Assembly (NCBI RefSeq): GCF_037996825.1
Contig: NZ_JBBNAC010000001.1
Span: 2,666,001-2,730,000, forward strand
Direction of reading: 5' to 3'
From: Bdellovibrio sp. BCCA
GTDB lineage: Bacteria; Bdellovibrionota; Bdellovibrionia; Bdellovibrionales; Bdellovibrionaceae
DNA length: 64,000 nucleotides
Shown: positions 1-64,000 of the stretch, piece by piece
Position numbering within the stretch: the first letter of the stretch is position 1
Layout: every line of letters starts with the position of its first letter
Notes under the pieces: model-generated
What the model saw: only the letters and a program-made list of their open reading frames with translations
Databases searched by the model: none
Told to the model about the DNA's origin: nothing
Position numbers and translations under genes: made by a program

Positions 1-2177
1 TTTGCAAAGATTAAAATTGTAAATGCCAAAGCCCTGGCATCGAGTTCGCCCTCACCGTATCGTAGAGCCATCCAGAAGACGACAAATATCACGACATAGA
101 TGACGAGTCCTTGATATACACTAGGCAGGATGACACTTTTCGAAAAAATAGGCTGATCCTTATTTCTGGGATTTCGCCGCATTAAATTTTCTGCGGCAGG
201 CTCTGCTTCAAAGACCAATGAGCATGTGGGCTCAATAAGCAGATGAAGAAATGCGACATGGACAGGCATTAGAATGATTGGAAGATTTAATAACACCGGT
301 AAGATAGAAATACCCGCAATTGGAATATGGACCGCGATAAGATAGCTCATGGCAGACTGAAGATTGTCATAAATACCTCGGCCAATTCGAATTCCTTGGA
401 CGATCGTCGTAAAGTCATCATCTAAAAGCACAATAGAAGACGCCTCCCTGGCAACGTCGGTTCCTTTTTTCCCCATTGCAATGCCAATCTGTGCAGCCGC
501 CAACGCTGGAGCATCGTTCACACCGTCGCCAGTCATCGCAACCACTTCCCCTTGTCCTTGTAGGATCTTTACAATTCGCAGTTTTTGCTCAGGGAGCATT
601 CGTGAAAAACAAGTTGCACTTTTCAGATGTGCGGAGAGTTCGCTGTCCGACATCTTTTCCATTTCTACTCCCGTCAAAATTTTTTGCGAACTTTTCAAAC
701 CAATTTGAGCAGCTATTGATGCCGCTGTTTTTGCGTGATCCCCCGTTATCATGATCACTCGAATACCGGCATCATAACATTCTTTAATAGACTCTTTCAC
801 TCCGGGCCTTACCGGATCTGCGAATCCTAGAAGACCAAGAAAATCCACGGGTAAATTCACCTGATCTTTTGGTACATCTTTCTCATCGCAAAGTCCTCTT
901 GCGACAGCCAACAATCGCAGTCCCTCTGAAGCCAAACCATCCACAATCTTAAGAACCGCCTCCGAGTGCTGTGGACTCAACTGACACATTTTCAAAATGG
1001 CTTCAGGTGCTCCTTTGCTGGCAATAATTAATTCGCTTGAGTTCTTTTCCCTTCGCCAGAGGTTACTCATCGCAAATAACTCAGGTGAAAGAGGAAATTG
1101 TATAAATGGCGAATGCTCTTTTGTATCTTCTCCGTAAGCTTCTATTATCGCCTCTTCCATGGGGTCATAAGTTTTCACATTGGAAGCTAACGAGGCGACC
1201 TGAAGAAGCTCTTTTTCAGAAACCTGAACGTCACGAGAAAGGAGCACTCGTTGAACTGTCATTTTATTCATCGTAAGCGTGCCCGTTTTATCAACACACA
1301 ATGTAGTCGTGGCGCCAATACTTTCCACGGCAGTGATCTTTCGAGTCAAAACGTTACGCTTGGATAAGCGACGAGTTCCTAACGCAAGAAAGATCGTAAG
1401 AACCGCGGGAATTTCATTGGGTAAAATCGCCATCGCAAGAGTTAAGCCTACTAAAATTCCATTTAGAAGATCACGGTTAAGAATAAAATAGACAATGGTA
1501 ATAAGAAAACTCAGAAAAATAGCAACGACAGTCAGTCTTTTTACAACGGTTTGAGTTTCTTTTTTAAGGGGTGTCTTTTCTCGCCGGCCAGATTTTAAGA
1601 GCGTTCCAATTTGTCCCAATCTTGTGCTTATCCCTGTGGAAGTCACAGTCGCTAGAGCTTGTCCCTGAACTGCAATCGTACCAGACCAAGCAGTATCACC
1701 TGCACTTTTCACAACGGGAAAAGCTTCCCCCGTTAACAGTGACTCATCAATTTGCATTTGAAATACTTCATCAAGTAAGACGTCAGCGGGAACAATATCG
1801 CCCGCCGTCAGTTGTAGCAGATCTCCCACGACTAATTCTCTCGCGGGCACTCGAATCGCCGATCCGCCACGTATCACCAGCGCGCGAGGACTAGAAAGAT
1901 CTCGCAAAGCCTCCAAAGCTTTTTCTGTCTTTCTCTCCTGATAAAAAGTAATGAGTACGATCAGCCCCCAAAATCCGAGAAGCATGAATGCATCTTGTTG
2001 TTCACCGATAAAGGAATACAAAATCCCACACACCGCCAGCAAAACGGTCATAGGCTCCCGCAAAATTTCCAATGCAAGGTGTAGGGCTCCCCTGGTTTTA
2101 GAGGAAGGTATATCATTAGGCCCGTTCTCTTTGAGCCGCCGTCGTGCTTCTTCTGGATGCAGTCCTTGCAAGTCCAA
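1..2177 (-). CDS. P-type cation-transporting ATPase, type II-like (C-terminus beyond window)
   Basis: This is an inner-membrane ATP-driven cation pump of the P-type superfamily. Reading the minus strand gives an N-terminal cation ATPase domain, the actuator loop with LLTGEA, the phosphorylation motif DKTGTLT with Asp at about residue 296, a KGAPE nucleotide-binding motif and the hinge TGDGVNDAP. The M4 motif is LPNEIPA rather than the Ca-pump PEGLP. The M6 region carries IEPTCSLVFE instead of the Ca-pump TDGLPA segment, so the ion cannot be assigned. The start chosen is TTG, five bases after GGAG and eight bases after the stop of the upstream copper-type ATPase, so the two are probably one transcript. 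The reading frame is still open at base 1. The family is certain; the substrate is unknown. Confidence 0.9.
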   Translation of the reverse strand, partial: MDLQGLHPEEARRRLKENGPNDIPSSKTRGALHLALEILREPMTVLLAVCGILYSFIGEQQDAFMLLGFWGLIVLITFYQERKTEKALEALRDLSSPRALVIRGGSAIRVPARELVVGDLLQLTAGDIVPADVLLDEVFQMQIDESLLTGEAFPVVKSAGDTAWSGTIAVQGQALATVTSTGISTRLGQIGTLLKSGRREKTPLKKETQTVVKRLTVVAIFLSFLITIVYFILNRDLLNGILVGLTLAMAILPNEIPAVLTIFLALGTRRLSKRNVLTRKITAVESIGATTTLCVDKTGTLTMNKMTVQRVLLSRDVQVSEKELLQVASLASNVKTYDPMEEAIIEAYGEDTKEHSPFIQFPLSPELFAMSNLWRREKNSSELIIASKGAPEAILKMCQLSPQHSEAVLKIVDGLASEGLRLLAVARGLCDEKDVPKDQVNLPVDFLGLLGFADPVRPGVKESIKECYDAGIRVIMITGDHAKTAASIAAQIGLKSSQKILTGVEMEKMSDSELSAHLKSATCFSRMLPEQKLRIVKILQGQGEVVAMTGDGVNDAPALAAAQIGIAMGKKGTDVAREASSIVLLDDDFTTIVQGIRIGRGIYDNLQSAMSYLIAVHIPIAGISILPVLLNLPIILMPVHVAFLHLLIEPTCSLVFEAEPAAENLMRRNPRNKDQPIFSKSVILPSVYQGLVIYVVIFVVFWMALRYGEGELDARALAFTILIFA

Positions 2178-2185
2178 AATATCTC

Positions 2186-4207
2186 CTACGCTGATTTAGC
2201 TGATATTCTCAAACCTTTTGCGTTGATTGCGACGATGATGGTACTTAAAGACATCAGAACGGCACCGACAGCCGGACTCAACACAATGTCGTATTTGTAC
2301 AAGGCTCCAGCCGCGATAGGGATGGCAATAATATTATAGCCCGCAGCCCACCAAAGATTTTGAATCATTTTGTTGTACGTGGCTTTAGCAAGATCGATGA
2401 CGGCAGCGACATCCTGTGGGTTACTTCGGACTAAGATGATGTCGGCCGTTTCAATCGCAACATCGGTTCCCGCTCCAATGGCAATACCAACATCCGCTTG
2501 CGCGAGAGCTGGCGCATCGTTCACACCGTCTCCAGTCATCGCCACTGTCAGACCTCTTCTCTGAATCTCTCTGATCTTCTCTGCCTTTTCATGTGGTAAA
2601 ACTTCGGCAAAGTATTCATCAAGGCCGATTTCTTCCGCCACCCACTTCGCAACAAGCTTGTTGTCTCCGGTGAGCATCATGCACTTGATTCCTTCATCTC
2701 GGAGTCTCGTTATGACTAACTTAGATTCGGATCTTATTAAATCTGCTAGCGCTATAGCTCCCACAAGTTTTCCATTTAAAATGACAAATATGACCGTCTT
2801 TCCTTGCGCCGAGAGTTGGTCGATTTTTTCCTGTTGATCAGACAATGGAATTCGATTTTCTCTTAAGTACCCCGGACTGACGACAGCTACACTTTTGCCA
2901 TCGACTTCTCCCTGAGCCCCCCTCCCCGGAAGAGCCTTGAATGCCGTGACAAATTTTTTGGTTTTGGCAGAAGCGACAACTCCTCTCGCGACAGGATGTT
3001 CGGAGTGGGCTTCGACGGCCGCGGCAAGAGAAAGAATTTCTTCTTTATTAAATTGAGAATCGAAAATAAGAGTGTCCGTGACTCCAAATTTTCCCTGTGT
3101 CAAAGTTCCGGTTTTATCAAAAATAATAGCTCCGATTTTTCGCGATTTTTCGAAAGCCGCCCTGTCTCGAATTAGAAGTCCGTGAGTTGCGGCAATAGCC
3201 GTCGAAACTGCGACAACAAGTGGTACTGCAAGCCCTAAGGCATGAGGACACGCGATCACCATAACTGTCACAGCACGTTCAATAGCAAAAGCAAAATTTT
3301 GATTTGAAAGAGCTATCCACAATCCCAAAGTAATCGCTCCTCCGAGAACGGCAACGAAAGTTAGAATGAGTGCCGCCCTATTTGCAAGATCCTGAGTTTT
3401 GGATTTACTTTCTTGGGCCTCTTTCACTAAATCAATCACCTGACTTAAATAAGATTCTCTTCCTGTCTTTCTGACCTCCGCCGTGAGAGAGCCCTCTCCG
3501 TTCACAGCTCCGCCAATTATTGGAGAACCGGACTGCTTTGAAACTGGTTTTGATTCACCTGTCAGCATTGACTCATCAACAGAAGACAATCCTTCAATAA
3601 CAATTCCATCTGCCGGAACTTTTTCGCCAGGCCGAATAAGAATTCGATCTCCCAAATTCAAAGTGTCGATAGCAACGTCCTGAAGACTCCCATTTTGCAG
3701 AACCTTATGTGCTACTGCCGGCATCAGTTTCGCCAATTCCTCAAGGGCCCGCGAAGCTCCCATGACGGATTTCATCTCAATCCAGTGGCCCAGCAGCATA
3801 ATATCAATCAGAGTCGCAAGCTCCCAAAAAAAGCCCATCCCCGCGAGACCGAAAACGACAGCCGATGAATAGATATAGGCCGTGCTAATGGCGATTGCGA
3901 TGAGGGTCATCATTCCCGGCTTTCTTTTCTTTATCTCATCAACAATTCCTTTGAGAAAAGGCAAGCCACCATAAAAAAAGACCACCGAAGACAACGTCCA
4001 AAGGACATAATCGTCGCCACGAAAGCGCAGCCTATCAGTCAGACCTAAGAATTCATGAATGAGGGGCGACAAGAAAAGAATCGGAAAAGTTAAAATCAAC
4101 GAGACCCAAAAGCGCTTTCGAAAATCCTCCACCATTGACGAATGCTTGTGAGGCATCGTTGACTCCCGAGGTCTGTGTTCATGATGGTGATGTTCTAATT
4201 CAGACAC
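2186..4207 (-). CDS. copB: CopB-like P1B-type copper/heavy-metal ATPase
   Basis: A 673-residue inner-membrane heavy-metal pump. The transmembrane metal-binding motif is CPH (about residues 320-322), which is typical of the CopB/P1B-3 subgroup, in contrast to CPC of CopA. The phosphorylation motif DKTGTLT has its Asp near residue 364, LTGES marks the actuator domain and TGDGVNDAP the hinge. There is no ferredoxin-like HMA domain; instead the N-terminus is His-rich (HHHHEH, then HKH), a common CopB feature. The chosen GTG start has a very good ribosome binding site (AAGGAG, four-base spacer); a TTG nine codons upstream is also possible. CopB pumps are usually linked to copper or silver export, but the metal is not shown by sequence alone. 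It lies directly upstream of the other P-type ATPase. Confidence 0.9.
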   Translation of the reverse strand: MSELEHHHHEHRPRESTMPHKHSSMVEDFRKRFWVSLILTFPILFLSPLIHEFLGLTDRLRFRGDDYVLWTLSSVVFFYGGLPFLKGIVDEIKKRKPGMMTLIAIAISTAYIYSSAVVFGLAGMGFFWELATLIDIMLLGHWIEMKSVMGASRALEELAKLMPAVAHKVLQNGSLQDVAIDTLNLGDRILIRPGEKVPADGIVIEGLSSVDESMLTGESKPVSKQSGSPIIGGAVNGEGSLTAEVRKTGRESYLSQVIDLVKEAQESKSKTQDLANRAALILTFVAVLGGAITLGLWIALSNQNFAFAIERAVTVMVIACPHALGLAVPLVVAVSTAIAATHGLLIRDRAAFEKSRKIGAIIFDKTGTLTQGKFGVTDTLIFDSQFNKEEILSLAAAVEAHSEHPVARGVVASAKTKKFVTAFKALPGRGAQGEVDGKSVAVVSPGYLRENRIPLSDQQEKIDQLSAQGKTVIFVILNGKLVGAIALADLIRSESKLVITRLRDEGIKCMMLTGDNKLVAKWVAEEIGLDEYFAEVLPHEKAEKIREIQRRGLTVAMTGDGVNDAPALAQADVGIAIGAGTDVAIETADIILVRSNPQDVAAVIDLAKATYNKMIQNLWWAAGYNIIAIPIAAGALYKYDIVLSPAVGAVLMSLSTIIVAINAKGLRISAKSA

Positions 4208-4345
4208 GGTTCTCCTTAGATTCAACGAATACAAAGAGCCCTCAAAGCGATATTCAAATTATGTCATTCTGTTTCTAAATCTCTTAGTGACGTTTCCGTA
4301 AGATAGATAAATGTATAAATACATTTTCTTTAAGTCAGTCTTGGT

Positions 4346-5578
4346 TCATTTCTTCTTAATGATTTTCTTAGGTTTGCCACTTGCAGCACGCGGTGGTTTT
4401 CGATCTTCTTTCTTCACGTGCAGACGCTTGCCGTCTTTATCTTTGAAGCGTGACTTGAGTTCTTTTGCTGTTTCGCCCTTGCCTTCGATTTTTGCGATCA
4501 GTGGAAGATCTCGTTCTGTCACAAGGTTAATGACTAAGCCTTCGCGGCCCGCACGGGCTGTACGACCTGCACGGTGAAGGTAGTTATCGAGTTGCTGTGG
4601 AAGATGATAGTTAATAACTCTTCCTACATGTTCCAAATCCAAACCGCGCGCGGCCAAATCGGTTGATATCAACAGATCTACTTCACCATTGCGAAATCTC
4701 TTAAGATTCGTACGACGTTCGTTTTTATCCATTTCTCCGCGATAAAGAACGCACTTGTAACCTTTGTCGTTAATTTCTTTGGCGATCTTGTCACACTGCT
4801 CACGAGTGTTAGCAAAGACGATCGTGCCACCTTCAATTTTCTTTTTGATCAACTTTTCAAAAATGGGCCAACGAAGGCCATCAATGACAGTTTCATTTTT
4901 CGTAGTAAGACTTTTGACGACCTTGCCACTTCCACGGCTACGGATAACTTCTGCTTTGGCAAAAAGAGAGTTCATCATCTCTTCAACATTTTTTGAAACC
5001 GTCGCAGAAAAGAGCGCCAGCGGAATATCTTGCGGGCACACATCAACAATATAATTTGAATCAGTCAGAAAACCTTTATCCAACATCTGATCAGCTTCAT
5101 CAAAAACCAACGCACGCACGTCTGACAAATCAATGAGTTCTTTATCAAGCAATTGAATCAGTCTTCCAGGTGTCGCTAGCAGAATTTCAAAAGATCCGCT
5201 GATATTGCGAACTGCCTGTTCCATACTCATACCGCCCAAAGCAGGACGCACACGCAAACGAGTGTCATGAGTGAAAGTCTTAAACACCTTCGCGACTTGT
5301 TCTCCCAAGTCGCGAGTCGGCACCATAACAACGGCGCGAGGACTAGCCTCGGCTTTCACAGGCTCGCCGTCTTCTTCTAACTTTTTCAGCATATGTAGAA
5401 GTGGCAGAGCATAAGTCAAAGTTTTACCACTCCCCGTTTCTGAAACGCCAACAACGGACTGGCCTGACATTAGCAATGGGATCGCCATTCGTTGAATTTC
5501 CGTCGGCGTGAAAATACGCTGCGCTTTAAGAGTTTTTAGAAGAGAAGGCAAAAGACCAAATTCTGTGAAATTATTCAT
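4346..5578 (-). CDS. DEAD-box ATP-dependent RNA helicase
   Basis: A 410-residue RNA helicase of the RhlE/DbpA-like DEAD-box group, acting in the cytoplasm on RNA duplexes in ribosome assembly or mRNA turnover. Motifs in order are the Q-motif region (FTPTEIQ), Walker A SETGSGKT, PTRDL, TPGR, DEAD (VFDEADQML), SAT, and motif VI HRAGRTARAG. The C-terminal tail of about 40 residues is rich in Lys and Arg, as is common for non-specific RNA contacts. The ATG is preceded by GCAGGA, very close to the start. It is isolated from the ATPase genes by about 140 bases with no evident gene. Confidence 0.95.
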   Translation of the reverse strand: MNNFTEFGLLPSLLKTLKAQRIFTPTEIQRMAIPLLMSGQSVVGVSETGSGKTLTYALPLLHMLKKLEEDGEPVKAEASPRAVVMVPTRDLGEQVAKVFKTFTHDTRLRVRPALGGMSMEQAVRNISGSFEILLATPGRLIQLLDKELIDLSDVRALVFDEADQMLDKGFLTDSNYIVDVCPQDIPLALFSATVSKNVEEMMNSLFAKAEVIRSRGSGKVVKSLTTKNETVIDGLRWPIFEKLIKKKIEGGTIVFANTREQCDKIAKEINDKGYKCVLYRGEMDKNERRTNLKRFRNGEVDLLISTDLAARGLDLEHVGRVINYHLPQQLDNYLHRAGRTARAGREGLVINLVTERDLPLIAKIEGKGETAKELKSRFKDKDGKRLHVKKEDRKPPRAASGKPKKIIKKK

Positions 5579-5619
5579 TCCTGCAATGTATACAGAATTG
5601 CACAGAAAAGCGATCCTTT

Positions 5620-6135
5620 TTATTTCCCTTCATAGCGACGCATTCTTCCTAATCGAACCTCGTCCTTAAGATCGATACTTGTGAGACGAAACATCAGCAC
5701 TGAATCCGAAATACACTTCGTATCGTGAATATCCCGGGGCAAATAAACTCTACTTTCGCCAGGCATAACTCGATACTTCTCACGACGAACAATTTTGAAT
5801 TCTTCGTCTTTACTTGGAACGCGTGCATAGGTTCCCATCTCCATTTCGCCACTTTGAACTGCGTAAATAACCCAGCCATTTCCATGGTCATGCGGTGCTC
5901 GGTAGAGATCTTTTTTCTCTGTGTGTGCAAGCAAAATGAAACCTTGGCTAGGATCATGGTAAAGCTCACGGCTTCCTTCAAACCCTTTCTGTAATTCTTG
6001 AAGCCAAGGTTCAGAAGTCGGTGCTTTTGCAAGTTCATCCATAAGTTCTTTGGATTGTGCGACGAGGTCTGAAGTTAATGGTCCCCAGATTTTTTGAAGA
6101 CGTTCAATAAACTTTGCTAGTGAATCTTGTTTCAT
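5620..6135 (-). CDS. Cupin-fold protein, cysteine-dioxygenase-like
   Basis: A 171-residue soluble protein whose centre reads like a cupin metal site: an HDHG segment followed by YAVQSGEMEMG, then a later RDIHDT segment with a third possible His ligand. The same layout occurs in bacterial cysteine dioxygenase-like thiol dioxygenases, but the match is limited and the substrate is not known. The ATG has a strong AAAGGAG site. Its 5' end overlaps the 3' end of the upstream MFS gene by 32 bases on the same strand, so the two are co-transcribed and probably under the MerR-type operator upstream. This suggests a role in the same stress or detoxification response. Confidence 0.65.
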   Translation of the reverse strand: MKQDSLAKFIERLQKIWGPLTSDLVAQSKELMDELAKAPTSEPWLQELQKGFEGSRELYHDPSQGFILLAHTEKKDLYRAPHDHGNGWVIYAVQSGEMEMGTYARVPSKDEEFKIVRREKYRVMPGESRVYLPRDIHDTKCISDSVLMFRLTSIDLKDEVRLGRMRRYEGK

Positions 6136-7321
6136 ACATTCTCCTTTTTTGATTTTTCAAATGAGTAAAAAGCATAAGAGCGACAAGAAATGCCGCTACG
6201 GCAAAGACGGTTTGAAATCCGAAGAGTTCGAAAATATTTCCCATCACAAGCGTGCCGGCCATGAGTCCCAAGTTCCGCGAAAGACTTAAGGCTCCGGAAA
6301 CCAAACCGCGACGATCTTCTTCAATGTTTTTCATAATATGACTCGAGTTCGCGGATAGGAACATCTGATAACCGGAGCTAAGAAGAATAGCGGCAAGTGC
6401 GAATCCGATTTTTCCAAAGAGCCCTGGAAGAAAAACAAAGGCAAGCGCTCCAATAAGCAACTGAATAAATCCGTATCTTAGAATTGCTAAAAGTCCAAAG
6501 TGATCCGCAAGTATGCCGCTGAAGATCCCGAAAACAATCGAAGTGATTGGACCTGCAGACATGATGAATCCCATTTCGACTGAAGGAGTTTTTAGCACAC
6601 GAGTGAGATAGAATGGTCCCGCAATCAACGTTGACATCATCACCGCAGATACAATGGAATTTGAAATCAGGTGAATTCTTAAAGGTGTATCAAGATAGAT
6701 TGAAGCCAGTGATTTTATAAGAGTCTCACTTCTTTCGGGAGTGTCCGTACCCGATATAAAATCAGAAGGAATAACCGCTATCATTAAAAGTAGATTTATT
6801 AGCCCAAGTACAGCTACGAAATAAAATGGCGCTCGCCACCCCTGCATGCTAAGAAGAAAACCTCCAAGCGATGGCCCCATTGCTGTACCCATCGCAGACA
6901 TGGTGGCAAGGAGCCCAATGACTCTTCCTATTTTTTCTTTTGCGATAATTTTGGTCACAATCGCGATGGGAAGTACAATGAGGGCTGCTCCTCCGATGCC
7001 TTGGACGATTCTAGCAAGAATAAGAAATCCGAATGAAAAAGACAGCGCACTTCCCAGGGCACCAATAATAAAAAGGACAGAGCCAAGGATGAGAGTGATC
7101 CTACGACCTTTGACATCGCTTATTCGTCCTACAATCAAGCTCATCGCTGTGGTAACGATTAAGTAACTCAGCACCACCCACTTCGCTTCTGAGAAAGAAA
7201 CTCTAAAATCCGCAGAAACAGCGGGAAGAACAATGTTGGCCATACTCGTCCCAACAGATGCAAGAAGCACCGATATGCTCAGAGACCCAATAACCATGTG
7301 CTGACCAAATCGCTTTTTCAT
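6104..7321 (-). CDS. MFS multidrug-type efflux transporter
   Basis: A 12-helix major facilitator superfamily transporter of about 405 residues, resembling drug:H+ antiporters of the Bcr/EmrB type. The loop 2-3 motif is seen as GRISDVKGRR and motif C-like Gly/Pro-rich sequence as GTAMGPSLGG. The ATG at 7321 is preferred over an upstream TTG at 7342 because the latter would place coding sequence inside a palindromic operator; a GAGG lies 15 bases upstream, so the ribosome binding site is weak. It is divergent from a MerR regulator and overlaps the downstream cupin gene. MerR-controlled efflux in answer to a toxic compound is the likely job. Confidence 0.85.
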   Translation of the reverse strand: MKKRFGQHMVIGSLSISVLLASVGTSMANIVLPAVSADFRVSFSEAKWVVLSYLIVTTAMSLIVGRISDVKGRRITLILGSVLFIIGALGSALSFSFGFLILARIVQGIGGAALIVLPIAIVTKIIAKEKIGRVIGLLATMSAMGTAMGPSLGGFLLSMQGWRAPFYFVAVLGLINLLLMIAVIPSDFISGTDTPERSETLIKSLASIYLDTPLRIHLISNSIVSAVMMSTLIAGPFYLTRVLKTPSVEMGFIMSAGPITSIVFGIFSGILADHFGLLAILRYGFIQLLIGALAFVFLPGLFGKIGFALAAILLSSGYQMFLSANSSHIMKNIEEDRRGLVSGALSLSRNLGLMAGTLVMGNIFELFGFQTVFAVAAFLVALMLFTHLKNQKRRMYETRFTSKVY

Positions 7322-7337
7322 ATTTGCAGTGTGCAAC

Positions 7338-7353
7338 CTCAAGTTAACTTGAG
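7338..7353. promoter_or_regulatory. SoxR-box-like palindromic operator, MFS side
   Basis: CTCAAGTTAACTTGAG is a perfect 16-base palindrome, and with its left flank it matches the known SoxR-box core almost exactly. It lies just upstream of the MFS start in the divergent intergenic region, where a MerR-family dimer would bind between promoter elements. A second related copy sits in front of the regulator gene. Confidence 0.75.
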
Positions 7354-7418
7354 TTCAAGCAAATTCTGAAAACTCGACTCACCGACCATTGATTTTTATA
7401 AAAATTGCTTCAAAATGA

Positions 7419-7440
7419 AACCTCAAGTTCAATTGAGGTT
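7419..7440. promoter_or_regulatory. Second MerR-type operator, overlapping regulator leader
   Basis: The arms AACCTCAA and TTGAGGTT flank a six-base centre. The sequence is a variant of the palindrome 66 bases away. The right arm contains the GAGG that serves as the ribosome binding site of the MerR gene, so a bound regulator could block its own expression. Confidence 0.7.
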
Positions 7441-7444
7441 AGAT

Positions 7445-7885
7445 ATGAAAGCGTCTTCCGCAAAGCAAACTCTGGATATCGGTGAAGTTGTCCGCCTCAC
7501 CGGAGTAACTCCGGCGACTCTTCGTTTCTATGAAGAAAAAGGACTTATTCGTTCTACAGGACGTCACGGTTTAAGAAGACTTTTTCAGGCGCATGTGCTT
7601 CAACAGTTGCAATTTATCGCGCTGGGAAAACATGCAGGGTTGACGTTAGAAGAAATCGCGTCAATGTTTACGTCAGAAGGAAAGCTTCTCGTTGATCGAG
7701 CTTTTTTACTTAAGAAAGCCGATGAAATCGAAAGGAGCATTCACAAACTGAATGCTGTCAAAAACACTCTATTTCACGTCGCAAAATGTTCGGCGCCGAA
7801 CCATATGGAGTGTCCGAAATTTCAACGCTTGCTGGAAGTCGCAGGAAAAAAGAAACCGCGCCGTCGAACGACAGCGCGGAAGTAA
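7445..7885 (+). CDS. MerR-family transcriptional regulator
   Basis: A 146-residue regulator with an N-terminal MerR winged helix (DIGEVVRLTGVTPATLRFYE, then EEKGLI), a dimerisation helix, and a short C-terminal sensor region containing KCSAPNHMEC. SoxR has four clustered Cys for a 2Fe-2S centre; here only two Cys separated by seven residues are present, so redox sensing by an Fe-S cluster is not supported even though the flanking operators look like SoxR boxes. The ATG at 7445 is chosen because GAGG lies six bases upstream; an in-frame ATG at 7415 has no such site. The last residues are very basic. It probably controls itself and the divergent MFS-cupin pair. Confidence 0.88.
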   Translation: MKASSAKQTLDIGEVVRLTGVTPATLRFYEEKGLIRSTGRHGLRRLFQAHVLQQLQFIALGKHAGLTLEEIASMFTSEGKLLVDRAFLLKKADEIERSIHKLNAVKNTLFHVAKCSAPNHMECPKFQRLLEVAGKKKPRRRTTARK

Positions 7886-7887
7886 AT

Positions 7888-8142
7888 CTAGGCCTTGAGC
7901 ATCTCTTGCAATTTGCCTTCATCGGCAAGAGCTTTGAGATCCGTGTAACCACCGATCAGCTTATCGTTGATCAAAATGATAGGCACGGTTCTCCAACCAG
8001 TTTCAGCTTTAATTCTATCAATCTCTTCAGGCTTATCTGTCAGATCAATAGACTCGTAAGCAATGCCGTTATTTTCAAAAAAGTTAGCGGCTCTATCGCA
8101 ATACGGGCATGGGTTCTTTTTATACATTACTACTTTAGCCAT
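7888..8142 (-). CDS. grxC: Glutaredoxin 3
   Basis: An 84-residue class I glutaredoxin that reduces disulfides and mixed glutathione disulfides in the cytoplasm. The CPYC active site is near residue 12, followed by the TVP cis-Pro loop (RTVPIILIND) and the GGYTDL motif that contacts glutathione. Length is normal for the family. It is convergent with the MerR gene (two bases between stops) and lies 25 bases after the CcdA-thioredoxin gene on the same strand, so it may be the last gene of the thiol-redox operon starting with the ArsR-rhodanese regulator. Confidence 0.95.
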   Translation of the reverse strand: MAKVVMYKKNPCPYCDRAANFFENNGIAYESIDLTDKPEEIDRIKAETGWRTVPIILINDKLIGGYTDLKALADEGKLQEMLKA

Positions 8143-8167
8143 AATTCACTCCTAGCTTTAAAGATTT

Positions 8168-9322
8168 CTAACAAGTAAGTCCATTTCCGTGATCACCGCA
8201 GCTCTCGCCGTCTTTAAAATGGTTCGGCAGAACCGGATGAGGCGTTTCAAGTTTTTCTTTATGCATGCATGACGAACGCGGAATCATGTCGATGCCTTGT
8301 CTTAACTTTGCTTCACTTTGATAGCCCACTGAATGCCCCAGCTCTTTTCCATCCGGCGAAATCAGACTGATTGTTGGTACAGCTCGCACATTGAATACAT
8401 CCGCAATTTTTTGGTTCTCGGACTTACTGACATTCACACGTACAACTTGGAACGTAGATGAATTGCAGTCTTTTTCCACTGAAGGCAAATAAGCCTCCAT
8501 CGCGTGGCAAACAGGACAAGTGTCCGTGTGAAAGAATAAAAGCTTGTGCGGTGCCAGTTTTGAATCATTCAAAGTCACTTTTTCTCCGGCTGTTGTGACA
8601 AACTCTATTTCCGTCACCCCTTGTTCTTTATCGAAAACCGCAGGCAAATTACTTTGTGTCAAAATAAAAACACCAAGAATCATCAAGCCATATCCTGTCG
8701 CCTCTTCGATTTTTGGAAGATGTTTTCTTAGAAGCTTTAATTTTTCAGAAACAAACTCACCACCGAAAGCCAATCCAATGAAAGGTGCAACAACTCCCGC
8801 ACCAAAGGTTAGCATCATCAGAGCACTTTCTTGAAGCGATCTATCTTTGGTTGCAATATAGGCAAGGACTCCACCCAGAATCGGGCCTACACAAGGTGTC
8901 CACGCTAAACCAAAGGTTGCGCCGAAAATAAATCCATGAAGTGATTTCGGGAAATATTTTTTAAAGTCAGGTAAATACGCCGAGCGAGTCATCCACGCGA
9001 ATACTTTCGAGTCTCCGCTTTTCTTTGGCATCATTCCTGACATCTTTAAACCATAAAGCAAAACGATGATTCCTGAGATCATCAAAAGGTAAACTTTCGA
9101 CTCTCCTAAAAAATCAGTTACGAATGGCAGACTCATTCCCATAAGTGTGAACGTGAATAAGAATCCCAATGAAAACAATAACGTCGCGCGCACGCGGGAA
9201 AAGCGCGAGGAACCGTCCGCCATAATGTAGTTTGCTGCGACGATAGGAACCATAGGAAGAACACATGGAGAAATAAATGTTCCAAGGCCCGCCGCAAACA
9301 GACCTAACCAGGTAAATGTCAT
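8168..9322 (-). CDS. CcdA/DsbD-like membrane electron carrier fused to thioredoxin domain
   Basis: A 384-residue membrane protein. Residues 1 to about 235 form the CcdA/DsbD transmembrane unit with the two conserved Cys-Pro motifs (SPCVLP near the N-terminus and TPCVGP later), which pass electrons across the membrane. The C-terminal part is a periplasmic thioredoxin-like domain with a CPVC active site and an AVPTI cis-Pro loop. A short His/Cys-containing tail (SCMHKE, CGDHGNGLTC) follows. It therefore looks like a shortened DsbD that carries reducing power to periplasmic thiols or cytochrome c maturation. Its start overlaps the stop of the ArsR-rhodanese gene as TAATG, indicating translational coupling. 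Confidence 0.88.
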   Translation of the reverse strand: MTFTWLGLFAAGLGTFISPCVLPMVPIVAANYIMADGSSRFSRVRATLLFSLGFLFTFTLMGMSLPFVTDFLGESKVYLLMISGIIVLLYGLKMSGMMPKKSGDSKVFAWMTRSAYLPDFKKYFPKSLHGFIFGATFGLAWTPCVGPILGGVLAYIATKDRSLQESALMMLTFGAGVVAPFIGLAFGGEFVSEKLKLLRKHLPKIEEATGYGLMILGVFILTQSNLPAVFDKEQGVTEIEFVTTAGEKVTLNDSKLAPHKLLFFHTDTCPVCHAMEAYLPSVEKDCNSSTFQVVRVNVSKSENQKIADVFNVRAVPTISLISPDGKELGHSVGYQSEAKLRQGIDMIPRSSCMHKEKLETPHPVLPNHFKDGESCGDHGNGLTC

Positions 9323-9993
9323 TATTTGTCTCCCTGAATGAGTTGCAATTGAAATGGACTCTCTCTGAGACGATAAGCCTCATATCCATGCTTACGCAGG
9401 TGCTTTACAGCATTTGAAGCCTTCCCACAGTAACGACCGCGACAGTACACGTACACTGGCTTCGATTTCACCAAGCCCAAAGATTTATAATTTGCAGAAC
9501 CAGCAAGATCTTCCATCGGAACGGCAATAGCCCCCGGAACTTTTGTCATCGAAATCTCTTTCGAAGTTCGCACATCCAGTAAAGTCGCCTTTCCCTTAGA
9601 AACAAGCTTAAGAACTTCATCCGGAGTTTCCTCTGCCACCAAAGAAGAATCGATAAGAATATCTTCTTTATGGTTCAGATCTTCGTCGACTTCGTGGGCC
9701 AGATCTTGAAACCCTTCCCACAATTGCAAAACCATTGGATTTTGAATTTTATAAATACGACTCAGTCCCCGTCGCTCACATCTGACGATTTTCATACGCG
9801 CCAAACGCTGAAGATGCTGAGAAACATTGGCAACGGATTCTCTCGTTTCTTGTGCTAATTCCTCAACACTGCATTCAGCTTGCGCCAAAATTTGGATGAT
9901 TTTTAAACGCGCGGGAGAAGCAAATGCTGAAACAATCTGACTGATTGTTTCGTAAACTCCACTGCGAATTTCTTGTTTGCTGGTTTCTTTCAT
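9322..9993 (-). CDS. ArsR-family regulator fused to rhodanese domain
   Basis: A 223-residue fusion. Residues about 10-95 are an ArsR/SmtB winged helix (LKIIQILAQAECSVEELAQE, then VANVSQHLQRLARMKIV). Residues about 120-215 are a rhodanese domain with LLDVR and an active-site loop CRGRYC containing two Cys. ArsR-rhodanese fusions are known and are often tied to reactive sulfur or thiol sensing. The gene is first in a tight unit with the CcdA-thioredoxin and glutaredoxin genes. An inverted repeat directly upstream is the probable self-operator. The inducer is inferred only from domain content. Confidence 0.9.
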   Translation of the reverse strand: MKETSKQEIRSGVYETISQIVSAFASPARLKIIQILAQAECSVEELAQETRESVANVSQHLQRLARMKIVRCERRGLSRIYKIQNPMVLQLWEGFQDLAHEVDEDLNHKEDILIDSSLVAEETPDEVLKLVSKGKATLLDVRTSKEISMTKVPGAIAVPMEDLAGSANYKSLGLVKSKPVYVYCRGRYCGKASNAVKHLRKHGYEAYRLRESPFQLQLIQGDK

Positions 9994-9995
9994 AT

Positions 9996-10023
9996 ATTCA
10001 AGTATTCAATAGATTACTTGAAT
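9996..10023. promoter_or_regulatory. ArsR-type operator upstream of thiol-redox operon
   Basis: The arms ATTCAAGTA and TACTTGAAT form a perfect 9-base inverted repeat with a 10-base spacer, starting two bases upstream of the regulator's ATG. The ATTC...GAAT layout is typical of ArsR/SmtB/BigR operators. Repression by occlusion of translation start and promoter is likely. Confidence 0.75.
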
Positions 10024-10233
10024 AGTCAAGATGCCCGAGATAACCAGAAAAATACGGGTATTTTCAAATGCTTATTGTGAAACTTTCTTTCGTGATCAAA
10101 CCGTAAAACGCCTTGCCGACTACGAACTTTACACTAAACAAGCTCTAGATCATTTAAAGCAACGCTCGCTCAGGAACATGCTTTGCATCCGCAAAACGTA
10201 CTCAATGAATAACTAAAACGAAAAGGAGACCCT

Positions 10234-10629
10234 ATGAAAAAATCTGTACTTCTTATTGCAGGACTTTTGACAACTCTTGCATCTACACAAAGCTTCGCAG
10301 CGCAAGCGTGTGCTGCTCACTACACTGCCGGTATTGGACATCTATTTAAAGGTGAATCTGTTATGCTTGGCAATGTTGAGAAAATCAAATTGGGCCAATC
10401 TTCTAAAGACGAACTTTATACTGTTTCTGTTTCCAAAAGTGGTCAGGTGTCTTTAACTGAAACTCAAACTGGAAAAAAAGTGGACCTTAAAAGAGCCGAT
10501 GTCTCTCCAGAGCTTCAAATTCACGTAACAAATGGTGACTTGAAACCCTATCCAGAAGAAGTACCTGGTACTTTTGTTGATGGCCGTCGCTTTATCGCCA
10601 TCATGTGCGCTGACGAAAGCAATTTCTAA
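10234..10629 (+). CDS. Small secreted protein of unknown function
   Basis: A 131-residue protein with a clear Sec signal peptide (MKKSVLLIAGLLTTLAS... cut near SFAA). The mature part has two Cys (one just after the signal, one near the C-terminus in MCADES) and no domain I recognise; it looks like a small beta-rich periplasmic protein. The ribosome binding site AAAAGGAG is excellent. No operon partners are evident. Confidence 0.75.
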   Translation: MKKSVLLIAGLLTTLASTQSFAAQACAAHYTAGIGHLFKGESVMLGNVEKIKLGQSSKDELYTVSVSKSGQVSLTETQTGKKVDLKRADVSPELQIHVTNGDLKPYPEEVPGTFVDGRRFIAIMCADESNF

Positions 10630-10642
10630 TACGTCTCTTAAA

Positions 10643-10668
10643 TGCAGGGAGGAGCAAGACTCCCTGCA
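10643..10668. terminator. Hairpin after the small secreted protein gene
   Basis: The arms TGCAGGGAG and CTCCCTGCA form a 9-base perfect stem with an 8-base loop just after the stop codon. There is no T-run behind it, so it may be a 3' stabilising hairpin or an imperfect terminator. Confidence 0.5.
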
Positions 10669-10776
10669 ATGGACCGTCTCACTTTGAGAATTCTCGAACA
10701 TGGAACACATAAAATTGAAACTCATTCAGATCTCTAAAAAAGGAGGCCAAAAGATCCGATAAGTTATCCCATATAT

Positions 10777-13700
10777 ATGAGGAACGTGCGCCGAACTGTC
10801 CTTTGGGCTTTCTTTTTATTGATCTCACCACTCCTGAGCGGCTGCTCTTTGGACCTGGCTATCGATTCAATGAATCCGACAGATCTTCTTGAATCTCCGA
10901 GCCTTGATAACACTCTTAACTCTTCAAAACTTATTCGAGCCCAATATCCGCAAACAGTGCGCGTGTTAAATACAGCAACGACTTTGCAAAACGGAAAAAT
11001 TCTTTTAGCCGGTGGCGCTCTCAATGCGACAAACTCCACGGTCGCTTTATCTTCTGCAGAGATTTATGATCCTGAAACAGGATCCTGGTCGCAAGCGGCT
11101 TCTCTTCCGCAGGAAAGACTTAATCACACGGCTACTGCACTTCAAGACGGAAAAGTGTTGATCGTCGGTGGCGCCATTAATAACAGTGTCTCAACGACTT
11201 GCCTGAATACTGCGGCTCTTTATGATCCCACCTCAAACACCTGGAGCGCGGCGGCTTCTTTGGTTACAGGTCGTTGTTATCATAGCGCAACCCTTCTTTC
11301 CGATGGACGTGTTATGGTCATCGGCGGAAGAACTGAAAATTCTCTGGCCCTTGGAATTTCAAATTATCTTAGCACCGCTGAAATTTATAATCCTGCAACC
11401 AACACATGGACTGCGGCTGCAAGCATGACGACGAATCGAGGATATCACAGTGCGATTTTACTGAAGAACGGTAAAGTCTTTGTCGTCGGTGGACGAAACA
11501 CTTCGGGCCTTTTAACCACCGCTCTCTACAACCCTTCAGCAAACTCATGGGCGGCGGGTCCGTCGTTAACAAAATCTAGAAAAGATCACACAGCGACTCT
11601 TCTGCCGGAAGGAAAGGTCGTCATCATTGGCGGCGTTGATGATGCAGGAGTCATCTTAAGTGACACGACTATCTACGATCCGTCTTCAGGTCCTTCAGGA
11701 ACATTTTCAAATGGTGCGGCTCTCGCCGTCGCACGCAAATCTCATACGGCAACTCTGGTCGGCGACAGAGTTTTTGTCATCGGCGGCAGTACGACATCGA
11801 CGGTCTTTAAAGACACTGTGATTTACGATCCATCCACAAATCAATGGCAGACATTTGCGGACCTGCAAAGTGGTCCTCGTTATCTTCATACGGCGAATAT
11901 CGCGGGAAACTATTTGGTGGTTCTTGGCGGCCTTTCGGAAACAACGTACCTTTTCCCGGCAAATACTCCAGAGAGACTGAATATCTCCACGTTCATTTGG
12001 AAATCTGAAGGCAATATGTCGGCAAGCCGATTTATTCCCGCCGCTGCCCTGTTGAATAATGGCAAAGTCTTCATCAGCGGAGGCGTTTCAACAGAGCCCA
12101 CTCTGACTTATCCTACTTCGTCCGATATTTTCGATCCGGCAACTGGCAATTGGAAGGCAGCCGCCCCCATTCCTGCTTCGCGCGCTCGAAGCACAGCCAC
12201 TACTTTACCTAATGGCAAAGTGCTTGTCGTCGGAGGTCAAGATGACGCAAACATCTTGGGTACCACTGTTCTTTATGATCCAGATTCCGATAGTTGGAGT
12301 GCAGGGCCCTCATTAACTCATCCTCGATCCGGACACGTAGCCACACTCTTACCGAATGGAAAAGTCCTTGTGATCGGCGGAACAGGAGATTTCGCCGGCT
12401 CCGTTTTAATAGGTGAAGCTGAAGTCTATGATCCAAGTACAAACACCTGGAGTTCAGGTGGCACGATGCCGGTTCCTTGTTTTTATCCTTCAGCAACAAT
12501 GGTCTCTGGCGGCCAAGGAAAAGTTTTCGTCATCGGAGGATTAGCTACTCCGGTTTATTCGCAAGCCGTGCAGATTTATGATGTCGCCTCAAACACATGG
12601 ACCTCGGGAGCTTCGTTAACAACGGGCCGAATGGGACATATTGCGGCTGCCATCGGTGGAAAGATTCTTGTCGCCGGTGGTGGAACCAACACAGGTGGTT
12701 TTTTAAATTCTGTTGAAATCTATGATATCGCGTCAAACACATGGCAGCCCGGTCCCGCTATGTCCATGGGACGCAACTCTGCGGGTGCAGCAACTTTGCC
12801 CGACGGAAAAATTTTGGTGATAGGCGGACAGGTCACAAACCTCTTTGCTACTTCAAGCTCTGAAATTTATGACCCCGTTGCAAATAGTTGGAGCAAAGCA
12901 AGCCGGTTCCTAAACACGGGACGCGGCGGATTTTCTCTCTTCACGTTACCAGATAGAATTCTTGTTCTTGGCGGCGCAGATCCAATGAAATCTATTATCA
13001 CCGCCGAGTCCTACGGCCAAGAGACCTCACCTCCTCAGTGGCAAGCGCCTGATCTTCTTAAAGGGAGAACGAATCATACTTCGACATTGCTTAAAGACGG
13101 CAGAGTTCTCGTTGCTGGCGGAAGTGATGGTGTTAAACCTATATCGAGCACGGCGATTTATAATCCTTCCACAAATCAATGGACTGCGGGGCCGAATCTT
13201 TCCGTCGCTCGCCAAAATCACACTGCAACTCTTCTGTCTTCGGGAAAAGTCTTTATCGCTGCCGGTTCCGGAGGAGGCGCAGGTCTTGACTTTAATCAAA
13301 CAGCCGACATCTTTGATCCAAGCACAAACACCATCACTACGATGCCAATTTTAACCGCGCGCGCCGTTCATGCAGCTATTGAAATACCGGGAGGAAAAGT
13401 TTTACTCTCTGGTGGAGTTGGAAGCACGGACATCTCAACAAAGAATGAGATCTGTGATCCCAATGCGGGAACTTGTCAGGCTTCTGCGGATCGACCTAAT
13501 GGGCTTTATGATGTTGTGGTACCTTTGAAAAACGGAGATTATTTATTTGTCGGCGCTTTTGGAAATAGCACTTATCATCCGGCAACGGACTCCTGGACGG
13601 CGGTTGCTTCCATGAGTGTTCAACGCGCTTTTCACGCGGCCCTCCTGCTTCCGAACGGAAAAGTTCTTGTTGTCGGCGGTATTTCTGTTCTGGATGGTCA

Positions 13701-14034
13701 AACCGTTGCCAGCATGGAGATTTATGATTCAACAACGAATACCTGGTCTGCAGGCGCTCCCTTAGATACTCCTCTTTCTTTATCCGCCATCAATCTTCTT
13801 CCTTCCGGAGAAGTCGTTCTTACTGGCGGCACAGCCTCGAGTATTTTTGAGGCTGGCAGCGGAGTTCGGATTTATAACTACCTGACAAACCAGTGGACTC
13901 TCGCACAACCCTTAAAGGATGCTCGCGTCGGTCACACAGCGACTCTTTTAAAGAATGGACACTTAATGGTGTACGGCGGCCAAAGCCCTACTCTTGGAAC
14001 GATTCCTTTCTGGGAGCAGGTTTTCGATCCCTAA
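10777..14034 (+). CDS. Giant kelch-repeat lipoprotein
   Basis: A 1085-residue exported protein. The N-terminus has a lipoprotein signal peptide with lipobox-like LSGC (Cys about residue 23). Almost all the rest is kelch repeats of about 45-55 residues with the pattern GKVLVxGG, AEIYDPxTNTW, and R..HTATLL. I count 21 GG-type motifs, two of them degraded (IAAGS and FVGAF). Twenty-one repeats would fit three seven-bladed beta propellers, which is an inference. The family mediates binding to proteins or carbohydrates; no catalytic domain is seen. The AGGAGG upstream is about 30 bases from the ATG; a GTG at codon 4 is an alternative. Likely role: surface or periplasmic binding scaffold. Confidence 0.88.
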   Translation: MRNVRRTVLWAFFLLISPLLSGCSLDLAIDSMNPTDLLESPSLDNTLNSSKLIRAQYPQTVRVLNTATTLQNGKILLAGGALNATNSTVALSSAEIYDPETGSWSQAASLPQERLNHTATALQDGKVLIVGGAINNSVSTTCLNTAALYDPTSNTWSAAASLVTGRCYHSATLLSDGRVMVIGGRTENSLALGISNYLSTAEIYNPATNTWTAAASMTTNRGYHSAILLKNGKVFVVGGRNTSGLLTTALYNPSANSWAAGPSLTKSRKDHTATLLPEGKVVIIGGVDDAGVILSDTTIYDPSSGPSGTFSNGAALAVARKSHTATLVGDRVFVIGGSTTSTVFKDTVIYDPSTNQWQTFADLQSGPRYLHTANIAGNYLVVLGGLSETTYLFPANTPERLNISTFIWKSEGNMSASRFIPAAALLNNGKVFISGGVSTEPTLTYPTSSDIFDPATGNWKAAAPIPASRARSTATTLPNGKVLVVGGQDDANILGTTVLYDPDSDSWSAGPSLTHPRSGHVATLLPNGKVLVIGGTGDFAGSVLIGEAEVYDPSTNTWSSGGTMPVPCFYPSATMVSGGQGKVFVIGGLATPVYSQAVQIYDVASNTWTSGASLTTGRMGHIAAAIGGKILVAGGGTNTGGFLNSVEIYDIASNTWQPGPAMSMGRNSAGAATLPDGKILVIGGQVTNLFATSSSEIYDPVANSWSKASRFLNTGRGGFSLFTLPDRILVLGGADPMKSIITAESYGQETSPPQWQAPDLLKGRTNHTSTLLKDGRVLVAGGSDGVKPISSTAIYNPSTNQWTAGPNLSVARQNHTATLLSSGKVFIAAGSGGGAGLDFNQTADIFDPSTNTITTMPILTARAVHAAIEIPGGKVLLSGGVGSTDISTKNEICDPNAGTCQASADRPNGLYDVVVPLKNGDYLFVGAFGNSTYHPATDSWTAVASMSVQRAFHAALLLPNGKVLVVGGISVLDGQTVASMEIYDSTTNTWSAGAPLDTPLSLSAINLLPSGEVVLTGGTASSIFEAGSGVRIYNYLTNQWTLAQPLKDARVGHTATLLKNGHLMVYGGQSPTLGTIPFWEQVFDP

Positions 14035-14049
14035 GTTTATATACGAAGA

Positions 14050-14739
14050 CTACAGACGAGGACTGTACTGTTTTAAGTCGTAAATTCCTAAATCTTTCTC
14101 AACGTCTTCAATCTGACCGACGATATTTTCAAATCCATTTTTGCCAAAGAGCTGGTGCTCCCGCTCTTCAAACTTTTCGCCAAGTTGATGGTATTCCTTA
14201 TCACCAACGACATTCTTAAAAGCAGGAAAAAGAACCGTGTCTTCTCTAGATTCATGAGCGCGATACATTCTCACAAATGACTGCATTGCCGTTTTTAATT
14301 TATCTCTTTCGTCATTATTCTTTAGAGACTTTGTGTTTGCATAAGAAAGAATCGACGACGTCAGGGTTCTTCCGGCTTCATGTTGCGATTTTAGTACCGG
14401 AACTAGATCCGTGAGTTGATTTGCCTTCATAAGCCGTGGAAACACAAAATCCTCTTCCAACTTTTCATGATAGCCTTGAATAAAATTCTGAATGATCGTC
14501 GCTGATTTTTTTAACTGCTCGGGATCGAATTCTTTCTTCTTATCAAGGCGCAGGCTGACCTCATCATAAATTAATAGAATTCTGTTCAGAGCCCCGTGCT
14601 CACGCATAAGGTCTTCAACAGCAGTGACATTTTTCTCTTTTTCTTCTTTCGCCCACGCCGCCACACCGGGAGTAAAAGCAAGGAGCCCCACTCCCAAAGC
14701 AGCCGTTGACTTAAAGAATTCGCGTCGTTCTTTTTGCAT
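14050..14739 (-). CDS. Exported hemerythrin-like (HHE) protein with Tat-type signal
   Basis: A 229-residue protein starting with a twin-arginine-like signal (KERREFFKSTAALG, hydrophobic stretch, AWA cut). The mature region is a hemerythrin HHE four-helix bundle: MREHGALN, YHEKLEED, SQHEAGR, RAHESRED and a final REHQLFG provide His and Glu ligands for a di-iron centre. Such proteins bind oxygen or nitric oxide or store iron. Tat export is consistent with a cofactor folded before export. It converges on the kelch gene with 15 bases between stops. Confidence 0.88.
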   Translation of the reverse strand: MQKERREFFKSTAALGVGLLAFTPGVAAWAKEEKEKNVTAVEDLMREHGALNRILLIYDEVSLRLDKKKEFDPEQLKKSATIIQNFIQGYHEKLEEDFVFPRLMKANQLTDLVPVLKSQHEAGRTLTSSILSYANTKSLKNNDERDKLKTAMQSFVRMYRAHESREDTVLFPAFKNVVGDKEYHQLGEKFEEREHQLFGKNGFENIVGQIEDVEKDLGIYDLKQYSPRL

Positions 14740-14967
14740 AGAAGACCAATGTACTTTAAGGAGGAAAGCTCTTTAACTTTCAATCTTGAATACAACAAAA
14801 TACAAACGGCCGACGAAACAGATGACATTGTGTTCGTTTATTTTTATCGAATGTTTTTAAGTAAAATATCACCCGAAACTATGAGTGTTTTTTTTCAAAT
14901 TTCTGAGAAGTCCTTTAAACCTTCAACACATTTCTGTATAGCCATCTAAATAAACGGGAAATGAGTT

Positions 14968-16176
14968 ATGAAGTTAAAGATATTTTTATCTGCCTTGATC
15001 CTTTCAGGAATTGCATTGTCTAAAACCAGCCACGCCTTTTTGGTGGCTACAGATCCCGCTCAGTTGCGTGCTGGTGTCCCAACGGATGTTTTCGTAGCCG
15101 GAGACGGCAACGAGCAAGGGGACTTGTTTTTAAAATCCGCTGTCTTAGCCGCTCAAGTCTCCAAGGACCGCTTCTCGCAAAGACAAAGAATTGTCATTAG
15201 TGCTGTTACTGATTCTGTTTCTGATGAAGGTGCTCTGCTTACTAAGGCGGGTTTTTATCTCAAAAAATCTGACGGTGAAAAACTGAACAAAGAAAGTCTT
15301 TTGGCATTATTTGGTCGCCTTCAGGCGCCGGTATCCTCTTTGCAATTTTTTGCACACTCGAATCCTCGGGTTGGTATGGAATTAAAAGGATCTGCGCGAC
15401 TTTCTTCTGATGATCCTGAGTTTGCGGAAATTAAAAAATTCCTGGCTCCCAATGCCATTGCTGTATTTCACTCCTGCAGTTCGGGATGGGTCATGGCTCC
15501 GGCAGCCGCTAGAATTTGGAATCGTCCTACTTTTGGAGCTTTCACGTCGGATGACTTCCAGGAGCTTATGTCCGATGGAAAATGGTATTTCCACGATGCG
15601 GGTCTTTATCCAGACAATCTTTCTCGCATTGGCTCTACAAGCAGCATTGTTCGAGAAAACATCAAATGCGGCAACAGAGAATGCCTTCGTCTAAAACCTG
15701 CAAACGTTCCTTATGACGGAGCCGTTGGGCGCTTTGGAAAAGGACTGGGCTTTTACAAAGTTTTCTCTACAAATACTGATAAAATCCCGGCGGCTTTGAT
15801 TCACTACACTTTCTTAGTTCCTTCCGTGACACCATTGACGGCGCAGTCTTCCCGCAAAGACGTTCTCACAGTGGTTAAAGATTGGATGTGTCCATCAGAT
15901 AAGAACAGCAAACTTCGTGATGCTTGTTCTCGGGCCATCGACAGTGGGGCCTTTCAAAAAAATCCTACGCTGAGTTTCTATTCCGGTCCTGCCGTTGCCT
16001 GCAATAATGTCGACTGTCAGACCGTCGTGAAATGCAGCAAATTAAAATCAGCTATGGGTCTCGCTTCTTGCAAAGCCCACAACTTAAGCGATGCGCCTTC
16101 AACGGTCTTCAGTGATCAAATGAAAATGATCATGAAGGGCCTTCAGATGTTGGAACAACGCCAGATCGTATTCTAA
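14968..16176 (+). CDS. Secreted protein, possible clan-CD (caspase-fold) cysteine peptidase
   Basis: A 402-residue exported protein with a signal peptide ending near SHA. I do not recognise a named family. A hydrophobic strand ending in His (LQFFAHSN) is followed about 45 residues later by a hydrophobic strand ending in His-Ser-Cys (AIAVFHSCSSG). This spacing and strand-then-residue pattern resembles the catalytic His and Cys of caspase-fold peptidases and of DUF4347-like domains. The C-terminal 130 residues hold at least eight Cys, suggesting disulfides outside the cytoplasm. The function is unproven. Confidence 0.75.
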   Translation: MKLKIFLSALILSGIALSKTSHAFLVATDPAQLRAGVPTDVFVAGDGNEQGDLFLKSAVLAAQVSKDRFSQRQRIVISAVTDSVSDEGALLTKAGFYLKKSDGEKLNKESLLALFGRLQAPVSSLQFFAHSNPRVGMELKGSARLSSDDPEFAEIKKFLAPNAIAVFHSCSSGWVMAPAAARIWNRPTFGAFTSDDFQELMSDGKWYFHDAGLYPDNLSRIGSTSSIVRENIKCGNRECLRLKPANVPYDGAVGRFGKGLGFYKVFSTNTDKIPAALIHYTFLVPSVTPLTAQSSRKDVLTVVKDWMCPSDKNSKLRDACSRAIDSGAFQKNPTLSFYSGPAVACNNVDCQTVVKCSKLKSAMGLASCKAHNLSDAPSTVFSDQMKMIMKGLQMLEQRQIVF

Positions 16177-16582
16177 ACCGTGAGAGTGCTGACTTAAGCT
16201 GCGTGTCGCACCGGAAAGAACTTGCACCAATCTGGCGGAGTCGCCATAGATCACGGAGGCCTTTCAACAACAAGTTGGACAGCGCTTAGTATCGCCATTC
16301 GCCGGAATCGTCGTTGCTCTTGTAAGCAGTAAGCTTTCTTCAGCTAATATGACTGCTAAAATAGATTGCAGTTTGATCGCGCATTAATTTCCGATCTCTG
16401 CCATTTCAACGGGGGCTCTTTAAGAGAGCCCTCGAATCCTCTTTCCTAGACTGCCTTATCAAAATCAGGACAAAATCCTGCCAAATCGATTTTAAACGCA
16501 TCTGACGTTCAAAAATCGGCGGCACTGCCATTGCTCTTTCGGACAGGCACAACAAACCGCCCTCGGGCAGAAGGAGCAGAAA
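16177..16582. other. 406-base region without a convincing gene, upstream of microcin-like operon
   Basis: No open frame with a proper start is seen. The region holds a hairpin GGGCTCT/AGAGCCC (16413-16431) without a T-run, and a smaller CAGGA/TCCTG hairpin near 16465. The promoter of the peptide gene must lie here, but no clear -35/-10 pair can be named. An open frame of 45 codons (16250-16387) lacks a start codon and was rejected. Confidence 0.5.
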
Positions 16583-16708
16583 ATGCTTATCAAAGTAAAA
16601 GCGACAGCTACTAAAAAGACGACAAAACGCAATGCGATCAAAGTACGTAACGCTATCAAAGTTCGCAATGCCATCAGAGTTCGTAACGCGATTCGCGTAC
16701 GCAACTAA
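16583..16708 (+). CDS. mccA: Microcin C-like precursor peptide with hexapeptide repeats and C-terminal Asn
   Basis: A 41-residue peptide with an excellent ribosome binding site (AAGGAG, six-base spacer). The N-terminal 16 residues are basic and Thr-rich. They are followed by NAIKVR twice, NAIRVR twice, then a final Asn. There are 14 Lys/Arg and no acidic residue. The four repeats use different synonymous codons, so the amino-acid repeat is under selection and is not a recent DNA duplication. The MccB enzyme of E. coli adenylates the C-terminal Asn of its heptapeptide substrate; this peptide also ends in Asn and is followed by an MccB relative. Peptides of about 40 residues are known from Yersinia microcin C-like systems. 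Whether it is modified is inferred from context. Confidence 0.85.
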   Translation: MLIKVKATATKKTTKRNAIKVRNAIKVRNAIRVRNAIRVRN

Positions 16709-16715
16709 TTTTAAG

Positions 16716-16739
16716 GGGGCGCACATTGCGCCCCTTTTT
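16716..16739 (+). terminator. Intrinsic terminator/attenuator between precursor and biosynthetic genes
   Basis: The stem GGGGCGCA/TGCGCCCC with a three-base loop is followed by TTTTT and lies eight bases after the precursor stop codon. Placed inside the operon, it would give abundant short mRNA for the peptide and limited read-through into the exporter and enzymes. The E. coli mcc operon also has a terminator just after mccA. Confidence 0.88.
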
Positions 16740-16755
16740 ATTTTAAGGATCTTTT

Positions 16756-17991
16756 ATGAAATACGTTTCACGCTTTAATCAAATGCTCACGATTGATGCT
16801 CTTTTTGAAGGAGGCCGCATGTTTGTTGGTGCGACCTCTGTTACTTATCTTCTTCATGCGGGTTTGAGTCTTTCACAAATCGCATTTCTTAAATCTATTC
16901 AAGCAATGACGGTACTTTTAGGCGAAGTTCCTACGGGAGTTTTGGCGGACAGCATGGGACATAAAAAAAGTCTTCTTGCCTCAAGTCTGTTTGCAGTTCT
17001 TGGCTTTGCTCTTTACTACTGGGGCGAGGGATTTAACTTCTTCGTTATCGCTGAAATTCTCACGGCCCTTTCCCTTTGTTTTTGGTCAGGTGCCTTCGAG
17101 GCTTTCGCCATTGATGAGGCAAAGCTTGAAGAGACTCCGGGAGAAATCGACAGATTTTTTCACTCTAATCAGTCTTTAAATAGCGTCACTGTTTTGGTTT
17201 TTGGTCTTCTCGGAGGATTCCTCGGTCACTTAGGTTTAGCTCTTCCCTATTTAGCTGCTATTGGCTCTTATATTTTTATGGGCGCTCTTTTATGGTCCAT
17301 TCCTGAAACATTGAAAACTCACGCCGGTTCTTCCGAATACGTTCCTTGGTTTAAAAATATTAAGAAGCACCTTAAAGCCACTTTCACTCAAGGACTCTTG
17401 CATCCGGCTTTGATGCCCTTTTTTATTGCGAATATTTTAATTCAGTTCACAGTGCAGCCTTTGCTTCACTACTGGCAACCTTACTTTCAAAGTCTAAATG
17501 CACAGCTTGGAACTGAAAAGCAGGGTTTGATCTTTGCTGCTTATTGCGCCACGTCCGCTCTGTTTGGTGCCGTCTATGCGAAGTATTCGGCAAAATCTTT
17601 TCTTCGTTCGCCAAAAATCACGATTGTTTTATTTGCTGTATTTTCGGCTCTCTACTGCCTGCTGGGTTTAGAAAGCCCATGGCTATTTGCCGTGATTGTT
17701 TTCTGTCTTCTTCAAGGAACGTTGTCTATTGCTCGAACGTCTTTGGGTGTGCGTATGAATGAAAATATCGATTCAAGTTCCCGCGCCTCCATCTTGAGCA
17801 GTTTGAGTTTGATTTCAAGGCTGGGAATGGTGGGAGCTCTCTATGTCATCGGGCAACTTGTGCCAGCTCAGCAAAGTGTGCCCTCACTGGTTCCCCTTTT
17901 TAAATACTTCGGATTTATTTCCGTTGGGTTGGTTGTTCTTATCGTTGTTGGATCTTTCATTAATCAAAGAAAAAAGAGAGTTATTTTATGA
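16756..17991 (+). CDS. mccC: MFS exporter, MccC-like
   Basis: A 411-residue, 12-helix major facilitator. The motif A-like loop is seen as GVLADSMGHKKSLL, and an acidic SGAFEAFAIDEAKLEE segment follows helix 4, typical of small MFS drug exporters. The ATG has an AAGGAT site ten bases upstream. Its stop overlaps the start of the MccB-like gene by four bases (ATGA). In microcin C systems an MFS pump of this size (MccC) exports the product and gives partial self-protection; the same role is inferred here from the operon. Sequence alone does not distinguish it from other MFS pumps. Confidence 0.85.
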   Translation: MKYVSRFNQMLTIDALFEGGRMFVGATSVTYLLHAGLSLSQIAFLKSIQAMTVLLGEVPTGVLADSMGHKKSLLASSLFAVLGFALYYWGEGFNFFVIAEILTALSLCFWSGAFEAFAIDEAKLEETPGEIDRFFHSNQSLNSVTVLVFGLLGGFLGHLGLALPYLAAIGSYIFMGALLWSIPETLKTHAGSSEYVPWFKNIKKHLKATFTQGLLHPALMPFFIANILIQFTVQPLLHYWQPYFQSLNAQLGTEKQGLIFAAYCATSALFGAVYAKYSAKSFLRSPKITIVLFAVFSALYCLLGLESPWLFAVIVFCLLQGTLSIARTSLGVRMNENIDSSSRASILSSLSLISRLGMVGALYVIGQLVPAQQSVPSLVPLFKYFGFISVGLVVLIVVGSFINQRKKRVIL

Positions 17992-19055
17992 AATATCAAG
18001 TTCCCCGCTATTTAGGTATTCAAGATGTTCAACGTACAAAGAAAAATTCTTATGTTTTGAATGTTGGTTTTTCAGACCACCTTTCAAAAAAAGTTCAGGT
18101 GGATTCTGAGGCGATGGAGGTTCTTAAGTTTTTCCTTCAAGCAAAAACGGCAAATGCCGCAAAAAAGAATTTCTCCTGGAGTGATGCTAAAACTCAAGAA
18201 GTTCTTGAAGGACTTAAAACGGCAAAGCTCCTCGTCGAAGTTCCTAAGCGTCCCAAAAAATATGAACGCTATGACCGTCATTCTTTATTCTATCAACTTG
18301 GCGATTTAAATGGTCTTGAAGCGCAGAAAATTTTATCTCAAAAGAAAGTGGCTTTGATCGGTGCTGGCGGTATTGGTAATTGGGTAGGACTTAATTTGAT
18401 TGGTGCGGGATTTAAAGAAATCCGTATTATTGATTTTGACCGTGTTGAGTTAACTAATCTGACCCGCCAGGTTTTATTTGACGAAAAAGATCTGGGAAAA
18501 CTTAAAACAGAAGTCGCTGCAAAGGCTTTACAAAAGAAAAATACTCAAACAAAAGTTCGTCCTGTCGAGATGAAAGTAACCTCTGCCAAAGAACTTAAAA
18601 AAGTTTTAAAGGGCATGGACTTCGTTATTCTCTCGGCGGATCGCCCTGAAAAAATTCATGATTGGGTGGACGAGGCCTGCCAGGCGTTGCAAATTCCATA
18701 TCTCAATATCGGATATCGTGATGGAGAAGGCGTCGTAGGCCCGATGACTGTGCCAGGAAAGACTTCGTGCTATCAGTGCTTTAAAAGTCAAACTTCTGAA
18801 GACAAAACCAAAGATCACTCTAGCGCAGAAATTCAAAATCTTTTTGATGACCGTTATCAGGCGCCGTCCTTTGGACCTTTGAATGCCTTGGTTTCTACTG
18901 TAGGAAGCTTGGAAGTGATTAAATACTTCACGGGCCTTGGCGAGTTGCGCAGTCTTGATACTGAAATCTCCGTCAATGCGTTGACGTTGGAATGGCGTCA
19001 TCACTCCTATCATCGCGACGCGCACTGCTGGCACTGCCAAAGTGATTCTTTATGA
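17988..19055 (+). CDS. mccB: MccB-like ThiF/E1-family peptide adenylating enzyme
   Basis: A 355-residue enzyme, about the length of E. coli MccB (350). An N-terminal winged-helix-like peptide-clamp region (residues 1-85) is followed by the E1 adenylation domain: RYDRHSLFYQ, the nucleotide loop GAGGIGN (from residue 125), IIDFDRVELTNLTRQVLF, DLGKLKTEVA, and GPMTVPGKTSCYQC. Two zinc-binding pairs are visible, CYQC (261-264) and CWHC (347-350). Segments such as TNLTRQVLF and VPGKT-CY-C agree with MccB as I recall it, better than with ThiF or MoeB. The expected reaction is NTP-dependent activation of the precursor's C-terminal Asn to give an N-P-linked peptide nucleotide. The nucleotide (ATP or CTP) cannot be told. 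It overlaps both neighbours by four bases. Confidence 0.92.
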   Translation: MKYQVPRYLGIQDVQRTKKNSYVLNVGFSDHLSKKVQVDSEAMEVLKFFLQAKTANAAKKNFSWSDAKTQEVLEGLKTAKLLVEVPKRPKKYERYDRHSLFYQLGDLNGLEAQKILSQKKVALIGAGGIGNWVGLNLIGAGFKEIRIIDFDRVELTNLTRQVLFDEKDLGKLKTEVAAKALQKKNTQTKVRPVEMKVTSAKELKKVLKGMDFVILSADRPEKIHDWVDEACQALQIPYLNIGYRDGEGVVGPMTVPGKTSCYQCFKSQTSEDKTKDHSSAEIQNLFDDRYQAPSFGPLNALVSTVGSLEVIKYFTGLGELRSLDTEISVNALTLEWRHHSYHRDAHCWHCQSDSL

Positions 19056-20149
19056 AAATACAACGCGAACACCAAAGATTTGAAATCGACGTCCGCTTCT
19101 CCGCTGGAAAAAAAATTTATCAAAGAGTTTATTCAACGGCGGGATTCTGGCACAAAGAGGGACCCAATGTCAGCCATGGGTCCTTGACACGTCAATTCAA
19201 TGAAACAAGACAGCTTCAGTTGCAAGCTGTTCTAAAAGCAGCTTTGCGTTTAATAAAACGGCAAGGTCTTTCTAACTATCGTGTCACCTTACGCGCGGAT
19301 CTGCGCGCGGTGAAGACGGCCAAAAGACTTCAACAATACAAAGAAAGTATTTATATCGAAATTCCCGGCAACCAAGGTTTTTATTTCGTTGCGCCTCTCG
19401 CGCAGTTCAATGAAGCGGATTTTGTTAAGCTTTTGAACGAACACTTTTCTTATTTTAAAAAACCTCTTTTGCAAACCGCTTTGGATGTCAACACTTTGAC
19501 TTTAAGCCCTTCGGCCTTTGGCTTTCTTCTGCATGAAGGACTCGGTCACCGTCACGAGTCTGACGATCACACGACCAGATTGAAATTAAAAAAATCCTCT
19601 TTGACGAACTTCTCTGTGATGGACTCTCCTGGCGATGAGACGATGCTTGGACACACGCCGTTTGATGATTGGGGTGTTTCTGGTAAAGACGTGGTTCTTT
19701 ATAACGGCCTGACTGGAAAGACAAATTTACTGACTGCTAAAAGCGGAAATTCCCGGGCCGTCAGTCATGAATATCATCCTTTAATTCGTCAACGCTGTTT
19801 GATCGTCAAAATGCATGCAAAGGTTGAAGCTCCTGCCATTGAAAGTTCGCTACATATCGAAGACGTTCGCATGGGTTCCTGGAATGGAGATCTTTTAGAG
19901 CTCGAAGTTGGAAAAGCTCTTTATCATGATAAGAAAGGCCAAGAGTGGCGCCTTTCCCCATTTACAATTAAAATGAAACCGGAATTAGTCAGTCAGATGA
20001 AAGCCTTTGGCGACTTTGAAATCTCAAGTCCCGCTGGCGGCTGTCACAAAGGTTTGCAGCGGGGCCTTGATATCAGTTTTTTGACACCTTCCGCTTTTAT
20101 AAATTTAAACAAAAGCGCCGTGTCCGATCGGCTGGAATTTATTTTTTAG
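19052..20149 (+). CDS. TldD/PmbA-like zinc metalloprotease in the microcin-like operon
   Basis: A 365-residue protein with the TldD zinc motif HEGLGH (HExxxH, residues 161-166) followed by RHESDD, and near the C-terminus AGGCHKGLQ, which matches the TldD GG-Cys-GK-Q segment whose Cys is the third zinc ligand. It is about 115 residues shorter than E. coli TldD, mostly at the N-terminus, and no TldE-like partner is seen nearby. TldD/E proteases trim RiPP precursors, including processing of a long Yersinia microcin C-like peptide. Here a dedicated, possibly homomeric version may trim the 41-residue precursor. Its ATG overlaps the mccB-like stop. Confidence 0.85.
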   Translation: MKIQREHQRFEIDVRFSAGKKIYQRVYSTAGFWHKEGPNVSHGSLTRQFNETRQLQLQAVLKAALRLIKRQGLSNYRVTLRADLRAVKTAKRLQQYKESIYIEIPGNQGFYFVAPLAQFNEADFVKLLNEHFSYFKKPLLQTALDVNTLTLSPSAFGFLLHEGLGHRHESDDHTTRLKLKKSSLTNFSVMDSPGDETMLGHTPFDDWGVSGKDVVLYNGLTGKTNLLTAKSGNSRAVSHEYHPLIRQRCLIVKMHAKVEAPAIESSLHIEDVRMGSWNGDLLELEVGKALYHDKKGQEWRLSPFTIKMKPELVSQMKAFGDFEISSPAGGCHKGLQRGLDISFLTPSAFINLNKSAVSDRLEFIF

Positions 20150-20445
20150 TTTTTTACACACTTCACTTTTTGGGGATCGCAGGAAGAAATCAAGGTGTTG
20201 CTTTTACATTTATAAAGAACTTCCTTGCGAGCCTCCTCTTCGCTTTTTGCCATGGCAGAGTAACGATTTCCCATCGACTCCACTTTGCATGTGTATGTCG
20301 CAACTAGTTTTACGCCGTTGGAGGTGTCCAGGGCCAAGGTGCCTTCGTTGGGGTTTTTATCATTAGGATTAATGACCTTAAGACCACATCCTACAAATGA
20401 CAGGGCCACAAAAATTATCACCACAACGCTGCTTTTTGAAAACAT
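20146..20445 (-). CDS. Small lipoprotein of unknown function
   Basis: A 99-residue protein with a lipoprotein signal (VVVIIFVALSFVGC, acyl Cys about residue 20). The mature part contains five further Cys and a central TYTCKVESMGNRYSAMAKSE segment, and ends in CDPQKVKCVKN. No domain is recognised. The internal ATG is chosen because GGGAG lies six bases upstream and the signal starts there. The 3' end overlaps the stop of the TldD-like gene by four bases on the opposite strand. A link with the microcin-like operon is not supported by orientation. Confidence 0.75.
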   Translation of the reverse strand: MFSKSSVVVIIFVALSFVGCGLKVINPNDKNPNEGTLALDTSNGVKLVATYTCKVESMGNRYSAMAKSEEEARKEVLYKCKSNTLISSCDPQKVKCVKN

Positions 20446-20589
20446 AAGAGCTCCCGCCTCCAAAGACCTTCGACCATAAAAGACACATGAACAATTATGG
20501 CCTATTCCCCTAGCGGATGCAATTTCGCACTGGCCCTGTTTTAATCTGCGACTCACTTATTATAATAAAAACGATTCAAAGGAGGATTT

Positions 20590-21114
20590 ATGTATAGCAA
20601 GGCTTCCATTAAAGGACATCCGATCCATCCTATGTTGGTCGCATTTCCCATCACACTTTACCTCGTCACTTTTATTGCTTTTGCCGTTTACTATTATACG
20701 AGTGCTGATATTTTTTGGTTTAAGCTCGGATATTTTTCGAATATGGCTGCGGTAGGATTGGCTGTTTTAGCAGCAATTCCTGGATTCATTGACTGGGCTC
20801 TGGGTATTCCGAATAAAACCGAGGCAAAAACAGATGGCTTAATTCACATGTCACTGAATCTTATTACACTCGCTTTGTTTGCGGTGAATGCTTCGATGAT
20901 CAGTGGGACTTGGAACGAGCCTCCGGTGAATTTGGGAGTGACATTGATCTTAACAGGAATTGGCTCTTTGACTCTTTTAGGAGCGGGATTTTATGGATGG
21001 AAGATGATTGGTGTTCATAAAGTCGGCGTTTTAATGAGCGCGGAGCAAGAAGAAATTCAAGAACGCTACGAACGTAAACGTCCTCATGAAGAACCCCCCG
21101 TTATATTTCATTGA
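20590..21114 (+). CDS. DUF2231 four-helix membrane protein
   Basis: A 174-residue integral membrane protein with the DUF2231 signature at its N-terminus (KGHPIHPMLVAFPITLYL) and four predicted hydrophobic segments, the last ending in a Glu/Arg-rich cytoplasmic tail. The family is widespread and uncharacterised; the conserved His and Pro may bind heme or metal. The AAAGGAGG site is ideal, and TATAAT occurs at 20561-20566 as a possible -10 element. It appears monocistronic, ending at a bidirectional terminator. Confidence 0.88.
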   Translation: MYSKASIKGHPIHPMLVAFPITLYLVTFIAFAVYYYTSADIFWFKLGYFSNMAAVGLAVLAAIPGFIDWALGIPNKTEAKTDGLIHMSLNLITLALFAVNASMISGTWNEPPVNLGVTLILTGIGSLTLLGAGFYGWKMIGVHKVGVLMSAEQEEIQERYERKRPHEEPPVIFH

Positions 21115-21122
21115 TTTAGAAA

Positions 21123-21149
21123 GAGCGGGTTAAACACCCGCTCTTTTTT
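21123..21149. terminator. Bidirectional intrinsic terminator
   Basis: The stem GAGCGGGT/ACCCGCTC, with a five-base loop, is followed by TTTTTT on the plus strand. It lies between the convergent DUF2231 gene and the secreted protein gene. Confidence 0.9.
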
Positions 21150-21150
21150 C

Positions 21151-21645
21151 TTATTCCGCTTCAAAACCAGTGACTGAGAACCATTTGTTTTCAGATCCGG
21201 CCAAGACAAATATGATCGGAGCCACACACGCCTTAGGAAGTTTGATCTTTGCTCGGATGCGGGAATTTCCGCCTGTCGTCGCTGGAAATCCCTTTGTTAC
21301 TACATTGACAGTTGTCACTTTACCGTCGTGAGTTTCTGATAAACAGCTTACTAAACCGCGAAACTCTTTCTCATCATTAATGCCGCGCTTATCTGGCGGA
21401 ACTATTTCATCATTACTAAAAACCAAACCTCTCACTTTGATGTCAAGCATACCGTCGGTAGACAATGAACCTTTGGCACTTTTAATCACCCAAGGCAGTT
21501 CATCGCCCAACACATTACGGATTTGTGTTCCTCCCACAAAAGGGCCGTCAACGCCGTACATAGTTTCAAATTTGACAATACTGGCGGCATTGGCAAAAAC
21601 TGGAGCGCTTAGAGCTACGACTGCAGCTAAAAATAAAGACTTCAT
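21151..21645 (-). CDS. Secreted protein of unknown function
   Basis: A 164-residue protein with a standard signal peptide (KSLFLAAVVALSAPVFANA). The mature protein looks like an all-beta periplasmic domain with two Cys (VSCLSE and KACVAP) that may form a disulfide. No family is recognised. The internal ATG is preferred because AAAGGAA lies six bases upstream; 19 extra upstream codons in the longest frame are charged and precede the signal. Confidence 0.75.
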   Translation of the reverse strand: MKSLFLAAVVALSAPVFANAASIVKFETMYGVDGPFVGGTQIRNVLGDELPWVIKSAKGSLSTDGMLDIKVRGLVFSNDEIVPPDKRGINDEKEFRGLVSCLSETHDGKVTTVNVVTKGFPATTGGNSRIRAKIKLPKACVAPIIFVLAGSENKWFSVTGFEAE

Positions 21646-21788
21646 AAAATTCCTTTCCAAAAAATATTTCAGCCATTCTGGTCCGAAAAGTTTTCGAGTC
21701 AATCCGTGACGATGAATTGCAGATGTTGTGTTTTTACATCTTCAAAGTCGGCGGGAGTTTTGGAATCTTTAAGCCCAAGGAGATTTTT

Positions 21789-22292
21789 ATGAAAATGATG
21801 ATTTTGTTAACTGCTTTATTTTCAATGGTTGGTTTTACTTCAGGTGCCTATGCGTGCAATGGGCCGATTAAGTGTGCGATAAAAACTTACACCGGAAATT
21901 ATGTCACCGCCGTTGGAGGTGGAGGACGTATTACTGATGTGATTCATACCGATGCCACAAGGCTTCGCAGTTGGGAAAAATTTATTTTGGAAGATTCCTG
22001 TGAAGGTACACCGATTCACTACGGCATTAAAACTTACAACGGTCACTATCTCACCGCCGTGGGTGGCGGCGGGCGCATCACCGACGTCATTCATTCCGAC
22101 GCCACTCAACTACAAGCGTGGGAGAAATTTACTTTTATCCCTCTTGGTGGTGATGTCTATGCCATTCAAACAGCTACAGGAAATTACGTGACGGCTGTCG
22201 GCGGTGGTGGTCGTATCACCGATGTAATTCATACTGACGCCACAAAAATTGGAAATTGGGAAAAGTTCACCTTGGTCTGTGGCATCCGCTAA
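21789..22292 (+). CDS. Secreted triple-repeat, fascin-like beta-trefoil protein
   Basis: A 167-residue protein with a signal peptide (MILLTALFSMVGFTSGAYA) and three tandem repeats of about 45 residues. Each repeat contains IKTYxGxYxTAVGGGGRITD, VIHxDAT and WEKF. Three such units with a Tyr/Val strand and a WEKF end are typical of beta-trefoils such as fascin or ricin-B-like domains, which bind sugars or actin-like polymers. The GGGGRITDVIH core is kept while codons differ between repeats. The start has AAGGAG seven bases upstream. The repeats and export are certain; the fold is inferred. Confidence 0.82.
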   Translation: MKMMILLTALFSMVGFTSGAYACNGPIKCAIKTYTGNYVTAVGGGGRITDVIHTDATRLRSWEKFILEDSCEGTPIHYGIKTYNGHYLTAVGGGGRITDVIHSDATQLQAWEKFTFIPLGGDVYAIQTATGNYVTAVGGGGRITDVIHTDATKIGNWEKFTLVCGIR

Positions 22293-22298
22293 TAGAAG

Positions 22299-22331
22299 AG
22301 CGGCAAGACCTTAAGAGATCTTGCCGCTTTT
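22299..22331 (+). terminator. Intrinsic terminator after trefoil gene
   Basis: The stem AGCGGCAAGA/TCTTGCCGCT (10 bases, 10-base loop) is followed by TTTTAATTTT. It may also serve the convergent small gene. Confidence 0.88.
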
Positions 22332-22341
22332 AATTTTAAAT

Positions 22342-22524
22342 TTAGATCGATCCAGGATTGCCAGGTTTGTCTTTTTTATCGCTCCAGTGTTCAATTTTGT
22401 CTCCGGCGTCGTGGATAACTCTTCCGGTCTTTGGAGCCTTATTGGAAACCTTGTCTCCGACTTTCTCGATTTTATCGCCCAATTTGCGCGACCAACTTTC
22501 CTTATCACCTTTTTGAGTAGCCAT
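22342..22524 (-). CDS. Small hydrophilic, highly charged protein
   Basis: A 60-residue protein rich in Lys, Asp and Gly, with repeated GDKIEKVGDKV-like segments and no Cys or hydrophobic core. It probably forms an amphipathic helix or is disordered, as many stress-induced proteins are. The ribosome binding site AAGGAGG is perfect, seven bases from the ATG, which is the main evidence that it is a real gene. No family is recognised. Confidence 0.7.
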   Translation of the reverse strand: MATQKGDKESWSRKLGDKIEKVGDKVSNKAPKTGRVIHDAGDKIEHWSDKKDKPGNPGSI

Positions 22525-22690
22525 AAAATCCTCCTTACTGTTTCAAGTTTAAATCCGAAACTCTTACGAACCCACCTCTTTTAAAAGTTTTGTGCGTCCA
22601 CACCAGACCGTTGGCGGACTGGTGTTAAAATAAAACTGTCCTCTTTCATATTGTCGGCTCAGCATGAAAGAAGAAAAACGGGAGGCTTCT

Positions 22691-23086
22691 ATGGAAAGAA
22701 CATCATCCTTTAGATCAGATAGCCAAACATCCGAATTCTTTAAAAGCCATGCAGGAATGGAAGAGTGTATTGCCAATTGTGCCGAATGTTTTCAAGTGTG
22801 CACTCGCCTGATTCCTCATTGCCTGCATCTAGGTGGTGAACATGCAGGGGCAGAACATATCAATCTTCTTTCTATCTGTGCGGCGATTTGCGAAACCTCA
22901 GTAAGATTTATGCTTGCAGAGTCGGAATTTCACGAAGACACCTGCGCGGTGTGCGCCAAAGTCTGTGACGCCTGCGCAGATGACTGCGAAAGAATTGATG
23001 GCGGCGATTATATGATGAAAGAGTGCATTGAAATCTGCCGTGAATGTGCGGAGAGCTGCAGAAAAATGGCATCACATTCACATTAA
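22691..23086 (+). CDS. Cys-rich four-helix-bundle protein (DUF326, copper-storage-like)
   Basis: A 131-residue protein with regularly spaced Cys pairs along predicted helices: CIANCAECFQVC, CAAICE, CAVCAKVCDACADDC and CIEICRECAESC. It also has a His-rich end (SHSH). This is the pattern of DUF326/Csp-type four-helix bundles that hold many Cu(I) ions in their core. No signal peptide is seen, so a cytosolic Csp3-like store is likely. The ATG at 22691 has GGGAGG five bases upstream. It is only 13 bases from the MBL exonuclease gene and so shares a transcript with the ligase-associated repair genes, an unexpected partnership. Confidence 0.85.
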   Translation: MERTSSFRSDSQTSEFFKSHAGMEECIANCAECFQVCTRLIPHCLHLGGEHAGAEHINLLSICAAICETSVRFMLAESEFHEDTCAVCAKVCDACADDCERIDGGDYMMKECIEICRECAESCRKMASHSH

Positions 23087-23099
23087 GCCGGGATAAAAA

Positions 23100-24092
23100 A
23101 TGGATCTTATTCGCGCCACCGAGGAAGGTCTTTATTGCGAACCTGGTGATTTTTTTATCGACCCTTGGCGCCCTGTGCGCCATGCGGTGATCACTCATGC
23201 TCATTCAGATCACGCTCATTGGGGATGTGACACTTATTACTCCACAGAAAAGTGTGCTCCTCTTTTACGTCTCCGTTTAGGAGAGGCTCTGCCGATTGTC
23301 GAAAAGAAATGGAATGAAAAATTTAAAATCGGAAACACCTGGGTCAGTTTTCACCCAGCGGGACATATTCTCGGCTCAGCGCAAGTTCGTATCGAGTATA
23401 AAAATAAAATCTGGGTGGCTTCCGGCGATTACAAAAGAACACCGGATCCCACGTGCGATGCCTTTGAGGTTGTCCCCTGCGACAGTTTTATTTCCGAAGC
23501 CACTTTTGCACTACCGGTTTACAAGTGGGATGCCGGAGAAGTGACTGCACAGAAAATCTTTGATTGGTGGCAAGAAGATCAAACCCGGCCTTCTCTTTTA
23601 TTTTGTTACGCTCTTGGCAAAGCTCAACGTGTTTTGGCCGAGCTTAAAAATCTGACAGATCGGCCGATTTACATTCACGGTGCCATGGAAGCAATCACGA
23701 AAGTCTATAAAGACGCCGGAGTGGTCATGGCAGAAACACGTTCTATTTTTGATCACGAAAAAAATTTTCCTTTCAAAGGAGAGTTGATCCTGGCACCTCC
23801 TTCGGCCCACCGCTCTCCGTGGATGAAGCGTTTTAAAGAACCGCAAACGGCTTTTGCATCTGGCTGGATGCAGGTTCGCGGAACTCGCCGCCGCAAAGGA
23901 TATGAAAAAGGCTTCGCTTTGTCAGATCACGCAGATTGGAACGAACTCAATCAAACCATTCAAGCAACAGAAGCTGCAACGGTCTTTCTCACCCACGGAA
24001 GGACGGATGTCTTGCAACGATATTTAACAGACAAAGGAAAAACCGTTCGTCTTTTCACGACCGAATATGAAGCCCAAGAGGAAGCTTCATGA
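23100..24092 (+). CDS. Ligase-associated metallo-beta-lactamase-fold DNA exonuclease
   Basis: A 330-residue MBL/beta-CASP-like nuclease. Metal motifs are HAHSDHAH, HPAGHILGSAQ and SGDYKRTPDPT, with later SDHADW and THGR. Proteins of this type always accompany an ATP-dependent ligase and an Lhr-like helicase in the bacterial ligase-associated DNA damage response cluster, as here. The stop overlaps the ligase start by four bases. It probably trims damaged ends before sealing. Confidence 0.92.
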   Translation: MDLIRATEEGLYCEPGDFFIDPWRPVRHAVITHAHSDHAHWGCDTYYSTEKCAPLLRLRLGEALPIVEKKWNEKFKIGNTWVSFHPAGHILGSAQVRIEYKNKIWVASGDYKRTPDPTCDAFEVVPCDSFISEATFALPVYKWDAGEVTAQKIFDWWQEDQTRPSLLFCYALGKAQRVLAELKNLTDRPIYIHGAMEAITKVYKDAGVVMAETRSIFDHEKNFPFKGELILAPPSAHRSPWMKRFKEPQTAFASGWMQVRGTRRRKGYEKGFALSDHADWNELNQTIQATEAATVFLTHGRTDVLQRYLTDKGKTVRLFTTEYEAQEEAS

Positions 24093-25714
24093 AAACGTTT
24101 GCAAAACTTTTTGATGAACTGGATTCCACCACCTCTACTAATGAAAAAGTGGACGCTCTTAAAAAGTATTTCGCAGTGACCGATCCGGAAGACTCCATGT
24201 GGACGATACTACTATTAACAGGACGCTTGAGTAAACGCGTTCTGACTTCACGTACATTAAGTCACTTGTTTTTGACTTCGACAAATTATCCCTCCTGGTT
24301 GTTTGCTGAAAGTTATGATCACGTTGGCGACACCGCTGAAACTTTAAGTCTGTTGGCGCATTCATTAAACTTATGTCGAGAAATCTCTGGGACTAAAGAT
24401 AAAAGTTTGGCTCTGTGGATGGAGGAAGAAATTCCTGCGCTCGCTCAAATAGAAAATGAAGCTGAACAAGCGGAGCGCCTTTTAGAATGGTGGCGAGACC
24501 TGACTTACCAGGAAGTTTTTATTCTTAACAAACTTATCACTGGTGCTTTTCGTGTTGGCGTCAGTGAAAAACTTGTGATTCGCGCTGTGGCGGAAGTCTA
24601 TGAACTCCCTACTGATCAGATTGCACACCGCCTGACTGGGAATATTCGCACAGGCAAAGAAGCGTTTCAAAATTTAGTTTCAAAAGAAGTGACGGAAATT
24701 GGATTTAGCCAGCCCTATCCCTTTTGTCTTGCTCATCCCTGGAATGAGCGCAGCGAGCGAGATTTTATTCCTGAAAAATGGTGCATCGAGTGGAAATATG
24801 ATGGCATTCGAGCTCAAGTTATTCGCCGCGAAAAACAACTTTGGATCTGGTCCCGTGGTGAGGAGCAAATTACAGAAAGCTTTCCTGACTTAGCACCCAT
24901 TTTCATGCGTCTTCCAGATGGAACAGTGATTGACGGTGAAATCTTGGTTTACAAAGAAGGTTCCATTTTACCTTTTCAGGAATTGCAAAAAAGATTGGGA
25001 CGAAAGAAGGTCTCAGCGGCTGTTATGACCGAGCGCCCTGCAGGTTTTTTTGCTTATGATTGTTTGGAATATCGAGGCAAAGATATTCGTCAAAAATCTC
25101 TGCGGGAGCGCAAAGAAATTTTAAAGACTTTGATAGAAAAGTTAGACCATCCTCAAGTGCGTTTTTCTTCTCTTCTCTCCGTTGAATCTTTGCAGGAACT
25201 TGAAGAACTCCGTCATACGGCTCGTGAAAATGAAGCCGAAGGTTTGATGTTAAAACTATGGGATGGTGTTTATTCAGTAGGTCGCAAGACCGGAAATTGG
25301 TGGAAGCACAAAGTAGATCCACTGACACTGGATGCTGTCTTGCTGTATGCCCAATCCGGCACGGGCAGACGGTCGAATCTTTATACCGATTACACTTTTG
25401 CTTTATGGAATGAAAACAGAGAGCTAATTCCCTTCGCCAAAGCGTATTCAGGATTAAACCAAACTGAAATTGACGAGTTGGATGCTTGGATTCGCCGTCA
25501 TACGAAAGAAAAATTTGGTCCGGTGCGAGCCGTAGAGCCTTTGCACGTTTTTGAAATTGGTTTCGAAGGAATCAGCCCCTCAACACGGCATAAATCGGGA
25601 ATCGCCGTTCGCTTTCCGCGAATTTTACGCTGGCGTAAAGATAAAAAGCCTGAAGATGCCGATACTCTAGAAACCGCAAGTGAACTTTTAAACGGAGTCA
25701 GAAAAGATGAATGA
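24089..25714 (+). CDS. ATP-dependent DNA ligase
   Basis: A 541-residue ATP-dependent ligase. An N-terminal helical DNA-binding domain (1-200) is followed by the adenylation domain with the active-site Lys in KYDGIRAQ, motif III-like VIDGEILVY, and EGLMLKLWDG, and then an OB-fold domain with KAYSGL and RFPRILRWRKDK. The reaction seals nicks with ATP. This is the cluster member that names the ligase-associated repair system. Overlaps of four and eight bases join it to its neighbours. Confidence 0.95.
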   Translation: MKTFAKLFDELDSTTSTNEKVDALKKYFAVTDPEDSMWTILLLTGRLSKRVLTSRTLSHLFLTSTNYPSWLFAESYDHVGDTAETLSLLAHSLNLCREISGTKDKSLALWMEEEIPALAQIENEAEQAERLLEWWRDLTYQEVFILNKLITGAFRVGVSEKLVIRAVAEVYELPTDQIAHRLTGNIRTGKEAFQNLVSKEVTEIGFSQPYPFCLAHPWNERSERDFIPEKWCIEWKYDGIRAQVIRREKQLWIWSRGEEQITESFPDLAPIFMRLPDGTVIDGEILVYKEGSILPFQELQKRLGRKKVSAAVMTERPAGFFAYDCLEYRGKDIRQKSLRERKEILKTLIEKLDHPQVRFSSLLSVESLQELEELRHTARENEAEGLMLKLWDGVYSVGRKTGNWWKHKVDPLTLDAVLLYAQSGTGRRSNLYTDYTFALWNENRELIPFAKAYSGLNQTEIDELDAWIRRHTKEKFGPVRAVEPLHVFEIGFEGISPSTRHKSGIAVRFPRILRWRKDKKPEDADTLETASELLNGVRKDE

Positions 25715-28148
25715 ACTTAAACCCATTCATGCTTTTTTTCATCGTCGTGGCTGGAAGGCTTTTCCCTTTCAAGAAGAGTCTTGGAAGTCATATCTCGATG
25801 GTGAATCCGGACTCTTACACATTCCCACCGGAGCCGGAAAAACGTATGCGGCTGTGATGGGTCCATTTGCAAAACTTTTAGCCCGTCCCTCGAAAGGTTT
25901 AAAGATATTATATCTGACACCCTTAAGAGCATTAACTCGCGACCTAGCCACCGCCATTTACGAACCTATTTTGCAAGAGAAATGGCCACTTAAAATTGAC
26001 ACTCGAACCGGGGACACTTCTTTCTCGCAAAAGAAACGCCAACTGTTTTCACCAGCGGATCTTTTACTCACGACCCCGGAATCTCTCGCCGTTTTAATTT
26101 CTCAACATGAAGCCGATGAGATTTTCAAAAATCTTCAAGTCGTCATCTTAGATGAGTGGCATGAGTTGATGGCCAGCAAAAGAGGAAGTCTTTGTGAGCT
26201 TTCCCTTTCCTATTTACGTTCTTTAAATCCTGATTTACAGACGTGGGCTTTGTCGGCCTCCGTTGGAAATATTGAAGAAGCAGCGAAGGTCGCAGTCGGC
26301 CGCTCGCAAGAACCGCGAGTAATATCAGGAAGCTCTGACCGGAACTTAGTATTAGATTGTCTTTTACCTCAAAAAATTGATCGTTTTCCCTGGGCAGGAC
26401 ATCTTGGGTTTGCCTTAAAAGAACAACTCATTGAAGAACTTGATCCAGAAATCTCAACTCTTATTTTTACAAACACCCGGTCCCAAGCGGAAAGATGGTT
26501 TGAGGTGATGTTAGAAATGGCGCCGCACCTGGCTCCGGTTATGGCGCTTCATCACAGCTCATTAGACCGCGAAGAACGCGAGGCCGTTGAAGAAGGCGTA
26601 AAAAATGGATCTTTGAAATGGGTGGTCGCGACCTCTTCATTGGATCTAGGAGTTGATTTTCAGCCTGTTGAGCGCGTCGTTCAAATCGGCAGTCCCAAAA
26701 TGGTGGCGCGAATGATCCAAAGAGCTGGACGCTCAGCACATCGTCCTGGAGGAAAAAGCCGACTCTTGTTTGTTCCGACAAACTCCTGGGAAATTTTGGA
26801 ACTTGAAGCCGTCAAAAAAGCTCTCAAAGAAAAACATATTGAGCCTCGCCGACCGTTAAAGAAACCGATGGATGTCCTTTTACAACATATGATGACACTC
26901 GCCTGCGGGCCCGGACTGCGTCTGGATGAACTCTGGCTTTCTTTAAAGGAAACTTATTCATTTTCTGATATTAGCCAAGAAGAATTGAACTGGTGTCGGC
27001 AGTTTCTCACCCGCGGCGGCGAAACTCTGCAAGCTTATCCTCAATTTCACAAACTTATTTATGATGAAGAAGAAGGAAAATATCGGCCGGCCTCCCCTAA
27101 GATCGCTCAAATGCATCGCATGAGTATTGGAACGATTGTCTCACGGGAATCCGTTCAAGTTTCTTATACCAATCGAAATCGCATCGGCTCCGTGGAAGAA
27201 AGTTTCATTTCCAAACTTAAAAAAGGCGACGTGTTTCAATTTGCGGGAAAAAAATTGGAGTTTGTTCTTTTAAAGGACATGACCGCCTATGTACGCTCTA
27301 GCAAGGCTGTTACGAACGTAGTTCCCTCTTGGGATGGCGGACGATTTCCGATTTCTGAAACGTTGGGGCAAGCATTCCGTGAAGTTTTGACTGAAAAACA
27401 CCCGGGCTTAGACCGGCTTCTGTCGCCTCTTTTAGGTACGCAAAAAGAAGTTTCGGTTTTACCTGGAGCTGACATCCTTCTTATTGAGAAATGGAATTCC
27501 AAAGAAGGAGATCATATTTTTGTGTATCCATTTGAAGGACGCTCGGTGCATGAAGGGCTTGCCCAGCTTTGGGGTTACCGATTTGCGCGAAGAGCACCGA
27601 CGACATTTTCGTTTGCCGTTAACGACTATGGTTTTGAAATCACCGGACCTGTGGATTATGACTTTGAAAAACTTTTTGATGACGATTTTTTTTCGGATGA
27701 CAATTTGGTTGAAGAGATCGGTCAGTCCTTACAGATCGGTCAGCTAAGCCAGCGTCAGTTTCGCGAGATTGCCAAAATTGCGGGTCTTGTTTTTACGGGA
27801 TATCCGGGGTCTCCGAAAACAGGTCGTCAAATGCAGATAAGCTCTTCCCTTCTTTATGAAGTTTTTAAAAAACACGAGCCGAATAATTTATTGATTCGCC
27901 AAAGTTTTGACGAGGTCCTTGCCAATTCTTTGGAAAGCGGACGCATGCGCAAGACTTTACAACGTCTGCGCAAAATGAAAGTGCGTTGGGTCGATTTGGA
28001 AACGCCCTCACCGCTTTCATTTCCTTTAGTGGTGGAAAATATCGCTGTCGGAAATCTTTCCAACGAGAGTCTGGAAGCTAAAATCGCAAGACTTAAAAAA
28101 ACTTGGGAAAAGAAAAATGAAGATCACGGTCGCGAACGAAGACATTGA
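25707..28148 (+). CDS. Ligase-associated Lhr-like DEXH helicase
   Basis: An 813-residue superfamily 2 helicase. Motifs are PTGAGKTYAAV (Walker A), LTPLRALTRDL, LTTPESL, ILDEWHEL (motif II DEWH), SAS, and QRAGRSAHRPGG (motif VI), followed by the Lhr winged-helix and beta-barrel core. It is the helicase of the MBL nuclease/ligase/PdeM cluster. Its 3' end overlaps the phosphoesterase gene by 32 bases. Confidence 0.93.
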   Translation: MNELKPIHAFFHRRGWKAFPFQEESWKSYLDGESGLLHIPTGAGKTYAAVMGPFAKLLARPSKGLKILYLTPLRALTRDLATAIYEPILQEKWPLKIDTRTGDTSFSQKKRQLFSPADLLLTTPESLAVLISQHEADEIFKNLQVVILDEWHELMASKRGSLCELSLSYLRSLNPDLQTWALSASVGNIEEAAKVAVGRSQEPRVISGSSDRNLVLDCLLPQKIDRFPWAGHLGFALKEQLIEELDPEISTLIFTNTRSQAERWFEVMLEMAPHLAPVMALHHSSLDREEREAVEEGVKNGSLKWVVATSSLDLGVDFQPVERVVQIGSPKMVARMIQRAGRSAHRPGGKSRLLFVPTNSWEILELEAVKKALKEKHIEPRRPLKKPMDVLLQHMMTLACGPGLRLDELWLSLKETYSFSDISQEELNWCRQFLTRGGETLQAYPQFHKLIYDEEEGKYRPASPKIAQMHRMSIGTIVSRESVQVSYTNRNRIGSVEESFISKLKKGDVFQFAGKKLEFVLLKDMTAYVRSSKAVTNVVPSWDGGRFPISETLGQAFREVLTEKHPGLDRLLSPLLGTQKEVSVLPGADILLIEKWNSKEGDHIFVYPFEGRSVHEGLAQLWGYRFARRAPTTFSFAVNDYGFEITGPVDYDFEKLFDDDFFSDDNLVEEIGQSLQIGQLSQRQFREIAKIAGLVFTGYPGSPKTGRQMQISSSLLYEVFKKHEPNNLLIRQSFDEVLANSLESGRMRKTLQRLRKMKVRWVDLETPSPLSFPLVVENIAVGNLSNESLEAKIARLKKTWEKKNEDHGRERRH

Positions 28149-28764
28149 GCTTTTGCCTGAAAAAGCCTTCTTTTGGCAGGCAGAACATCTCTTAGGAATT
28201 TCCGACGTACATTTAGGAAAAGCCGAAAGCTATCAAGCCGCCGGAGTTCCTCTTCCTTCGGGAAGTCACCGTGTGGACTTAGAGCGCATCAGTTATTTGA
28301 TACAGAAATATCACATTGAAAATGTCGTAGTTCTTGGAGATTGGATTCACAACAAATTCAGTCTTAGCGAAGTGGTTGTCCGGGATTTTCGCGAATTTTT
28401 CGCAGTTCACGAACACGTGCACTGGACTCTGCTTTTGGGGAACCATGAATATGGAGCTCACGAAATTTTAAGAGGCCTGCCCTTTCATTTGGTCGAAGAG
28501 GAAATTGAAATGGGACCGTTTTTAATGACTCATGGTCATAAGAATCCCCGCTCCCATCTTTTTCAGATACAAGGCCACACACATCCCCAGGTCCTCCTTC
28601 ACGAAGGTCCCTTGCGATTAAAACTGCCCTGCTTTGTTTTAGAGAGGAAATGTCTGACAGTGCCGGCCTTTGGTAGTTTGACAGGCGGTTACACCGTAAG
28701 ACCTCGCGCCGGAAGTCGCATTTTTGCAGTGTCCGATTCTGACGTCTTTGAGGTCCAAAAATAA
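28117..28764 (+). CDS. pdeM: Ligase-associated phosphoesterase PdeM
   Basis: A 215-residue calcineurin-like phosphoesterase. Metal motifs appear as SDVHLGK, LGDWIHN, LLGNHEYG, THGHK and GHTHPQ. It completes the four-gene ligase-associated DNA damage response. The 5' end lies inside the helicase gene, suggesting translational coupling. Confidence 0.92.
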   Translation: MKITVANEDIELLPEKAFFWQAEHLLGISDVHLGKAESYQAAGVPLPSGSHRVDLERISYLIQKYHIENVVVLGDWIHNKFSLSEVVVRDFREFFAVHEHVHWTLLLGNHEYGAHEILRGLPFHLVEEEIEMGPFLMTHGHKNPRSHLFQIQGHTHPQVLLHEGPLRLKLPCFVLERKCLTVPAFGSLTGGYTVRPRAGSRIFAVSDSDVFEVQK

Positions 28765-28851
28765 TCTTCAAATTACCAAGTCATGTTGGAAAAACAGTTC
28801 CAATGCTTTTCCTGCGAAGTATTTCTTCCGAAAGGTTTCTTAGGGGGATTT

Positions 28852-29982
28852 TTGAAACAGGTCATCGTGTTTTTAATGGCATTGTTTTGTATTTCTCATA
28901 CACAGGCTTTAACCGCGACGGCTGCAGAACCTTTTACTCCTGATGAGGTCGTGCCCAAGGGATTGGATGGAGTCCCGCAAAATATTTCGGCGGCTTTGAA
29001 AGGAATTTCTAGCTTGGCAGCCTCCGGGTCTTTGGCGATTCCTGAACTGCCGATCTTGGAAAGTGGCTTTCAAGAATATCAAGCCAGTCGAGAGTCTTGC
29101 ATTCAAGATCAAGTTCGAGCAGCGACATTTTGCCGTGAAGAAACAAGTCCGGATCTACAGAAAACGCTGGCCGGCTTAAATATCATTCTTGCCGGTGTGA
29201 ATAGTCTAGCGATCAATGATACTTGTAAAACATTTTCTAAAGCGATGAGCTTAGCACAATTAGGGATCACCGCTTACACAGGGGCTTGTGGCCTTTTGCG
29301 CAAGAAGTGCAATATGTCCTGTGCTGCCGCGGCAAATGGTCTTAAAAAAATTCTTAAAGGTCTAGTTTCTAACGGAGCGACCTGCACATCTCCAATTCCG
29401 GCAACGTGCCCTGCCGCTTACGCTTCATTAAACACCTATAAAAAACAAATCTATTCTCAAGTGAAACTCGAAGCCAGCATGGCTGATAAAAGAACCATCC
29501 ATTCCAAAGAAAAACTTTGCCAGCATACTTATGGGCTTTTGCTAGCGTCATCCGGAGTTGCCGTTCTTTCGCTCGCAAATTCGCTGAAGCAAGGACAACA
29601 ATGTGACGAAGAATCTGACGCTAAAAATTCCGGCGGAAGTTCTAGTTCAACAGCTCCAACAGCTCCCACAACTCCAGCACCAACCACGGTCTCCTCTCCG
29701 CCTGAATTTCCACTGCTGCCGCCACCGTCTCTGTCGCAGGATTCGCATCTTGAAGTCGCGCGCGCATCGACAAAACCGGAAGAAAGCATTGAGCAACGCA
29801 AAGAGCTCATAGCCGCACCAGCTGTTAATTCAGAACTACGAGATTATTTGCCAGGTGGGAAAAAGGCCGTGGTCTCTGGTCTTTCCGAAACGACTTACCC
29901 AGAAATCACCGGCCCCGGAGGAAAATCCAACTTTGAAAAAATGCGCATTCGCTTCAGAGAGCTGCGCTTAGATGCGGATTAA
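28852..29982 (+). CDS. Secreted Cys-rich protein with proline-rich linker
   Basis: A 376-residue exported protein. The TTG start at 28852 is chosen: AGGGGG lies five bases upstream and a signal peptide follows (VIVFLMALFCISHTQALTA). The middle part (about 60-230) is helical with repeated Cys (CKTFSKA, CGLLRKKCNMSC, CTSPIPATC, KLCQHTYG, QQCDEES). Next comes a Ser/Thr/Pro linker of about 50 residues, then a charged C-terminal segment. No domain is recognised, but the layout resembles other Bdellovibrio exported proteins of unknown role. Confidence 0.72.
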   Translation: MKQVIVFLMALFCISHTQALTATAAEPFTPDEVVPKGLDGVPQNISAALKGISSLAASGSLAIPELPILESGFQEYQASRESCIQDQVRAATFCREETSPDLQKTLAGLNIILAGVNSLAINDTCKTFSKAMSLAQLGITAYTGACGLLRKKCNMSCAAAANGLKKILKGLVSNGATCTSPIPATCPAAYASLNTYKKQIYSQVKLEASMADKRTIHSKEKLCQHTYGLLLASSGVAVLSLANSLKQGQQCDEESDAKNSGGSSSSTAPTAPTTPAPTTVSSPPEFPLLPPPSLSQDSHLEVARASTKPEESIEQRKELIAAPAVNSELRDYLPGGKKAVVSGLSETTYPEITGPGGKSNFEKMRIRFRELRLDAD

Positions 29983-29984
29983 TT

Positions 29985-30161
29985 TTATTTTTTACCGGCA
30001 CTGCGAAATTTTTCAAGTTCGACAGCGCTGTCTGTCTCTTCCCTTTTTGGACTTGGATGATCCATTTGTTTGTTGCGACTTTGCTGGTGCTGAGCTTTGA
30101 TTTCACCGTCATATTTTTTACTTGTCTGACTAAAACCTTTGTTCTTGTGATGACCGGACAT
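29985..30161 (-). CDS. Small basic hydrophilic protein
   Basis: A 58-residue protein, His- and Lys-rich at the start (GHHKNKGFSQTSKKYD) and Glu/Lys-rich at the end, with no hydrophobic segment. It may be disordered. The internal ATG has AGGAGG six bases upstream, strong support for a real gene. It resembles the 60-residue protein at 22342 in style but not clearly in sequence. The function is unknown. Confidence 0.65.
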   Translation of the reverse strand: MSGHHKNKGFSQTSKKYDGEIKAQHQQSRNKQMDHPSPKREETDSAVELEKFRSAGKK

Positions 30162-30251
30162 AATCGCCTCCTGTTTTTGGAAGCATATCAAGAATTCATT
30201 CAGGTTTGAAGATTGGCACAGACCGAAGACGCGGTCACTTTGCTAAGTTAC

Positions 30252-31976
30252 TTATTCAAAGATCTTTTCGCGAATGCTCCAGTAATGCTTTTGTTTTCTT
30301 GCAATGACAAACATTGGCATTCGAAACTTTTTTTGAATCTGCAGGACATCATCGATAGTGCGCACGTGAATTTTCCGTTCAGGCAGGCGATTGTGCATAC
30401 GAATAAAATTAAAATAAAAAGCACGACCATCTTCAGCCGTGTTTAAATAAAAATACTCTTTTAGAACCTGAGCGTCGGCATCATAGTAATGAACCTCTAA
30501 ACGCTCACTGCCTTTTTTATCAAAGGTTTTTTGAAAGCTCATGGTCTCAACCCGCATCACGTGTGCATCTTTAAGCAGCATGGCCTCTTTAAGCTTTTTA
30601 TCATTATCGACTAAAACATTTCCGCAGTCTCCGCACGCACGGGCTGCGATATCGTTTTCAGATCCGCATTTCTCACATCTTTTAAAACGGAAACGAAATC
30701 CACAAGAAGAAATTTCTTTGGTGACAGGATCTTCAAAGGCTCCTTTGCATTGTCGTCCATAGTGTTCAAGCAAAGTTCCGTCACTTTCCATGAGTCCCCA
30801 GAAATGGTTTGTAACTCCACACTGCGGGCAAAGGACTTCCACCTTCTGCGCTTTGCTGGAGGGTTTGTCTTCATCAATCTCAGGAGAGTAAAGATCGTGG
30901 CCCTGACCTGTATAATCGAGAATCAAACAATCCGTCTTACCCGGACTTAAACGCAACCCTCTTCCAACGATCTGTTGATAAAGACTGACGGACTCTGTCG
31001 GTCTTAACACCGCAATGACATCCACATGAGGTGCATCAAAGCCTGTCGTCAGAACCGAGACATTCACAAGAAATTTCAGTTCCTGCCGTTTAAAAGCCTC
31101 AATGATCTCATCCCGTTCCGGGCCCGGAGTGTCTCCCACGACCAGAGCCGCAATATAGGGCGGAAGATTTTGCATGATTTCAATGGCGTGATTGATAGAG
31201 CTTGTGAAAATCATCACGCCCTTTCTTTCTTTTGCCATATCGATGATGTTTTTAATAATCAGCGGCGTGATGCGTTTTTGATCTTTCAAAAGCGCTTCGA
31301 CCTGCGCCATAACAAATCGTCCCTGCTGAAGTTTCAAACTTGAAAAATCATAACAAGCTACCGGCGAATCAATTTTTACAGGCGGAGTCAGGTAGTTGTT
31401 TTTGATAAGATGTCTAATCGAAAGCTCATAAATGCATTTTTTAAAAAAACGGTCTTCCGTCGTTTGCTGAATACTTTTTTGCGCATGGTATTGATAAATC
31501 CATCCCAATCCCAAACGATAAGGTGTGGCAGTCAAACCGAGGACACAGAGTTCCTGATTGAATTGCTGCAACTTAGACATGACTTGTAAATACTGAGTGT
31601 CACCGTCAACAGAAACACGATGACACTCATCGATCACGACAAGGGAAAAATTCTCAAAAAAATCTTCCTGCGCCCGCGCGATAGACTGAATGCTTCCGAA
31701 AATAACCTTCTGGGTGATTTCTTTTCTCTGAAGGCCTGCAGAGTAAATACCCGCTTCTAAACCGAAGGAAATATATTTCGCATAATTCTGTTCAACAAGC
31801 TCTTTAACATGAGCCATGACCAAAACACGTCCTCGAGCCAAACGTGCCAATTCAGCAATAACCAGACTTTTTCCGGCACCTGTCGGAAGAACGACCACAG
31901 CGGGAGTTCTTTCCTTTCGGAAATGTTTTAATGTCGCCTGAACGGCTTCCACTTGGTAGGTACGGAGTTGATACAT
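30252..31976 (-). CDS. radD: RadD-like DEXH helicase with C-terminal zinc ribbons
   Basis: A 574-residue superfamily 2 ATPase. Motifs are VLPTGAGKSLVIAELA, VIDECHR (DECH box), GLTATP, and QIVGRGLRLSPGKTD. The C-terminal half holds a zinc-binding region (CPQCG, CGFRFRFKRCEKCG, CGDCGNVLVD). Sequence and length agree closely with E. coli RadD/YejH, which acts in repair of double-strand breaks and stimulates RecA-driven recombination. It sits close to the ligase repair operon but on the opposite strand. Confidence 0.93.
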   Translation of the reverse strand: MYQLRTYQVEAVQATLKHFRKERTPAVVVLPTGAGKSLVIAELARLARGRVLVMAHVKELVEQNYAKYISFGLEAGIYSAGLQRKEITQKVIFGSIQSIARAQEDFFENFSLVVIDECHRVSVDGDTQYLQVMSKLQQFNQELCVLGLTATPYRLGLGWIYQYHAQKSIQQTTEDRFFKKCIYELSIRHLIKNNYLTPPVKIDSPVACYDFSSLKLQQGRFVMAQVEALLKDQKRITPLIIKNIIDMAKERKGVMIFTSSINHAIEIMQNLPPYIAALVVGDTPGPERDEIIEAFKRQELKFLVNVSVLTTGFDAPHVDVIAVLRPTESVSLYQQIVGRGLRLSPGKTDCLILDYTGQGHDLYSPEIDEDKPSSKAQKVEVLCPQCGVTNHFWGLMESDGTLLEHYGRQCKGAFEDPVTKEISSCGFRFRFKRCEKCGSENDIAARACGDCGNVLVDNDKKLKEAMLLKDAHVMRVETMSFQKTFDKKGSERLEVHYYDADAQVLKEYFYLNTAEDGRAFYFNFIRMHNRLPERKIHVRTIDDVLQIQKKFRMPMFVIARKQKHYWSIREKIFE

Positions 31977-32061
31977 TTTTACACATTACAAAAAATAGCA
32001 GCGACTGCCCAGGGTAAAATTTTGGTTGAATAAATTTATTCCGACGGTAAATATAAACTCG

Positions 32062-32799
32062 ATGAAATTTCCGGTACTTTTCTTTCTCTTTTTCATTACT
32101 TGCGTTTCTTTTGCAAGCACCCCTCTGTCTATTGGATTTCCCTTTGGATTTTCCCGAAATGAAGCCATCAATCAATATTTTTTATTTCTGACGGACGTTT
32201 TGAAAGATGCGGGTTTTGAGGCCGTGTATAAAAAAATGCCTGGCGTTCTTCCCTATGAAGCTTTGCTTAAAGGCGAAGTTGACGGCATAGCCTATGATGA
32301 CTTTGCCTTAACGAAAGGACGCGAACAAACAGTGACAGTGTCTTTTCCGATTGTCTATATCAAGGTGCACGTTTTTTATAGGGTAGAAAATAAATACTTT
32401 GATGAGAAAAATTTAAAAAAATACCTTGGCGCTTTAGGTCTTAATAATTCAATGATTGAAAAAGAAGCAAAACGCCGAAAATTAAAATATGTCACGTCTG
32501 CAAATCCAACACAGAATGTACAACTTCTTTTAGATAAAAAAATAGATTACTTCCTTGCCGTAGAAGAGGTCGGCCAGAGCGCTCTTTCCGCTTCTAATCC
32601 TGAACTTGCAAAGAAAATCAGGATGAGCGAACGCGTGTTCATGAGTTTTCCTCTTTATTTCACCTTGAATAAAAAGTTTAAAAAAGATCTTCCCGCAATT
32701 GAAGCCTCTTTTAAAAAGCATCTTACGGGTGATCTTAGCAAATATCCGCTGTTACGCTCTCTTAACAAAGAGCTTCTGCTGCCTCCACCGCGCAAGTAA
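32062..32799 (+). CDS. Periplasmic solute-binding protein, SBP_bac_3-like
   Basis: A 245-residue protein with a signal peptide (FPVLFFLFFITCVSFAS) and the bilobal layout of amino-acid type solute-binding proteins (ALLKGEVDGIAYDDFALTKGRE; KIDYFLAVEEVG). No transporter genes are adjacent. Such orphan binding proteins, three in this window, may feed sensors or simply be orphan periplasmic receptors. The ATG at 32062 is taken because the signal starts there; the ribosome binding site is poor. Confidence 0.8.
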   Translation: MKFPVLFFLFFITCVSFASTPLSIGFPFGFSRNEAINQYFLFLTDVLKDAGFEAVYKKMPGVLPYEALLKGEVDGIAYDDFALTKGREQTVTVSFPIVYIKVHVFYRVENKYFDEKNLKKYLGALGLNNSMIEKEAKRRKLKYVTSANPTQNVQLLLDKKIDYFLAVEEVGQSALSASNPELAKKIRMSERVFMSFPLYFTLNKKFKKDLPAIEASFKKHLTGDLSKYPLLRSLNKELLLPPPRK

Positions 32800-32801
32800 T
32801 T

Positions 32802-33152
32802 CTAAGAAGCGGTTGAATTAACTAAGGCATCGATTTTAGCCGCACAGATAAAGTCGTTTTCTGAAATCCCTCCCCGTCCTTCATTGACGGAGTGAGTATC
32901 AAACTTCACAACGCATTGATTGTAACTCACCACCATTTCTGGATGGTGATCTTCACGGTGAGCAATAAATGCCACGGCATTCACAAATGCCAAAGTTTCA
33001 TAGTAGTTCTTAAAAGAATAAGTTTTCGTGATCTTACCTTCTTTTAAAAACCAGCCATCAAACAGTTTCAAATATTCGCGAACATCCTTTTCGGGCAGAC
33101 CCGTGTCCATCGGATGACTTCTTTTCTTTAATAATTCGTTAGCCGTGAGCAC
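32802..33152 (-). CDS. phhB: Pterin-4a-carbinolamine dehydratase
   Basis: A 116-residue enzyme with the PCD signature (HREDHHPEMVVSYNQCVVKF and THSVNEGRGGIS), which dehydrates 4a-hydroxytetrahydrobiopterin during pterin recycling. The GTG start has AAAGGAGG six bases upstream. No phenylalanine hydroxylase is in the window. It follows the Hsp20 gene by 12 bases, so the two may share a transcript. Confidence 0.93.
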   Translation of the reverse strand: MLTANELLKKRSHPMDTGLPEKDVREYLKLFDGWFLKEGKITKTYSFKNYYETLAFVNAVAFIAHREDHHPEMVVSYNQCVVKFDTHSVNEGRGGISENDFICAAKIDALVNSTAS

Positions 33153-33164
33153 GGATCCTCCTTT

Positions 33165-33635
33165 TTAATGCACTGAAATTTGTTTCGCTTTGGAAGCTTC
33201 GCCCTTAGGAATATTCACAAGCAAGACACCATCTTCAAACTTTGCATCCACCTTCTTTTCATCAATGGGTTGAGGCAAGGTGAAACTGCGCACGTAAGAA
33301 CCATAAGAAATTTCAGACAAATGTCGTTTCTTCGCTTCCTTGGATTCATCCAACTTTTCTTCTTTTCTCTCAGCGCGAATGGTCAATCGGTCACCGTCGA
33401 CTTCCACTTTGACGTTTTCTTTTTTGACGCCAGGAAGATCCACTTTCAATAAATAATTTTTCTCTTCCTCTGAAAATTCGCAAGAAGGAGAAAAATCAAA
33501 TTCTGTTGGTGAACCTTCTTCCCTGAATCCCATAAGTTCATTCATCAGTCGATCCATACGATCCTGATAGCGAGAGAGTTCACGGAAAGGACTTGCAAAG
33601 CGTCCTGATCTCCAGCGGTCTGGTAAGTTAGCCAT
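33165..33635 (-). CDS. Hsp20-family small heat-shock protein
   Basis: A 156-residue chaperone with an alpha-crystallin domain of about 90 residues (YLLKVDLPGVKKENVKVEVD, DRLTIRAERKEEK, then SFTLPQPIDEKKVDAKFEDG and GVLLVNIPK). It is a holdase for unfolding proteins in the cytoplasm. The AAGGAGG site is strong. Confidence 0.93.
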   Translation of the reverse strand: MANLPDRWRSGRFASPFRELSRYQDRMDRLMNELMGFREEGSPTEFDFSPSCEFSEEEKNYLLKVDLPGVKKENVKVEVDGDRLTIRAERKEEKLDESKEAKKRHLSEISYGSYVRSFTLPQPIDEKKVDAKFEDGVLLVNIPKGEASKAKQISVH

Positions 33636-33816
33636 AGGCCCTCCTTTTCATTTGTTATTTGTGTGTGAATAGTAGCCCACTCCGAAAGAGAAACTGGCGT
33701 TAATTTTTTTTAAATTGCAGAGTCACATAAAAAAATATTTTCCTCTGTTTGAGGTCATCTTGCCAGGCCGCCAGACGGGATTATCATCAAAGCTAAAACA
33801 CAACGATGGAGATATT

Positions 33817-36393
33817 ATGGAGCGCTTCGCAGGCCGGGAAGAAGCCGGACGCCTTTTGGGTGAAAAACTCATTTCTTTGAAAGATCAAAATCCCGTAGTT
33901 CTGGCAATTCCGCGAGGCGGTGTTCCCTTAGCTTTTGAAATTGCAAAGATGTTAAAAAGTCCATTGGATCTTTTAATGGTCAAAAAAATCGGCGCTCCCC
34001 GCCAGCCGGAATTAGCCGTCGGAGCCGTTAGTGAAGACGGCGAACCTCTATTTAACGATTCGGTTATTAAATTTTTAAGCTTAAAGAAAACTTATCTCAA
34101 TCAAGCCGCTAAACAAAAAACTTCAGAGATCCAAGAGCAATTAAAAAAATTCCGAGGCTCCAAAAAAACAGAAAACGTCAAAAATAAAACCGTGATTATC
34201 GTGGATGATGGAATCGCCACCGGCGCGACACTTCTGGCGGCAATTCAGTTTTTAAGAAAGAAAGAACCCAAAAAAATTATTGTCGCGGCTCCTGTAGCGG
34301 CGAAAGAGACTGTGGAAAAAATCAAAAAAGTCGCTGACGACGTTATCTGCTTAATGACACCAGAAAATTTTGTCGCCGTTGGACTTTGGTACGAGGATTT
34401 TACTCAAGTTTCAGATGAAGAAGTGATCCGCCTTATCGCCGAATCCCGATTTATGAATGCCGATAATGAGCGCGAAATAACGATTGAGGATGGAAAAGAA
34501 AAACTTTTTGGTGACTTAACATCTGTCGATAAAGCCAAGGGCTTAGTGATCTTTGCTCACGGAAGTGGAAGCAGCCGCAAAAGTCCCCGTAATCAGTTTG
34601 TCGCCAAAGAACTTAATAAAGCCGGATTTAGCACCCTGCTCTTTGATCTTTTAACCGAACACGAGTCTAAAGACCGCAGCAATGTCTTTGATATCAATCT
34701 TTTGGCGCAACGTTTGTTGTTAGCAACTCAAGCCGGTCTTGAACAAACTCATCATATTCCCATTGGCTATTTCGGTGCAAGCACCGGCGCCGGCGCGGCC
34801 CTTGTCGCCGCTGCGAAATCTAAAAATAAAATTTCGGCCGTCGTCAGCCGTGGAGGACGTCCCGATTTAGCCAAAGAACATCTTAAAAAGGTGGAAGCGC
34901 CCACTTTGCTTCTGGTCGGTGGCAATGACCTCGCTGTCATTCCATTAAACAAAAGTGCTGGTCTGCAACTTAAAACATCTCGTTTAGTGATTGTGCCAGG
35001 CGCCACACATTTATTTGAAGAACCGGGAACTCTTGATGAAGTCGTTGAGTATGCAATCGAATGGTTTAACGAACATCTTCCGGAAAAAAAAGAAACCTCC
35101 TTTCCCAAGGAGCAAGTCGTCGACGAGCTTGAAGGCCGCGCCCATTCCATTAAAGATTCTCACAGCTGGGATGACTTGATTGCCAGTGTGGCGTCCGCTC
35201 GAGTTGTCATGCTCGGTGAAGCCACTCACGGCACGGAAGAATTTTATAGTATTCGTCGGCACATCACTGAACGCTTGATCCAAGATCACGGGTTTAGTTT
35301 TGTCGCCGTCGAAGGTGATTGGCCTGATTGCCAAAAATTGAATGACTATATTCACTTTGACAAAGGCGAAAGCGCCAAGCAAATTATGAGAGAGTTTCAT
35401 CGTTGGCCGACATGGATGTGGGCTAATGATGAGACTGCTCTTCTGATTGAGTGGATGAAAAACTATCACGCCAGCTTCTATGGCCTTGATGTCTACTCGC
35501 TTTTTGATTCAATGGATTACGTCATTGAGTTTGCTAAAAATGTGGATCCTGATTTGGCAAAATCTGTGCAAGAGCAATACGCGTGTTTTGAACCTTTCGC
35601 CCGCGACGAAAAATCTTACGCCCGCTATCTTGTAAAATTCGAAGAAGGTTGTCGCGACGATGTTATTGCGAACTTAAGAAAACTTCTGCGTCTACGCATA
35701 GGTGAAATCGCGACGAAATCTCCGAATCTTTTCAGCGCCCAACAAAATGCACGTATTGTTGCGCACGCAGAAAATTATTATCGCTCCATGCTTTTTGGTG
35801 GCCCCGACTCTTGGAACGTGCGTGATCATCATATGATTGACACTCTGGATATGCTCTTAAAGCACAATGGCCCGGACAGCAAAGCCATCGTGTGGGCGCA
35901 CAACAGTCATATCGGCGATTATCATGCGACTGACATGCTTCAAGAAGGATATGTGAACCTCGGCGGACTTGCGCGGGAACGATTTGGTATTGATCAAGTC
36001 GCTCTGGTCGGTTTTGGAACTTTCCAAGGGCAAGTTCTTGCAGGTCCTGCATGGGAAGGCAAACCCACCGTGATGACACTGCCTCCGGCCCGCGAATCTT
36101 CATTTGAATATTTTTGTCACAAGGTTGCTGAAGATCTTAATACCAAAAGATTTTATGTGGTCTTTGATTCCGAAGCGCGATCCGGAAACCTGGGGACGCG
36201 CAGTTACGGACACCGCGCCGTCGGCGTTGTCTATAGTCCGCATTATGAACTCAAAGGCGTGAACTATGTTGAAACAGTTCCAGCCAAACGCTACGACGCT
36301 TTTGTATTCGTCGATAAGACGACAGCTTTAAAATCCATCCCGACCGGAACAAGTCACCTGGATCTTCCAGAAACATGGCCGGGAGGAGTTTAA
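33817..36393 (+). CDS. Three-domain fusion: phosphoribosyltransferase, alpha/beta hydrolase, erythromycin esterase
   Basis: An 858-residue protein. Residues 1-215 are a phosphoribosyltransferase fold with VIIVDDGIATGAT, the PRPP loop. Residues about 215-425 are a dienelactone-hydrolase-like domain (VIFAHGSGSSRKSPRN, nucleophile region GYFGASTGAGAALVAA, late THLFEEPGTL). Residues about 440-858 are an erythromycin-esterase-type domain (MLGEATHGTEEFYSIRR, VAVEGDWPDC, VWAHNSHIGD). The ATG at 33817 is used because GGAG precedes it. Such fusions occur in some bacteria, but their substrate is unknown; macrolide hydrolysis is not implied by the domain name. The enzyme is probably cytoplasmic. Confidence 0.9.
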   Translation: MERFAGREEAGRLLGEKLISLKDQNPVVLAIPRGGVPLAFEIAKMLKSPLDLLMVKKIGAPRQPELAVGAVSEDGEPLFNDSVIKFLSLKKTYLNQAAKQKTSEIQEQLKKFRGSKKTENVKNKTVIIVDDGIATGATLLAAIQFLRKKEPKKIIVAAPVAAKETVEKIKKVADDVICLMTPENFVAVGLWYEDFTQVSDEEVIRLIAESRFMNADNEREITIEDGKEKLFGDLTSVDKAKGLVIFAHGSGSSRKSPRNQFVAKELNKAGFSTLLFDLLTEHESKDRSNVFDINLLAQRLLLATQAGLEQTHHIPIGYFGASTGAGAALVAAAKSKNKISAVVSRGGRPDLAKEHLKKVEAPTLLLVGGNDLAVIPLNKSAGLQLKTSRLVIVPGATHLFEEPGTLDEVVEYAIEWFNEHLPEKKETSFPKEQVVDELEGRAHSIKDSHSWDDLIASVASARVVMLGEATHGTEEFYSIRRHITERLIQDHGFSFVAVEGDWPDCQKLNDYIHFDKGESAKQIMREFHRWPTWMWANDETALLIEWMKNYHASFYGLDVYSLFDSMDYVIEFAKNVDPDLAKSVQEQYACFEPFARDEKSYARYLVKFEEGCRDDVIANLRKLLRLRIGEIATKSPNLFSAQQNARIVAHAENYYRSMLFGGPDSWNVRDHHMIDTLDMLLKHNGPDSKAIVWAHNSHIGDYHATDMLQEGYVNLGGLARERFGIDQVALVGFGTFQGQVLAGPAWEGKPTVMTLPPARESSFEYFCHKVAEDLNTKRFYVVFDSEARSGNLGTRSYGHRAVGVVYSPHYELKGVNYVETVPAKRYDAFVFVDKTTALKSIPTGTSHLDLPETWPGGV

Positions 36394-36396
36394 ATA

Positions 36397-37092
36397 TTAA
36401 TTGCAGCTTTTACCCCAAGTGTTGGCGACTTTGTCACCGACACCGATGTGCAAAGAGGCACTTCCATAATGGCCGATAGCGCGAATGCGTTTTTGACTGC
36501 GCATTTTGCAAAGTTCACGAAAGGCCCGATCTGCCTCGCTGTTGCTTGCAAAACGAACGTCAATGGAGGTGCCATAAGGATGTCGGCCTGCAGCTCCACC
36601 CACATTTTTATTGTAAGGCTCGGGACGCCACCAGTTGTAGATTTGACTGACTTTGATTCCTTTGGCTGTCAGGTCTTGCAGAATTTTGACGGCTTCAATC
36701 GGATACCTCCAAGTGTTCTCGTCAGGATGCACGAGGTTGTGCGCTTGACTGGAACCATACGTGCAGCGAAAGGTCGAAGCACTGCGGGGATTGGGACGAA
36801 CCACTTGGTCACACCAAAATGAATTGTTCGTTTCTGCTGCGCACTTTTGTAAGAATCGGTCTATCTTACTCAATCCTAAGTTCACTTGCGTTTTTTGACT
36901 TGTGCTCGCTTTCATACATCCTAGACTTTGAATTTCTTCGTCCACAGAAGCGTCATTGTGAATATGATCAGCAAGATCCGCGCTGTCTTCAGTATATTCA
37001 TTGGCGCCAGCACCGCCTCCGCCGCCCTGACAGGCAACAGTTCCCAAGCCTAAAAGAGCAATCAAGGCTAATGCATTGAGTTTTAAATTCAT
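36397..37092 (-). CDS. Lipoprotein with peptidase M15-like (D,D- or L,D-carboxypeptidase) domain
   Basis: A 231-residue lipoprotein (LLGLGTVAC, acyl Cys near residue 21, then a Gly-rich stretch). The C-terminal domain carries RHPYGTSIDVRF and SLHIGVGD, matching the His-x6-Asp and terminal His zinc ligands of the M15 peptidases that trim peptidoglycan peptides. Several Cys suggest disulfides. The ATG at 37092 has GAAGGAG six bases upstream. It is inferred to act on cell wall in the periplasm. Confidence 0.75.
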   Translation of the reverse strand: MNLKLNALALIALLGLGTVACQGGGGGAGANEYTEDSADLADHIHNDASVDEEIQSLGCMKASTSQKTQVNLGLSKIDRFLQKCAAETNNSFWCDQVVRPNPRSASTFRCTYGSSQAHNLVHPDENTWRYPIEAVKILQDLTAKGIKVSQIYNWWRPEPYNKNVGGAAGRHPYGTSIDVRFASNSEADRAFRELCKMRSQKRIRAIGHYGSASLHIGVGDKVANTWGKSCN

Positions 37093-37248
37093 CCGATCTC
37101 CTTCGTTACTGTTGAGCAATGAAGCGTCAGAATAAATGCATTGCGAAATAGCATTCTACAGGACTTTCGGTTTTCTAGATGAAGGGACAGTGAAAAACGA
37201 ATGAAGTTTTAAAGTGAAATTTGCCAATCAACAAAAAGTTGATAGCAT

Positions 37249-37548
37249 TTGCACGCGATGGAATTTGAATTGGCTTTGGAGTTTCGCCATCCAAGCTGGT
37301 TTCAACAGGGGCGTATTTTACCCGCTCTTGAAAAGTATTTGCAAACTCAGCGCATTGGCTTGGTGATTACCGACGTCGCTGGCCGCCGTGATGTCCTGCA
37401 CTCTTCCATCAGCAGTTCTTTTACGATGCTTCGTTTTATCGGAAACGATTTACATGCCAGTGATTTTTCGAGAGCCCAAGAGTGGGCCGCGCGCTTGAAC
37501 TCCTGGGGCCAACACGCTTCTTTAGAACCTTTAAAATGGCTTTCATAA
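37249..37548 (+). pseudogene. DUF72 gene fragment
   Basis: A 99-residue frame matching only a middle part of DUF72 (YecE-like) proteins: ALEFRHPSWF, GLVITDVAGRRDVLHSS and MLRFIGNDLHASDFSR with a tryptophan-rich helix. Full members are about 240-300 residues; both the N-terminal barrel strands and the usual C-terminal YVYFNN-type segment are missing. It lacks a ribosome binding site. It is most likely a decayed or truncated gene. Confidence 0.65.
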
Positions 37549-37718
37549 GAACGTATCAATTTTCGTTTGTTCACGGAACTTGGTAGAGGATTATCCGAAT
37601 AACCTCAGATCCTATTCAGCTAAAGGTCTTATTTTTAATGTTACCGTAATGAATTTTTCCTTTCTGTAATTCTTTTCCTCTTAGTCTTTGTTCACGCACA
37701 AAGATTCATGGAGGAATA

Positions 37719-39107
37719 ATGGCGATTAACACTAAGGCAAATTCATTATTCTCACGTTTTAGCACTGCGCTTCTCTTAACATCCGTCCTGAGCCTCGCAG
37801 CCTGCGGAGGAAATCCTGGCGGTGAAGTCACTCTCCCCGACGACACAACTCAAGAACAGATTGTCGACACGCCTGATGTCGCAAATGACAAGCTTCTTCC
37901 GGATCCTTCGGATGCAATGGTGGCAAGCTCTCAACGCGAATCCATTTTAAAAAATTACGATCATGTCGATCCGAAGCATGTCGTTCCTTACAAAGCATTG
38001 GGAGATGCTTTGGTGTATTTCGATCAACACAAATCGAGCTTTAAAAACACAGACTACATGGCGGTCTTAAATTTTGGACAAAGCTCAAAGCAAAAACGTT
38101 TTTATATCATCAATATGAAAACAGGTAACGTGTGGGCTATTCACGTGGCTCACGGAAAAGGTTCTGATTCTAACCATGACGGTTACGCTGAAAAGTTCAG
38201 TAACGTGTCTGGTTCTAATGCGAGTTCACTGGGAATCTATAGAACCGCAGAAACTTACAGCGGAAGCCACGGTCTTTCTTTAAGACTTGATGGTCTTTCT
38301 TCTACGAACTCACGTGCGCGCGCTCGTGCGGTGGTAGTTCACGGTGCTTCATATGTTCAAGAGTCCAACGTGATTCAAGGTCGTAGCTGGGGTTGCCCTG
38401 CTGTGGCGATGGAAAATCGTGATGCTGTGATTAAGTACCTTAAAGGCGGCGCGATGATTTACGCAACCGTCGACAAAGGCGGCACCGAGCGTTCCGGCTC
38501 AGGCTCTACAACGACTCCGGATACCGGCGCTTACAAAATGACTCCGCTTTCTTGGGAGACTTCCAGCAAACCTGAACGCAAAGCCTGGTCCCAATATCTA
38601 ATGAAACTAGTTTCAGAAGATTGGAGCAGCTTGCTAAAAGGTGCTGATGATATGAGAGACTTCTGCCCTCGCTACAACTCTTTGAGCAATAACGAACGTG
38701 CAAACGTGTGGGCGCAATTGTTCGTTGCGATGACAAAATACGAAAGCGGTTACAGCCCGACATCACGCATGCAAGAAACAACGATGGGAACAGATCCCGT
38801 TACAGGAAGACCTGTTTACTCTGAAGGACTTTTGCAATTGTCGTATCAAGATATCACGGGTTGGAATTTCTGTAAGTTCGACTGGAGTAAAGATAGAAAC
38901 TTAAGCTCTACAGATCCGCGCAAAACCATTCTTGATCCGTACATCAATCTTCATTGCGGTGTCGGAATCATGGCAAAACAAATCGCGCGCACAGGAAAAA
39001 TTAAACTTGCTTCCGGCGCTTATTGGGCCGTGATCAAAACAAATAGTAGATACAGTCAAATTAGCGCAATCACTTCCATGGTGAAATCGCTTCCTATGTG
39101 TCAGTAA
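37719..39107 (+). CDS. Lipoprotein with L,D-transpeptidase-like (YkuD_2) and lytic transglycosylase-like domains
   Basis: A 462-residue protein with a lipobox (LSLAAC, acyl Cys about residue 29). Residues about 85-255 match the YkuD_2 catalytic domain family: KRFYIINMKTG, HVAHGKGSD, VVVHGASYV and a GRSWGCPAVA segment with the His and Cys of L,D-transpeptidases. Residues about 300-460 resemble a lysozyme-like transglycosylase fold (TKYESGYSP with a candidate catalytic Glu, SEGLLQLSYQD, DPYINLHCGVGIMAKQI). Both act on peptidoglycan. A GGAGG site precedes the ATG. A lipoprotein joining the two activities suggests wall remodelling. Confidence 0.83.
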   Translation: MAINTKANSLFSRFSTALLLTSVLSLAACGGNPGGEVTLPDDTTQEQIVDTPDVANDKLLPDPSDAMVASSQRESILKNYDHVDPKHVVPYKALGDALVYFDQHKSSFKNTDYMAVLNFGQSSKQKRFYIINMKTGNVWAIHVAHGKGSDSNHDGYAEKFSNVSGSNASSLGIYRTAETYSGSHGLSLRLDGLSSTNSRARARAVVVHGASYVQESNVIQGRSWGCPAVAMENRDAVIKYLKGGAMIYATVDKGGTERSGSGSTTTPDTGAYKMTPLSWETSSKPERKAWSQYLMKLVSEDWSSLLKGADDMRDFCPRYNSLSNNERANVWAQLFVAMTKYESGYSPTSRMQETTMGTDPVTGRPVYSEGLLQLSYQDITGWNFCKFDWSKDRNLSSTDPRKTILDPYINLHCGVGIMAKQIARTGKIKLASGAYWAVIKTNSRYSQISAITSMVKSLPMCQ

Positions 39108-39127
39108 CCCCTCTTACTGGCCCTTTT

Positions 39128-39161
39128 GCCGAGTCATTTCCCCAATGGCTCGGCATTTTTT
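39128..39161. terminator. Intrinsic terminator between convergent genes
   Basis: The inverted repeat GCCGAGTCATT/AATGGCTCGGC with a four-base loop is followed by ATTTTTT on the plus strand. The minus-strand kinase gene ends inside it. Confidence 0.88.
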
Positions 39162-40378
39162 ATTCCCACTTTTGCATATTTATATAACGGTATAGTGAAA
39201 AGCGCCGTGGTTCCTTTTCCAGGCCCTTCGCTGTAAACCGCAATTTTGCCTTTATGCGCTTCGATCAAATGCCGTGAGATCGAAAGCCCCAATCCGAGAC
39301 CACCGTATTTTCGCGTGCTGGAACTATCGGCTTGCCTGAATGCTTCAAAAATAGAGGGAAGAAATTCAGGATCGATTCCTTCACCTTCATCACGCACACG
39401 TACTTGCACCGCAGGGCCTTGAGAAGATATATCCACCAGAATTTTTCCGCCCTTATTAGAAAACTTAATCGCGTTATTTAGAAGATGAAAGGTTACCTGC
39501 TTAAGACGCTCTTCATCTCCAAGAATAAAAGCCTTTTCAATGCTTGAATGAACTTCTATTTTTAAATTCTTTGCCTCTGCTTCCGGCTGAAGTAGGGCTA
39601 TCTCGTTACGAACAAGCTGCACCAATTCGAGCTCTCTGGATTTGATTTGCAGTTTTCCTGACATGATTCGGGATGAATCTAAAAGAACGGCGACGATCTG
39701 CGATTGATGTCGTGCATTTCGCTCTATCGTCTCAAGTCCCATTCGAGCTTCTTCATCTAAAGGGCCATCTAATAAAATTTCAGTCCATCCCAAGATAGCA
39801 TTTAACGGTGTTCGCAACTCATGCGACACCGTCATTAAAAATTCATCTTTGGCTTTATTCGCCATTTTGAGCTCTTCAATACGTCCTTCGAGCGTTTGAT
39901 AAAGATTTAAATTCTCTAAAGCGATAGATGTGGAATTTGCTAAAGCTTGCAAAAGTTCAAGTTGCTCGTCGGTTGGAATATGCTTTTCTTTCCAGTAAGC
40001 TCCGATGGCACCAATCGGAGCTTCTTTTCGAATGGGCGTCATGGCTAAACTTTTAACGAAAGTCGGCGCGTAAGCATCAATAGGAATACGGGAGTCTTGG
40101 TAAATATCTTCGATGACGACCGCTTTCTTGTTTAGCATCGCCCAGCCGCTAATGCAGGTTTGAATCGGAAATCTCTGTCCCTTCCACAAAGGGCCAATGG
40201 CATCCTCATCCGCATAAAAACAAAATTCACCATCTCTGAGAACAAAAGTAGCTCCGTCAGAATTAGCAATCGCCCGAGCGGCTTTTCTGACCAAAAACAT
40301 GACTTGCTCCAGGGAGTGGACAGAAGAAAGATCTTGAATGACTTCGACAAGTTTTTTAACGCCGTCAGAATATTGCAT
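39134..40378 (-). CDS. GAF-domain sensor histidine kinase
   Basis: A 414-residue soluble kinase. An N-terminal GAF domain (about 20-165, with FVLRDGEFCFYADED and AYWKEKHIPTDEQL) is followed by HisKA with VSHELRTPLNAILGW and a HATPase domain with NNAIKFSNKGG, DEGEGIDPE and GGLGLGLSISRHLIE. There is no transmembrane segment. The ATG has CGGAGG five bases upstream. It lies 101 bases after the response regulator gene, so the three signalling genes probably form one operon. Confidence 0.93.
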   Translation of the reverse strand: MQYSDGVKKLVEVIQDLSSVHSLEQVMFLVRKAARAIANSDGATFVLRDGEFCFYADEDAIGPLWKGQRFPIQTCISGWAMLNKKAVVIEDIYQDSRIPIDAYAPTFVKSLAMTPIRKEAPIGAIGAYWKEKHIPTDEQLELLQALANSTSIALENLNLYQTLEGRIEELKMANKAKDEFLMTVSHELRTPLNAILGWTEILLDGPLDEEARMGLETIERNARHQSQIVAVLLDSSRIMSGKLQIKSRELELVQLVRNEIALLQPEAEAKNLKIEVHSSIEKAFILGDEERLKQVTFHLLNNAIKFSNKGGKILVDISSQGPAVQVRVRDEGEGIDPEFLPSIFEAFRQADSSSTRKYGGLGLGLSISRHLIEAHKGKIAVYSEGPGKGTTALFTIPLYKYAKVGIKNAEPLGK

Positions 40379-40479
40379 AGAAACCTCCGAATCGGAAACA
40401 TTTCTAATCATACGCTTGTCTATTTAGCTAGCGGAAAAAACTGTTCGATTTTGTGAAAAAGCAAAAAAGAATTGTTCTC

Positions 40480-41166
40480 TTAGAAACTTTTTTTAGAGCG
40501 AATCCACAGCCGGATGGGAGAAAGCTCCTTTTCTGTGACGCCTACAAAGTGGGTTTGAATTCGATAAGCGGTCTCAATTCCTGAAATCTCTTCACAAGAA
40601 TCAATGCGTAGAGGAATTTTAGGTATTCCAATCTCCTCAAAAATCGGACTGTTAAGACGCAAGATTTTTCCAACAGGCAGAGGAATTGCGGAAATCACCG
40701 TGAGTCCTAATTCAGAAATGGACATGACTTCGGTTTTTATTTCCCACTCGCCTTTAAACTGCACGACGGCCGAAGCGAACTGAACAGAGTCCGTGGGCTT
40801 TGACGTTAAGATATTACGAATTTTCGCAATCAATAACTCAGGGTCAATAGGTTTTACAATGTAGTCATTTGCGCCAGAATCAATTCCCTTTTCGACATCA
40901 CTGCGCTCTCTTTTGCCAGTGAGAAGAATGACCGGGATCTTTGCCAAAAGCGGTTGACGACGGATGGTTCGAGTCAACGAGTAACCATCACTACCGCCAG
41001 GCATGATGGCATCCGTAATCACCAGATCGTAAGTTTCCGCGGCCAGGGCCCGCATCGCATCCACAGCATTGGTAGCTGCAGTGACTTTATATCCATGTTG
41101 GGTCAACAGTGCTTCCAAAGTCAGAAGGACACTTTTCTGATCGTCTACAATAAGTATTTTTGTCAT
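40480..41166 (-). CDS. Response regulator with receiver and PilZ-like output
   Basis: A 228-residue protein. Residues 1-120 are a receiver domain (ILIVDDQKS, phosphoacceptor Asp in LVITDAIMPGG, LLTGKR, IVKPIDPELL). The second half looks like a PilZ domain (SISELGLTVISAIPLPVG), although the N-terminal RxxxR motif needed for classic cyclic-di-GMP binding is not clear. The AAGGAGG site is ideal. It sits between two histidine kinases in the same orientation and may be the target of one or both. Confidence 0.85.
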   Translation of the reverse strand: MTKILIVDDQKSVLLTLEALLTQHGYKVTAATNAVDAMRALAAETYDLVITDAIMPGGSDGYSLTRTIRRQPLLAKIPVILLTGKRERSDVEKGIDSGANDYIVKPIDPELLIAKIRNILTSKPTDSVQFASAVVQFKGEWEIKTEVMSISELGLTVISAIPLPVGKILRLNSPIFEEIGIPKIPLRIDSCEEISGIETAYRIQTHFVGVTEKELSPIRLWIRSKKSF

Positions 41167-41196
41167 GTGTCCTCCTTTCTTTAAAGTCTATAGCAA

Positions 41197-43707
41197 CTAA
41201 ACGGCTTCTTTTTTGACGGCGTAACGTCTTAAATCATTCATGCTTTTTTCAAACTGATCTTCAATCTGTGCAATAAAAGAAGAAGCTCCTGTTAGTTCTG
41301 TGAGATCTTCTAAGGCCGCACAAAGTTCCGACAACTTTTTAGCCCCTAAAGTCGCGCTGCTAGATTTCAAGGCGTGAGCGGCCTCTGAAATACCTTGCAG
41401 GTCTAAATTATTCAAAGACTTGCGCATAGACTCAATCAAATCTGGCGCCGATTGTTCTAAGTCTTCGATCAATGCTTCGACAAGATTCTGATCGTTGACG
41501 ACATAGTTCTGCAATTGAGTCAAAGCATTGACATCTAAAGCGTCGGAAGATGTCTTTAACCATTTATGCAAAATATCCATAAGATGGTTCAGCTCTAAAG
41601 GTTTTGCTAAAAAGTCATCCATGCCCGCTTCATGATAAACGGTCTTGTCGCCATGGCCTGCTTCGGCGGTCAAAGCAATGATCGGCGTGTGTCGACCTGC
41701 GCGCACTTCCTCTTTGCGAATGCGGCGTGTGGCTTCAAAACCATTGAGCACTGGCATCTGACAATCCATAAAGATCAGATCGTAATGACGAACCAAACAT
41801 TTTTCAAAAGCCACAAGTCCATTGTTCGCAATCTCAACATGCAGACCTAATTTCTTAAGATAACTTTGCGCCACCCTTTGATTCACGACCTGATCTTCAA
41901 CCAGAAGTACCGAGCCCGTGAACATCGGAGAGAACCGGGATTCATTTAAACGAGGAACATCCTGCATAGAGGCCACCGGAATTTTGACGGTGAACCAGAA
42001 ATTGGAGCCTAAGCCCACGACACTTTCTACACCGATTTCACCATTCATCAAGTCGACAAGCTGTTTTGAGATCGAAAGGCCAAGACCTGTACCACCGAAC
42101 TTCATTCCGGTTTTCGTTTGGAAATACTTTTGGAATAAAGACCGGCGTTCGTCTTCTTTTAAGCCGGGACCTGTATCTTTGACCTCAAAGCGCAATTCGC
42201 AGAAGGTTTCATCTTCGCGCACTTTGGAAACTTCAAGACTCACAAAACCTTTTTCTGTGAACTTAACGGCATTGCCCAAAAGATTTACCAAGACTTGGCG
42301 CAAACGTCCCTGGTCTGCCACAAAAAACCATGGCGTGGTTTCATCAAAATGCAGTTTCAATCCTACATTTTTTTCTGCCATTGCCGGACGGAAGATCTCT
42401 GTCACGTCATGAAGCAAAAACTGCAAATCAAATGGCTGAGGATCCAAACTGATTTTACCCGCTTCGATTTTTGAATAGTCTAAAATATCGTTGATCAACA
42501 TGAGCAAAGACTCTGCGGATCTTTTCACCGTGCCCACATATTCAGCCTGCTCGGCATTCAAAGGCGTATCCGCCAGCAAGGTCGTCATCCCAATAACACC
42601 ATTCATCGGCGTGCGAATTTCGTGACTCATTGCCGCCAGGAAATCGGATTTCTTTAAGGACGCTTCTAAAGCCGCCTCGCGGGCACGATGCCATTCTTGC
42701 TCAACCATTTTTCGGCGGCTGATATCTTTAAAGACCACCAGGGCTCCTGAAATACTGCCGTCGATGTCATTGAGCGAACGGCTGCTTACGCTGATATAAA
42801 CTCCATCCGGATGTGTTTCATTTTGCACGAAGATTTCTAAGTCATCGACCTCTTCACCGAGCAAGGCTCGATGAAATGGCAATTGGTTTTTGCTATAATG
42901 CTCGTGGCTTGCAATGTTGATGAATCCTAACGCTTCAGCGCTGGATTCCGTCGCGACTTCTTTTATTTTTGTTCCAATGATTCTTTGAGCGGCGGCATTG
43001 TAATGAGTGAAATAGCCGTCTTTATCAATCACAATCAAAGCTTCGCTCATGCTGTTCAAAATCGTATCAAGCAAGATAGAGCGATTTTGCAAAGACTTGG
43101 ATGTTTGTTTTTGCTCTTTGAGATCTTTCTTTTGCCACTGACGGCTAAGAAAAACTAAAAGCCCAAGTCCGCATAAAAGACCCATTAAAAATTCGGCGCG
43201 TACGTAAAAAGGCGAAGCATTCTGTGTTAAACGCAGAGTTGCATCAAGAATCTCCGTCACAGAAACGCTTGCTGGAATTCGCGACGGAACTGCCAGACCC
43301 CGTTGCCTTTTTACCAGAGCTTCGTTCACTTCTTCGAAATGGTCGCGCAATGCTTTGTTTAAGTGCGCTACTTGTTTTTGCAATTCAGAATTCGCCACCA
43401 CGTTTTTCGTGAGGTGGCCCATTTGATAGTTTAAAAGTAAGACTTGTTGGTTGTACTCTTGCAGATCTTGTTCGCGGCGAGTTTTGATAAAAGCTTTTTC
43501 AGCAAATTCTGCTTTTTCTACGATCTCTTTGATTTTTGCAACAGAGGTGCGTGCTTCTTCAGAAACCTCTGGCTGCGTTTGCATCCGAGTCAACAGGGCC
43601 GAATGTTGGTAAAAATAAAATCCCAACGCCAGCGCTGCAAGCAAACTGAACTCCACACCAAAACGAGCGACAATGGATCTAAAAAAAGATGCTGATTTCA
43701 TAAGCAT
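41197..43707 (-). CDS. Hybrid sensor histidine kinase with PAS, receiver and Hpt domains
   Basis: An 836-residue membrane kinase. Residues 1-200 hold two transmembrane segments around a helical periplasmic region. A PAS domain follows (ALIVIDKDGYFTHYNAAAQR, then FKDISRRK), then HisKA (MSHEIRTPMNGVIGM), HATPase (NLLGNAVKFTEKG, GGTGLGLSISKQLVD), a receiver (VLLVEDQVVNQR, LIFMDCQMPVLNG) and a C-terminal Hpt domain (EAAHALKSSSATLGAKKL). It is a complete phosphorelay in one protein, probably handing phosphate to the regulator 30 bases downstream. Confidence 0.95.
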   Translation of the reverse strand: MLMKSASFFRSIVARFGVEFSLLAALALGFYFYQHSALLTRMQTQPEVSEEARTSVAKIKEIVEKAEFAEKAFIKTRREQDLQEYNQQVLLLNYQMGHLTKNVVANSELQKQVAHLNKALRDHFEEVNEALVKRQRGLAVPSRIPASVSVTEILDATLRLTQNASPFYVRAEFLMGLLCGLGLLVFLSRQWQKKDLKEQKQTSKSLQNRSILLDTILNSMSEALIVIDKDGYFTHYNAAAQRIIGTKIKEVATESSAEALGFINIASHEHYSKNQLPFHRALLGEEVDDLEIFVQNETHPDGVYISVSSRSLNDIDGSISGALVVFKDISRRKMVEQEWHRAREAALEASLKKSDFLAAMSHEIRTPMNGVIGMTTLLADTPLNAEQAEYVGTVKRSAESLLMLINDILDYSKIEAGKISLDPQPFDLQFLLHDVTEIFRPAMAEKNVGLKLHFDETTPWFFVADQGRLRQVLVNLLGNAVKFTEKGFVSLEVSKVREDETFCELRFEVKDTGPGLKEDERRSLFQKYFQTKTGMKFGGTGLGLSISKQLVDLMNGEIGVESVVGLGSNFWFTVKIPVASMQDVPRLNESRFSPMFTGSVLLVEDQVVNQRVAQSYLKKLGLHVEIANNGLVAFEKCLVRHYDLIFMDCQMPVLNGFEATRRIRKEEVRAGRHTPIIALTAEAGHGDKTVYHEAGMDDFLAKPLELNHLMDILHKWLKTSSDALDVNALTQLQNYVVNDQNLVEALIEDLEQSAPDLIESMRKSLNNLDLQGISEAAHALKSSSATLGAKKLSELCAALEDLTELTGASSFIAQIEDQFEKSMNDLRRYAVKKEAV

Positions 43708-43840
43708 CTTTTCGGCGTTTTCCCTCTGTAAATTGAAAGATTTCTAAAAGACCTAGACTATGGTCTTTGCCAGGGTGGCCAATTGTTCGGCAATTTGCGA
43801 CTAATACCCGCCGGAGTGACTGGAAATTTCTTAAAGTATA

Positions 43841-44665
43841 CTACTGCGTCAGCTTTAGATATTCCTGCTGTTCCGCTTTTGGATAATAACGGGAATAGAT
43901 TTTTTCAAACTCCGCATCAAGCTTGTATTTGCTGCGGAGTTCTTCCGTCTTACGAACGATCTCTTTACCAAATGCCGTCTTTTCACAAGAAATTCGCGGT
44001 TCTAAAAGTTCTAAACCGTCTTTAACAAAATAAAAAACCAGATTCGGATTGTGCTCGACTTCGAAAGGATAACCGATATACACGTCCAAACGTCCCAGCG
44101 TTAATAAAGTTCTTAACTCATGATCAACATTAAGGCCTTTGCGCTCGGTGATTCCCGCCCCGTGGTGCTTCCCTAGGCTTTTATTAATTTTATCACCATA
44201 AAAACGCTGCGAAACAATTCCCACGTTCATGGTTTTATCTTTGAGCAAAGCATCCAGATCTAAAAGTCTTGGTTTCACCATAAACTTATTTAGTTTCTCA
44301 TTGTTTTTAAGAGCGAGAAGTCCCGCTGGATAGCCTTTTACGACCGGTGTTCCAAACTCAATGAATTTTTCTCGCTCAGAATTTTTAAGAAGCATCATAG
44401 AGCACACGCCTTGATGCTTTTTCATTTGTTCCATAATTCTTAAGAAAGGAACTTCAACCACCTGATGAGTGTACTCGGGCATTTTCTCAATGATCAGACG
44501 GTGCATTTCGATCAAATAACCGGGAGGTTTTTCTTTCAAACGCACGGCCAACGGAAAATCAAAAAACAACCAGTATACAGTTTTAGGATCAGCCTCATTT
44601 CCTATGGCCTGTGAAAAAGAAACCCACATAAGAAATGAAAGAAAGATACGTGACGTGATCTTCAA
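43841..44665 (-). CDS. Periplasmic solute-binding-like protein
   Basis: A 274-residue protein with a signal peptide (IFLSFLMWVSFSQAIG) and SBP_bac_3-like layout: VEVPFLRIMEQMKKHQGVCS, KFIEFGTPVVKG, and LLTLGRLDVYIGYPFE. The start overlaps the stop of the YbaK gene by four bases, an unusual partner. No permease is nearby. Confidence 0.75.
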   Translation of the reverse strand: MKITSRIFLSFLMWVSFSQAIGNEADPKTVYWLFFDFPLAVRLKEKPPGYLIEMHRLIIEKMPEYTHQVVEVPFLRIMEQMKKHQGVCSMMLLKNSEREKFIEFGTPVVKGYPAGLLALKNNEKLNKFMVKPRLLDLDALLKDKTMNVGIVSQRFYGDKINKSLGKHHGAGITERKGLNVDHELRTLLTLGRLDVYIGYPFEVEHNPNLVFYFVKDGLELLEPRISCEKTAFGKEIVRKTEELRSKYKLDAEFEKIYSRYYPKAEQQEYLKLTQ

Positions 44666-45153
44666 GCTTTAATCCCCACTTGAACCAGTTGGGGTTTTAA
44701 AACTTTCACCACGTCGTGCGGGTCCAACGAAATCAAATAGCCTCGCTTACCACCGTTGATATAAATTCTCTCCAAATCCAAAATGGTTTTTTCCATGTAG
44801 ACCGGCATTTTCTTTTTAGTACCAAAAGGAGAAGTGCCGCCGACCTGGTATCCCGAATGCCGATCGGCCACCTCGGGTTTGCATGGAGAGATTGTTTTGA
44901 CTCCGAGTTCTCGGGCAAGCTGTTTGGTTGAAACTTGCATATCTCCATGCATAAGAACGATCAATGGCGACTTGTCGTCGCTTTCCATGATAAGCGTTTT
45001 GATCACAATGCTTTCAGGAACTCCGAGGGCTTTGGACGAAACGGCCGTTCCACCCTTTTCTTCGTAAGGATACAAATGACTGGTAAAGCTGATGCCTTCT
45101 TTTTGCAGCTCTCGAATCGCTAACGTCATGGGAAGTTTATCTTTATCAGTCAT
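44662..45153 (-). CDS. ybaK: YbaK/EbsC-family aminoacyl-tRNA deacylase
   Basis: A 163-residue YbaK-type editing enzyme, the family that hydrolyses mischarged Cys-tRNA(Pro). The conserved YKVGGTSPFGTKKKMPVYM-type segment is seen as YQVGGTSPFGTKKKMPVYM, with IVKTLI-type VIKTLIMES and the catalytic-Lys region. Length is normal. Confidence 0.92.
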   Translation of the reverse strand: MTDKDKLPMTLAIRELQKEGISFTSHLYPYEEKGGTAVSSKALGVPESIVIKTLIMESDDKSPLIVLMHGDMQVSTKQLARELGVKTISPCKPEVADRHSGYQVGGTSPFGTKKKMPVYMEKTILDLERIYINGGKRGYLISLDPHDVVKVLKPQLVQVGIKA

Positions 45154-45198
45154 GTTGAGTCAGCGTAGCACTGAGTTTGTCGGTACGCAATCGAGGTT

Positions 45199-46347
45199 TT
45201 ATTGACGTAACTTCTGCGAACACAAGAACGGCATCAAGTCACTCTTAGGCTCAATGCGACCTTTGCTGCCGAAAAGAGGTGTCACATAATTTAAAATCTC
45301 TACAGGATCCGTGCTGCTCACAGGATAAAGTTCTGCGCTTCGACGATAGGTCGGGTTGTAAGCGACACCAAAAATTTTAGCTTTCTTTGAACCTTCTTGC
45401 GAAAGTCCCAGGTACACGACAACGCCTGTTTTGCGTGGAATTCCCGCCTGGCCTGCTACAAAATTTCCTAATGAATAAGCGATCAAGGTCTCCCGTCCGT
45501 CTTTTGTGACATACTTTTGCCAAGGTTGCAGAACATGGGGATGAGATCCAATAACCGCCAGAGCGCCAGCCTCGAGATACTTCTGTGCAAAAACTCTTTG
45601 CTGCTCTTCCGGCACGGGAGCATATTCCACTCCCCAGTGTGGCATTACAATAAGCGCATCAACATCAGAACGCGAAGTGACTTCTCCGATGATTTTTAAA
45701 ATCTGACCGCTGTAACAATAAAGAATTTGATCTTTAGTGTCCGTTTTTCCATTGGTCATTTCTGTACATCCCAAAAAAGCGACCTTGAGATTTTTTATAT
45801 CGACTATTTTATAAAAGGCTCCATTTCGTTCCGATGAAGAACGTGTTCCCACAGTGATCAATCCGGCCTGTTTGGCAGCATCCAGTGTTTTATCAATACC
45901 GATGGAGCGGCGATCCAAAGCGTGATTGTTCGCCGTGGTCAGAAGGTCGTAGCCGGATTTCTTTAGATCCGACAAAATGCGTGGATGATAGTTGAAAGAA
46001 AAATCTGTTCCCGAATAAACGGTGCGATCGTACACAAAGCCGACATCACCATGATCTTTACCCTCACGGTCAATGCCCATTGCGGAAGGACCTTCCAGGT
46101 TCCCGACAGAGTAATCAGCCTTTTGAATCAAACTGTCCGTGCGCCGCCAGATCTGGGAAAAATGCTGGCTTTCGGCCAACACGGTTCGATAAAGCATGTC
46201 ATGAACAAGAATATCACCAACAAATGAAATCGTGACCTGTTCATTATTGCTATCGCAGTTTACTGAGTAGACCAAATCACGAGACACGTTTTCAGCAAAG
46301 GCCTGTCCCGAGAACATCAAAAGAAGAGAGAGTAATTTTATTTTCAT
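45199..46347 (-). CDS. CapA-family metallophosphatase, secreted
   Basis: A 382-residue protein with a signal peptide (KIKLLSLLLMFSGQAFA) and a PGA_cap domain: VGDILVHDMLY, VGNLEGPSA, TTANNHALDR, MPHWGVEY and GSHPHVLQP. CapA-family proteins take part in poly-gamma-glutamate or other surface polymer assembly through a calcineurin-like fold. No capB or capC is nearby, so the polymer is unknown. A longer frame starts 27 codons upstream; the internal ATG is favoured by the signal peptide, although no strong ribosome binding site is seen. Confidence 0.83.
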   Translation of the reverse strand: MKIKLLSLLLMFSGQAFAENVSRDLVYSVNCDSNNEQVTISFVGDILVHDMLYRTVLAESQHFSQIWRRTDSLIQKADYSVGNLEGPSAMGIDREGKDHGDVGFVYDRTVYSGTDFSFNYHPRILSDLKKSGYDLLTTANNHALDRRSIGIDKTLDAAKQAGLITVGTRSSSERNGAFYKIVDIKNLKVAFLGCTEMTNGKTDTKDQILYCYSGQILKIIGEVTSRSDVDALIVMPHWGVEYAPVPEEQQRVFAQKYLEAGALAVIGSHPHVLQPWQKYVTKDGRETLIAYSLGNFVAGQAGIPRKTGVVVYLGLSQEGSKKAKIFGVAYNPTYRRSAELYPVSSTDPVEILNYVTPLFGSKGRIEPKSDLMPFLCSQKLRQ

Positions 46348-46456
46348 GAGGTTTATTTTTGAATGCTCTGAAAATCCGCTCAAGATACGAAATGGAAAGC
46401 TGCTAATGAACAGGAAAGTTGCTGACATTGCGGGCAGATTTATTTAAATTGCCGTC

Positions 46457-47677
46457 ATGCTGATCGATATATCGCCTCTTAAAAAGTACCGTGACTTCCG
46501 CCTTCTTTACTTCGGACAATTGATTTCATTCTTAGGGAGCATGGTGAGCTATGTCGCCCTTCCTTATCAGGTCTATGAACTTACAAAAGACAATTGGCTT
46601 GTCGGTATGTTGGGAATTGTGCAACTTTTCCCCGTTTTAATTTTTGGAATCTTGGGTGGCACTTATGCGGATCGCTTGAACCGTCGCAAGCTGCTTTTGA
46701 TTTCTGAATTCTTAATGAGCGTTTTGATTTTAGGACTTACACTCAACGCTTGGAGTGACAAACCCTCTGTTCCGTTGATTTTTATTTTGGTGGCTTTGTT
46801 TCAATCCGTTCTTGGCTTTCACCGTCCCGCTATGGATGCGTTGACGCAAAAACTTGTTGATAAAAAAGATTATGCTGCCATTGGAGCGCTCGGAAGTTTT
46901 CGCTATTCTGTCGGTGCGATCGTGGGTCCCGCATTGGGTGGTATTTTGATTGCGAGTTTTGGAATCAAAGGCGCTTACCTTTTTGATTTTATCAGTTTCG
47001 TCGCGGCCTTTATCGCCTTGTATTTGATGTCGAGAGTTCCGAATCCTGAAAAGAAAGAACACTCGCCGTGGCAAGATGCTAAGGACGGACTTCGTTATGC
47101 GATTTCAAAACCAGAACTGATTGGCACTTATTTGATTGATATCGTTGCAATGGCATTTGCTTTCCCCGTCGCTCTGTTTCCGTCCATGTCAGAGAAATGG
47201 GGTGGCGCTTCGGCAGCGGGAATTTTATTTTCCGCAATGGCAATTGGTTCTCTTGTTATGACTCTTTTTAGTGGATGGACTCAAAAAGTTTCTCGACACG
47301 GAAAAGCTGTTATTATTGCCGCCACTTTATGGGCGGTCTTTATTATTGGCGTTGGATATGCTCAACATCTTTGGGTGGCTGTCGCCTTTTTAGCTCTCGC
47401 CGGAGCCGCTGATATGATGAGCGGTCTTTTCCGTGGCATTATTTGGAATGAAACCGTTCCGAATGAATTGCGTGGACGTCTTTCTGGCATTGAGATGATC
47501 TCTTATATGTCAGGACCGCTTTTAGGCAACGCTCGTGCGGGCTGGATGGCTGCGAAAGTTTCCGTGCCTTTTAGCATCAGTGTTGGCGGAGCGATTTGTG
47601 CTGTTGCCGTTATTGTGACAGCGTTTTGTCTGCCAAAGTTTTGGCGTTATCACGGACACGCTTCGCATACTTCATAA
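46457..47677 (+). CDS. MFS exporter, EntS-like
   Basis: A 406-residue, 12-helix MFS protein resembling enterobactin exporter EntS and related DHA3 transporters (RDFRLLYFGQLISFLGSMVS, LGGTYADRLNRRKLLLISEF, and ELRGRLSGIEMISYM). The substrate is unknown. The 3' end overlaps the convergent AlkZ-related gene by 68 bases. Confidence 0.88.
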   Translation: MLIDISPLKKYRDFRLLYFGQLISFLGSMVSYVALPYQVYELTKDNWLVGMLGIVQLFPVLIFGILGGTYADRLNRRKLLLISEFLMSVLILGLTLNAWSDKPSVPLIFILVALFQSVLGFHRPAMDALTQKLVDKKDYAAIGALGSFRYSVGAIVGPALGGILIASFGIKGAYLFDFISFVAAFIALYLMSRVPNPEKKEHSPWQDAKDGLRYAISKPELIGTYLIDIVAMAFAFPVALFPSMSEKWGGASAAGILFSAMAIGSLVMTLFSGWTQKVSRHGKAVIIAATLWAVFIIGVGYAQHLWVAVAFLALAGAADMMSGLFRGIIWNETVPNELRGRLSGIEMISYMSGPLLGNARAGWMAAKVSVPFSISVGGAICAVAVIVTAFCLPKFWRYHGHASHTS

Positions 47678-48299
47678 AAGGATTTTCTTCACCTAATATC
47701 TTGATTAATTTCTCTTCGGCTTTGGTTGGATCTATTTCTTGAGATTTCAACCAAAGATCTTCAAAAAGATTTTGTGTCGCGGCCATATTTAGCGACGGAA
47801 AACTAGAATCATCCACTTCACCAAACCCTACGATATAAAGATAATTCCACAAAGGCTTCATCGCGCGGTTGTAATGGCTTTCCATCATCTTCCCCTGCCA
47901 GCCCAAATTTTCTTTGATGATCTTCGTCGACTGTGGAGAGTCCAATAAAAAACTATCCAACGCTTCCTGCGATGAACGGGGCAAGTGAATGCGATCTTGC
48001 GAAGACCCTAAATAAGACAATAAATAAATGAAAACTTCCTTAGAGAAAAAAGTCGCGCGATTGCGAAACCACTTTGCATAGACGACTTCTTTGCTGCGCG
48101 AAAGCTCTTCACGCATCACCCACATTTCGGCTACACGATTGTCACCCTCAGAATCCCACTCCCAGCGCATTTTTGTGCGAGGATAAAGCTCTGACCAAAG
48201 ACTTGCCGGTTCTTTGCGATTCTCTAGAGGGTAAACCAAGAGACAACCTCGTTTATTGATCGCTTGAATCATCTTTTGCTTTTTTTGTTTTGAGCTCAT
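47610..48299 (-). CDS. AlkZ-related winged-helix protein
   Basis: A 229-residue soluble protein whose layout matches AlkZ-related proteins: a small N-terminal helix followed by CLLVYPLENRKEPASLWSE, a Trp/Glu pair (VMREELSRSKEVVYAKWFRN), RATFFSKEVFIYLLSY, and a helical C-terminus. The family is linked to DNA glycosylases of the AlkZ/YcaQ type but its own activity is unproven. The match is by pattern only. Confidence 0.6.
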   Translation of the reverse strand: MSSKQKKQKMIQAINKRGCLLVYPLENRKEPASLWSELYPRTKMRWEWDSEGDNRVAEMWVMREELSRSKEVVYAKWFRNRATFFSKEVFIYLLSYLGSSQDRIHLPRSSQEALDSFLLDSPQSTKIIKENLGWQGKMMESHYNRAMKPLWNYLYIVGFGEVDDSSFPSLNMAATQNLFEDLWLKSQEIDPTKAEEKLIKILGEENPFMKYAKRVRDNAKTLADKTLSQ

Positions 48300-48353
48300 G
48301 GTTGGATTCTAACTCTGTTTACATCAGAGCGCCAGTTTGGTCTGGACGAGGGA

Positions 48354-49097
48354 CTATTCGTCGTCTTCAGAGTCAAATTTAAGATCTAAGAAATCTAAAA
48401 GAGAAGCATCTGCAGATTTAGGAATTTCCGGTGCCACACGATTGAGAATGCGACGCTGACGAGCCATCACATATATGGACGGCCGATCAATGCGAAACTT
48501 ACGCGGATTTGGCAGAACCGCTGCCATTAAAGAAGCTTGATAAGGATTTAAACTTTTCGCGGTCTTTTTAAAATATTTTTGCGAAGCCGCTTCAACGCCG
48601 TAAACGCCAGGTCCCAGCTCGATAACATTGAGATAAACTTCCATGATGCGCTCTTTAGGCCAGACGAATTCTATCAAGACCGTGAAGTACGCTTCAAAAC
48701 CTTTGCGAACCCAATCGCGATACGGCCATAAAAAAACATTCTTCGCCGTTTGCTGACTGATGGTGCTCGCGCCTTTTTTTCGCTTGTGAGTTTGATTGAA
48801 TTTCATCGCCTTTTGAATGGCATCGTAATCAAAACCATTGTGATCAAAAAAACGATAGTCTTCAGCTTTAAGAACGGCTCTTTGTACAGAAGGAGAGATA
48901 TCTTCGAGCGGCACCCAATCTTTGTCGATACCGACAAACTTCTCTGCTCCTAATGATTCCACTGAACGGATCACCATGAGTGGAGTCAACGGAACTGGGA
49001 CAAAACGATAAAGCAAGACAAGGCCCAAGCTGCTCACAAAAAAGAACAGCACTGCTTGCAATATCCATTTTCTTAAACGCACCCAGTTTATTTTCAT
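48354..49097 (-). CDS. mtgA: Monofunctional biosynthetic peptidoglycan transglycosylase
   Basis: A 247-residue glycosyltransferase 51 enzyme with one N-terminal transmembrane helix. Family motifs are [55 protein letters not shown] and [17 protein letters not shown]. It polymerises lipid II in the periplasm without a transpeptidase domain. The exact start is uncertain: the longest frame begins 23 codons upstream and a TTG with AGGAC lies a few codons before the ATG chosen. Confidence 0.93.
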   Translation of the reverse strand: [247 protein letters not shown]

Positions 49098-49212
49098 TGT
49101 TTTATTCCACAAGAGTCCTAGGAATACCATATTTTTGGCAGCACTTCCAGAAAGAAGCGGGGTCATCCTGCGCCCAAACCTCCTGGCCCACCCCTTGCTA
49201 TAGGGGATACCA

Positions 49213-49246
49213 GGTGACGATTGTCACCAACTCTTCGGGGGAAGAG
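49213..49246 (+). promoter_or_regulatory. Two tandem hairpins in the leader of the first DUF4360 gene
   Basis: GGTGAC-GATT-GTCACC (49213-49228) and CTCTTC-GGGG-GAAGAG (49231-49246) are two perfect six-base stems with four-base loops, two bases apart, ending 18 bases before the ATG. They could stabilise the mRNA or control translation. Confidence 0.55.
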
Positions 49247-49264
49247 CGATTATAAGGGGGAATT

Positions 49265-50026
49265 ATGTGGCGAGGCTTCGCACCATTGGTTGGTTTACTT
49301 TTATTTGTACTCTCTCAACATTCACAAGCACAGACACCTCCTGGTGTGAGAATTCAAAGCCTGCAGGCCGTCGGTAGCGGTTGTCCTGCTGGATCCTACA
49401 ACGCGATGATTTCTCCGGATGGCCAGACCTTTTCTCTTCTTCTCGATAATTTTTCTGCAGCCTCAACAATGCAAAATCCGATTGTTCGTTTAAATTGTGA
49501 ACTCAAAGTGAATTTCTTTGTTCCGCGCGGTTGGACTTTCGCCGTTTTATCTGCGGATTATCGTGGATACGCTTACTCTGAAGCCGGCACAACTGTGATG
49601 CACCAAGCTCTTTACTCTTTTGATGGCAGCAAGCCACGCAACGAAAGACCGGGTTACGAAAACGGTGGCACTTACAACTTCCGTTTGCAAGAGTTCCGCG
49701 GTCCTTACAATGACAACTACTACATCCATCACGACATTGATCCGCGTGTGGCACCTTGGGCTCCTTGCAGCAACCAAGAAAATCAATCGCTCTTTATCAC
49801 GACTTACTTGATGGCGAGAAATCTTAATTTGTCGTCACTCGTTCAAGCGCAAATCACTTTGGACAGTATCGATGGCCAAGTGCAATCGCAAAAATACAAA
49901 CTCGCGTGGAGACAGTGTGCTCCTTCAGGTGGCGGCTCACGTCCGCCGGTGCAAGAGCCTGGTAATCCGCGCCCAGGTCCGAATCCAAATCCAGGAAGAC
50001 CGCCGCGTTTTCCAGGTGGCCGATAA
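49265..50026 (+). CDS. DUF4360 secreted protein with proline-rich tail
   Basis: A 253-residue exported protein (signal peptide ending near SQAQ). The DUF4360 pattern is visible: GSGCPAGSYNAMISPDG, SLLLDNFSA, RLNCELKVNFFVPRGW and SADYRGYAY, with paired Cys. A C-terminal tail of about 30 residues is Pro/Gly/Arg-rich, absent from its neighbour. A very strong AAGGGGG lies just upstream. The family function is unknown. Confidence 0.83.
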   Translation: MWRGFAPLVGLLLFVLSQHSQAQTPPGVRIQSLQAVGSGCPAGSYNAMISPDGQTFSLLLDNFSAASTMQNPIVRLNCELKVNFFVPRGWTFAVLSADYRGYAYSEAGTTVMHQALYSFDGSKPRNERPGYENGGTYNFRLQEFRGPYNDNYYIHHDIDPRVAPWAPCSNQENQSLFITTYLMARNLNLSSLVQAQITLDSIDGQVQSQKYKLAWRQCAPSGGGSRPPVQEPGNPRPGPNPNPGRPPRFPGGR

Positions 50027-50089
50027 AAACTAAAATTCAAATTTAAAAAAATAATTTAAGGGAAAAAACAAAAACCAAAAGGGGGAACC

Positions 50090-50683
50090 ATGAAATCGAA
50101 ACTATTACTAATGCTCGTTGGTGTGATGTCGGCTTTAAGCCTTGAAGCGCAAGCTCAAGTGAGCTTAGGCGATCCAGCTTACGGTGGTACAGGCTGTCCA
50201 GCGGGATCTGCGAGTGTCACTTTGAGTCCGGATCAAACGGCACTCAGCATCCTTTTTGATAACTATGTTGCGGAAGCCGGCGGCGGACGTCGTGTGGATC
50301 GCAAGTCTTGCAACATCTCTATTCCAGTGAGAGTGCCACAAGGTTACAGCGTGTCTGTTTTCCAAGTGGACTACCGCGGATTCAACTCAGTTCCTCGTGG
50401 GGGACAAGCGCGTTTTGACGCTGAATATTTCTGGGCTGGCGCTCGTGGTCCTCGCGTTTCAAGAACTTTCGTTGGACCTTACAACGATGTTTACACTTTG
50501 ACTGACAATCTTATCGCAAGTGCCGTTGTTTGGACTCCTTGCGGAGAGAGCGTGAACCTTCGCGTAAACACTTCGATGATGGCGCAAACAAATCCACGCG
50601 GCGAGCAAACTTTGGCGACAGTGGATAGCGCGGATATTACTTCCGGCGTGATCTACCATCTTCAATGGAGACGTTGCAGATAG
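50090..50683 (+). CDS. DUF4360 secreted protein, paralogue
   Basis: A 197-residue paralogue of the preceding gene with the same core: GTGCPAGSASVTLSPD, SILFDNYVA, RKSCNISIPVRVPQGY, VDYRGFNS, RTFVGPYNDVY and a final HLQWRRC. It lacks the proline-rich tail. It lies 63 bases downstream in the same direction with AAAGGGGG before the ATG. Tandem duplication followed by divergence is likely. Confidence 0.82.
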   Translation: MKSKLLLMLVGVMSALSLEAQAQVSLGDPAYGGTGCPAGSASVTLSPDQTALSILFDNYVAEAGGGRRVDRKSCNISIPVRVPQGYSVSVFQVDYRGFNSVPRGGQARFDAEYFWAGARGPRVSRTFVGPYNDVYTLTDNLIASAVVWTPCGESVNLRVNTSMMAQTNPRGEQTLATVDSADITSGVIYHLQWRRCR

Positions 50684-50710
50684 TTTGACTTAAAGCACCG
50701 GGCTTCTCAG

Positions 50711-50759
50711 GCAAAAGTAGATGTTTTCCATTCAAAAATGCGTTAACATCTACTTTTGC
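50711..50759. repeat. 15-base perfect inverted repeat
   Basis: GCAAAAGTAGATGTT at 50711-50725 and its exact reverse complement at 50745-50759 flank a 19-base loop. It lies between the second DUF4360 gene and the next gene, 19 bases before that gene's start. The stem is AT-rich, so it is not a classic terminator; it may be an RNA hairpin or operator. Confidence 0.8.
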
Positions 50760-50778
50760 ATATTAACAGGAGCCGCTG

Positions 50779-51270
50779 ATGTCCCAACAATCCGCCCACC
50801 ACTCTAAAGCCTTTCAAGTTCGTCAAGCCCTTTGGGCCCTGCAAAAAGAAGTTCTTAATTCTCTTAAAGAAGAATTCGACCGCGAAGTCGGTTACCAAGC
50901 GGCTCCCACAGAGTGGTTTCAAGTTTTGATGACGGCTGAAAGATACATCTGGCTTCGTGAATTGACTTCGTTGATGGCTGACATTGATATCATGACAGAG
51001 CTGGAATTTATTACGGACCAACATGCGAGCACGGCTCGTTCTGAAATCGAAAGACTTTTGTTTGATCAAAATGCCACTGATGCCGACAGTTTTGCAAAAC
51101 AATATAACGGTCTTTTGATGTCAGGTGCTTCTTTGCTGCCTTTGCATTCACAATTGCGCGCGACTTTGCAACATCTGCCTCAAGCCGAAATTAGCAAAGA
51201 CCAAGCGGCTGCCGAAAGAAAAAGCTGGCAAGAAGAACATCGCCATCAAGCGCGTAAGAAACGAAACTAA
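50779..51270 (+). CDS. Conserved-looking helical protein of unknown function
   Basis: A 163-residue soluble, mostly helical protein rich in Gln, Glu and Leu, with a basic C-terminus (HRHQARKKRN). No signal peptide and no family recognised. An ACAGGAG site lies six bases from the ATG. The long inverted repeat just upstream may affect its expression. Confidence 0.72.
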   Translation: MSQQSAHHSKAFQVRQALWALQKEVLNSLKEEFDREVGYQAAPTEWFQVLMTAERYIWLRELTSLMADIDIMTELEFITDQHASTARSEIERLLFDQNATDADSFAKQYNGLLMSGASLLPLHSQLRATLQHLPQAEISKDQAAAERKSWQEEHRHQARKKRN

Positions 51271-51350
51271 AGTTTTATTCTAAAAAACAGCTCCCTGGTG
51301 ACTCCTTCAAGGATTATGATTGAATTGAAACGAAGGCTTGGAGGATCACT

Positions 51351-51437
51351 ATGTTCAGAAATCAATTCCTGACTTCCCTCTTTGTCGGCGGAAGCCTTAT
51401 TGTTCTTGTGGTTCTTGGAAATGTCGCTGGACTTTGA
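51351..51437 (+). CDS. 28-residue single-span membrane peptide
   Basis: A tiny frame with a very strong ribosome binding site (GGAGG, six bases before ATG). The product begins MFRNQF, has one Leu/Val/Gly-rich hydrophobic stretch (TSLFVGGSLIVLVVLGNVAG) and ends at Leu. It could be a small membrane modulator or toxin-like peptide. Length makes the call tentative. Confidence 0.55.
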   Translation: MFRNQFLTSLFVGGSLIVLVVLGNVAGL

Positions 51438-51546
51438 ACAGAGGTCTTTGCGCAAACACAAAAACAAAATCTGAGTTGCCGTTGCATTCGGCAAAGCTGT
51501 CTTTGTCGTAACATTTCAACTTCATTCTTTATGTTAAGATGAGACC

Positions 51547-52401
51547 ATGGCCAGAGTTCTGTTAATTGTCTTTCTTATGCTCCTCTCTCAGATTTCTTCG
51601 GCGCAAAATTCCCGGTTAAGAATTTTGACGGAGAACTGGCCTCCTGTGACCTACGAAAAATCCGGAGCGCCCCAGGGAATGGCTGTCGAGCTGACTCAGC
51701 TTTTACAAAAACGCATGAACTCCAATGATCTTATCGAAGTCGTTCCTTGGCCACGCGGCTATGAGCTGGTCAAAACCAAACCCAACGTTCTTCTTTTCAC
51801 GATGACTCGCACTCCAGAAAGAGAAAAATTATTCACTCTTTTAGGCCCGATCGCCAATGGAGAGATTGCGCTTTACACGCGCCGCTCTTTCCCTACAGAA
51901 TTTCATACCCTGGATGAGATCCGCGAAAAGTTCACGATTGGCGTTCATCGCGGCACCGTCTTTCAAAAAACTTTGGAAGAGTACGATTTTAAAAATATAG
52001 TTCCGGTGAATTCTCCTATCAGTAATTTAAAAATGCTGATGGCCGGACGTGTGGATTTTATTTGTGAAGATGCTCTCGTGATTAAAGAGCTTTTGAAAGA
52101 AGCCGGGTATCCTGCGGATGCTTCGCAAAAAGCCTTTTCCTTGCTTAAGAAAAGTTCACTTTATTTTGCTTTTTCACGAGGCACGCCAAAAGAGACTGTC
52201 GAAAAATGGCAAAGGGCTTTTACCGATGTTAAAAAAAATGGAGAGTTTAAAACTCTCCATCAAAAATGGTTCGGAAATCATCCCGCGCCCATGGATGTCG
52301 TGGTGATCAATCCTCCTGATGAGTTTGTGTTTCCTGAAACGCCTGTAAGAAAATCTCTTTCGGCTGGGCTCCTGAAATTCCTATTTCCCGATTCAGAATA
52401 A
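51547..52401 (+). CDS. Periplasmic solute-binding protein, SBP_bac_3-like
   Basis: A 284-residue protein with a signal peptide (VLLIVFLMLLSQISSAQ) and SBP_bac_3 motifs (RILTENWPPVTYEKSGAPQG, VPWPRGYELVKTKPN, TRTPEREKLFTLLGPI, LKMLMAGRVDFI). It is the third orphan binding protein in the window and resembles the one at 43841. Its last 95 bases overlap the end of the convergent DsbA-like gene. Confidence 0.83.
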   Translation: MARVLLIVFLMLLSQISSAQNSRLRILTENWPPVTYEKSGAPQGMAVELTQLLQKRMNSNDLIEVVPWPRGYELVKTKPNVLLFTMTRTPEREKLFTLLGPIANGEIALYTRRSFPTEFHTLDEIREKFTIGVHRGTVFQKTLEEYDFKNIVPVNSPISNLKMLMAGRVDFICEDALVIKELLKEAGYPADASQKAFSLLKKSSLYFAFSRGTPKETVEKWQRAFTDVKKNGEFKTLHQKWFGNHPAPMDVVVINPPDEFVFPETPVRKSLSAGLLKFLFPDSE

Positions 52402-52957
52402 AGAATGGAACGCCACTGACTCCGATATTATAAGCTTCTTCAATAAGGTTTTTAACTTCCTGACTGCCTTGCGAGCTTTTTAAAAATTCTTCGACTTTTT
52501 GAGGTTCGTATCCTACCCGGCTCATCACGATTTGAAGGTTTTCCATTTTGGAAAGATCCTCGCCCTTGACATAATAAGCGTCGTAAATCGCATTAGCGAC
52601 TTCAAGTTGCTTTCCGTCCTGAGTCGCCCACCAAATAAGACGATGGCAATCAAACGTGTTGATGTGCACGTGCATTTTTTCAAAATGGATTTCTGTGCCG
52701 GCGGCTTTCGCGGCTTTTTGCACCATCGCTTCTGCTGCTTGAAAGCGGCTGTCACTGCCAAATTTCTTTTTTAAATATTCAGAACGTGAAACGCCCTCTC
52801 GTGGAGTAGAAGCATCCAATTGAAACGGCAGAAAGCGCACATCAATGTCAAATTCATCGCGACTTTGAGCAACGGCATCTAAGAGGCTTTTTTTCCCGAC
52901 AAAACACCATGGGCACACAATGTCGACAACGGCTTCTACAATGATTTTCTTTTTCAT
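52307..52957 (-). CDS. DsbA-family (FrnE-like) oxidoreductase
   Basis: A 216-residue thioredoxin-fold protein with a CPWC active site close to the N-terminus (DIVCPWCFVGKKSL) and the FrnE/HCCA layout (RFLPFQLDAS, a helical insert, VSGVPFFILN with the cis-Pro). No signal peptide is seen, so it is probably cytoplasmic, unlike DsbA. The internal ATG has GAGAGG upstream. Confidence 0.9.
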   Translation of the reverse strand: MKKKIIVEAVVDIVCPWCFVGKKSLLDAVAQSRDEFDIDVRFLPFQLDASTPREGVSRSEYLKKKFGSDSRFQAAEAMVQKAAKAAGTEIHFEKMHVHINTFDCHRLIWWATQDGKQLEVANAIYDAYYVKGEDLSKMENLQIVMSRVGYEPQKVEEFLKSSQGSQEVKNLIEEAYNIGVSGVPFFILNREIGISGAQPKEIFLQAFQETQTHQED

Positions 52958-52988
52958 ATTCCACCTCTCGCATATTATACTCAAACAT

Positions 52989-54032
52989 ATGGGTTTACGC
53001 CATCATCTCCAAGAGGCTCTTAAAATTAATCCTGTTCCTTCTCCGTGGCCTCGCATGGTGGTGTGCGCTTTCGCGACGGCGTTCCCGTTGGTGATTGGCG
53101 TATTATTGGGACAATTGCCTCTGTCTATTTTCGGAGCTTTAGTCGGATTTTTGCTGGTACTCAACGATCATTTGGGGACCTTGGGACACCGTCTTTGGGT
53201 GATCACGCTGACATTTTTATTTTTGTTAGGCGGACTTCTTATCGGAGTTCTTACTGGCGATCAGAGGTCACTTATGATTCCGATTTTGCTAGCCATCACC
53301 TTTTGGATGGGGCTTATGGGAGGAGAAGGTGCTGAGCTTGAGCGAGCCGTTCTTTTTGGCACCTTTCAAATTTTAGCGGGAGCTTATTCCATCGCTATCA
53401 AAAAATATTTCGCAGCCGCTTTAGCTTATGCGTTCTTGGGATATCTCTGTGTCATTTTATTTCTGTCCCTCTTAGTTTTTCTTCGTCGTCACAATCCGAA
53501 TCCTTTTGCACGCCTTCGCACAAAATTTAAAGAATCTTTTAAGCAGGGAAAAAGTCGATACCTGTACGCCTTTAGCTACAGCGTGAGTGTTTTAATTACG
53601 TTGATCATTGTCGATTACTTTAAAATCGATCACGGTTATTGGGCCGTGGGGACTGTGCTCATCATCATGAGACCGGACGCGAAACAAAGTATTTACAGGA
53701 ACTTGCAAAGATTTTTTGGAACCTTGATCGGCGTTTTGGTTGCGGAAGGACTTATTCTGACAATCCATTCTCCATGGCTTGCGATTCTTGTTTTAACGTT
53801 GATCAGTTTTTGGGGGCCTTGGGCTTTAAGTCGCAGTTACTGGTTGGGATCTGCCGTTGTCGTGGTGATGCTTCTTTTGATTTTGGATATTCCCAGCATT
53901 GAGCACGGCGACACTCACACGCCGCTTTTACGTTTGCAGGCCACGGGACTTGGCTGTCTCTTAAGTCTTTTGGGAGTCGTCTTTGCGAATCCTCAATTTC
54001 TCTGGAGAGACAGCCCGCCTCCCCGCGAATAA
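52989..54032 (+). CDS. FUSC-family membrane protein
   Basis: A 347-residue integral membrane protein with two sets of about five hydrophobic helices. The second repeat (FKIDHGYWAVGTVLIIMRPD, IYRNLQRFFGTLIGVLVAEG) has the FUSC/aromatic acid exporter signature WA--T. It may export small aromatic or toxic compounds. The ATG is chosen as the start of the conserved part; the ribosome binding site is poor. Confidence 0.83.
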   Translation: MGLRHHLQEALKINPVPSPWPRMVVCAFATAFPLVIGVLLGQLPLSIFGALVGFLLVLNDHLGTLGHRLWVITLTFLFLLGGLLIGVLTGDQRSLMIPILLAITFWMGLMGGEGAELERAVLFGTFQILAGAYSIAIKKYFAAALAYAFLGYLCVILFLSLLVFLRRHNPNPFARLRTKFKESFKQGKSRYLYAFSYSVSVLITLIIVDYFKIDHGYWAVGTVLIIMRPDAKQSIYRNLQRFFGTLIGVLVAEGLILTIHSPWLAILVLTLISFWGPWALSRSYWLGSAVVVVMLLLILDIPSIEHGDTHTPLLRLQATGLGCLLSLLGVVFANPQFLWRDSPPPRE

Positions 54033-54034
54033 AT

Positions 54035-55456
54035 TTATTTATTTAATTTGCCCATGTATTTTGGATTGAGCAGATTGTCGATGGAGAAAATTTCGCTCAA
54101 CTGCTCTTGCGTGACGACACCTCTTTCAAGAGCCACTTCGGCAACACTTTTTCCCGTCTCTGCACAAATTTTTCCGATCTTATCACCTTCATCGTGACCA
54201 ATCAGAGGATCGAGAAACGTAACGATACCAATGCTGTTCATCACATAATCACGGCAGCGATCTACATTGGCCGTAATGCCTTTAACACATTTGTTTTGCA
54301 AAGTTGTGCAGGCATGAGTCAGAAGATCCAACGACTCAAACATGCTGGATGCGATCACAGGCTCCATCACGTTCAGTTGCAGTTGTCCTGCTTCTGCCGC
54401 GAGGGTGATCGCCAAATCATTTCCGATAATTTTAAAAGACACTTGGTTGACGACTTCAGGAATCACTGGATTTACTTTCGCCGGCATAATGGAAGAGCCT
54501 GCTTGCATCTCTGGCAGATTGATTTCTTTAAGACCTGCACGAGGCCCCGAGCTTAGCAGACGCAAATCATTGCAGATCTTCGAAAGCTTCACGGCCGTGC
54601 GCTTCAACGCTCCTGAAATGATGATGTAAGCGCCGCAATCACTTGTGGCTTCAATCAAATCTTCGGATTGTTCAAACGGATAACCTGTAACTTCAGCTAA
54701 CTTTTGCACGGCTAAAGGAGCGTAGCCTGGAGGCGCATTGATCCCCGTACCAATCGCCGTTGCACCTAAGTTTACTTCCAAGATTAATTTTTGAACGTTT
54801 TTAATCAAACGACTGTCTTCTTTAAGAAGTGTCGCAAAGGCATTGAACTCTTGTCCCAAGGACATCGGAACGGCATCCTGCAATTGCGTGCGCCCCATCT
54901 TAAGAACATTTTTAAACTCTTGCCCCTTGGCTTCAAAGGTCGCCGCCAAATCATCAATGGCTTTCACAGCGACATTGATGTGCTCATAAAGGCTCACGCG
55001 GAAGGCTGTTGGATACGCGTCGTTGGTTGATTGACATTTGTTCACGTGATCGTTGGGATTGATCACGGAGTAACTTCCTTTAGGAACTCCGCGCTTTTCT
55101 AAAGCGATATTTGCAATGACCTCATTGGCATTCATATTGACGGACGTGCCGGCTCCTCCTTGATAAACATCAGAAGGAAATTGTGAGGCCCATTTTTTTG
55201 GATCTTGCAAAATCACGTCACACGCTTCGACGATAGACTTTGCAATATCTGGTGGAATTGTACCAAGTTCTCCGTTGGCAAGAGCCGTGGCTTTTTTAGC
55301 CAAGGCCAAACCTCGCACGAAGAAAGCACTGTCTCCGATGGTCTTTCCGGAAATTTGAAAATTTTCAATCGCGCGCACAGTGTGAATGCCATAGTAGGCA
55401 TCCGCAGGAACATTTTTTTCACCTAAAAGATCTTTTTCAACGCGGAATTTTTGCAT
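54035..55456 (-). CDS. aspA: Aspartate ammonia-lyase
   Basis: A 473-residue enzyme of the fumarase/aspartase superfamily, which interconverts aspartate and fumarate plus ammonia. The signature [15 protein letters not shown] holds the catalytic Ser loop, and earlier motifs are [14 protein letters not shown] and [12 protein letters not shown] with NPNDHVN. These details favour aspartase over class II fumarase. Near-normal length. It converges on the FUSC gene with two bases between stops. Confidence 0.94.
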
Positions 55457-55465
55457 AAGTCCTCT

Positions 55466-56497
55466 TTAATTTTTTAACTTCAAAATTTCACCGTGCTTCA
55501 AAACACGGAAGGCATCAGCACTGAGATTTTCTTTCTCTAAAGCTTTTTTCAAATCTTCTTGAGGTGCCGCCATCGCTTCATCAGACAACCGAAATGTGCC
55601 CCAGTGAACGCCGATGGAAAGTTTGGATTCTAAATCTTTATGAATTTTCACGGCCTCTTCGGGATCGACGTGTTGCTTTTTCATAAACCAACGGGGCTCG
55701 TAAGCTCCAATCGGAATGAGCGCAACATCCACCGCTCCTAATTTTTTGCGAATATCAGCAAAGTCTTGAGAGTATCCCGTATCACCCGTGTAAAGAGCTT
55801 TGAGATTTTTCCCTTGAATGTGCCAGCCACCCCAAAGAGTTTTGTTCGTGTCAAAAAGGCTGCGTTGGCTCCAGTGTTGAGCAGGCGTGAATGTGAGCGT
55901 CAGATTTTTGAACGCGACCTGATTCCACCAATCCACTTCTTTGACGTTTTTAATTCCTTCGGAATTCAAAAGCGCTTCATCACCTAAAGGCACAAGAAAT
56001 AAAGTGTTGGAATCGCGCTTCGCAAGTTCACGCAATGTCGGAAGATCTAAGTGATCGTAGTGCGCGTGAGAAATCACGACGACATCAATCGCCGGAAGAT
56101 CGGAAATTTCAAAAGGCAATGACGTGAGACGTTTGGGCCCCAGAAAACTCACCGGAGACACACGCTCAGAGAACACCGGGTCCATCAAAATATTGACGCC
56201 TTCAATTTGCAAAAGCGACGTCGCATGTCCCACCCATGTTAAAGTGTTTTCGCTGCGATTGTTGCGAAGATAATTTGTATCCGTTTTTACAACGACGGGC
56301 TGAAATGGCGGCTCTGGAGGCTTTGAATCTGTCAGGCGCGCCCATTGCCATTTCCAAAAGTTCGCTTTGGGAGAATTATCGTAGTTATTATAAAAACGAT
56401 TTTCTCCACGATGAGGCTTTTTCGGGTCGTAATAACGATAGCTTTGACAGCCCGAAAAAAGGAGTACTCCTGTGGTCGCAATAAGGGTCCATTTCAT
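55466..56497 (-). CDS. Lipoprotein metallo-beta-lactamase-fold hydrolase, NAPE-PLD-like
   Basis: A 343-residue lipoprotein (TGVLLFSGC, acyl Cys about residue 16). Its MBL domain shows TLTWVGHATSLLQIEGVNIL, DPVFSERVSPVSFLGPKR, SHAHYDHLDLPTL, and a later TGDTGYSQD and HWGTF. This is the layout of NAPE-phospholipase D and UlaG-like enzymes. A role in phospholipid or N-acyl lipid cleavage in the envelope is inferred. The internal ATG is selected for the lipobox; the ribosome binding site is weak. Confidence 0.88.
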   Translation of the reverse strand: MKWTLIATTGVLLFSGCQSYRYYDPKKPHRGENRFYNNYDNSPKANFWKWQWARLTDSKPPEPPFQPVVVKTDTNYLRNNRSENTLTWVGHATSLLQIEGVNILMDPVFSERVSPVSFLGPKRLTSLPFEISDLPAIDVVVISHAHYDHLDLPTLRELAKRDSNTLFLVPLGDEALLNSEGIKNVKEVDWWNQVAFKNLTLTFTPAQHWSQRSLFDTNKTLWGGWHIQGKNLKALYTGDTGYSQDFADIRKKLGAVDVALIPIGAYEPRWFMKKQHVDPEEAVKIHKDLESKLSIGVHWGTFRLSDEAMAAPQEDLKKALEKENLSADAFRVLKHGEILKLKN

Positions 56498-56603
56498 CTG
56501 AGCAGATTCGCATTGAGCCTCTGCTCTAGGCAAGAAAGATGTTGCCTTGCGCGCCATGAAATAATAGGACTGATCTCTGACATCTCTCACAAGGAAAACA
56601 CCC

Positions 56604-58151
56604 GTGATTCGTGAATTTTGGAAGCAGCAAAGTACAGCGCAGAAAGTCACAATTCTCTTTATTCTTACACTGCTATTTCGAGCTTTTTTCTCGTTAAACA
56701 TTGGTTTGATCGACGATGAAGCGTATCACTGGTCTTGGTCAAAATGGTTGCAGCTTTCTTACTTCGATCATCCGGGCATGATTGCATGGCTTGAAGCCAT
56801 CACGACGAGCCTTTTTGGTGACACATATCTGGGAGTTCGCCTTCCTGGTTTTCTGTGTTTTGTCGGAACAGTTGTTTTACTTTATAAGCTCACCAAAGAT
56901 TTGTTCGACGAATGGGCCGCGATTTTTGTCGGCGTGATTTTGTTGTGGTCTCCGTTTTGGGGCTTCGGCGGTTATGTCGCTTCACCAGAACCGCCGTTTA
57001 TGTTCTGTTGGGTGGCGGCTTCGTGGGTCTTCTGGCAAGGCGTGCGTGAAGATGACAAACGTTGGAGCGTAAAAAAAACGTGGTTGTGGCTGGGCGTTTT
57101 GATGGGCTTGGGACTTAATTCCAAATTCATCATCGCTTTGTTAGCACCAGGATTTGGACTTTATCTTCTGGCGACTCCGAATCGCCGCAAAGATTTGTTA
57201 ACGCCATGGCCGTGGGTGGGATTTTTAATCGCAACCGCATTGTGCACACCGATTTTCTGGTGGAATCACATTCACGAATGGCCAGGATTTAAATATCAAT
57301 TCCATGATCGTCACACCGGCGAGCATTTCAACTTGTCACGCTGGTTTGTATTCTTCGGCGCGCAGCTGCTCTTCACAACACCGTTCTTGTACGTAATGAT
57401 TGTGTTGGCTTTTATTACTTCGTTCGTAAAAATCAAAGAGGCCCGCTGGAGATTTTTATTCTGCCTGACGGTGCCCTCTATCGCGGTCTTTTATCCGCAA
57501 CCTTTGTTTGCCGATTACAAACCTCACTGGAGTGGGGCTGCTTACACATTGCTGCTGATCGGTGCCGGAGCTATCTGGTCCCAAGGTCTTTACTGGGGCC
57601 GCCGCAAAATCGTAAAACCAAGAAACAAAATCTACACATGGGGTATCGCCGGATTCTTCATCGTGTTGGGACTCGTCAGCTACACTCCGTTCGTGTATCC
57701 GTGGATTCCAAAAGCCTACAAACTTTTTAATCCCAACGGAGAATGGAAAACCACTTACGATTTCAGCAACGAATTCACAGGCTGGGAAGATTTAGGTCGA
57801 TACGTCAATCGTCGCCAAAGAGAAATTCACGCCGAAAGTGGCAGAAAGCCTTTCATTGCGGCTCATCGTTATGAAAACACAGCGCAAACCACGTGGGGCA
57901 CAAAACAAAAAGTGTACATGCTGAGTTCCACCGTTAGTCACTACACGGTGATGCAATCTCCTGAAGAGATGAACAATCTTAAAGGACAGGATGCGATCTT
58001 TGTGAGCACTGAGAAGTATCCAGCAGACCCTATCGAATGGGCGAAGTGGGATTCTTGCCAAAAAGAAGAAATGAAAACATTCCGTCATGGAATTCATGCT
58101 CGGACTTTTTACGTCTATTACTGCACAAATTTTCAAGGAATTACAAAATAG
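56604..58151 (+). CDS. Glycosyltransferase family 39 (ArnT/PMT-like) membrane protein
   Basis: A 515-residue polytopic protein with the GT39/PMT_2 first-loop motif DDEAYHWSWSKW and SYFDHPGMIAW, then about ten membrane spans and a C-terminal periplasmic domain. Such enzymes transfer sugars from polyprenyl phosphates to lipids or proteins. The 5' end overlaps the longer upstream frame of the lipoprotein gene, another reason to shorten that one. No lipid A genes are nearby, so the acceptor is unknown. Confidence 0.88.
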   Translation: MIREFWKQQSTAQKVTILFILTLLFRAFFSLNIGLIDDEAYHWSWSKWLQLSYFDHPGMIAWLEAITTSLFGDTYLGVRLPGFLCFVGTVVLLYKLTKDLFDEWAAIFVGVILLWSPFWGFGGYVASPEPPFMFCWVAASWVFWQGVREDDKRWSVKKTWLWLGVLMGLGLNSKFIIALLAPGFGLYLLATPNRRKDLLTPWPWVGFLIATALCTPIFWWNHIHEWPGFKYQFHDRHTGEHFNLSRWFVFFGAQLLFTTPFLYVMIVLAFITSFVKIKEARWRFLFCLTVPSIAVFYPQPLFADYKPHWSGAAYTLLLIGAGAIWSQGLYWGRRKIVKPRNKIYTWGIAGFFIVLGLVSYTPFVYPWIPKAYKLFNPNGEWKTTYDFSNEFTGWEDLGRYVNRRQREIHAESGRKPFIAAHRYENTAQTTWGTKQKVYMLSSTVSHYTVMQSPEEMNNLKGQDAIFVSTEKYPADPIEWAKWDSCQKEEMKTFRHGIHARTFYVYYCTNFQGITK

Positions 58152-58154
58152 ACA

Positions 58155-58178
58155 AGAGCTGGGAAAACACCCAGCTCT
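58155..58178. terminator. Hairpin between GT39 and fibre genes
   Basis: The nine-base stem AGAGCTGGG/CCCAGCTCT with a six-base loop lies between two convergent genes. T-runs on either side are weak. Confidence 0.6.
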
Positions 58179-58185
58179 AAAGTCA

Positions 58186-61100
58186 TTACTTGGAATTCAA
58201 GCGCTGTTCAATTTTATCCAGACGTGCTTTCAGTTCAGCGTTTTCTTTTTCAGTTTTTTCCACCTGAGATTTTAAACGCACACTTTCTGCCTCAAGAGTC
58301 TGCACGCGTGCATCGGTTTTTAACAACCACTCACGAAGTTCATGAATAGCATTGATCACAGGCGCCACCAGAACCTGATAAGCTACAGACTTAATTCCCT
58401 GTTTGTCTGTCTTCACAGCCTGCGGGAAAACTTTTTCAACATTTTGAGCGATAAGACCGATTTGCTCAGATGGATCACGGTTCTGATCAATCCAATGATA
58501 GGTGACCCCTTCTAACTGAGACACGGAATCCAAGGCGCCAGCGATAGATCGGATATCTTTTTTTAAGCGAATGTCTGAGTTCTGCGTGAGGGTTCCACCG
58601 ATGTTCATGTTGCCCGATGACGTCAGACTCATTCTGCAAATGCCTCCGGCCTCAAAGCACATCGAGTTTGCTCCCAATGAAGCTGCCGTTGAAGATGAAA
58701 GCCAATTCCACGCAAGTCCGCCCGCGCCGGTGTTTTCGTTAGAAATTACGGTGTAGCCTCCGGGAGCATTTGCAGATACCTGCAACAAATGGGCAGGATT
58801 TATCGTCCCAATACCAACTTTGCCATTTTGATCAATACGCATTCTTTCTACACCATTTGTTGCGCCATTGGGAGTTGTTGCAAACTTCAGGTTGGCACCA
58901 TGTGCAGACGTGGACCAGTTTTCAGTAGCATTGGATAACATCCCGTTGGGGGTACTTTGCATCGGCACAGTTGAACCATCATATCCGGTGAGTGTATAAA
59001 ATCCCAAAGACGCCCCAGACGTCAGTGCTAACGGAGCTGATGGAGTTCCAAGGCCGCCAGCCACCTCGATCACGCCCCCGGTGTTCGCATTATTGAATGT
59101 GCGCACTGAGAGGCCGCGACCGCCGCCGCCAGTGCTTTCAACTATAACTGTATTTCTATCCTGAGTTGTCGTACCAATACCCACGTTGCCGCTGGCATTG
59201 ACATTGAGTCTATTCGTCCCATTGGTTCGCAGTGAAACTGAATTGACAACTCCCGTTGTGGGATCTGCATTTATTCCAAAACCAATTCTGTTCGCTTCTG
59301 CAGAGGAACCTTTCGCCAACCAAAAAGCATTATTGGCACCGTCCACCGAAGAGGTTAGACGTGTGCCCATATTTATATTTCCGTTAACATCTAAGAGCGC
59401 TTGTGGATTCGAAGTACCAATACCGACATTTCCATTTGAACTGATGCGCATTTTTTCTAAATTGCTAGTATCAAAAATAATCGCCGCGGCCACACCATTA
59501 GAAATATACAAATCGTCTGAAGATCCATCGGTCAGACCTATCGAAGACTTCCAAGTTCCATCTTTTGAAATATCGATACTAGGGATTCCTCCCGCTGGAG
59601 AATCCAGTCCCAGAGGAATCGTTGAAGTCGTAAAGGATTTCAGCATGAGCGTTGCGCCCGCATCAAGGGCCGTGCCCATGGCGACATTTCCCGCGCTACC
59701 TACCGTAATTCGAGTTGCATTGTTAGTTTTAATGTTTAAATCGAAAGCATCATTCGTTCCAAGATTCGCCGTTGCTGAAAATGAATTTCCACCATTTAAA
59801 AACACGGAGCCCGTCGTGAAAGTTGAACAGATCATTAAGCCTGTGGCGTCGAAAGAAACCATCTGTCCAACCGCGCAGTTAAATGTTGTTACAGCGGAAC
59901 CCGTTCCGTTAGAGGCAAGAAGTCTGTTTGCAGTAAGAGACGTCGCTCCCGTACCACCTTTATTTACTGGCACTGTAGAAGGAAAATTTGCCGGATCAGC
60001 ACTGATAGTTCCTGATGTCACAGCAATACCTGCACCAACTTGCACGGCACCTTTAGTCGATGTTGTTGCATCGTTAATTGAGATCGCCGGAGTTGTTGAA
60101 CCTGTTGCGACAACAATGGGAGCAGTGCCTGTGACATTTGTCACAGTTCCATTTGTCGGAGTGATCCACTGAAGACCCGAAGCTTGGGCAGAGTTTGCCG
60201 AAAGAACTTGTCCGTTTGTTCCGACTGGTAAACGAATATCATTTGTTCCGTCGTGAACAATCAAATCACCTTTAGTTGTGCTTGGAGAAAGACCATTGAA
60301 AGCCGCAATTGCAGTGGTTTGTCCCGTACCGCCATTTGCAATGGGTAAAGTACCAGTGATCTCGGTTGCAAGATTAACAGCAGCCCCATTGCTCGCAGCC
60401 GTTAAACGACCTTGAGCATCGACGGTGATATTTGCGCGAGTATAAGACCCTGCCGTCACAGCCGTGTTTGCTAACGAAATTGTTCCAGTAGAAGTGATCG
60501 GACCGCCACTTAAACCAGTACCAGTTGCGATATTCGTAATAGTACCACCAGCATTCGTGTCAGTATCATTCGCACACTCCCAACGAGAGTTGGCAGCGAT
60601 CCATTTGATTACCTGGCCATCGGCACAAGCAACGTTATTCGGTTTATAAGTAAGATATTTTGAAGCAGCACTGTTAATATCTCCATAATCCAAAGTGACT
60701 GAGCCGGTTTTTGTGGCAACAGAAGTCACAGGAAAAGCGATCGCCGCATTCGATGCCGCAGTTAAGCGTCCCTGAGCATCAACAGTGAAAGTTCCAACTT
60801 GCGTTGTCGAACCATAAGAGCCCGCAGTCACCGCAGTATTAGCTAAAGAAATAGTTCCCATCGTAGTAATAGGACCACCGCTTAAACCAGTACCAGTCGT
60901 AATATTAGTCACAGTCCCACCAGCATTTGAATCCGCCGCAGGAGCCCACTTCGTTCCGTCATATTTCAAAACTTGGCCGGAAGTTAATCCAGTCGTATCA
61001 ACATCAACGCCCTTGATTTTGTTTACAGAAACCGCACCAATAGTTCCACTCACGTCTCCCGCTACAGAAACATTGATAGACTGACATTGAAAGGAACTAG

Positions 61101-62112
61101 AAACCGAATTCCAATAAGGAGTTTGATGAGCAGCACAGTTCGCACTTCCCACAGCAGCATTAAATGCCGCTGTCGTGTGGTAAGTTGCAAGTGTCGAAGA
61201 CAAGTTTGTTACGTCGCTAATTGCAATCGCAAAACTTCCCCACTGCGAGCCATCGTATTTCAAAAAATTTCCTGCGCCAGGAGCCGCATTTGAAACCGCA
61301 ACTCCTTGAATCTTAGCCACAGAAGGATTCGGATAAGTCCCAAACAAATCTCCACCAGCAGATCCCGTTGGAATGCGCGCATCCGTGAAGCGAGTATCAT
61401 TACCCGCCGCCACGGTCCCTGCAGTTGTACCGACGTTCACACTAATATTCGGGATTGAGGCTGTACCGGATTTTGCCAGATAGGGACCGGTCACATTAAT
61501 GTCACTCACCATTCCCGCGCCACCGGCATCATTCTGACAAGTGAAGTTGACGCCATCAAAAGTGAGATACTGGCCCGGAGAACAAGTTTGCAAAGTATTT
61601 TTTAAAACGAAATCACTCGGTAACTTATCGCCCAACTTTGCCGCCGAATAGGAAAAGGAAGCAAAAGGGACCGAACGAATCTCGTTGTTCGGAGTGATCA
61701 CCTTCCATCCAGTCCCATCGTGAAATTGAACTTTCAAAATACGAATGTCATCGGCATTCGCTACATAGGTGGCTCCGCCTTCACAGGTATGCGTGACTGC
61801 ATTATTAAAGGCATCACGAAGTGTGTAAGAAGGACCGGTCGGATACAGGCGATTTCCAGAACCGATTGGAACATCAAAGATTCCTTTAGATCCTTGCATA
61901 TTGATGTTGTCACGTTGTTCGCGATAAAGAACACAACTGCCGGAAGCATTCGTGATTTCAAAAGCAAAGCTGACATTATTGTATTCAAGAGGAGTCCCAT
62001 CCGTTTTTAGAATACGACCTTGATAGGTAAAGGAACTCGGCGAAGCAAAAAGCTCCAGCGGTGCAAAGACAAGTAAACCAACAAGAAGGCACAGATACGT
62101 TCGGGATGCCAT
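58186..62112 (-). CDS. Giant tail-fibre-like surface protein with C-terminal S74 chaperone domain
   Basis: A 1308-residue exported protein. A signal peptide (residues 1-23) is followed by an N-terminal domain (SSFTYQGRILKTDGTPL...), then a long Gly/Thr/Ser/Asn-rich fibre built of repeated segments such as TGLSGGPITxxGTISLANTA and NVGIGT. At the C-terminus lies the Peptidase_S74 intramolecular chaperone (DIRLKKDIRSIAGALDSV, GLIAQNVEKVFPQAV) and a coiled coil of about 45 residues (KSQVEKTEKENAELKARLDK). Bdellovibrio bacteriovorus has chimeric trimeric fibres of this S74 type used to recognise prey. By layout this is a candidate member. Confidence 0.9.
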   Translation of the reverse strand: MASRTYLCLLVGLLVFAPLELFASPSSFTYQGRILKTDGTPLEYNNVSFAFEITNASGSCVLYREQRDNINMQGSKGIFDVPIGSGNRLYPTGPSYTLRDAFNNAVTHTCEGGATYVANADDIRILKVQFHDGTGWKVITPNNEIRSVPFASFSYSAAKLGDKLPSDFVLKNTLQTCSPGQYLTFDGVNFTCQNDAGGAGMVSDINVTGPYLAKSGTASIPNISVNVGTTAGTVAAGNDTRFTDARIPTGSAGGDLFGTYPNPSVAKIQGVAVSNAAPGAGNFLKYDGSQWGSFAIAISDVTNLSSTLATYHTTAAFNAAVGSANCAAHQTPYWNSVSSSFQCQSINVSVAGDVSGTIGAVSVNKIKGVDVDTTGLTSGQVLKYDGTKWAPAADSNAGGTVTNITTGTGLSGGPITTMGTISLANTAVTAGSYGSTTQVGTFTVDAQGRLTAASNAAIAFPVTSVATKTGSVTLDYGDINSAASKYLTYKPNNVACADGQVIKWIAANSRWECANDTDTNAGGTITNIATGTGLSGGPITSTGTISLANTAVTAGSYTRANITVDAQGRLTAASNGAAVNLATEITGTLPIANGGTGQTTAIAAFNGLSPSTTKGDLIVHDGTNDIRLPVGTNGQVLSANSAQASGLQWITPTNGTVTNVTGTAPIVVATGSTTPAISINDATTSTKGAVQVGAGIAVTSGTISADPANFPSTVPVNKGGTGATSLTANRLLASNGTGSAVTTFNCAVGQMVSFDATGLMICSTFTTGSVFLNGGNSFSATANLGTNDAFDLNIKTNNATRITVGSAGNVAMGTALDAGATLMLKSFTTSTIPLGLDSPAGGIPSIDISKDGTWKSSIGLTDGSSDDLYISNGVAAAIIFDTSNLEKMRISSNGNVGIGTSNPQALLDVNGNINMGTRLTSSVDGANNAFWLAKGSSAEANRIGFGINADPTTGVVNSVSLRTNGTNRLNVNASGNVGIGTTTQDRNTVIVESTGGGGRGLSVRTFNNANTGGVIEVAGGLGTPSAPLALTSGASLGFYTLTGYDGSTVPMQSTPNGMLSNATENWSTSAHGANLKFATTPNGATNGVERMRIDQNGKVGIGTINPAHLLQVSANAPGGYTVISNENTGAGGLAWNWLSSSTAASLGANSMCFEAGGICRMSLTSSGNMNIGGTLTQNSDIRLKKDIRSIAGALDSVSQLEGVTYHWIDQNRDPSEQIGLIAQNVEKVFPQAVKTDKQGIKSVAYQVLVAPVINAIHELREWLLKTDARVQTLEAESVRLKSQVEKTEKENAELKARLDKIEQRLNSK
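60390..60935 (-). repeat. Two diverged copies of a fibre segment
   Basis: Within the fibre gene, two segments of about 60 residues (approximately 60745-60935 and 60390-60563) both read NAGGTxTNIxTGTGLSGGPI, then ISLANTAVTAGSY and VDAQGRLTAASN. They are internal repeats of the fibre shaft; boundaries are approximate. Confidence 0.75.
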
Positions 62113-62219
62113 GCCCTCTTATCGGATTTTTAACAGAAACACTAAACTCGACTCTCTATAGAATGAATTTCGTAGCCAAATTCGAATTATGACTCACAAA
62201 TGAATTCTCAAAATGAGAC

Positions 62220-62762
62220 CTAGTGACGACGCAGGCCCGTTTTGATTTGGTTTAAACCCAATGCACCGATGCTCACAGTAGCCTTGATATCAGAAAATTG
62301 ACTGCCATCCGTAGATGTCTGTGTAACCAAAGTTGTTTGGACCAGAACATCGTTAGAGGCGATTGTTTTACCAAGAGCGACGATCTTACCATCAAAATCG
62401 ACTCGCGCTCCTTGAACTGCGACTTTCGATTGTTGTACCTGGCACTGAAAAATATCTGCTGCATTTACATTTTGCGAGCAAGAGTTTGAATCAAAAGTAA
62501 TAATGAGAGCATTAAGTCCCGTCATTTGGAAAACATCCTTCAAATGACCTTCCGTCTCGGAATCCACCAGAGGACGATTGTCGGCATATGCCAGAATAGC
62601 TCCTTGAACGATGACCTGAACTTTTCCATCTTCCAAGGTGTTTGCAGACAAGGCACCTAAACCGTAGTTAAGCCAGCTCACCAAGTTTTTCTCGTCGATG
62701 TGACCCGCATGAGCTGTCGCCGTCAAAACCAAAACACTTAATAAAGCGATCAAATTTTTCAT
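62220..62762 (-). CDS. Secreted protein of unknown function
   Basis: A 180-residue protein with a clear signal peptide (LIALLSVLVLTATAHA). The mature protein is beta-rich with two Cys (NSCSQN, FQCQVQ). No family is recognised. GGAGG lies eight bases before the ATG at 62762. The gene is upstream of the fibre gene in the same direction, with about 107 bases between them. Confidence 0.75.
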   Translation of the reverse strand: MKNLIALLSVLVLTATAHAGHIDEKNLVSWLNYGLGALSANTLEDGKVQVIVQGAILAYADNRPLVDSETEGHLKDVFQMTGLNALIITFDSNSCSQNVNAADIFQCQVQQSKVAVQGARVDFDGKIVALGKTIASNDVLVQTTLVTQTSTDGSQFSDIKATVSIGALGLNQIKTGLRRH

Positions 62763-62884
62763 ATTCAAGACCTCCGTTTTGAGATTCGCATGATTGCTCA
62801 CGTGCAGCTCTTATATGGCGTGTTGATTCATTATGAAAATATATAGTGCCTATACTTATAATTAAGAATTTCTATGGATAAAAC

Positions 62885-63547
62885 TTAATTAAGCGAATAC
62901 TCGATAGGAACTGTAATAACCCAAGAGGTTTTTTGGATTTCTTGCGGGAAGGGTTTCATTCCGTCGATGCCTTTGACCAATTCGTGTGCGGCCTTGTTGA
63001 GGGAATCGTAAGGAGTTTTTTCTACGATCTCACTTTCTTTGAGAGATCCATCAGCGCCTAGAGTAAATCGCATTGTTACTTTTCCGGTGTGGCCCATTTT
63101 TTTTGCCATCATTGGATAGCGTTTGCGGCGCTCTAATAGTTTTTTTATTTCGTAGAGGTATCTTTGCTCTGGGGAAACTTCGATGCCGTTGGCGACACCT
63201 TCTTTGCCTTCTAATGCGCCTTTTTCTGATGTGCCCGCCAATGAGCCCATCGTTTTTCCAGATGAGACTTGTCGAGGTTCTGTTGTCGCTTCTACTTTTT
63301 CATTTTTCAATGCAGGCGCATCGGAGTCGTCAGCGGCGACGGCTGTTTTTATTTTTACCGGTTTGGCTTCTTCGATTTTTGGGGCTCGTTCCTGGCCTCC
63401 ATCGCCGTACATGAGTTCCACTCCCACTGGTAATGGAACTATTTCTGGAGTGGCCAATGAAAGACCCAACAAGAAAGCTCCTCCGTGCAATAAGGCAGAG
63501 AGAAGAATTGTTTTATTTATGTTTAAAGAAATTCTCGGTAATTTCAT
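62885..63547 (-). CDS. TonB-like energy transducer
   Basis: A 220-residue protein with one N-terminal transmembrane helix (TILLSALLHGGAFLLGLSLA), a Lys/Glu/Ala-rich spacer, and a C-terminal TonB domain (RYPMMAKKMGHTGKVTMRFT, LGADGSLKESEIVEKTPYDSL). It would couple the proton motive force to outer-membrane transport. No ExbB/ExbD genes are adjacent. Confidence 0.88.
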   Translation of the reverse strand: MKLPRISLNINKTILLSALLHGGAFLLGLSLATPEIVPLPVGVELMYGDGGQERAPKIEEAKPVKIKTAVAADDSDAPALKNEKVEATTEPRQVSSGKTMGSLAGTSEKGALEGKEGVANGIEVSPEQRYLYEIKKLLERRKRYPMMAKKMGHTGKVTMRFTLGADGSLKESEIVEKTPYDSLNKAAHELVKGIDGMKPFPQEIQKTSWVITVPIEYSLN

Positions 63548-63824
63548 AGGCTTCGCTTAAGACGCAGTTATAAGGTTGGATCTTTAAAAACTCAATCTTC
63601 GGGTCCTAAAATGTATTAAATGCATTTAAAGGCGTCTTGATTTCCTGCAAATGAAAATCTACTGAAAAACGGTTCTTCGTTTAAGAACTATGCAGGATTC
63701 GCAAATTTGCGCTTCGTGGGACTTCTGTAATTCTCGTTCCTTGTTTCTTTCGTTTTAAGGCGTTCGAAGCTCAGCACAGAGCTTGCTTCTTGAGCCTCGT
63801 TGACTTTTTCAAAAGGAATTCGCG

Positions 63825-64000
63825 ATGAAAAGAATGGCTTGCACTTTGGCGATGCTGATGGGATTTAGTGCGGTGGCTAACGATGGCAGTGTCTATGGTA
63901 TGGGCGGCATTGGTCGCGCTTCTGACGGAAATTCGACGGGCTATCAAGGTGGTCAGTATGGCTATGAATACAAGACCGGACAAAACTCTCGCGTCGGTGT
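63825..64000 (+). CDS. Secreted Gly/Tyr-rich protein (3' part beyond window)
   Basis: The first 58 codons only. A signal peptide (MKRMACTLAMLMGFSAVA) is followed by a Gly-, Ser- and Tyr-rich stretch (GGIGRASDG, GYQGGQYGYEYKTG). AAAAGG lies eight bases before the ATG. Too little is present to name a family. Confidence 0.72.
   Translation, partial: MKRMACTLAMLMGFSAVANDGSVYGMGGIGRASDGNSTGYQGGQYGYEYKTGQNSRVG

Follow-up and report, generated by a model that had tools for sequence, protein, structure and literature searches.

Clusters for microcin C (mcc) are defined by a gene with a strong Shine-Dalgarno sequence that encodes a precursor ending in Asn (PMC6495379) and, as described in that work and related papers, they yield one payload per precursor. 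The E. coli system (mccABCDE plus mccF) has a 7-residue single-core precursor, a terminator after mccA (PMC6495379) and an MccB gene followed by genes for an MFS protein, a methyltransferase and a GNAT, with an S66 gene in the opposite orientation and no gene for a TldD-type protease. Longer precursors have also been described. The 42-residue MccA of Yersinia pseudotuberculosis is converted to 11 residues (PMC6495379) by TldD/E (PMC10885120), a protease that these accounts place outside the cluster, and its MccB is bifunctional according to PMC9239234. For Hyalangium minutum, PMC7157772 reports two MccA, two MccB, ABC-type exporter genes and MccH, describes no TldD gene, and shows that the MccB enzymes modify the intact precursors of 36 and 46 residues, which are adenylated in vitro. 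E. coli TldD/E is presented in PMC10885120 as an N-terminal, sequence-tolerant trimmer, not a site-specific cutter; PMC5810440 states that E. coli TldD needs TldE and mentions an active archaeal TldD homodimer as reported. In pearlin (ammosamide) clusters, a TldD-type gene proposed to release the C-terminal product (PMC10885120) accompanies other modification enzymes, without an MccB.

We analysed a 64,000-nucleotide stretch of DNA (the window), in which four ORFs on the + strand span positions 16583-20149 and encode, in this order, a precursor peptide, an MFS protein, an MccB-like enzyme and a TldD-like protein (Table 1). A first-pass annotation had described four genes in one direction at this span, the last three overlapping by four bases each, with products including an Asn-ending peptide, an MFS protein and a TldD-like protein. 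This description holds: the ORFs were recovered, ATGA is found at both the MFS/MccB-like and the MccB-like/TldD-like junctions, the 41-aa precursor terminates in VRN, the MFS protein matches PF07690, and the fold prediction and active-site residues of the last protein agree with a TldD-like protein. The host had been called Bdellovibrio-like, which stands to the extent of a Bdellovibrio relative: the nearest named relative in searches is Bdellovibrio sp. HCB-162 (97% and 93% identity to its proteins).

Judged by its gene content, the operon is of the microcin C type. It combines an Asn-ending precursor gene carrying a strong Shine-Dalgarno sequence, an MccB-clade ThiF-fold enzyme with an N-terminal peptide clamp, a gene for a putative exporter of the MFS family and a predicted terminator hairpin between the precursor and the next gene; E. 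coli shares the C-terminal Asn, the MccB-clade enzyme, the MFS gene and the hairpin or terminator after mccA. Post-precursor hairpins were also found in the genomes G248 (z -3.48) and G196 (z -2.89) and in E. coli MccC7-H22 (z -3.27). The MFS protein, which likely exports the product, has 45% identity to its G248 counterpart and 24% to the one encoded by the mcc plasmid of E. coli (E 1e-14). Unlike E. coli, the window has a 41-residue repeat precursor, which falls outside the 7-(8-)residue MccA subgroup, the order A-MFS-B-TldD and a protease gene of the TldD type. It shares a long precursor with H. minutum, and a long precursor together with putative TldD-family maturation with Y. pseudotuberculosis, but its protease gene lies inside the operon and its 355-aa enzyme contains ThiF only. 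A scan of the + strand from 16180 to 20600 gave no sigma-70-like site, so the promoter is unplaced.

Table 1. Features of the operon, with positions in the window and the evidence for each
Feature	Position	Strand	Evidence
Shine-Dalgarno AAGGAG of the precursor gene	16571..16576	+	sequence
mccA-like gene of the precursor peptide (41 aa, ending in Asn)	16583..16708	+	ORF, repeat statistics, homologous precursor L043:4948-5136
Four full hexapeptide units AI[KR]VRN, likely cores	16634..16705	+	repeat statistics, codon differences
Terminator-like hairpin, then T run, separating the precursor gene from the MFS gene	16713..16737	+	fold z -4.14
MFS protein, 411 aa, likely exporter (MccC-like)	16756..17991	+	PF07690
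MccB-clade ThiF-fold enzyme, 355 aa, likely nucleotidyltransferase	17988..19055	+	profiles, trees, predicted fold
First Cys pair CYQC (C261, C264)	18768..18779	+	both Cys invariant in 30/30 aligned sequences, window included
Second Cys pair CWHC (C347, C350)	19026..19037	+	both Cys invariant in 30/30 aligned sequences, window included
Compact protein of TldD type (365 aa), likely a metalloprotease	19052..20149	+	profiles, alignment, predicted fold
HEGLGHRHESD (HExxxH, E169, D171)	19532..19564	+	7/7 aligned sequences, window included
C331-x-K333 (Cys454 and Lys456 in TldD), likely the third metal ligand and the clamp lysine	20042..20050	+	alignment, TldD residues

The MccB-clade enzyme and the TldD-type protein

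The enzyme had been annotated as a close MccB relative with zinc-pair cysteines, a reading that placement inside MoeB/ThiF would refute. Such a placement did not occur. Both cysteine pairs are invariant (Table 1), and E. coli MccB falls on the enzyme's side of a split from MoeB/ThiF that has 100/100 support in the second of our two trees, at a join where long branches meet in both. The first tree was a quick one of 82 rows under a mixture model, with an SH-aLRT of 85 for the join of MccB and the new clade. For the second, 25 of the 82 rows were dropped (long-branch or near-duplicate), 32 of the 44 new-clade rows were kept and LG+G4 was used without a mixture; here the enzyme's clade and the branch of E. 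coli MccB are separate. A housekeeping MoeB/ThiF enzyme was rejected on this split and on its profile scores (TIGR02355, 95 bits against a cut-off of 377; TIGR02356, 114 against 275). MccB outscores PaaA by 96 bits as a match, and ThiF is the sole family over the Pfam cut-off, a composition different from that of the bifunctional MccB of Yersinia and Nocardia, which has a second domain. Of the NCBIfam models, TIGR03882 alone exceeds its cut-off (41.8 against 36.9 bits); it carries a TOMM label and also matches E. coli MccB, below cut-off (29 bits). A TOMM or azole RiPP was ruled out despite this match, because no YcaO cyclodehydratase was matched in the same genome at E 0.001.

With the active-site residues of E. 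coli TldD as reference (PMC5810440), the features of the TldD family (MEROPS M103, as numbered in PMC10885120), namely HExxxH with downstream E and D and a remote Cys-x-Lys, were found in all seven aligned sequences, the window's included. The predicted structure has the TldD fold, in a VIA-align comparison that covered the TldD model only. The protein scores below the family cut-offs (PF19289, 14 against 22 bits; NCBIfam TldD, 31.4 against 635) and has 365 residues compared with about 480 in E. coli TldD/E, with which it shares predicted fold and active-site residues. On these comparisons it is a diverged, compact branch and not a canonical TldD. No TldE gene is adjacent or elsewhere in the operon; four PmbA/TldD-family genes score over cut-off elsewhere in the genome.

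Hexapeptide repeats in the precursor

The four full units read AIKVRN, AIKVRN, AIRVRN and AIRVRN, with a bare K-R-N ahead of them. The residue six positions on matches at 21 of 35 positions, whereas 20,000 shuffles of the precursor gave 3.96 matches on average and 13 at most; the period-6 repeat is thus far above chance. Codon differences over all pairs of full units are synonymous in 20 cases and non-synonymous in 4, which indicates that the repeat is kept at the protein level. This constraint is measurable only in the window, since five of the six units of the second repeat locus are identical in DNA. That locus (L043 of G248) is a diverged second copy of the operon with the same architecture. 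Its precursor (L043:4948-5136) has six full units, which differ from those of the window at unit positions 2-3, and seven in-register units ending in R-N in a row, compared with five in the window. The repeat statistics and this second locus rule out a chance ORF. The hexapeptide repeat was seen in these two loci only. A protein-database search with both precursors gave no further repeat precursors at E 10, a result that says little because the window's own precursor is likewise unlisted.

A proposed nucleotide on each repeat unit, and alternatives

Cyanobactins and other multi-core RiPPs carry repeated cores behind one leader and are made by different enzymes; we know of none that carry nucleotides. 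We favour, with a probability of about 0.55, a multi-core operon in which each hexapeptide unit would receive its own nucleotide. The predicted role of the TldD-type protein is cleavage behind each unit's Asn; every C-terminal Asn exposed in this way would next receive a nucleotide from the MccB-clade enzyme, and the MFS protein would likely export the short peptide-nucleotides. Points against this reading are the trimming mode of E. coli TldD/E and its need for TldE, the TOMM label of TIGR03882, and the G227 and G241 loci, whose scanned stretches gave no Asn-ending precursor. We infer the nucleotide attachment to Asn, the cut sites, the export and aspartyl-tRNA synthetase as the target; together, the four proteins likely make Trojan-horse peptide-nucleotide antibiotics. 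A unit may serve as a substrate of its own, since it is about the usual length of MccA (the E. coli heptapeptide; MNSTARN, the predicted precursor of G196, from the same order as the window's host). Unit length does not discriminate between readings, because MccB enzymes modify longer peptides too (PMC6495379; PMC7157772). More tentatively, the precursor could be used like a magazine: the MccB-like enzyme would stay on the leader and load the last Asn, the TldD-type protease would clip off the hexapeptide-nucleotide, and the Asn of the next unit would become the new C terminus, so that one precursor would give four or more warheads, six in G248. To our knowledge, no multi-core nucleotide RiPP was known earlier, and the product of such a magazine would be the first.

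It is also conceivable, though we consider it unlikely, that only the last Asn of the 41-residue chain is modified, with N-terminal trimming by the TldD-type protein and the repeats acting as a cationic vehicle or spacer. This would be the path described for Y. pseudotuberculosis (PMC6495379; PMC10885120), it agrees with the intact precursors modified in H. minutum (PMC7157772), and the precursors of the window and G248 are both cationic (14 and 13 K+R, respectively, with no D/E). It leaves unexplained why five and seven consecutive R-N units persist while unit positions 2-3 vary, and why the loci differ in copy number, four versus six. Less probable still is a different ThiF-type RiPP, in which the activated C-terminal carboxylate would form another bond (amide, lactam or macrocycle). 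Chemistry varies among ThiF-like RiPP enzymes, as described in PMC12250964 and PMC12150305, and both the TIGR03882 match and the separate clade fit such a product; the C-terminal Asn of both precursors, the 96-bit preference for MccB over PaaA, the gene set and hairpin of the mcc kind and the absence of Cys and Trp from both precursors argue against it.

Very improbable, in our view, is that the TldD-type protein provides self-immunity by destroying stray product, with no action on the precursor. The four operon proteins match none of the GNAT, HIT and S51/S66 families in Pfam, so the operon holds no known type of immunity gene, and G248, unlike the window operon, has a GNAT that resembles, at 34% over 90 residues (5.8e-6), the end of the GNAT-family protein encoded on the mcc plasmid of E. 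coli. Elsewhere in the window's genome, a search for self-immunity genes gave one S66 match and, for a second bacterial AspRS, one of seven matches over cut-off, none of them clear. Against such a role, the immunity proteins described in PMC9239234 belong to other families, TldD-family proteins are known as RiPP leader proteases (PMC10885120), and G248 has both the GNAT and the TldD-type gene.

The annotation's claim of novelty stands for the repeat precursor and the dedicated TldD-type gene; long MccA and TldD/E processing had already been described in Y. pseudotuberculosis, so only the first two look new among the open-licence papers listed, the precursor table of PMC6495379 aside. Every repeat is predicted to give a warhead of its own, an arrangement that would be new among antibiotics of this class. 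If the multi-core reading is true, each round of translation would yield several products from one repeat precursor and its dedicated TldD-type protease, and a compact enzyme set would be available to turn encoded repeats into peptide-nucleotides. A relative of Bdellovibrio, a predatory group, would have a Trojan-horse antibiotic pathway. It also makes testable whether TldD-family proteins act as core-releasing cutters, beyond leader trimming.

Related loci and genomic setting

Of 43 MccB-clade proteins, the analysis covered the gene context of the one from G248. Among 23 further genomes of the genus, 11 contain the downstream DUF2231 gene. In the three of these 11 that were fetched, none of the window's upstream genes is its neighbour, and a downstream gene adjoins it in a single genome; we therefore draw no empty insertion site. 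No Asn-ending precursor was found in the scanned stretches of the G227 and G241 loci, and a plasmid search with the TldD-type protein gave no match. A Lactobacillus gasseri plasmid cluster (L078), at first sight a TldD+ThiF pair, was rejected as an mcc relative because it has a SagB-like gene and an ORF of precursor size that contains Cys and Ser, and was left out of the second enzyme tree. Genome contigs scanned with the single MccB-like protein gave 10 loci, all distant. In viral contigs, the MccB profile retrieved at least 80 loci, and the best E-value among the matches listed corresponds to 28% over residues 56-351.

Gene layout and classification of the window operon

The four same-direction genes claimed by the first-pass annotation were all recovered on the + strand, and the overlaps of four bases that it had described among the last three are ATGA at both junctions. 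No sigma-70-like promoter site was found on the + strand over the scanned interval 16180-20600. A terminator-like hairpin lies at 16410-16434, inside the 400-base gap 5' of the precursor gene, and probably terminates the preceding transcript. Among the flanking genes, 10777-14034 encodes a protein of 1085 residues rich in Kelch repeats (11 Pfam stretches), whose N terminus looks lipoprotein-like by eye; 21717-22292 encodes a protein that looks secreted by eye, in which three tandem blocks around GNYVTAVGGGGRITDVIHTDAT resemble one another.

Features of the window operon and of two other microcin C-type (mcc) clusters
Feature	Location	Strand	Evidence or content
Precursor peptide gene, 41 residues	16583-16708	+	sequence
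Hairpin with T run, 3' of the precursor stop codon	16713-16737		fold z -4.14
MFS protein gene	16756-17991	+	sequence
ThiF-fold protein gene	17988-19055	+	sequence
TldD-like protein gene	19052-20149	+	sequence
G196 (Bdellovibrionota relative) microcin C-type cluster	L044:8353-11388		predicted heptapeptide MNSTARN, hairpin, MccB, MFS, GNAT
G238 mcc-type cluster	L045:984-4547		predicted 91-residue precursor ending LVSN, MccB, two unknown genes, MccF-like S66 peptidase

By gene content, the operon is filed as a microcin C-type cluster; the minimal mcc cluster consists of A, B and an exporter (PMC9239234). Because it lacks the defining features of both the heptapeptide and the Yersinia mcc subgroups, it falls outside the two. 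For pearlins, PMC10885120 mentions a RiPP cluster that contains a TldD/E homologue. In line with the novelty originally proposed, searches of open-licence PMC literature turned up no repeat or multi-core MccA, no TldD inside an mcc cluster and no Bdellovibrio mcc.

Placement of the MccB-clade enzyme

ThiF was the sole Pfam family over its cut-off for the 355-residue enzyme (3.8e-50). The comparison of MccB with ThiF/MoeB proposed in the first-pass annotation favoured MccB: the NCBIfam MoeB and ThiF models fell far under their cut-offs, and the best matches in a PDB sequence search were MccB (2.3e-44 to 3.5e-44), followed by ubiquitin E1 (1.3e-19) and PaaA (4.5e-15, residues 91-349). Among the 25 listed of 35 matching NCBIfam models, only TIGR03882 exceeded its cut-off (41.8 vs 36.9 bits). 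This TOMM leader-binding label agrees with the relatives' public name, 'TOMM precursor leader peptide-binding protein'. It is treated here as a near-family effect, since E. coli MccB also matches it, under cut-off (29 bits), and the window's genome yielded no YcaO match.

The predicted structure (pLDDT 91.8, pTM 0.89) retrieved MccB chains at Foldseek ranks 1-24, then PaaA, ThiF and MoeB. The MccB alignments span 355-365 columns, so that nearly the entire modelled chain, N-terminal clamp included, is matched. The proposed zinc pairs stand as Cys pairs, both invariant in 30/30 aligned sequences, the window's included. A protein search returned 98 proteins, 43 of them at least 42% identical, including those of Bdellovibrio sp. 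HCB-162 (97%) and Sorangium sp. So ce448 (49%). In a 57-row tree, obtained by dropping 25 of the first tree's 82 rows, the new clade (support 100/99) joined the MccB proteins of E. coli, G196 and G238 at 98/90, a join with 85 SH-aLRT in the 82-row tree. Placement inside MoeB/ThiF, named beforehand as evidence against the claim of a close MccB relative, was not seen: these families split off at 100/100, with long branches at their join in both trees.

Repeat precursors and the reading of each unit as a core

The window precursor reads MLIKVKATATKKTTKRN followed by AIKVRN AIKVRN AIRVRN AIRVRN. Its period-6 identity, 21/35, lies above all 20,000 shuffles (mean 3.96, maximum 13), which bears out the hexapeptide repeat. 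Compared pairwise, the four full units show 20 synonymous and 4 non-synonymous codon differences in total, the latter at the K/R position.

A second operon occurs in G248, which belongs to another family within the same taxonomic order. Its MccB (51% identity to the window's) is followed by a TldD-type gene (33%). The upstream side carries a GNAT gene, whose product aligns at 34% over 90 residues with the end of the GNAT-family protein from the E. coli mcc plasmid, together with two genes that match no Pfam family and an MFS gene 45% identical to the window's. The 62-residue precursor, 5' of the MFS gene, has a Shine-Dalgarno sequence, a TTG start and a C-terminal SAVRN followed by six AGPVRN, and here too a hairpin lies 3' (z -3.48). 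Precursor repeats whose full units read A-x-x-V-R-N are thus encoded in two diverged operons, the only loci to show the repeat. Positions 2-3 of the full units differ wholly between them, and full units number 4 in the window vs 6 in G248. Counting back from the C terminus by sixes while a unit ends in R-N gives 5 and 7, the first of each degenerate. As 5/6 G248 units are identical at the DNA level, protein-level constraint is measurable in the window only.

MccB acts on a C-terminal Asn, using two ATP and a succinimide intermediate (PMC12250964), and an Asn inside the repeat has no free carboxylate before the chain is cut. Units that all end in Asn, with variable positions 2-3, form the pattern to be expected if each unit were a core; the dedicated TldD-type protease is the obvious candidate for exposing each Asn. 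We put the probability that every unit is cut out and nucleotide-loaded at about 0.55. The rival reading, a Yersinia-type path with one payload and N-terminal trimming of the precursor, seems to us rather unlikely. The six-residue unit is close to the usual seven, and in E. coli MccB seven residues separate the formyl pocket from the active site (PMC6495379); unit length is not decisive, since longer peptides are substrates of MccB enzymes as well (PMC6495379 and PMC7157772). If each unit is indeed a core, the chain could be cut first and loaded afterwards; in the bolder reading, the last Asn would be loaded on the leader-bound precursor, the chain cut, and the cycle repeated.

TldD-type genes and related clusters

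No TldD-type gene was found in G196 or G238, both from the same order, within the stretch examined. G227 and G241 each have an MccB-like gene, about 30% identical; the stretch scanned contains neither a TldD-type gene nor an Asn-ending precursor. The small number of clusters makes the link between repeats and a TldD-type protease no more than suggestive. The TldD-type active-site motif is present in 7/7 aligned sequences, the window's included. Two more PmbA/TldD-family gene pairs occur in the window's genome (G000:C1:673844-675905 and 882125-884166); a motif scan found HExxxH with E and D at TldD spacing in only one of these four genes (L074). On the Lactobacillus gasseri plasmid pEB01-1 (L078:994-3675), a compact 338-aa TldD-like protein with HELFGHLSEGD is encoded between SagB-like and ThiF-type genes; other RiPP clusters may likewise have recruited compact TldD branches.

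The S66 peptidase of G238 shares 36% identity with the E. coli mcc plasmid's S66 protein. The adjacent Pfam-less genes of G248 (L043:6411-7681) encode proteins of 140 and 287 aa that resemble the unknown pair beside the G238 MccB (33-34% across 63 and 144 residues); mcc clusters of the order may share them as a tailoring or immunity pair.
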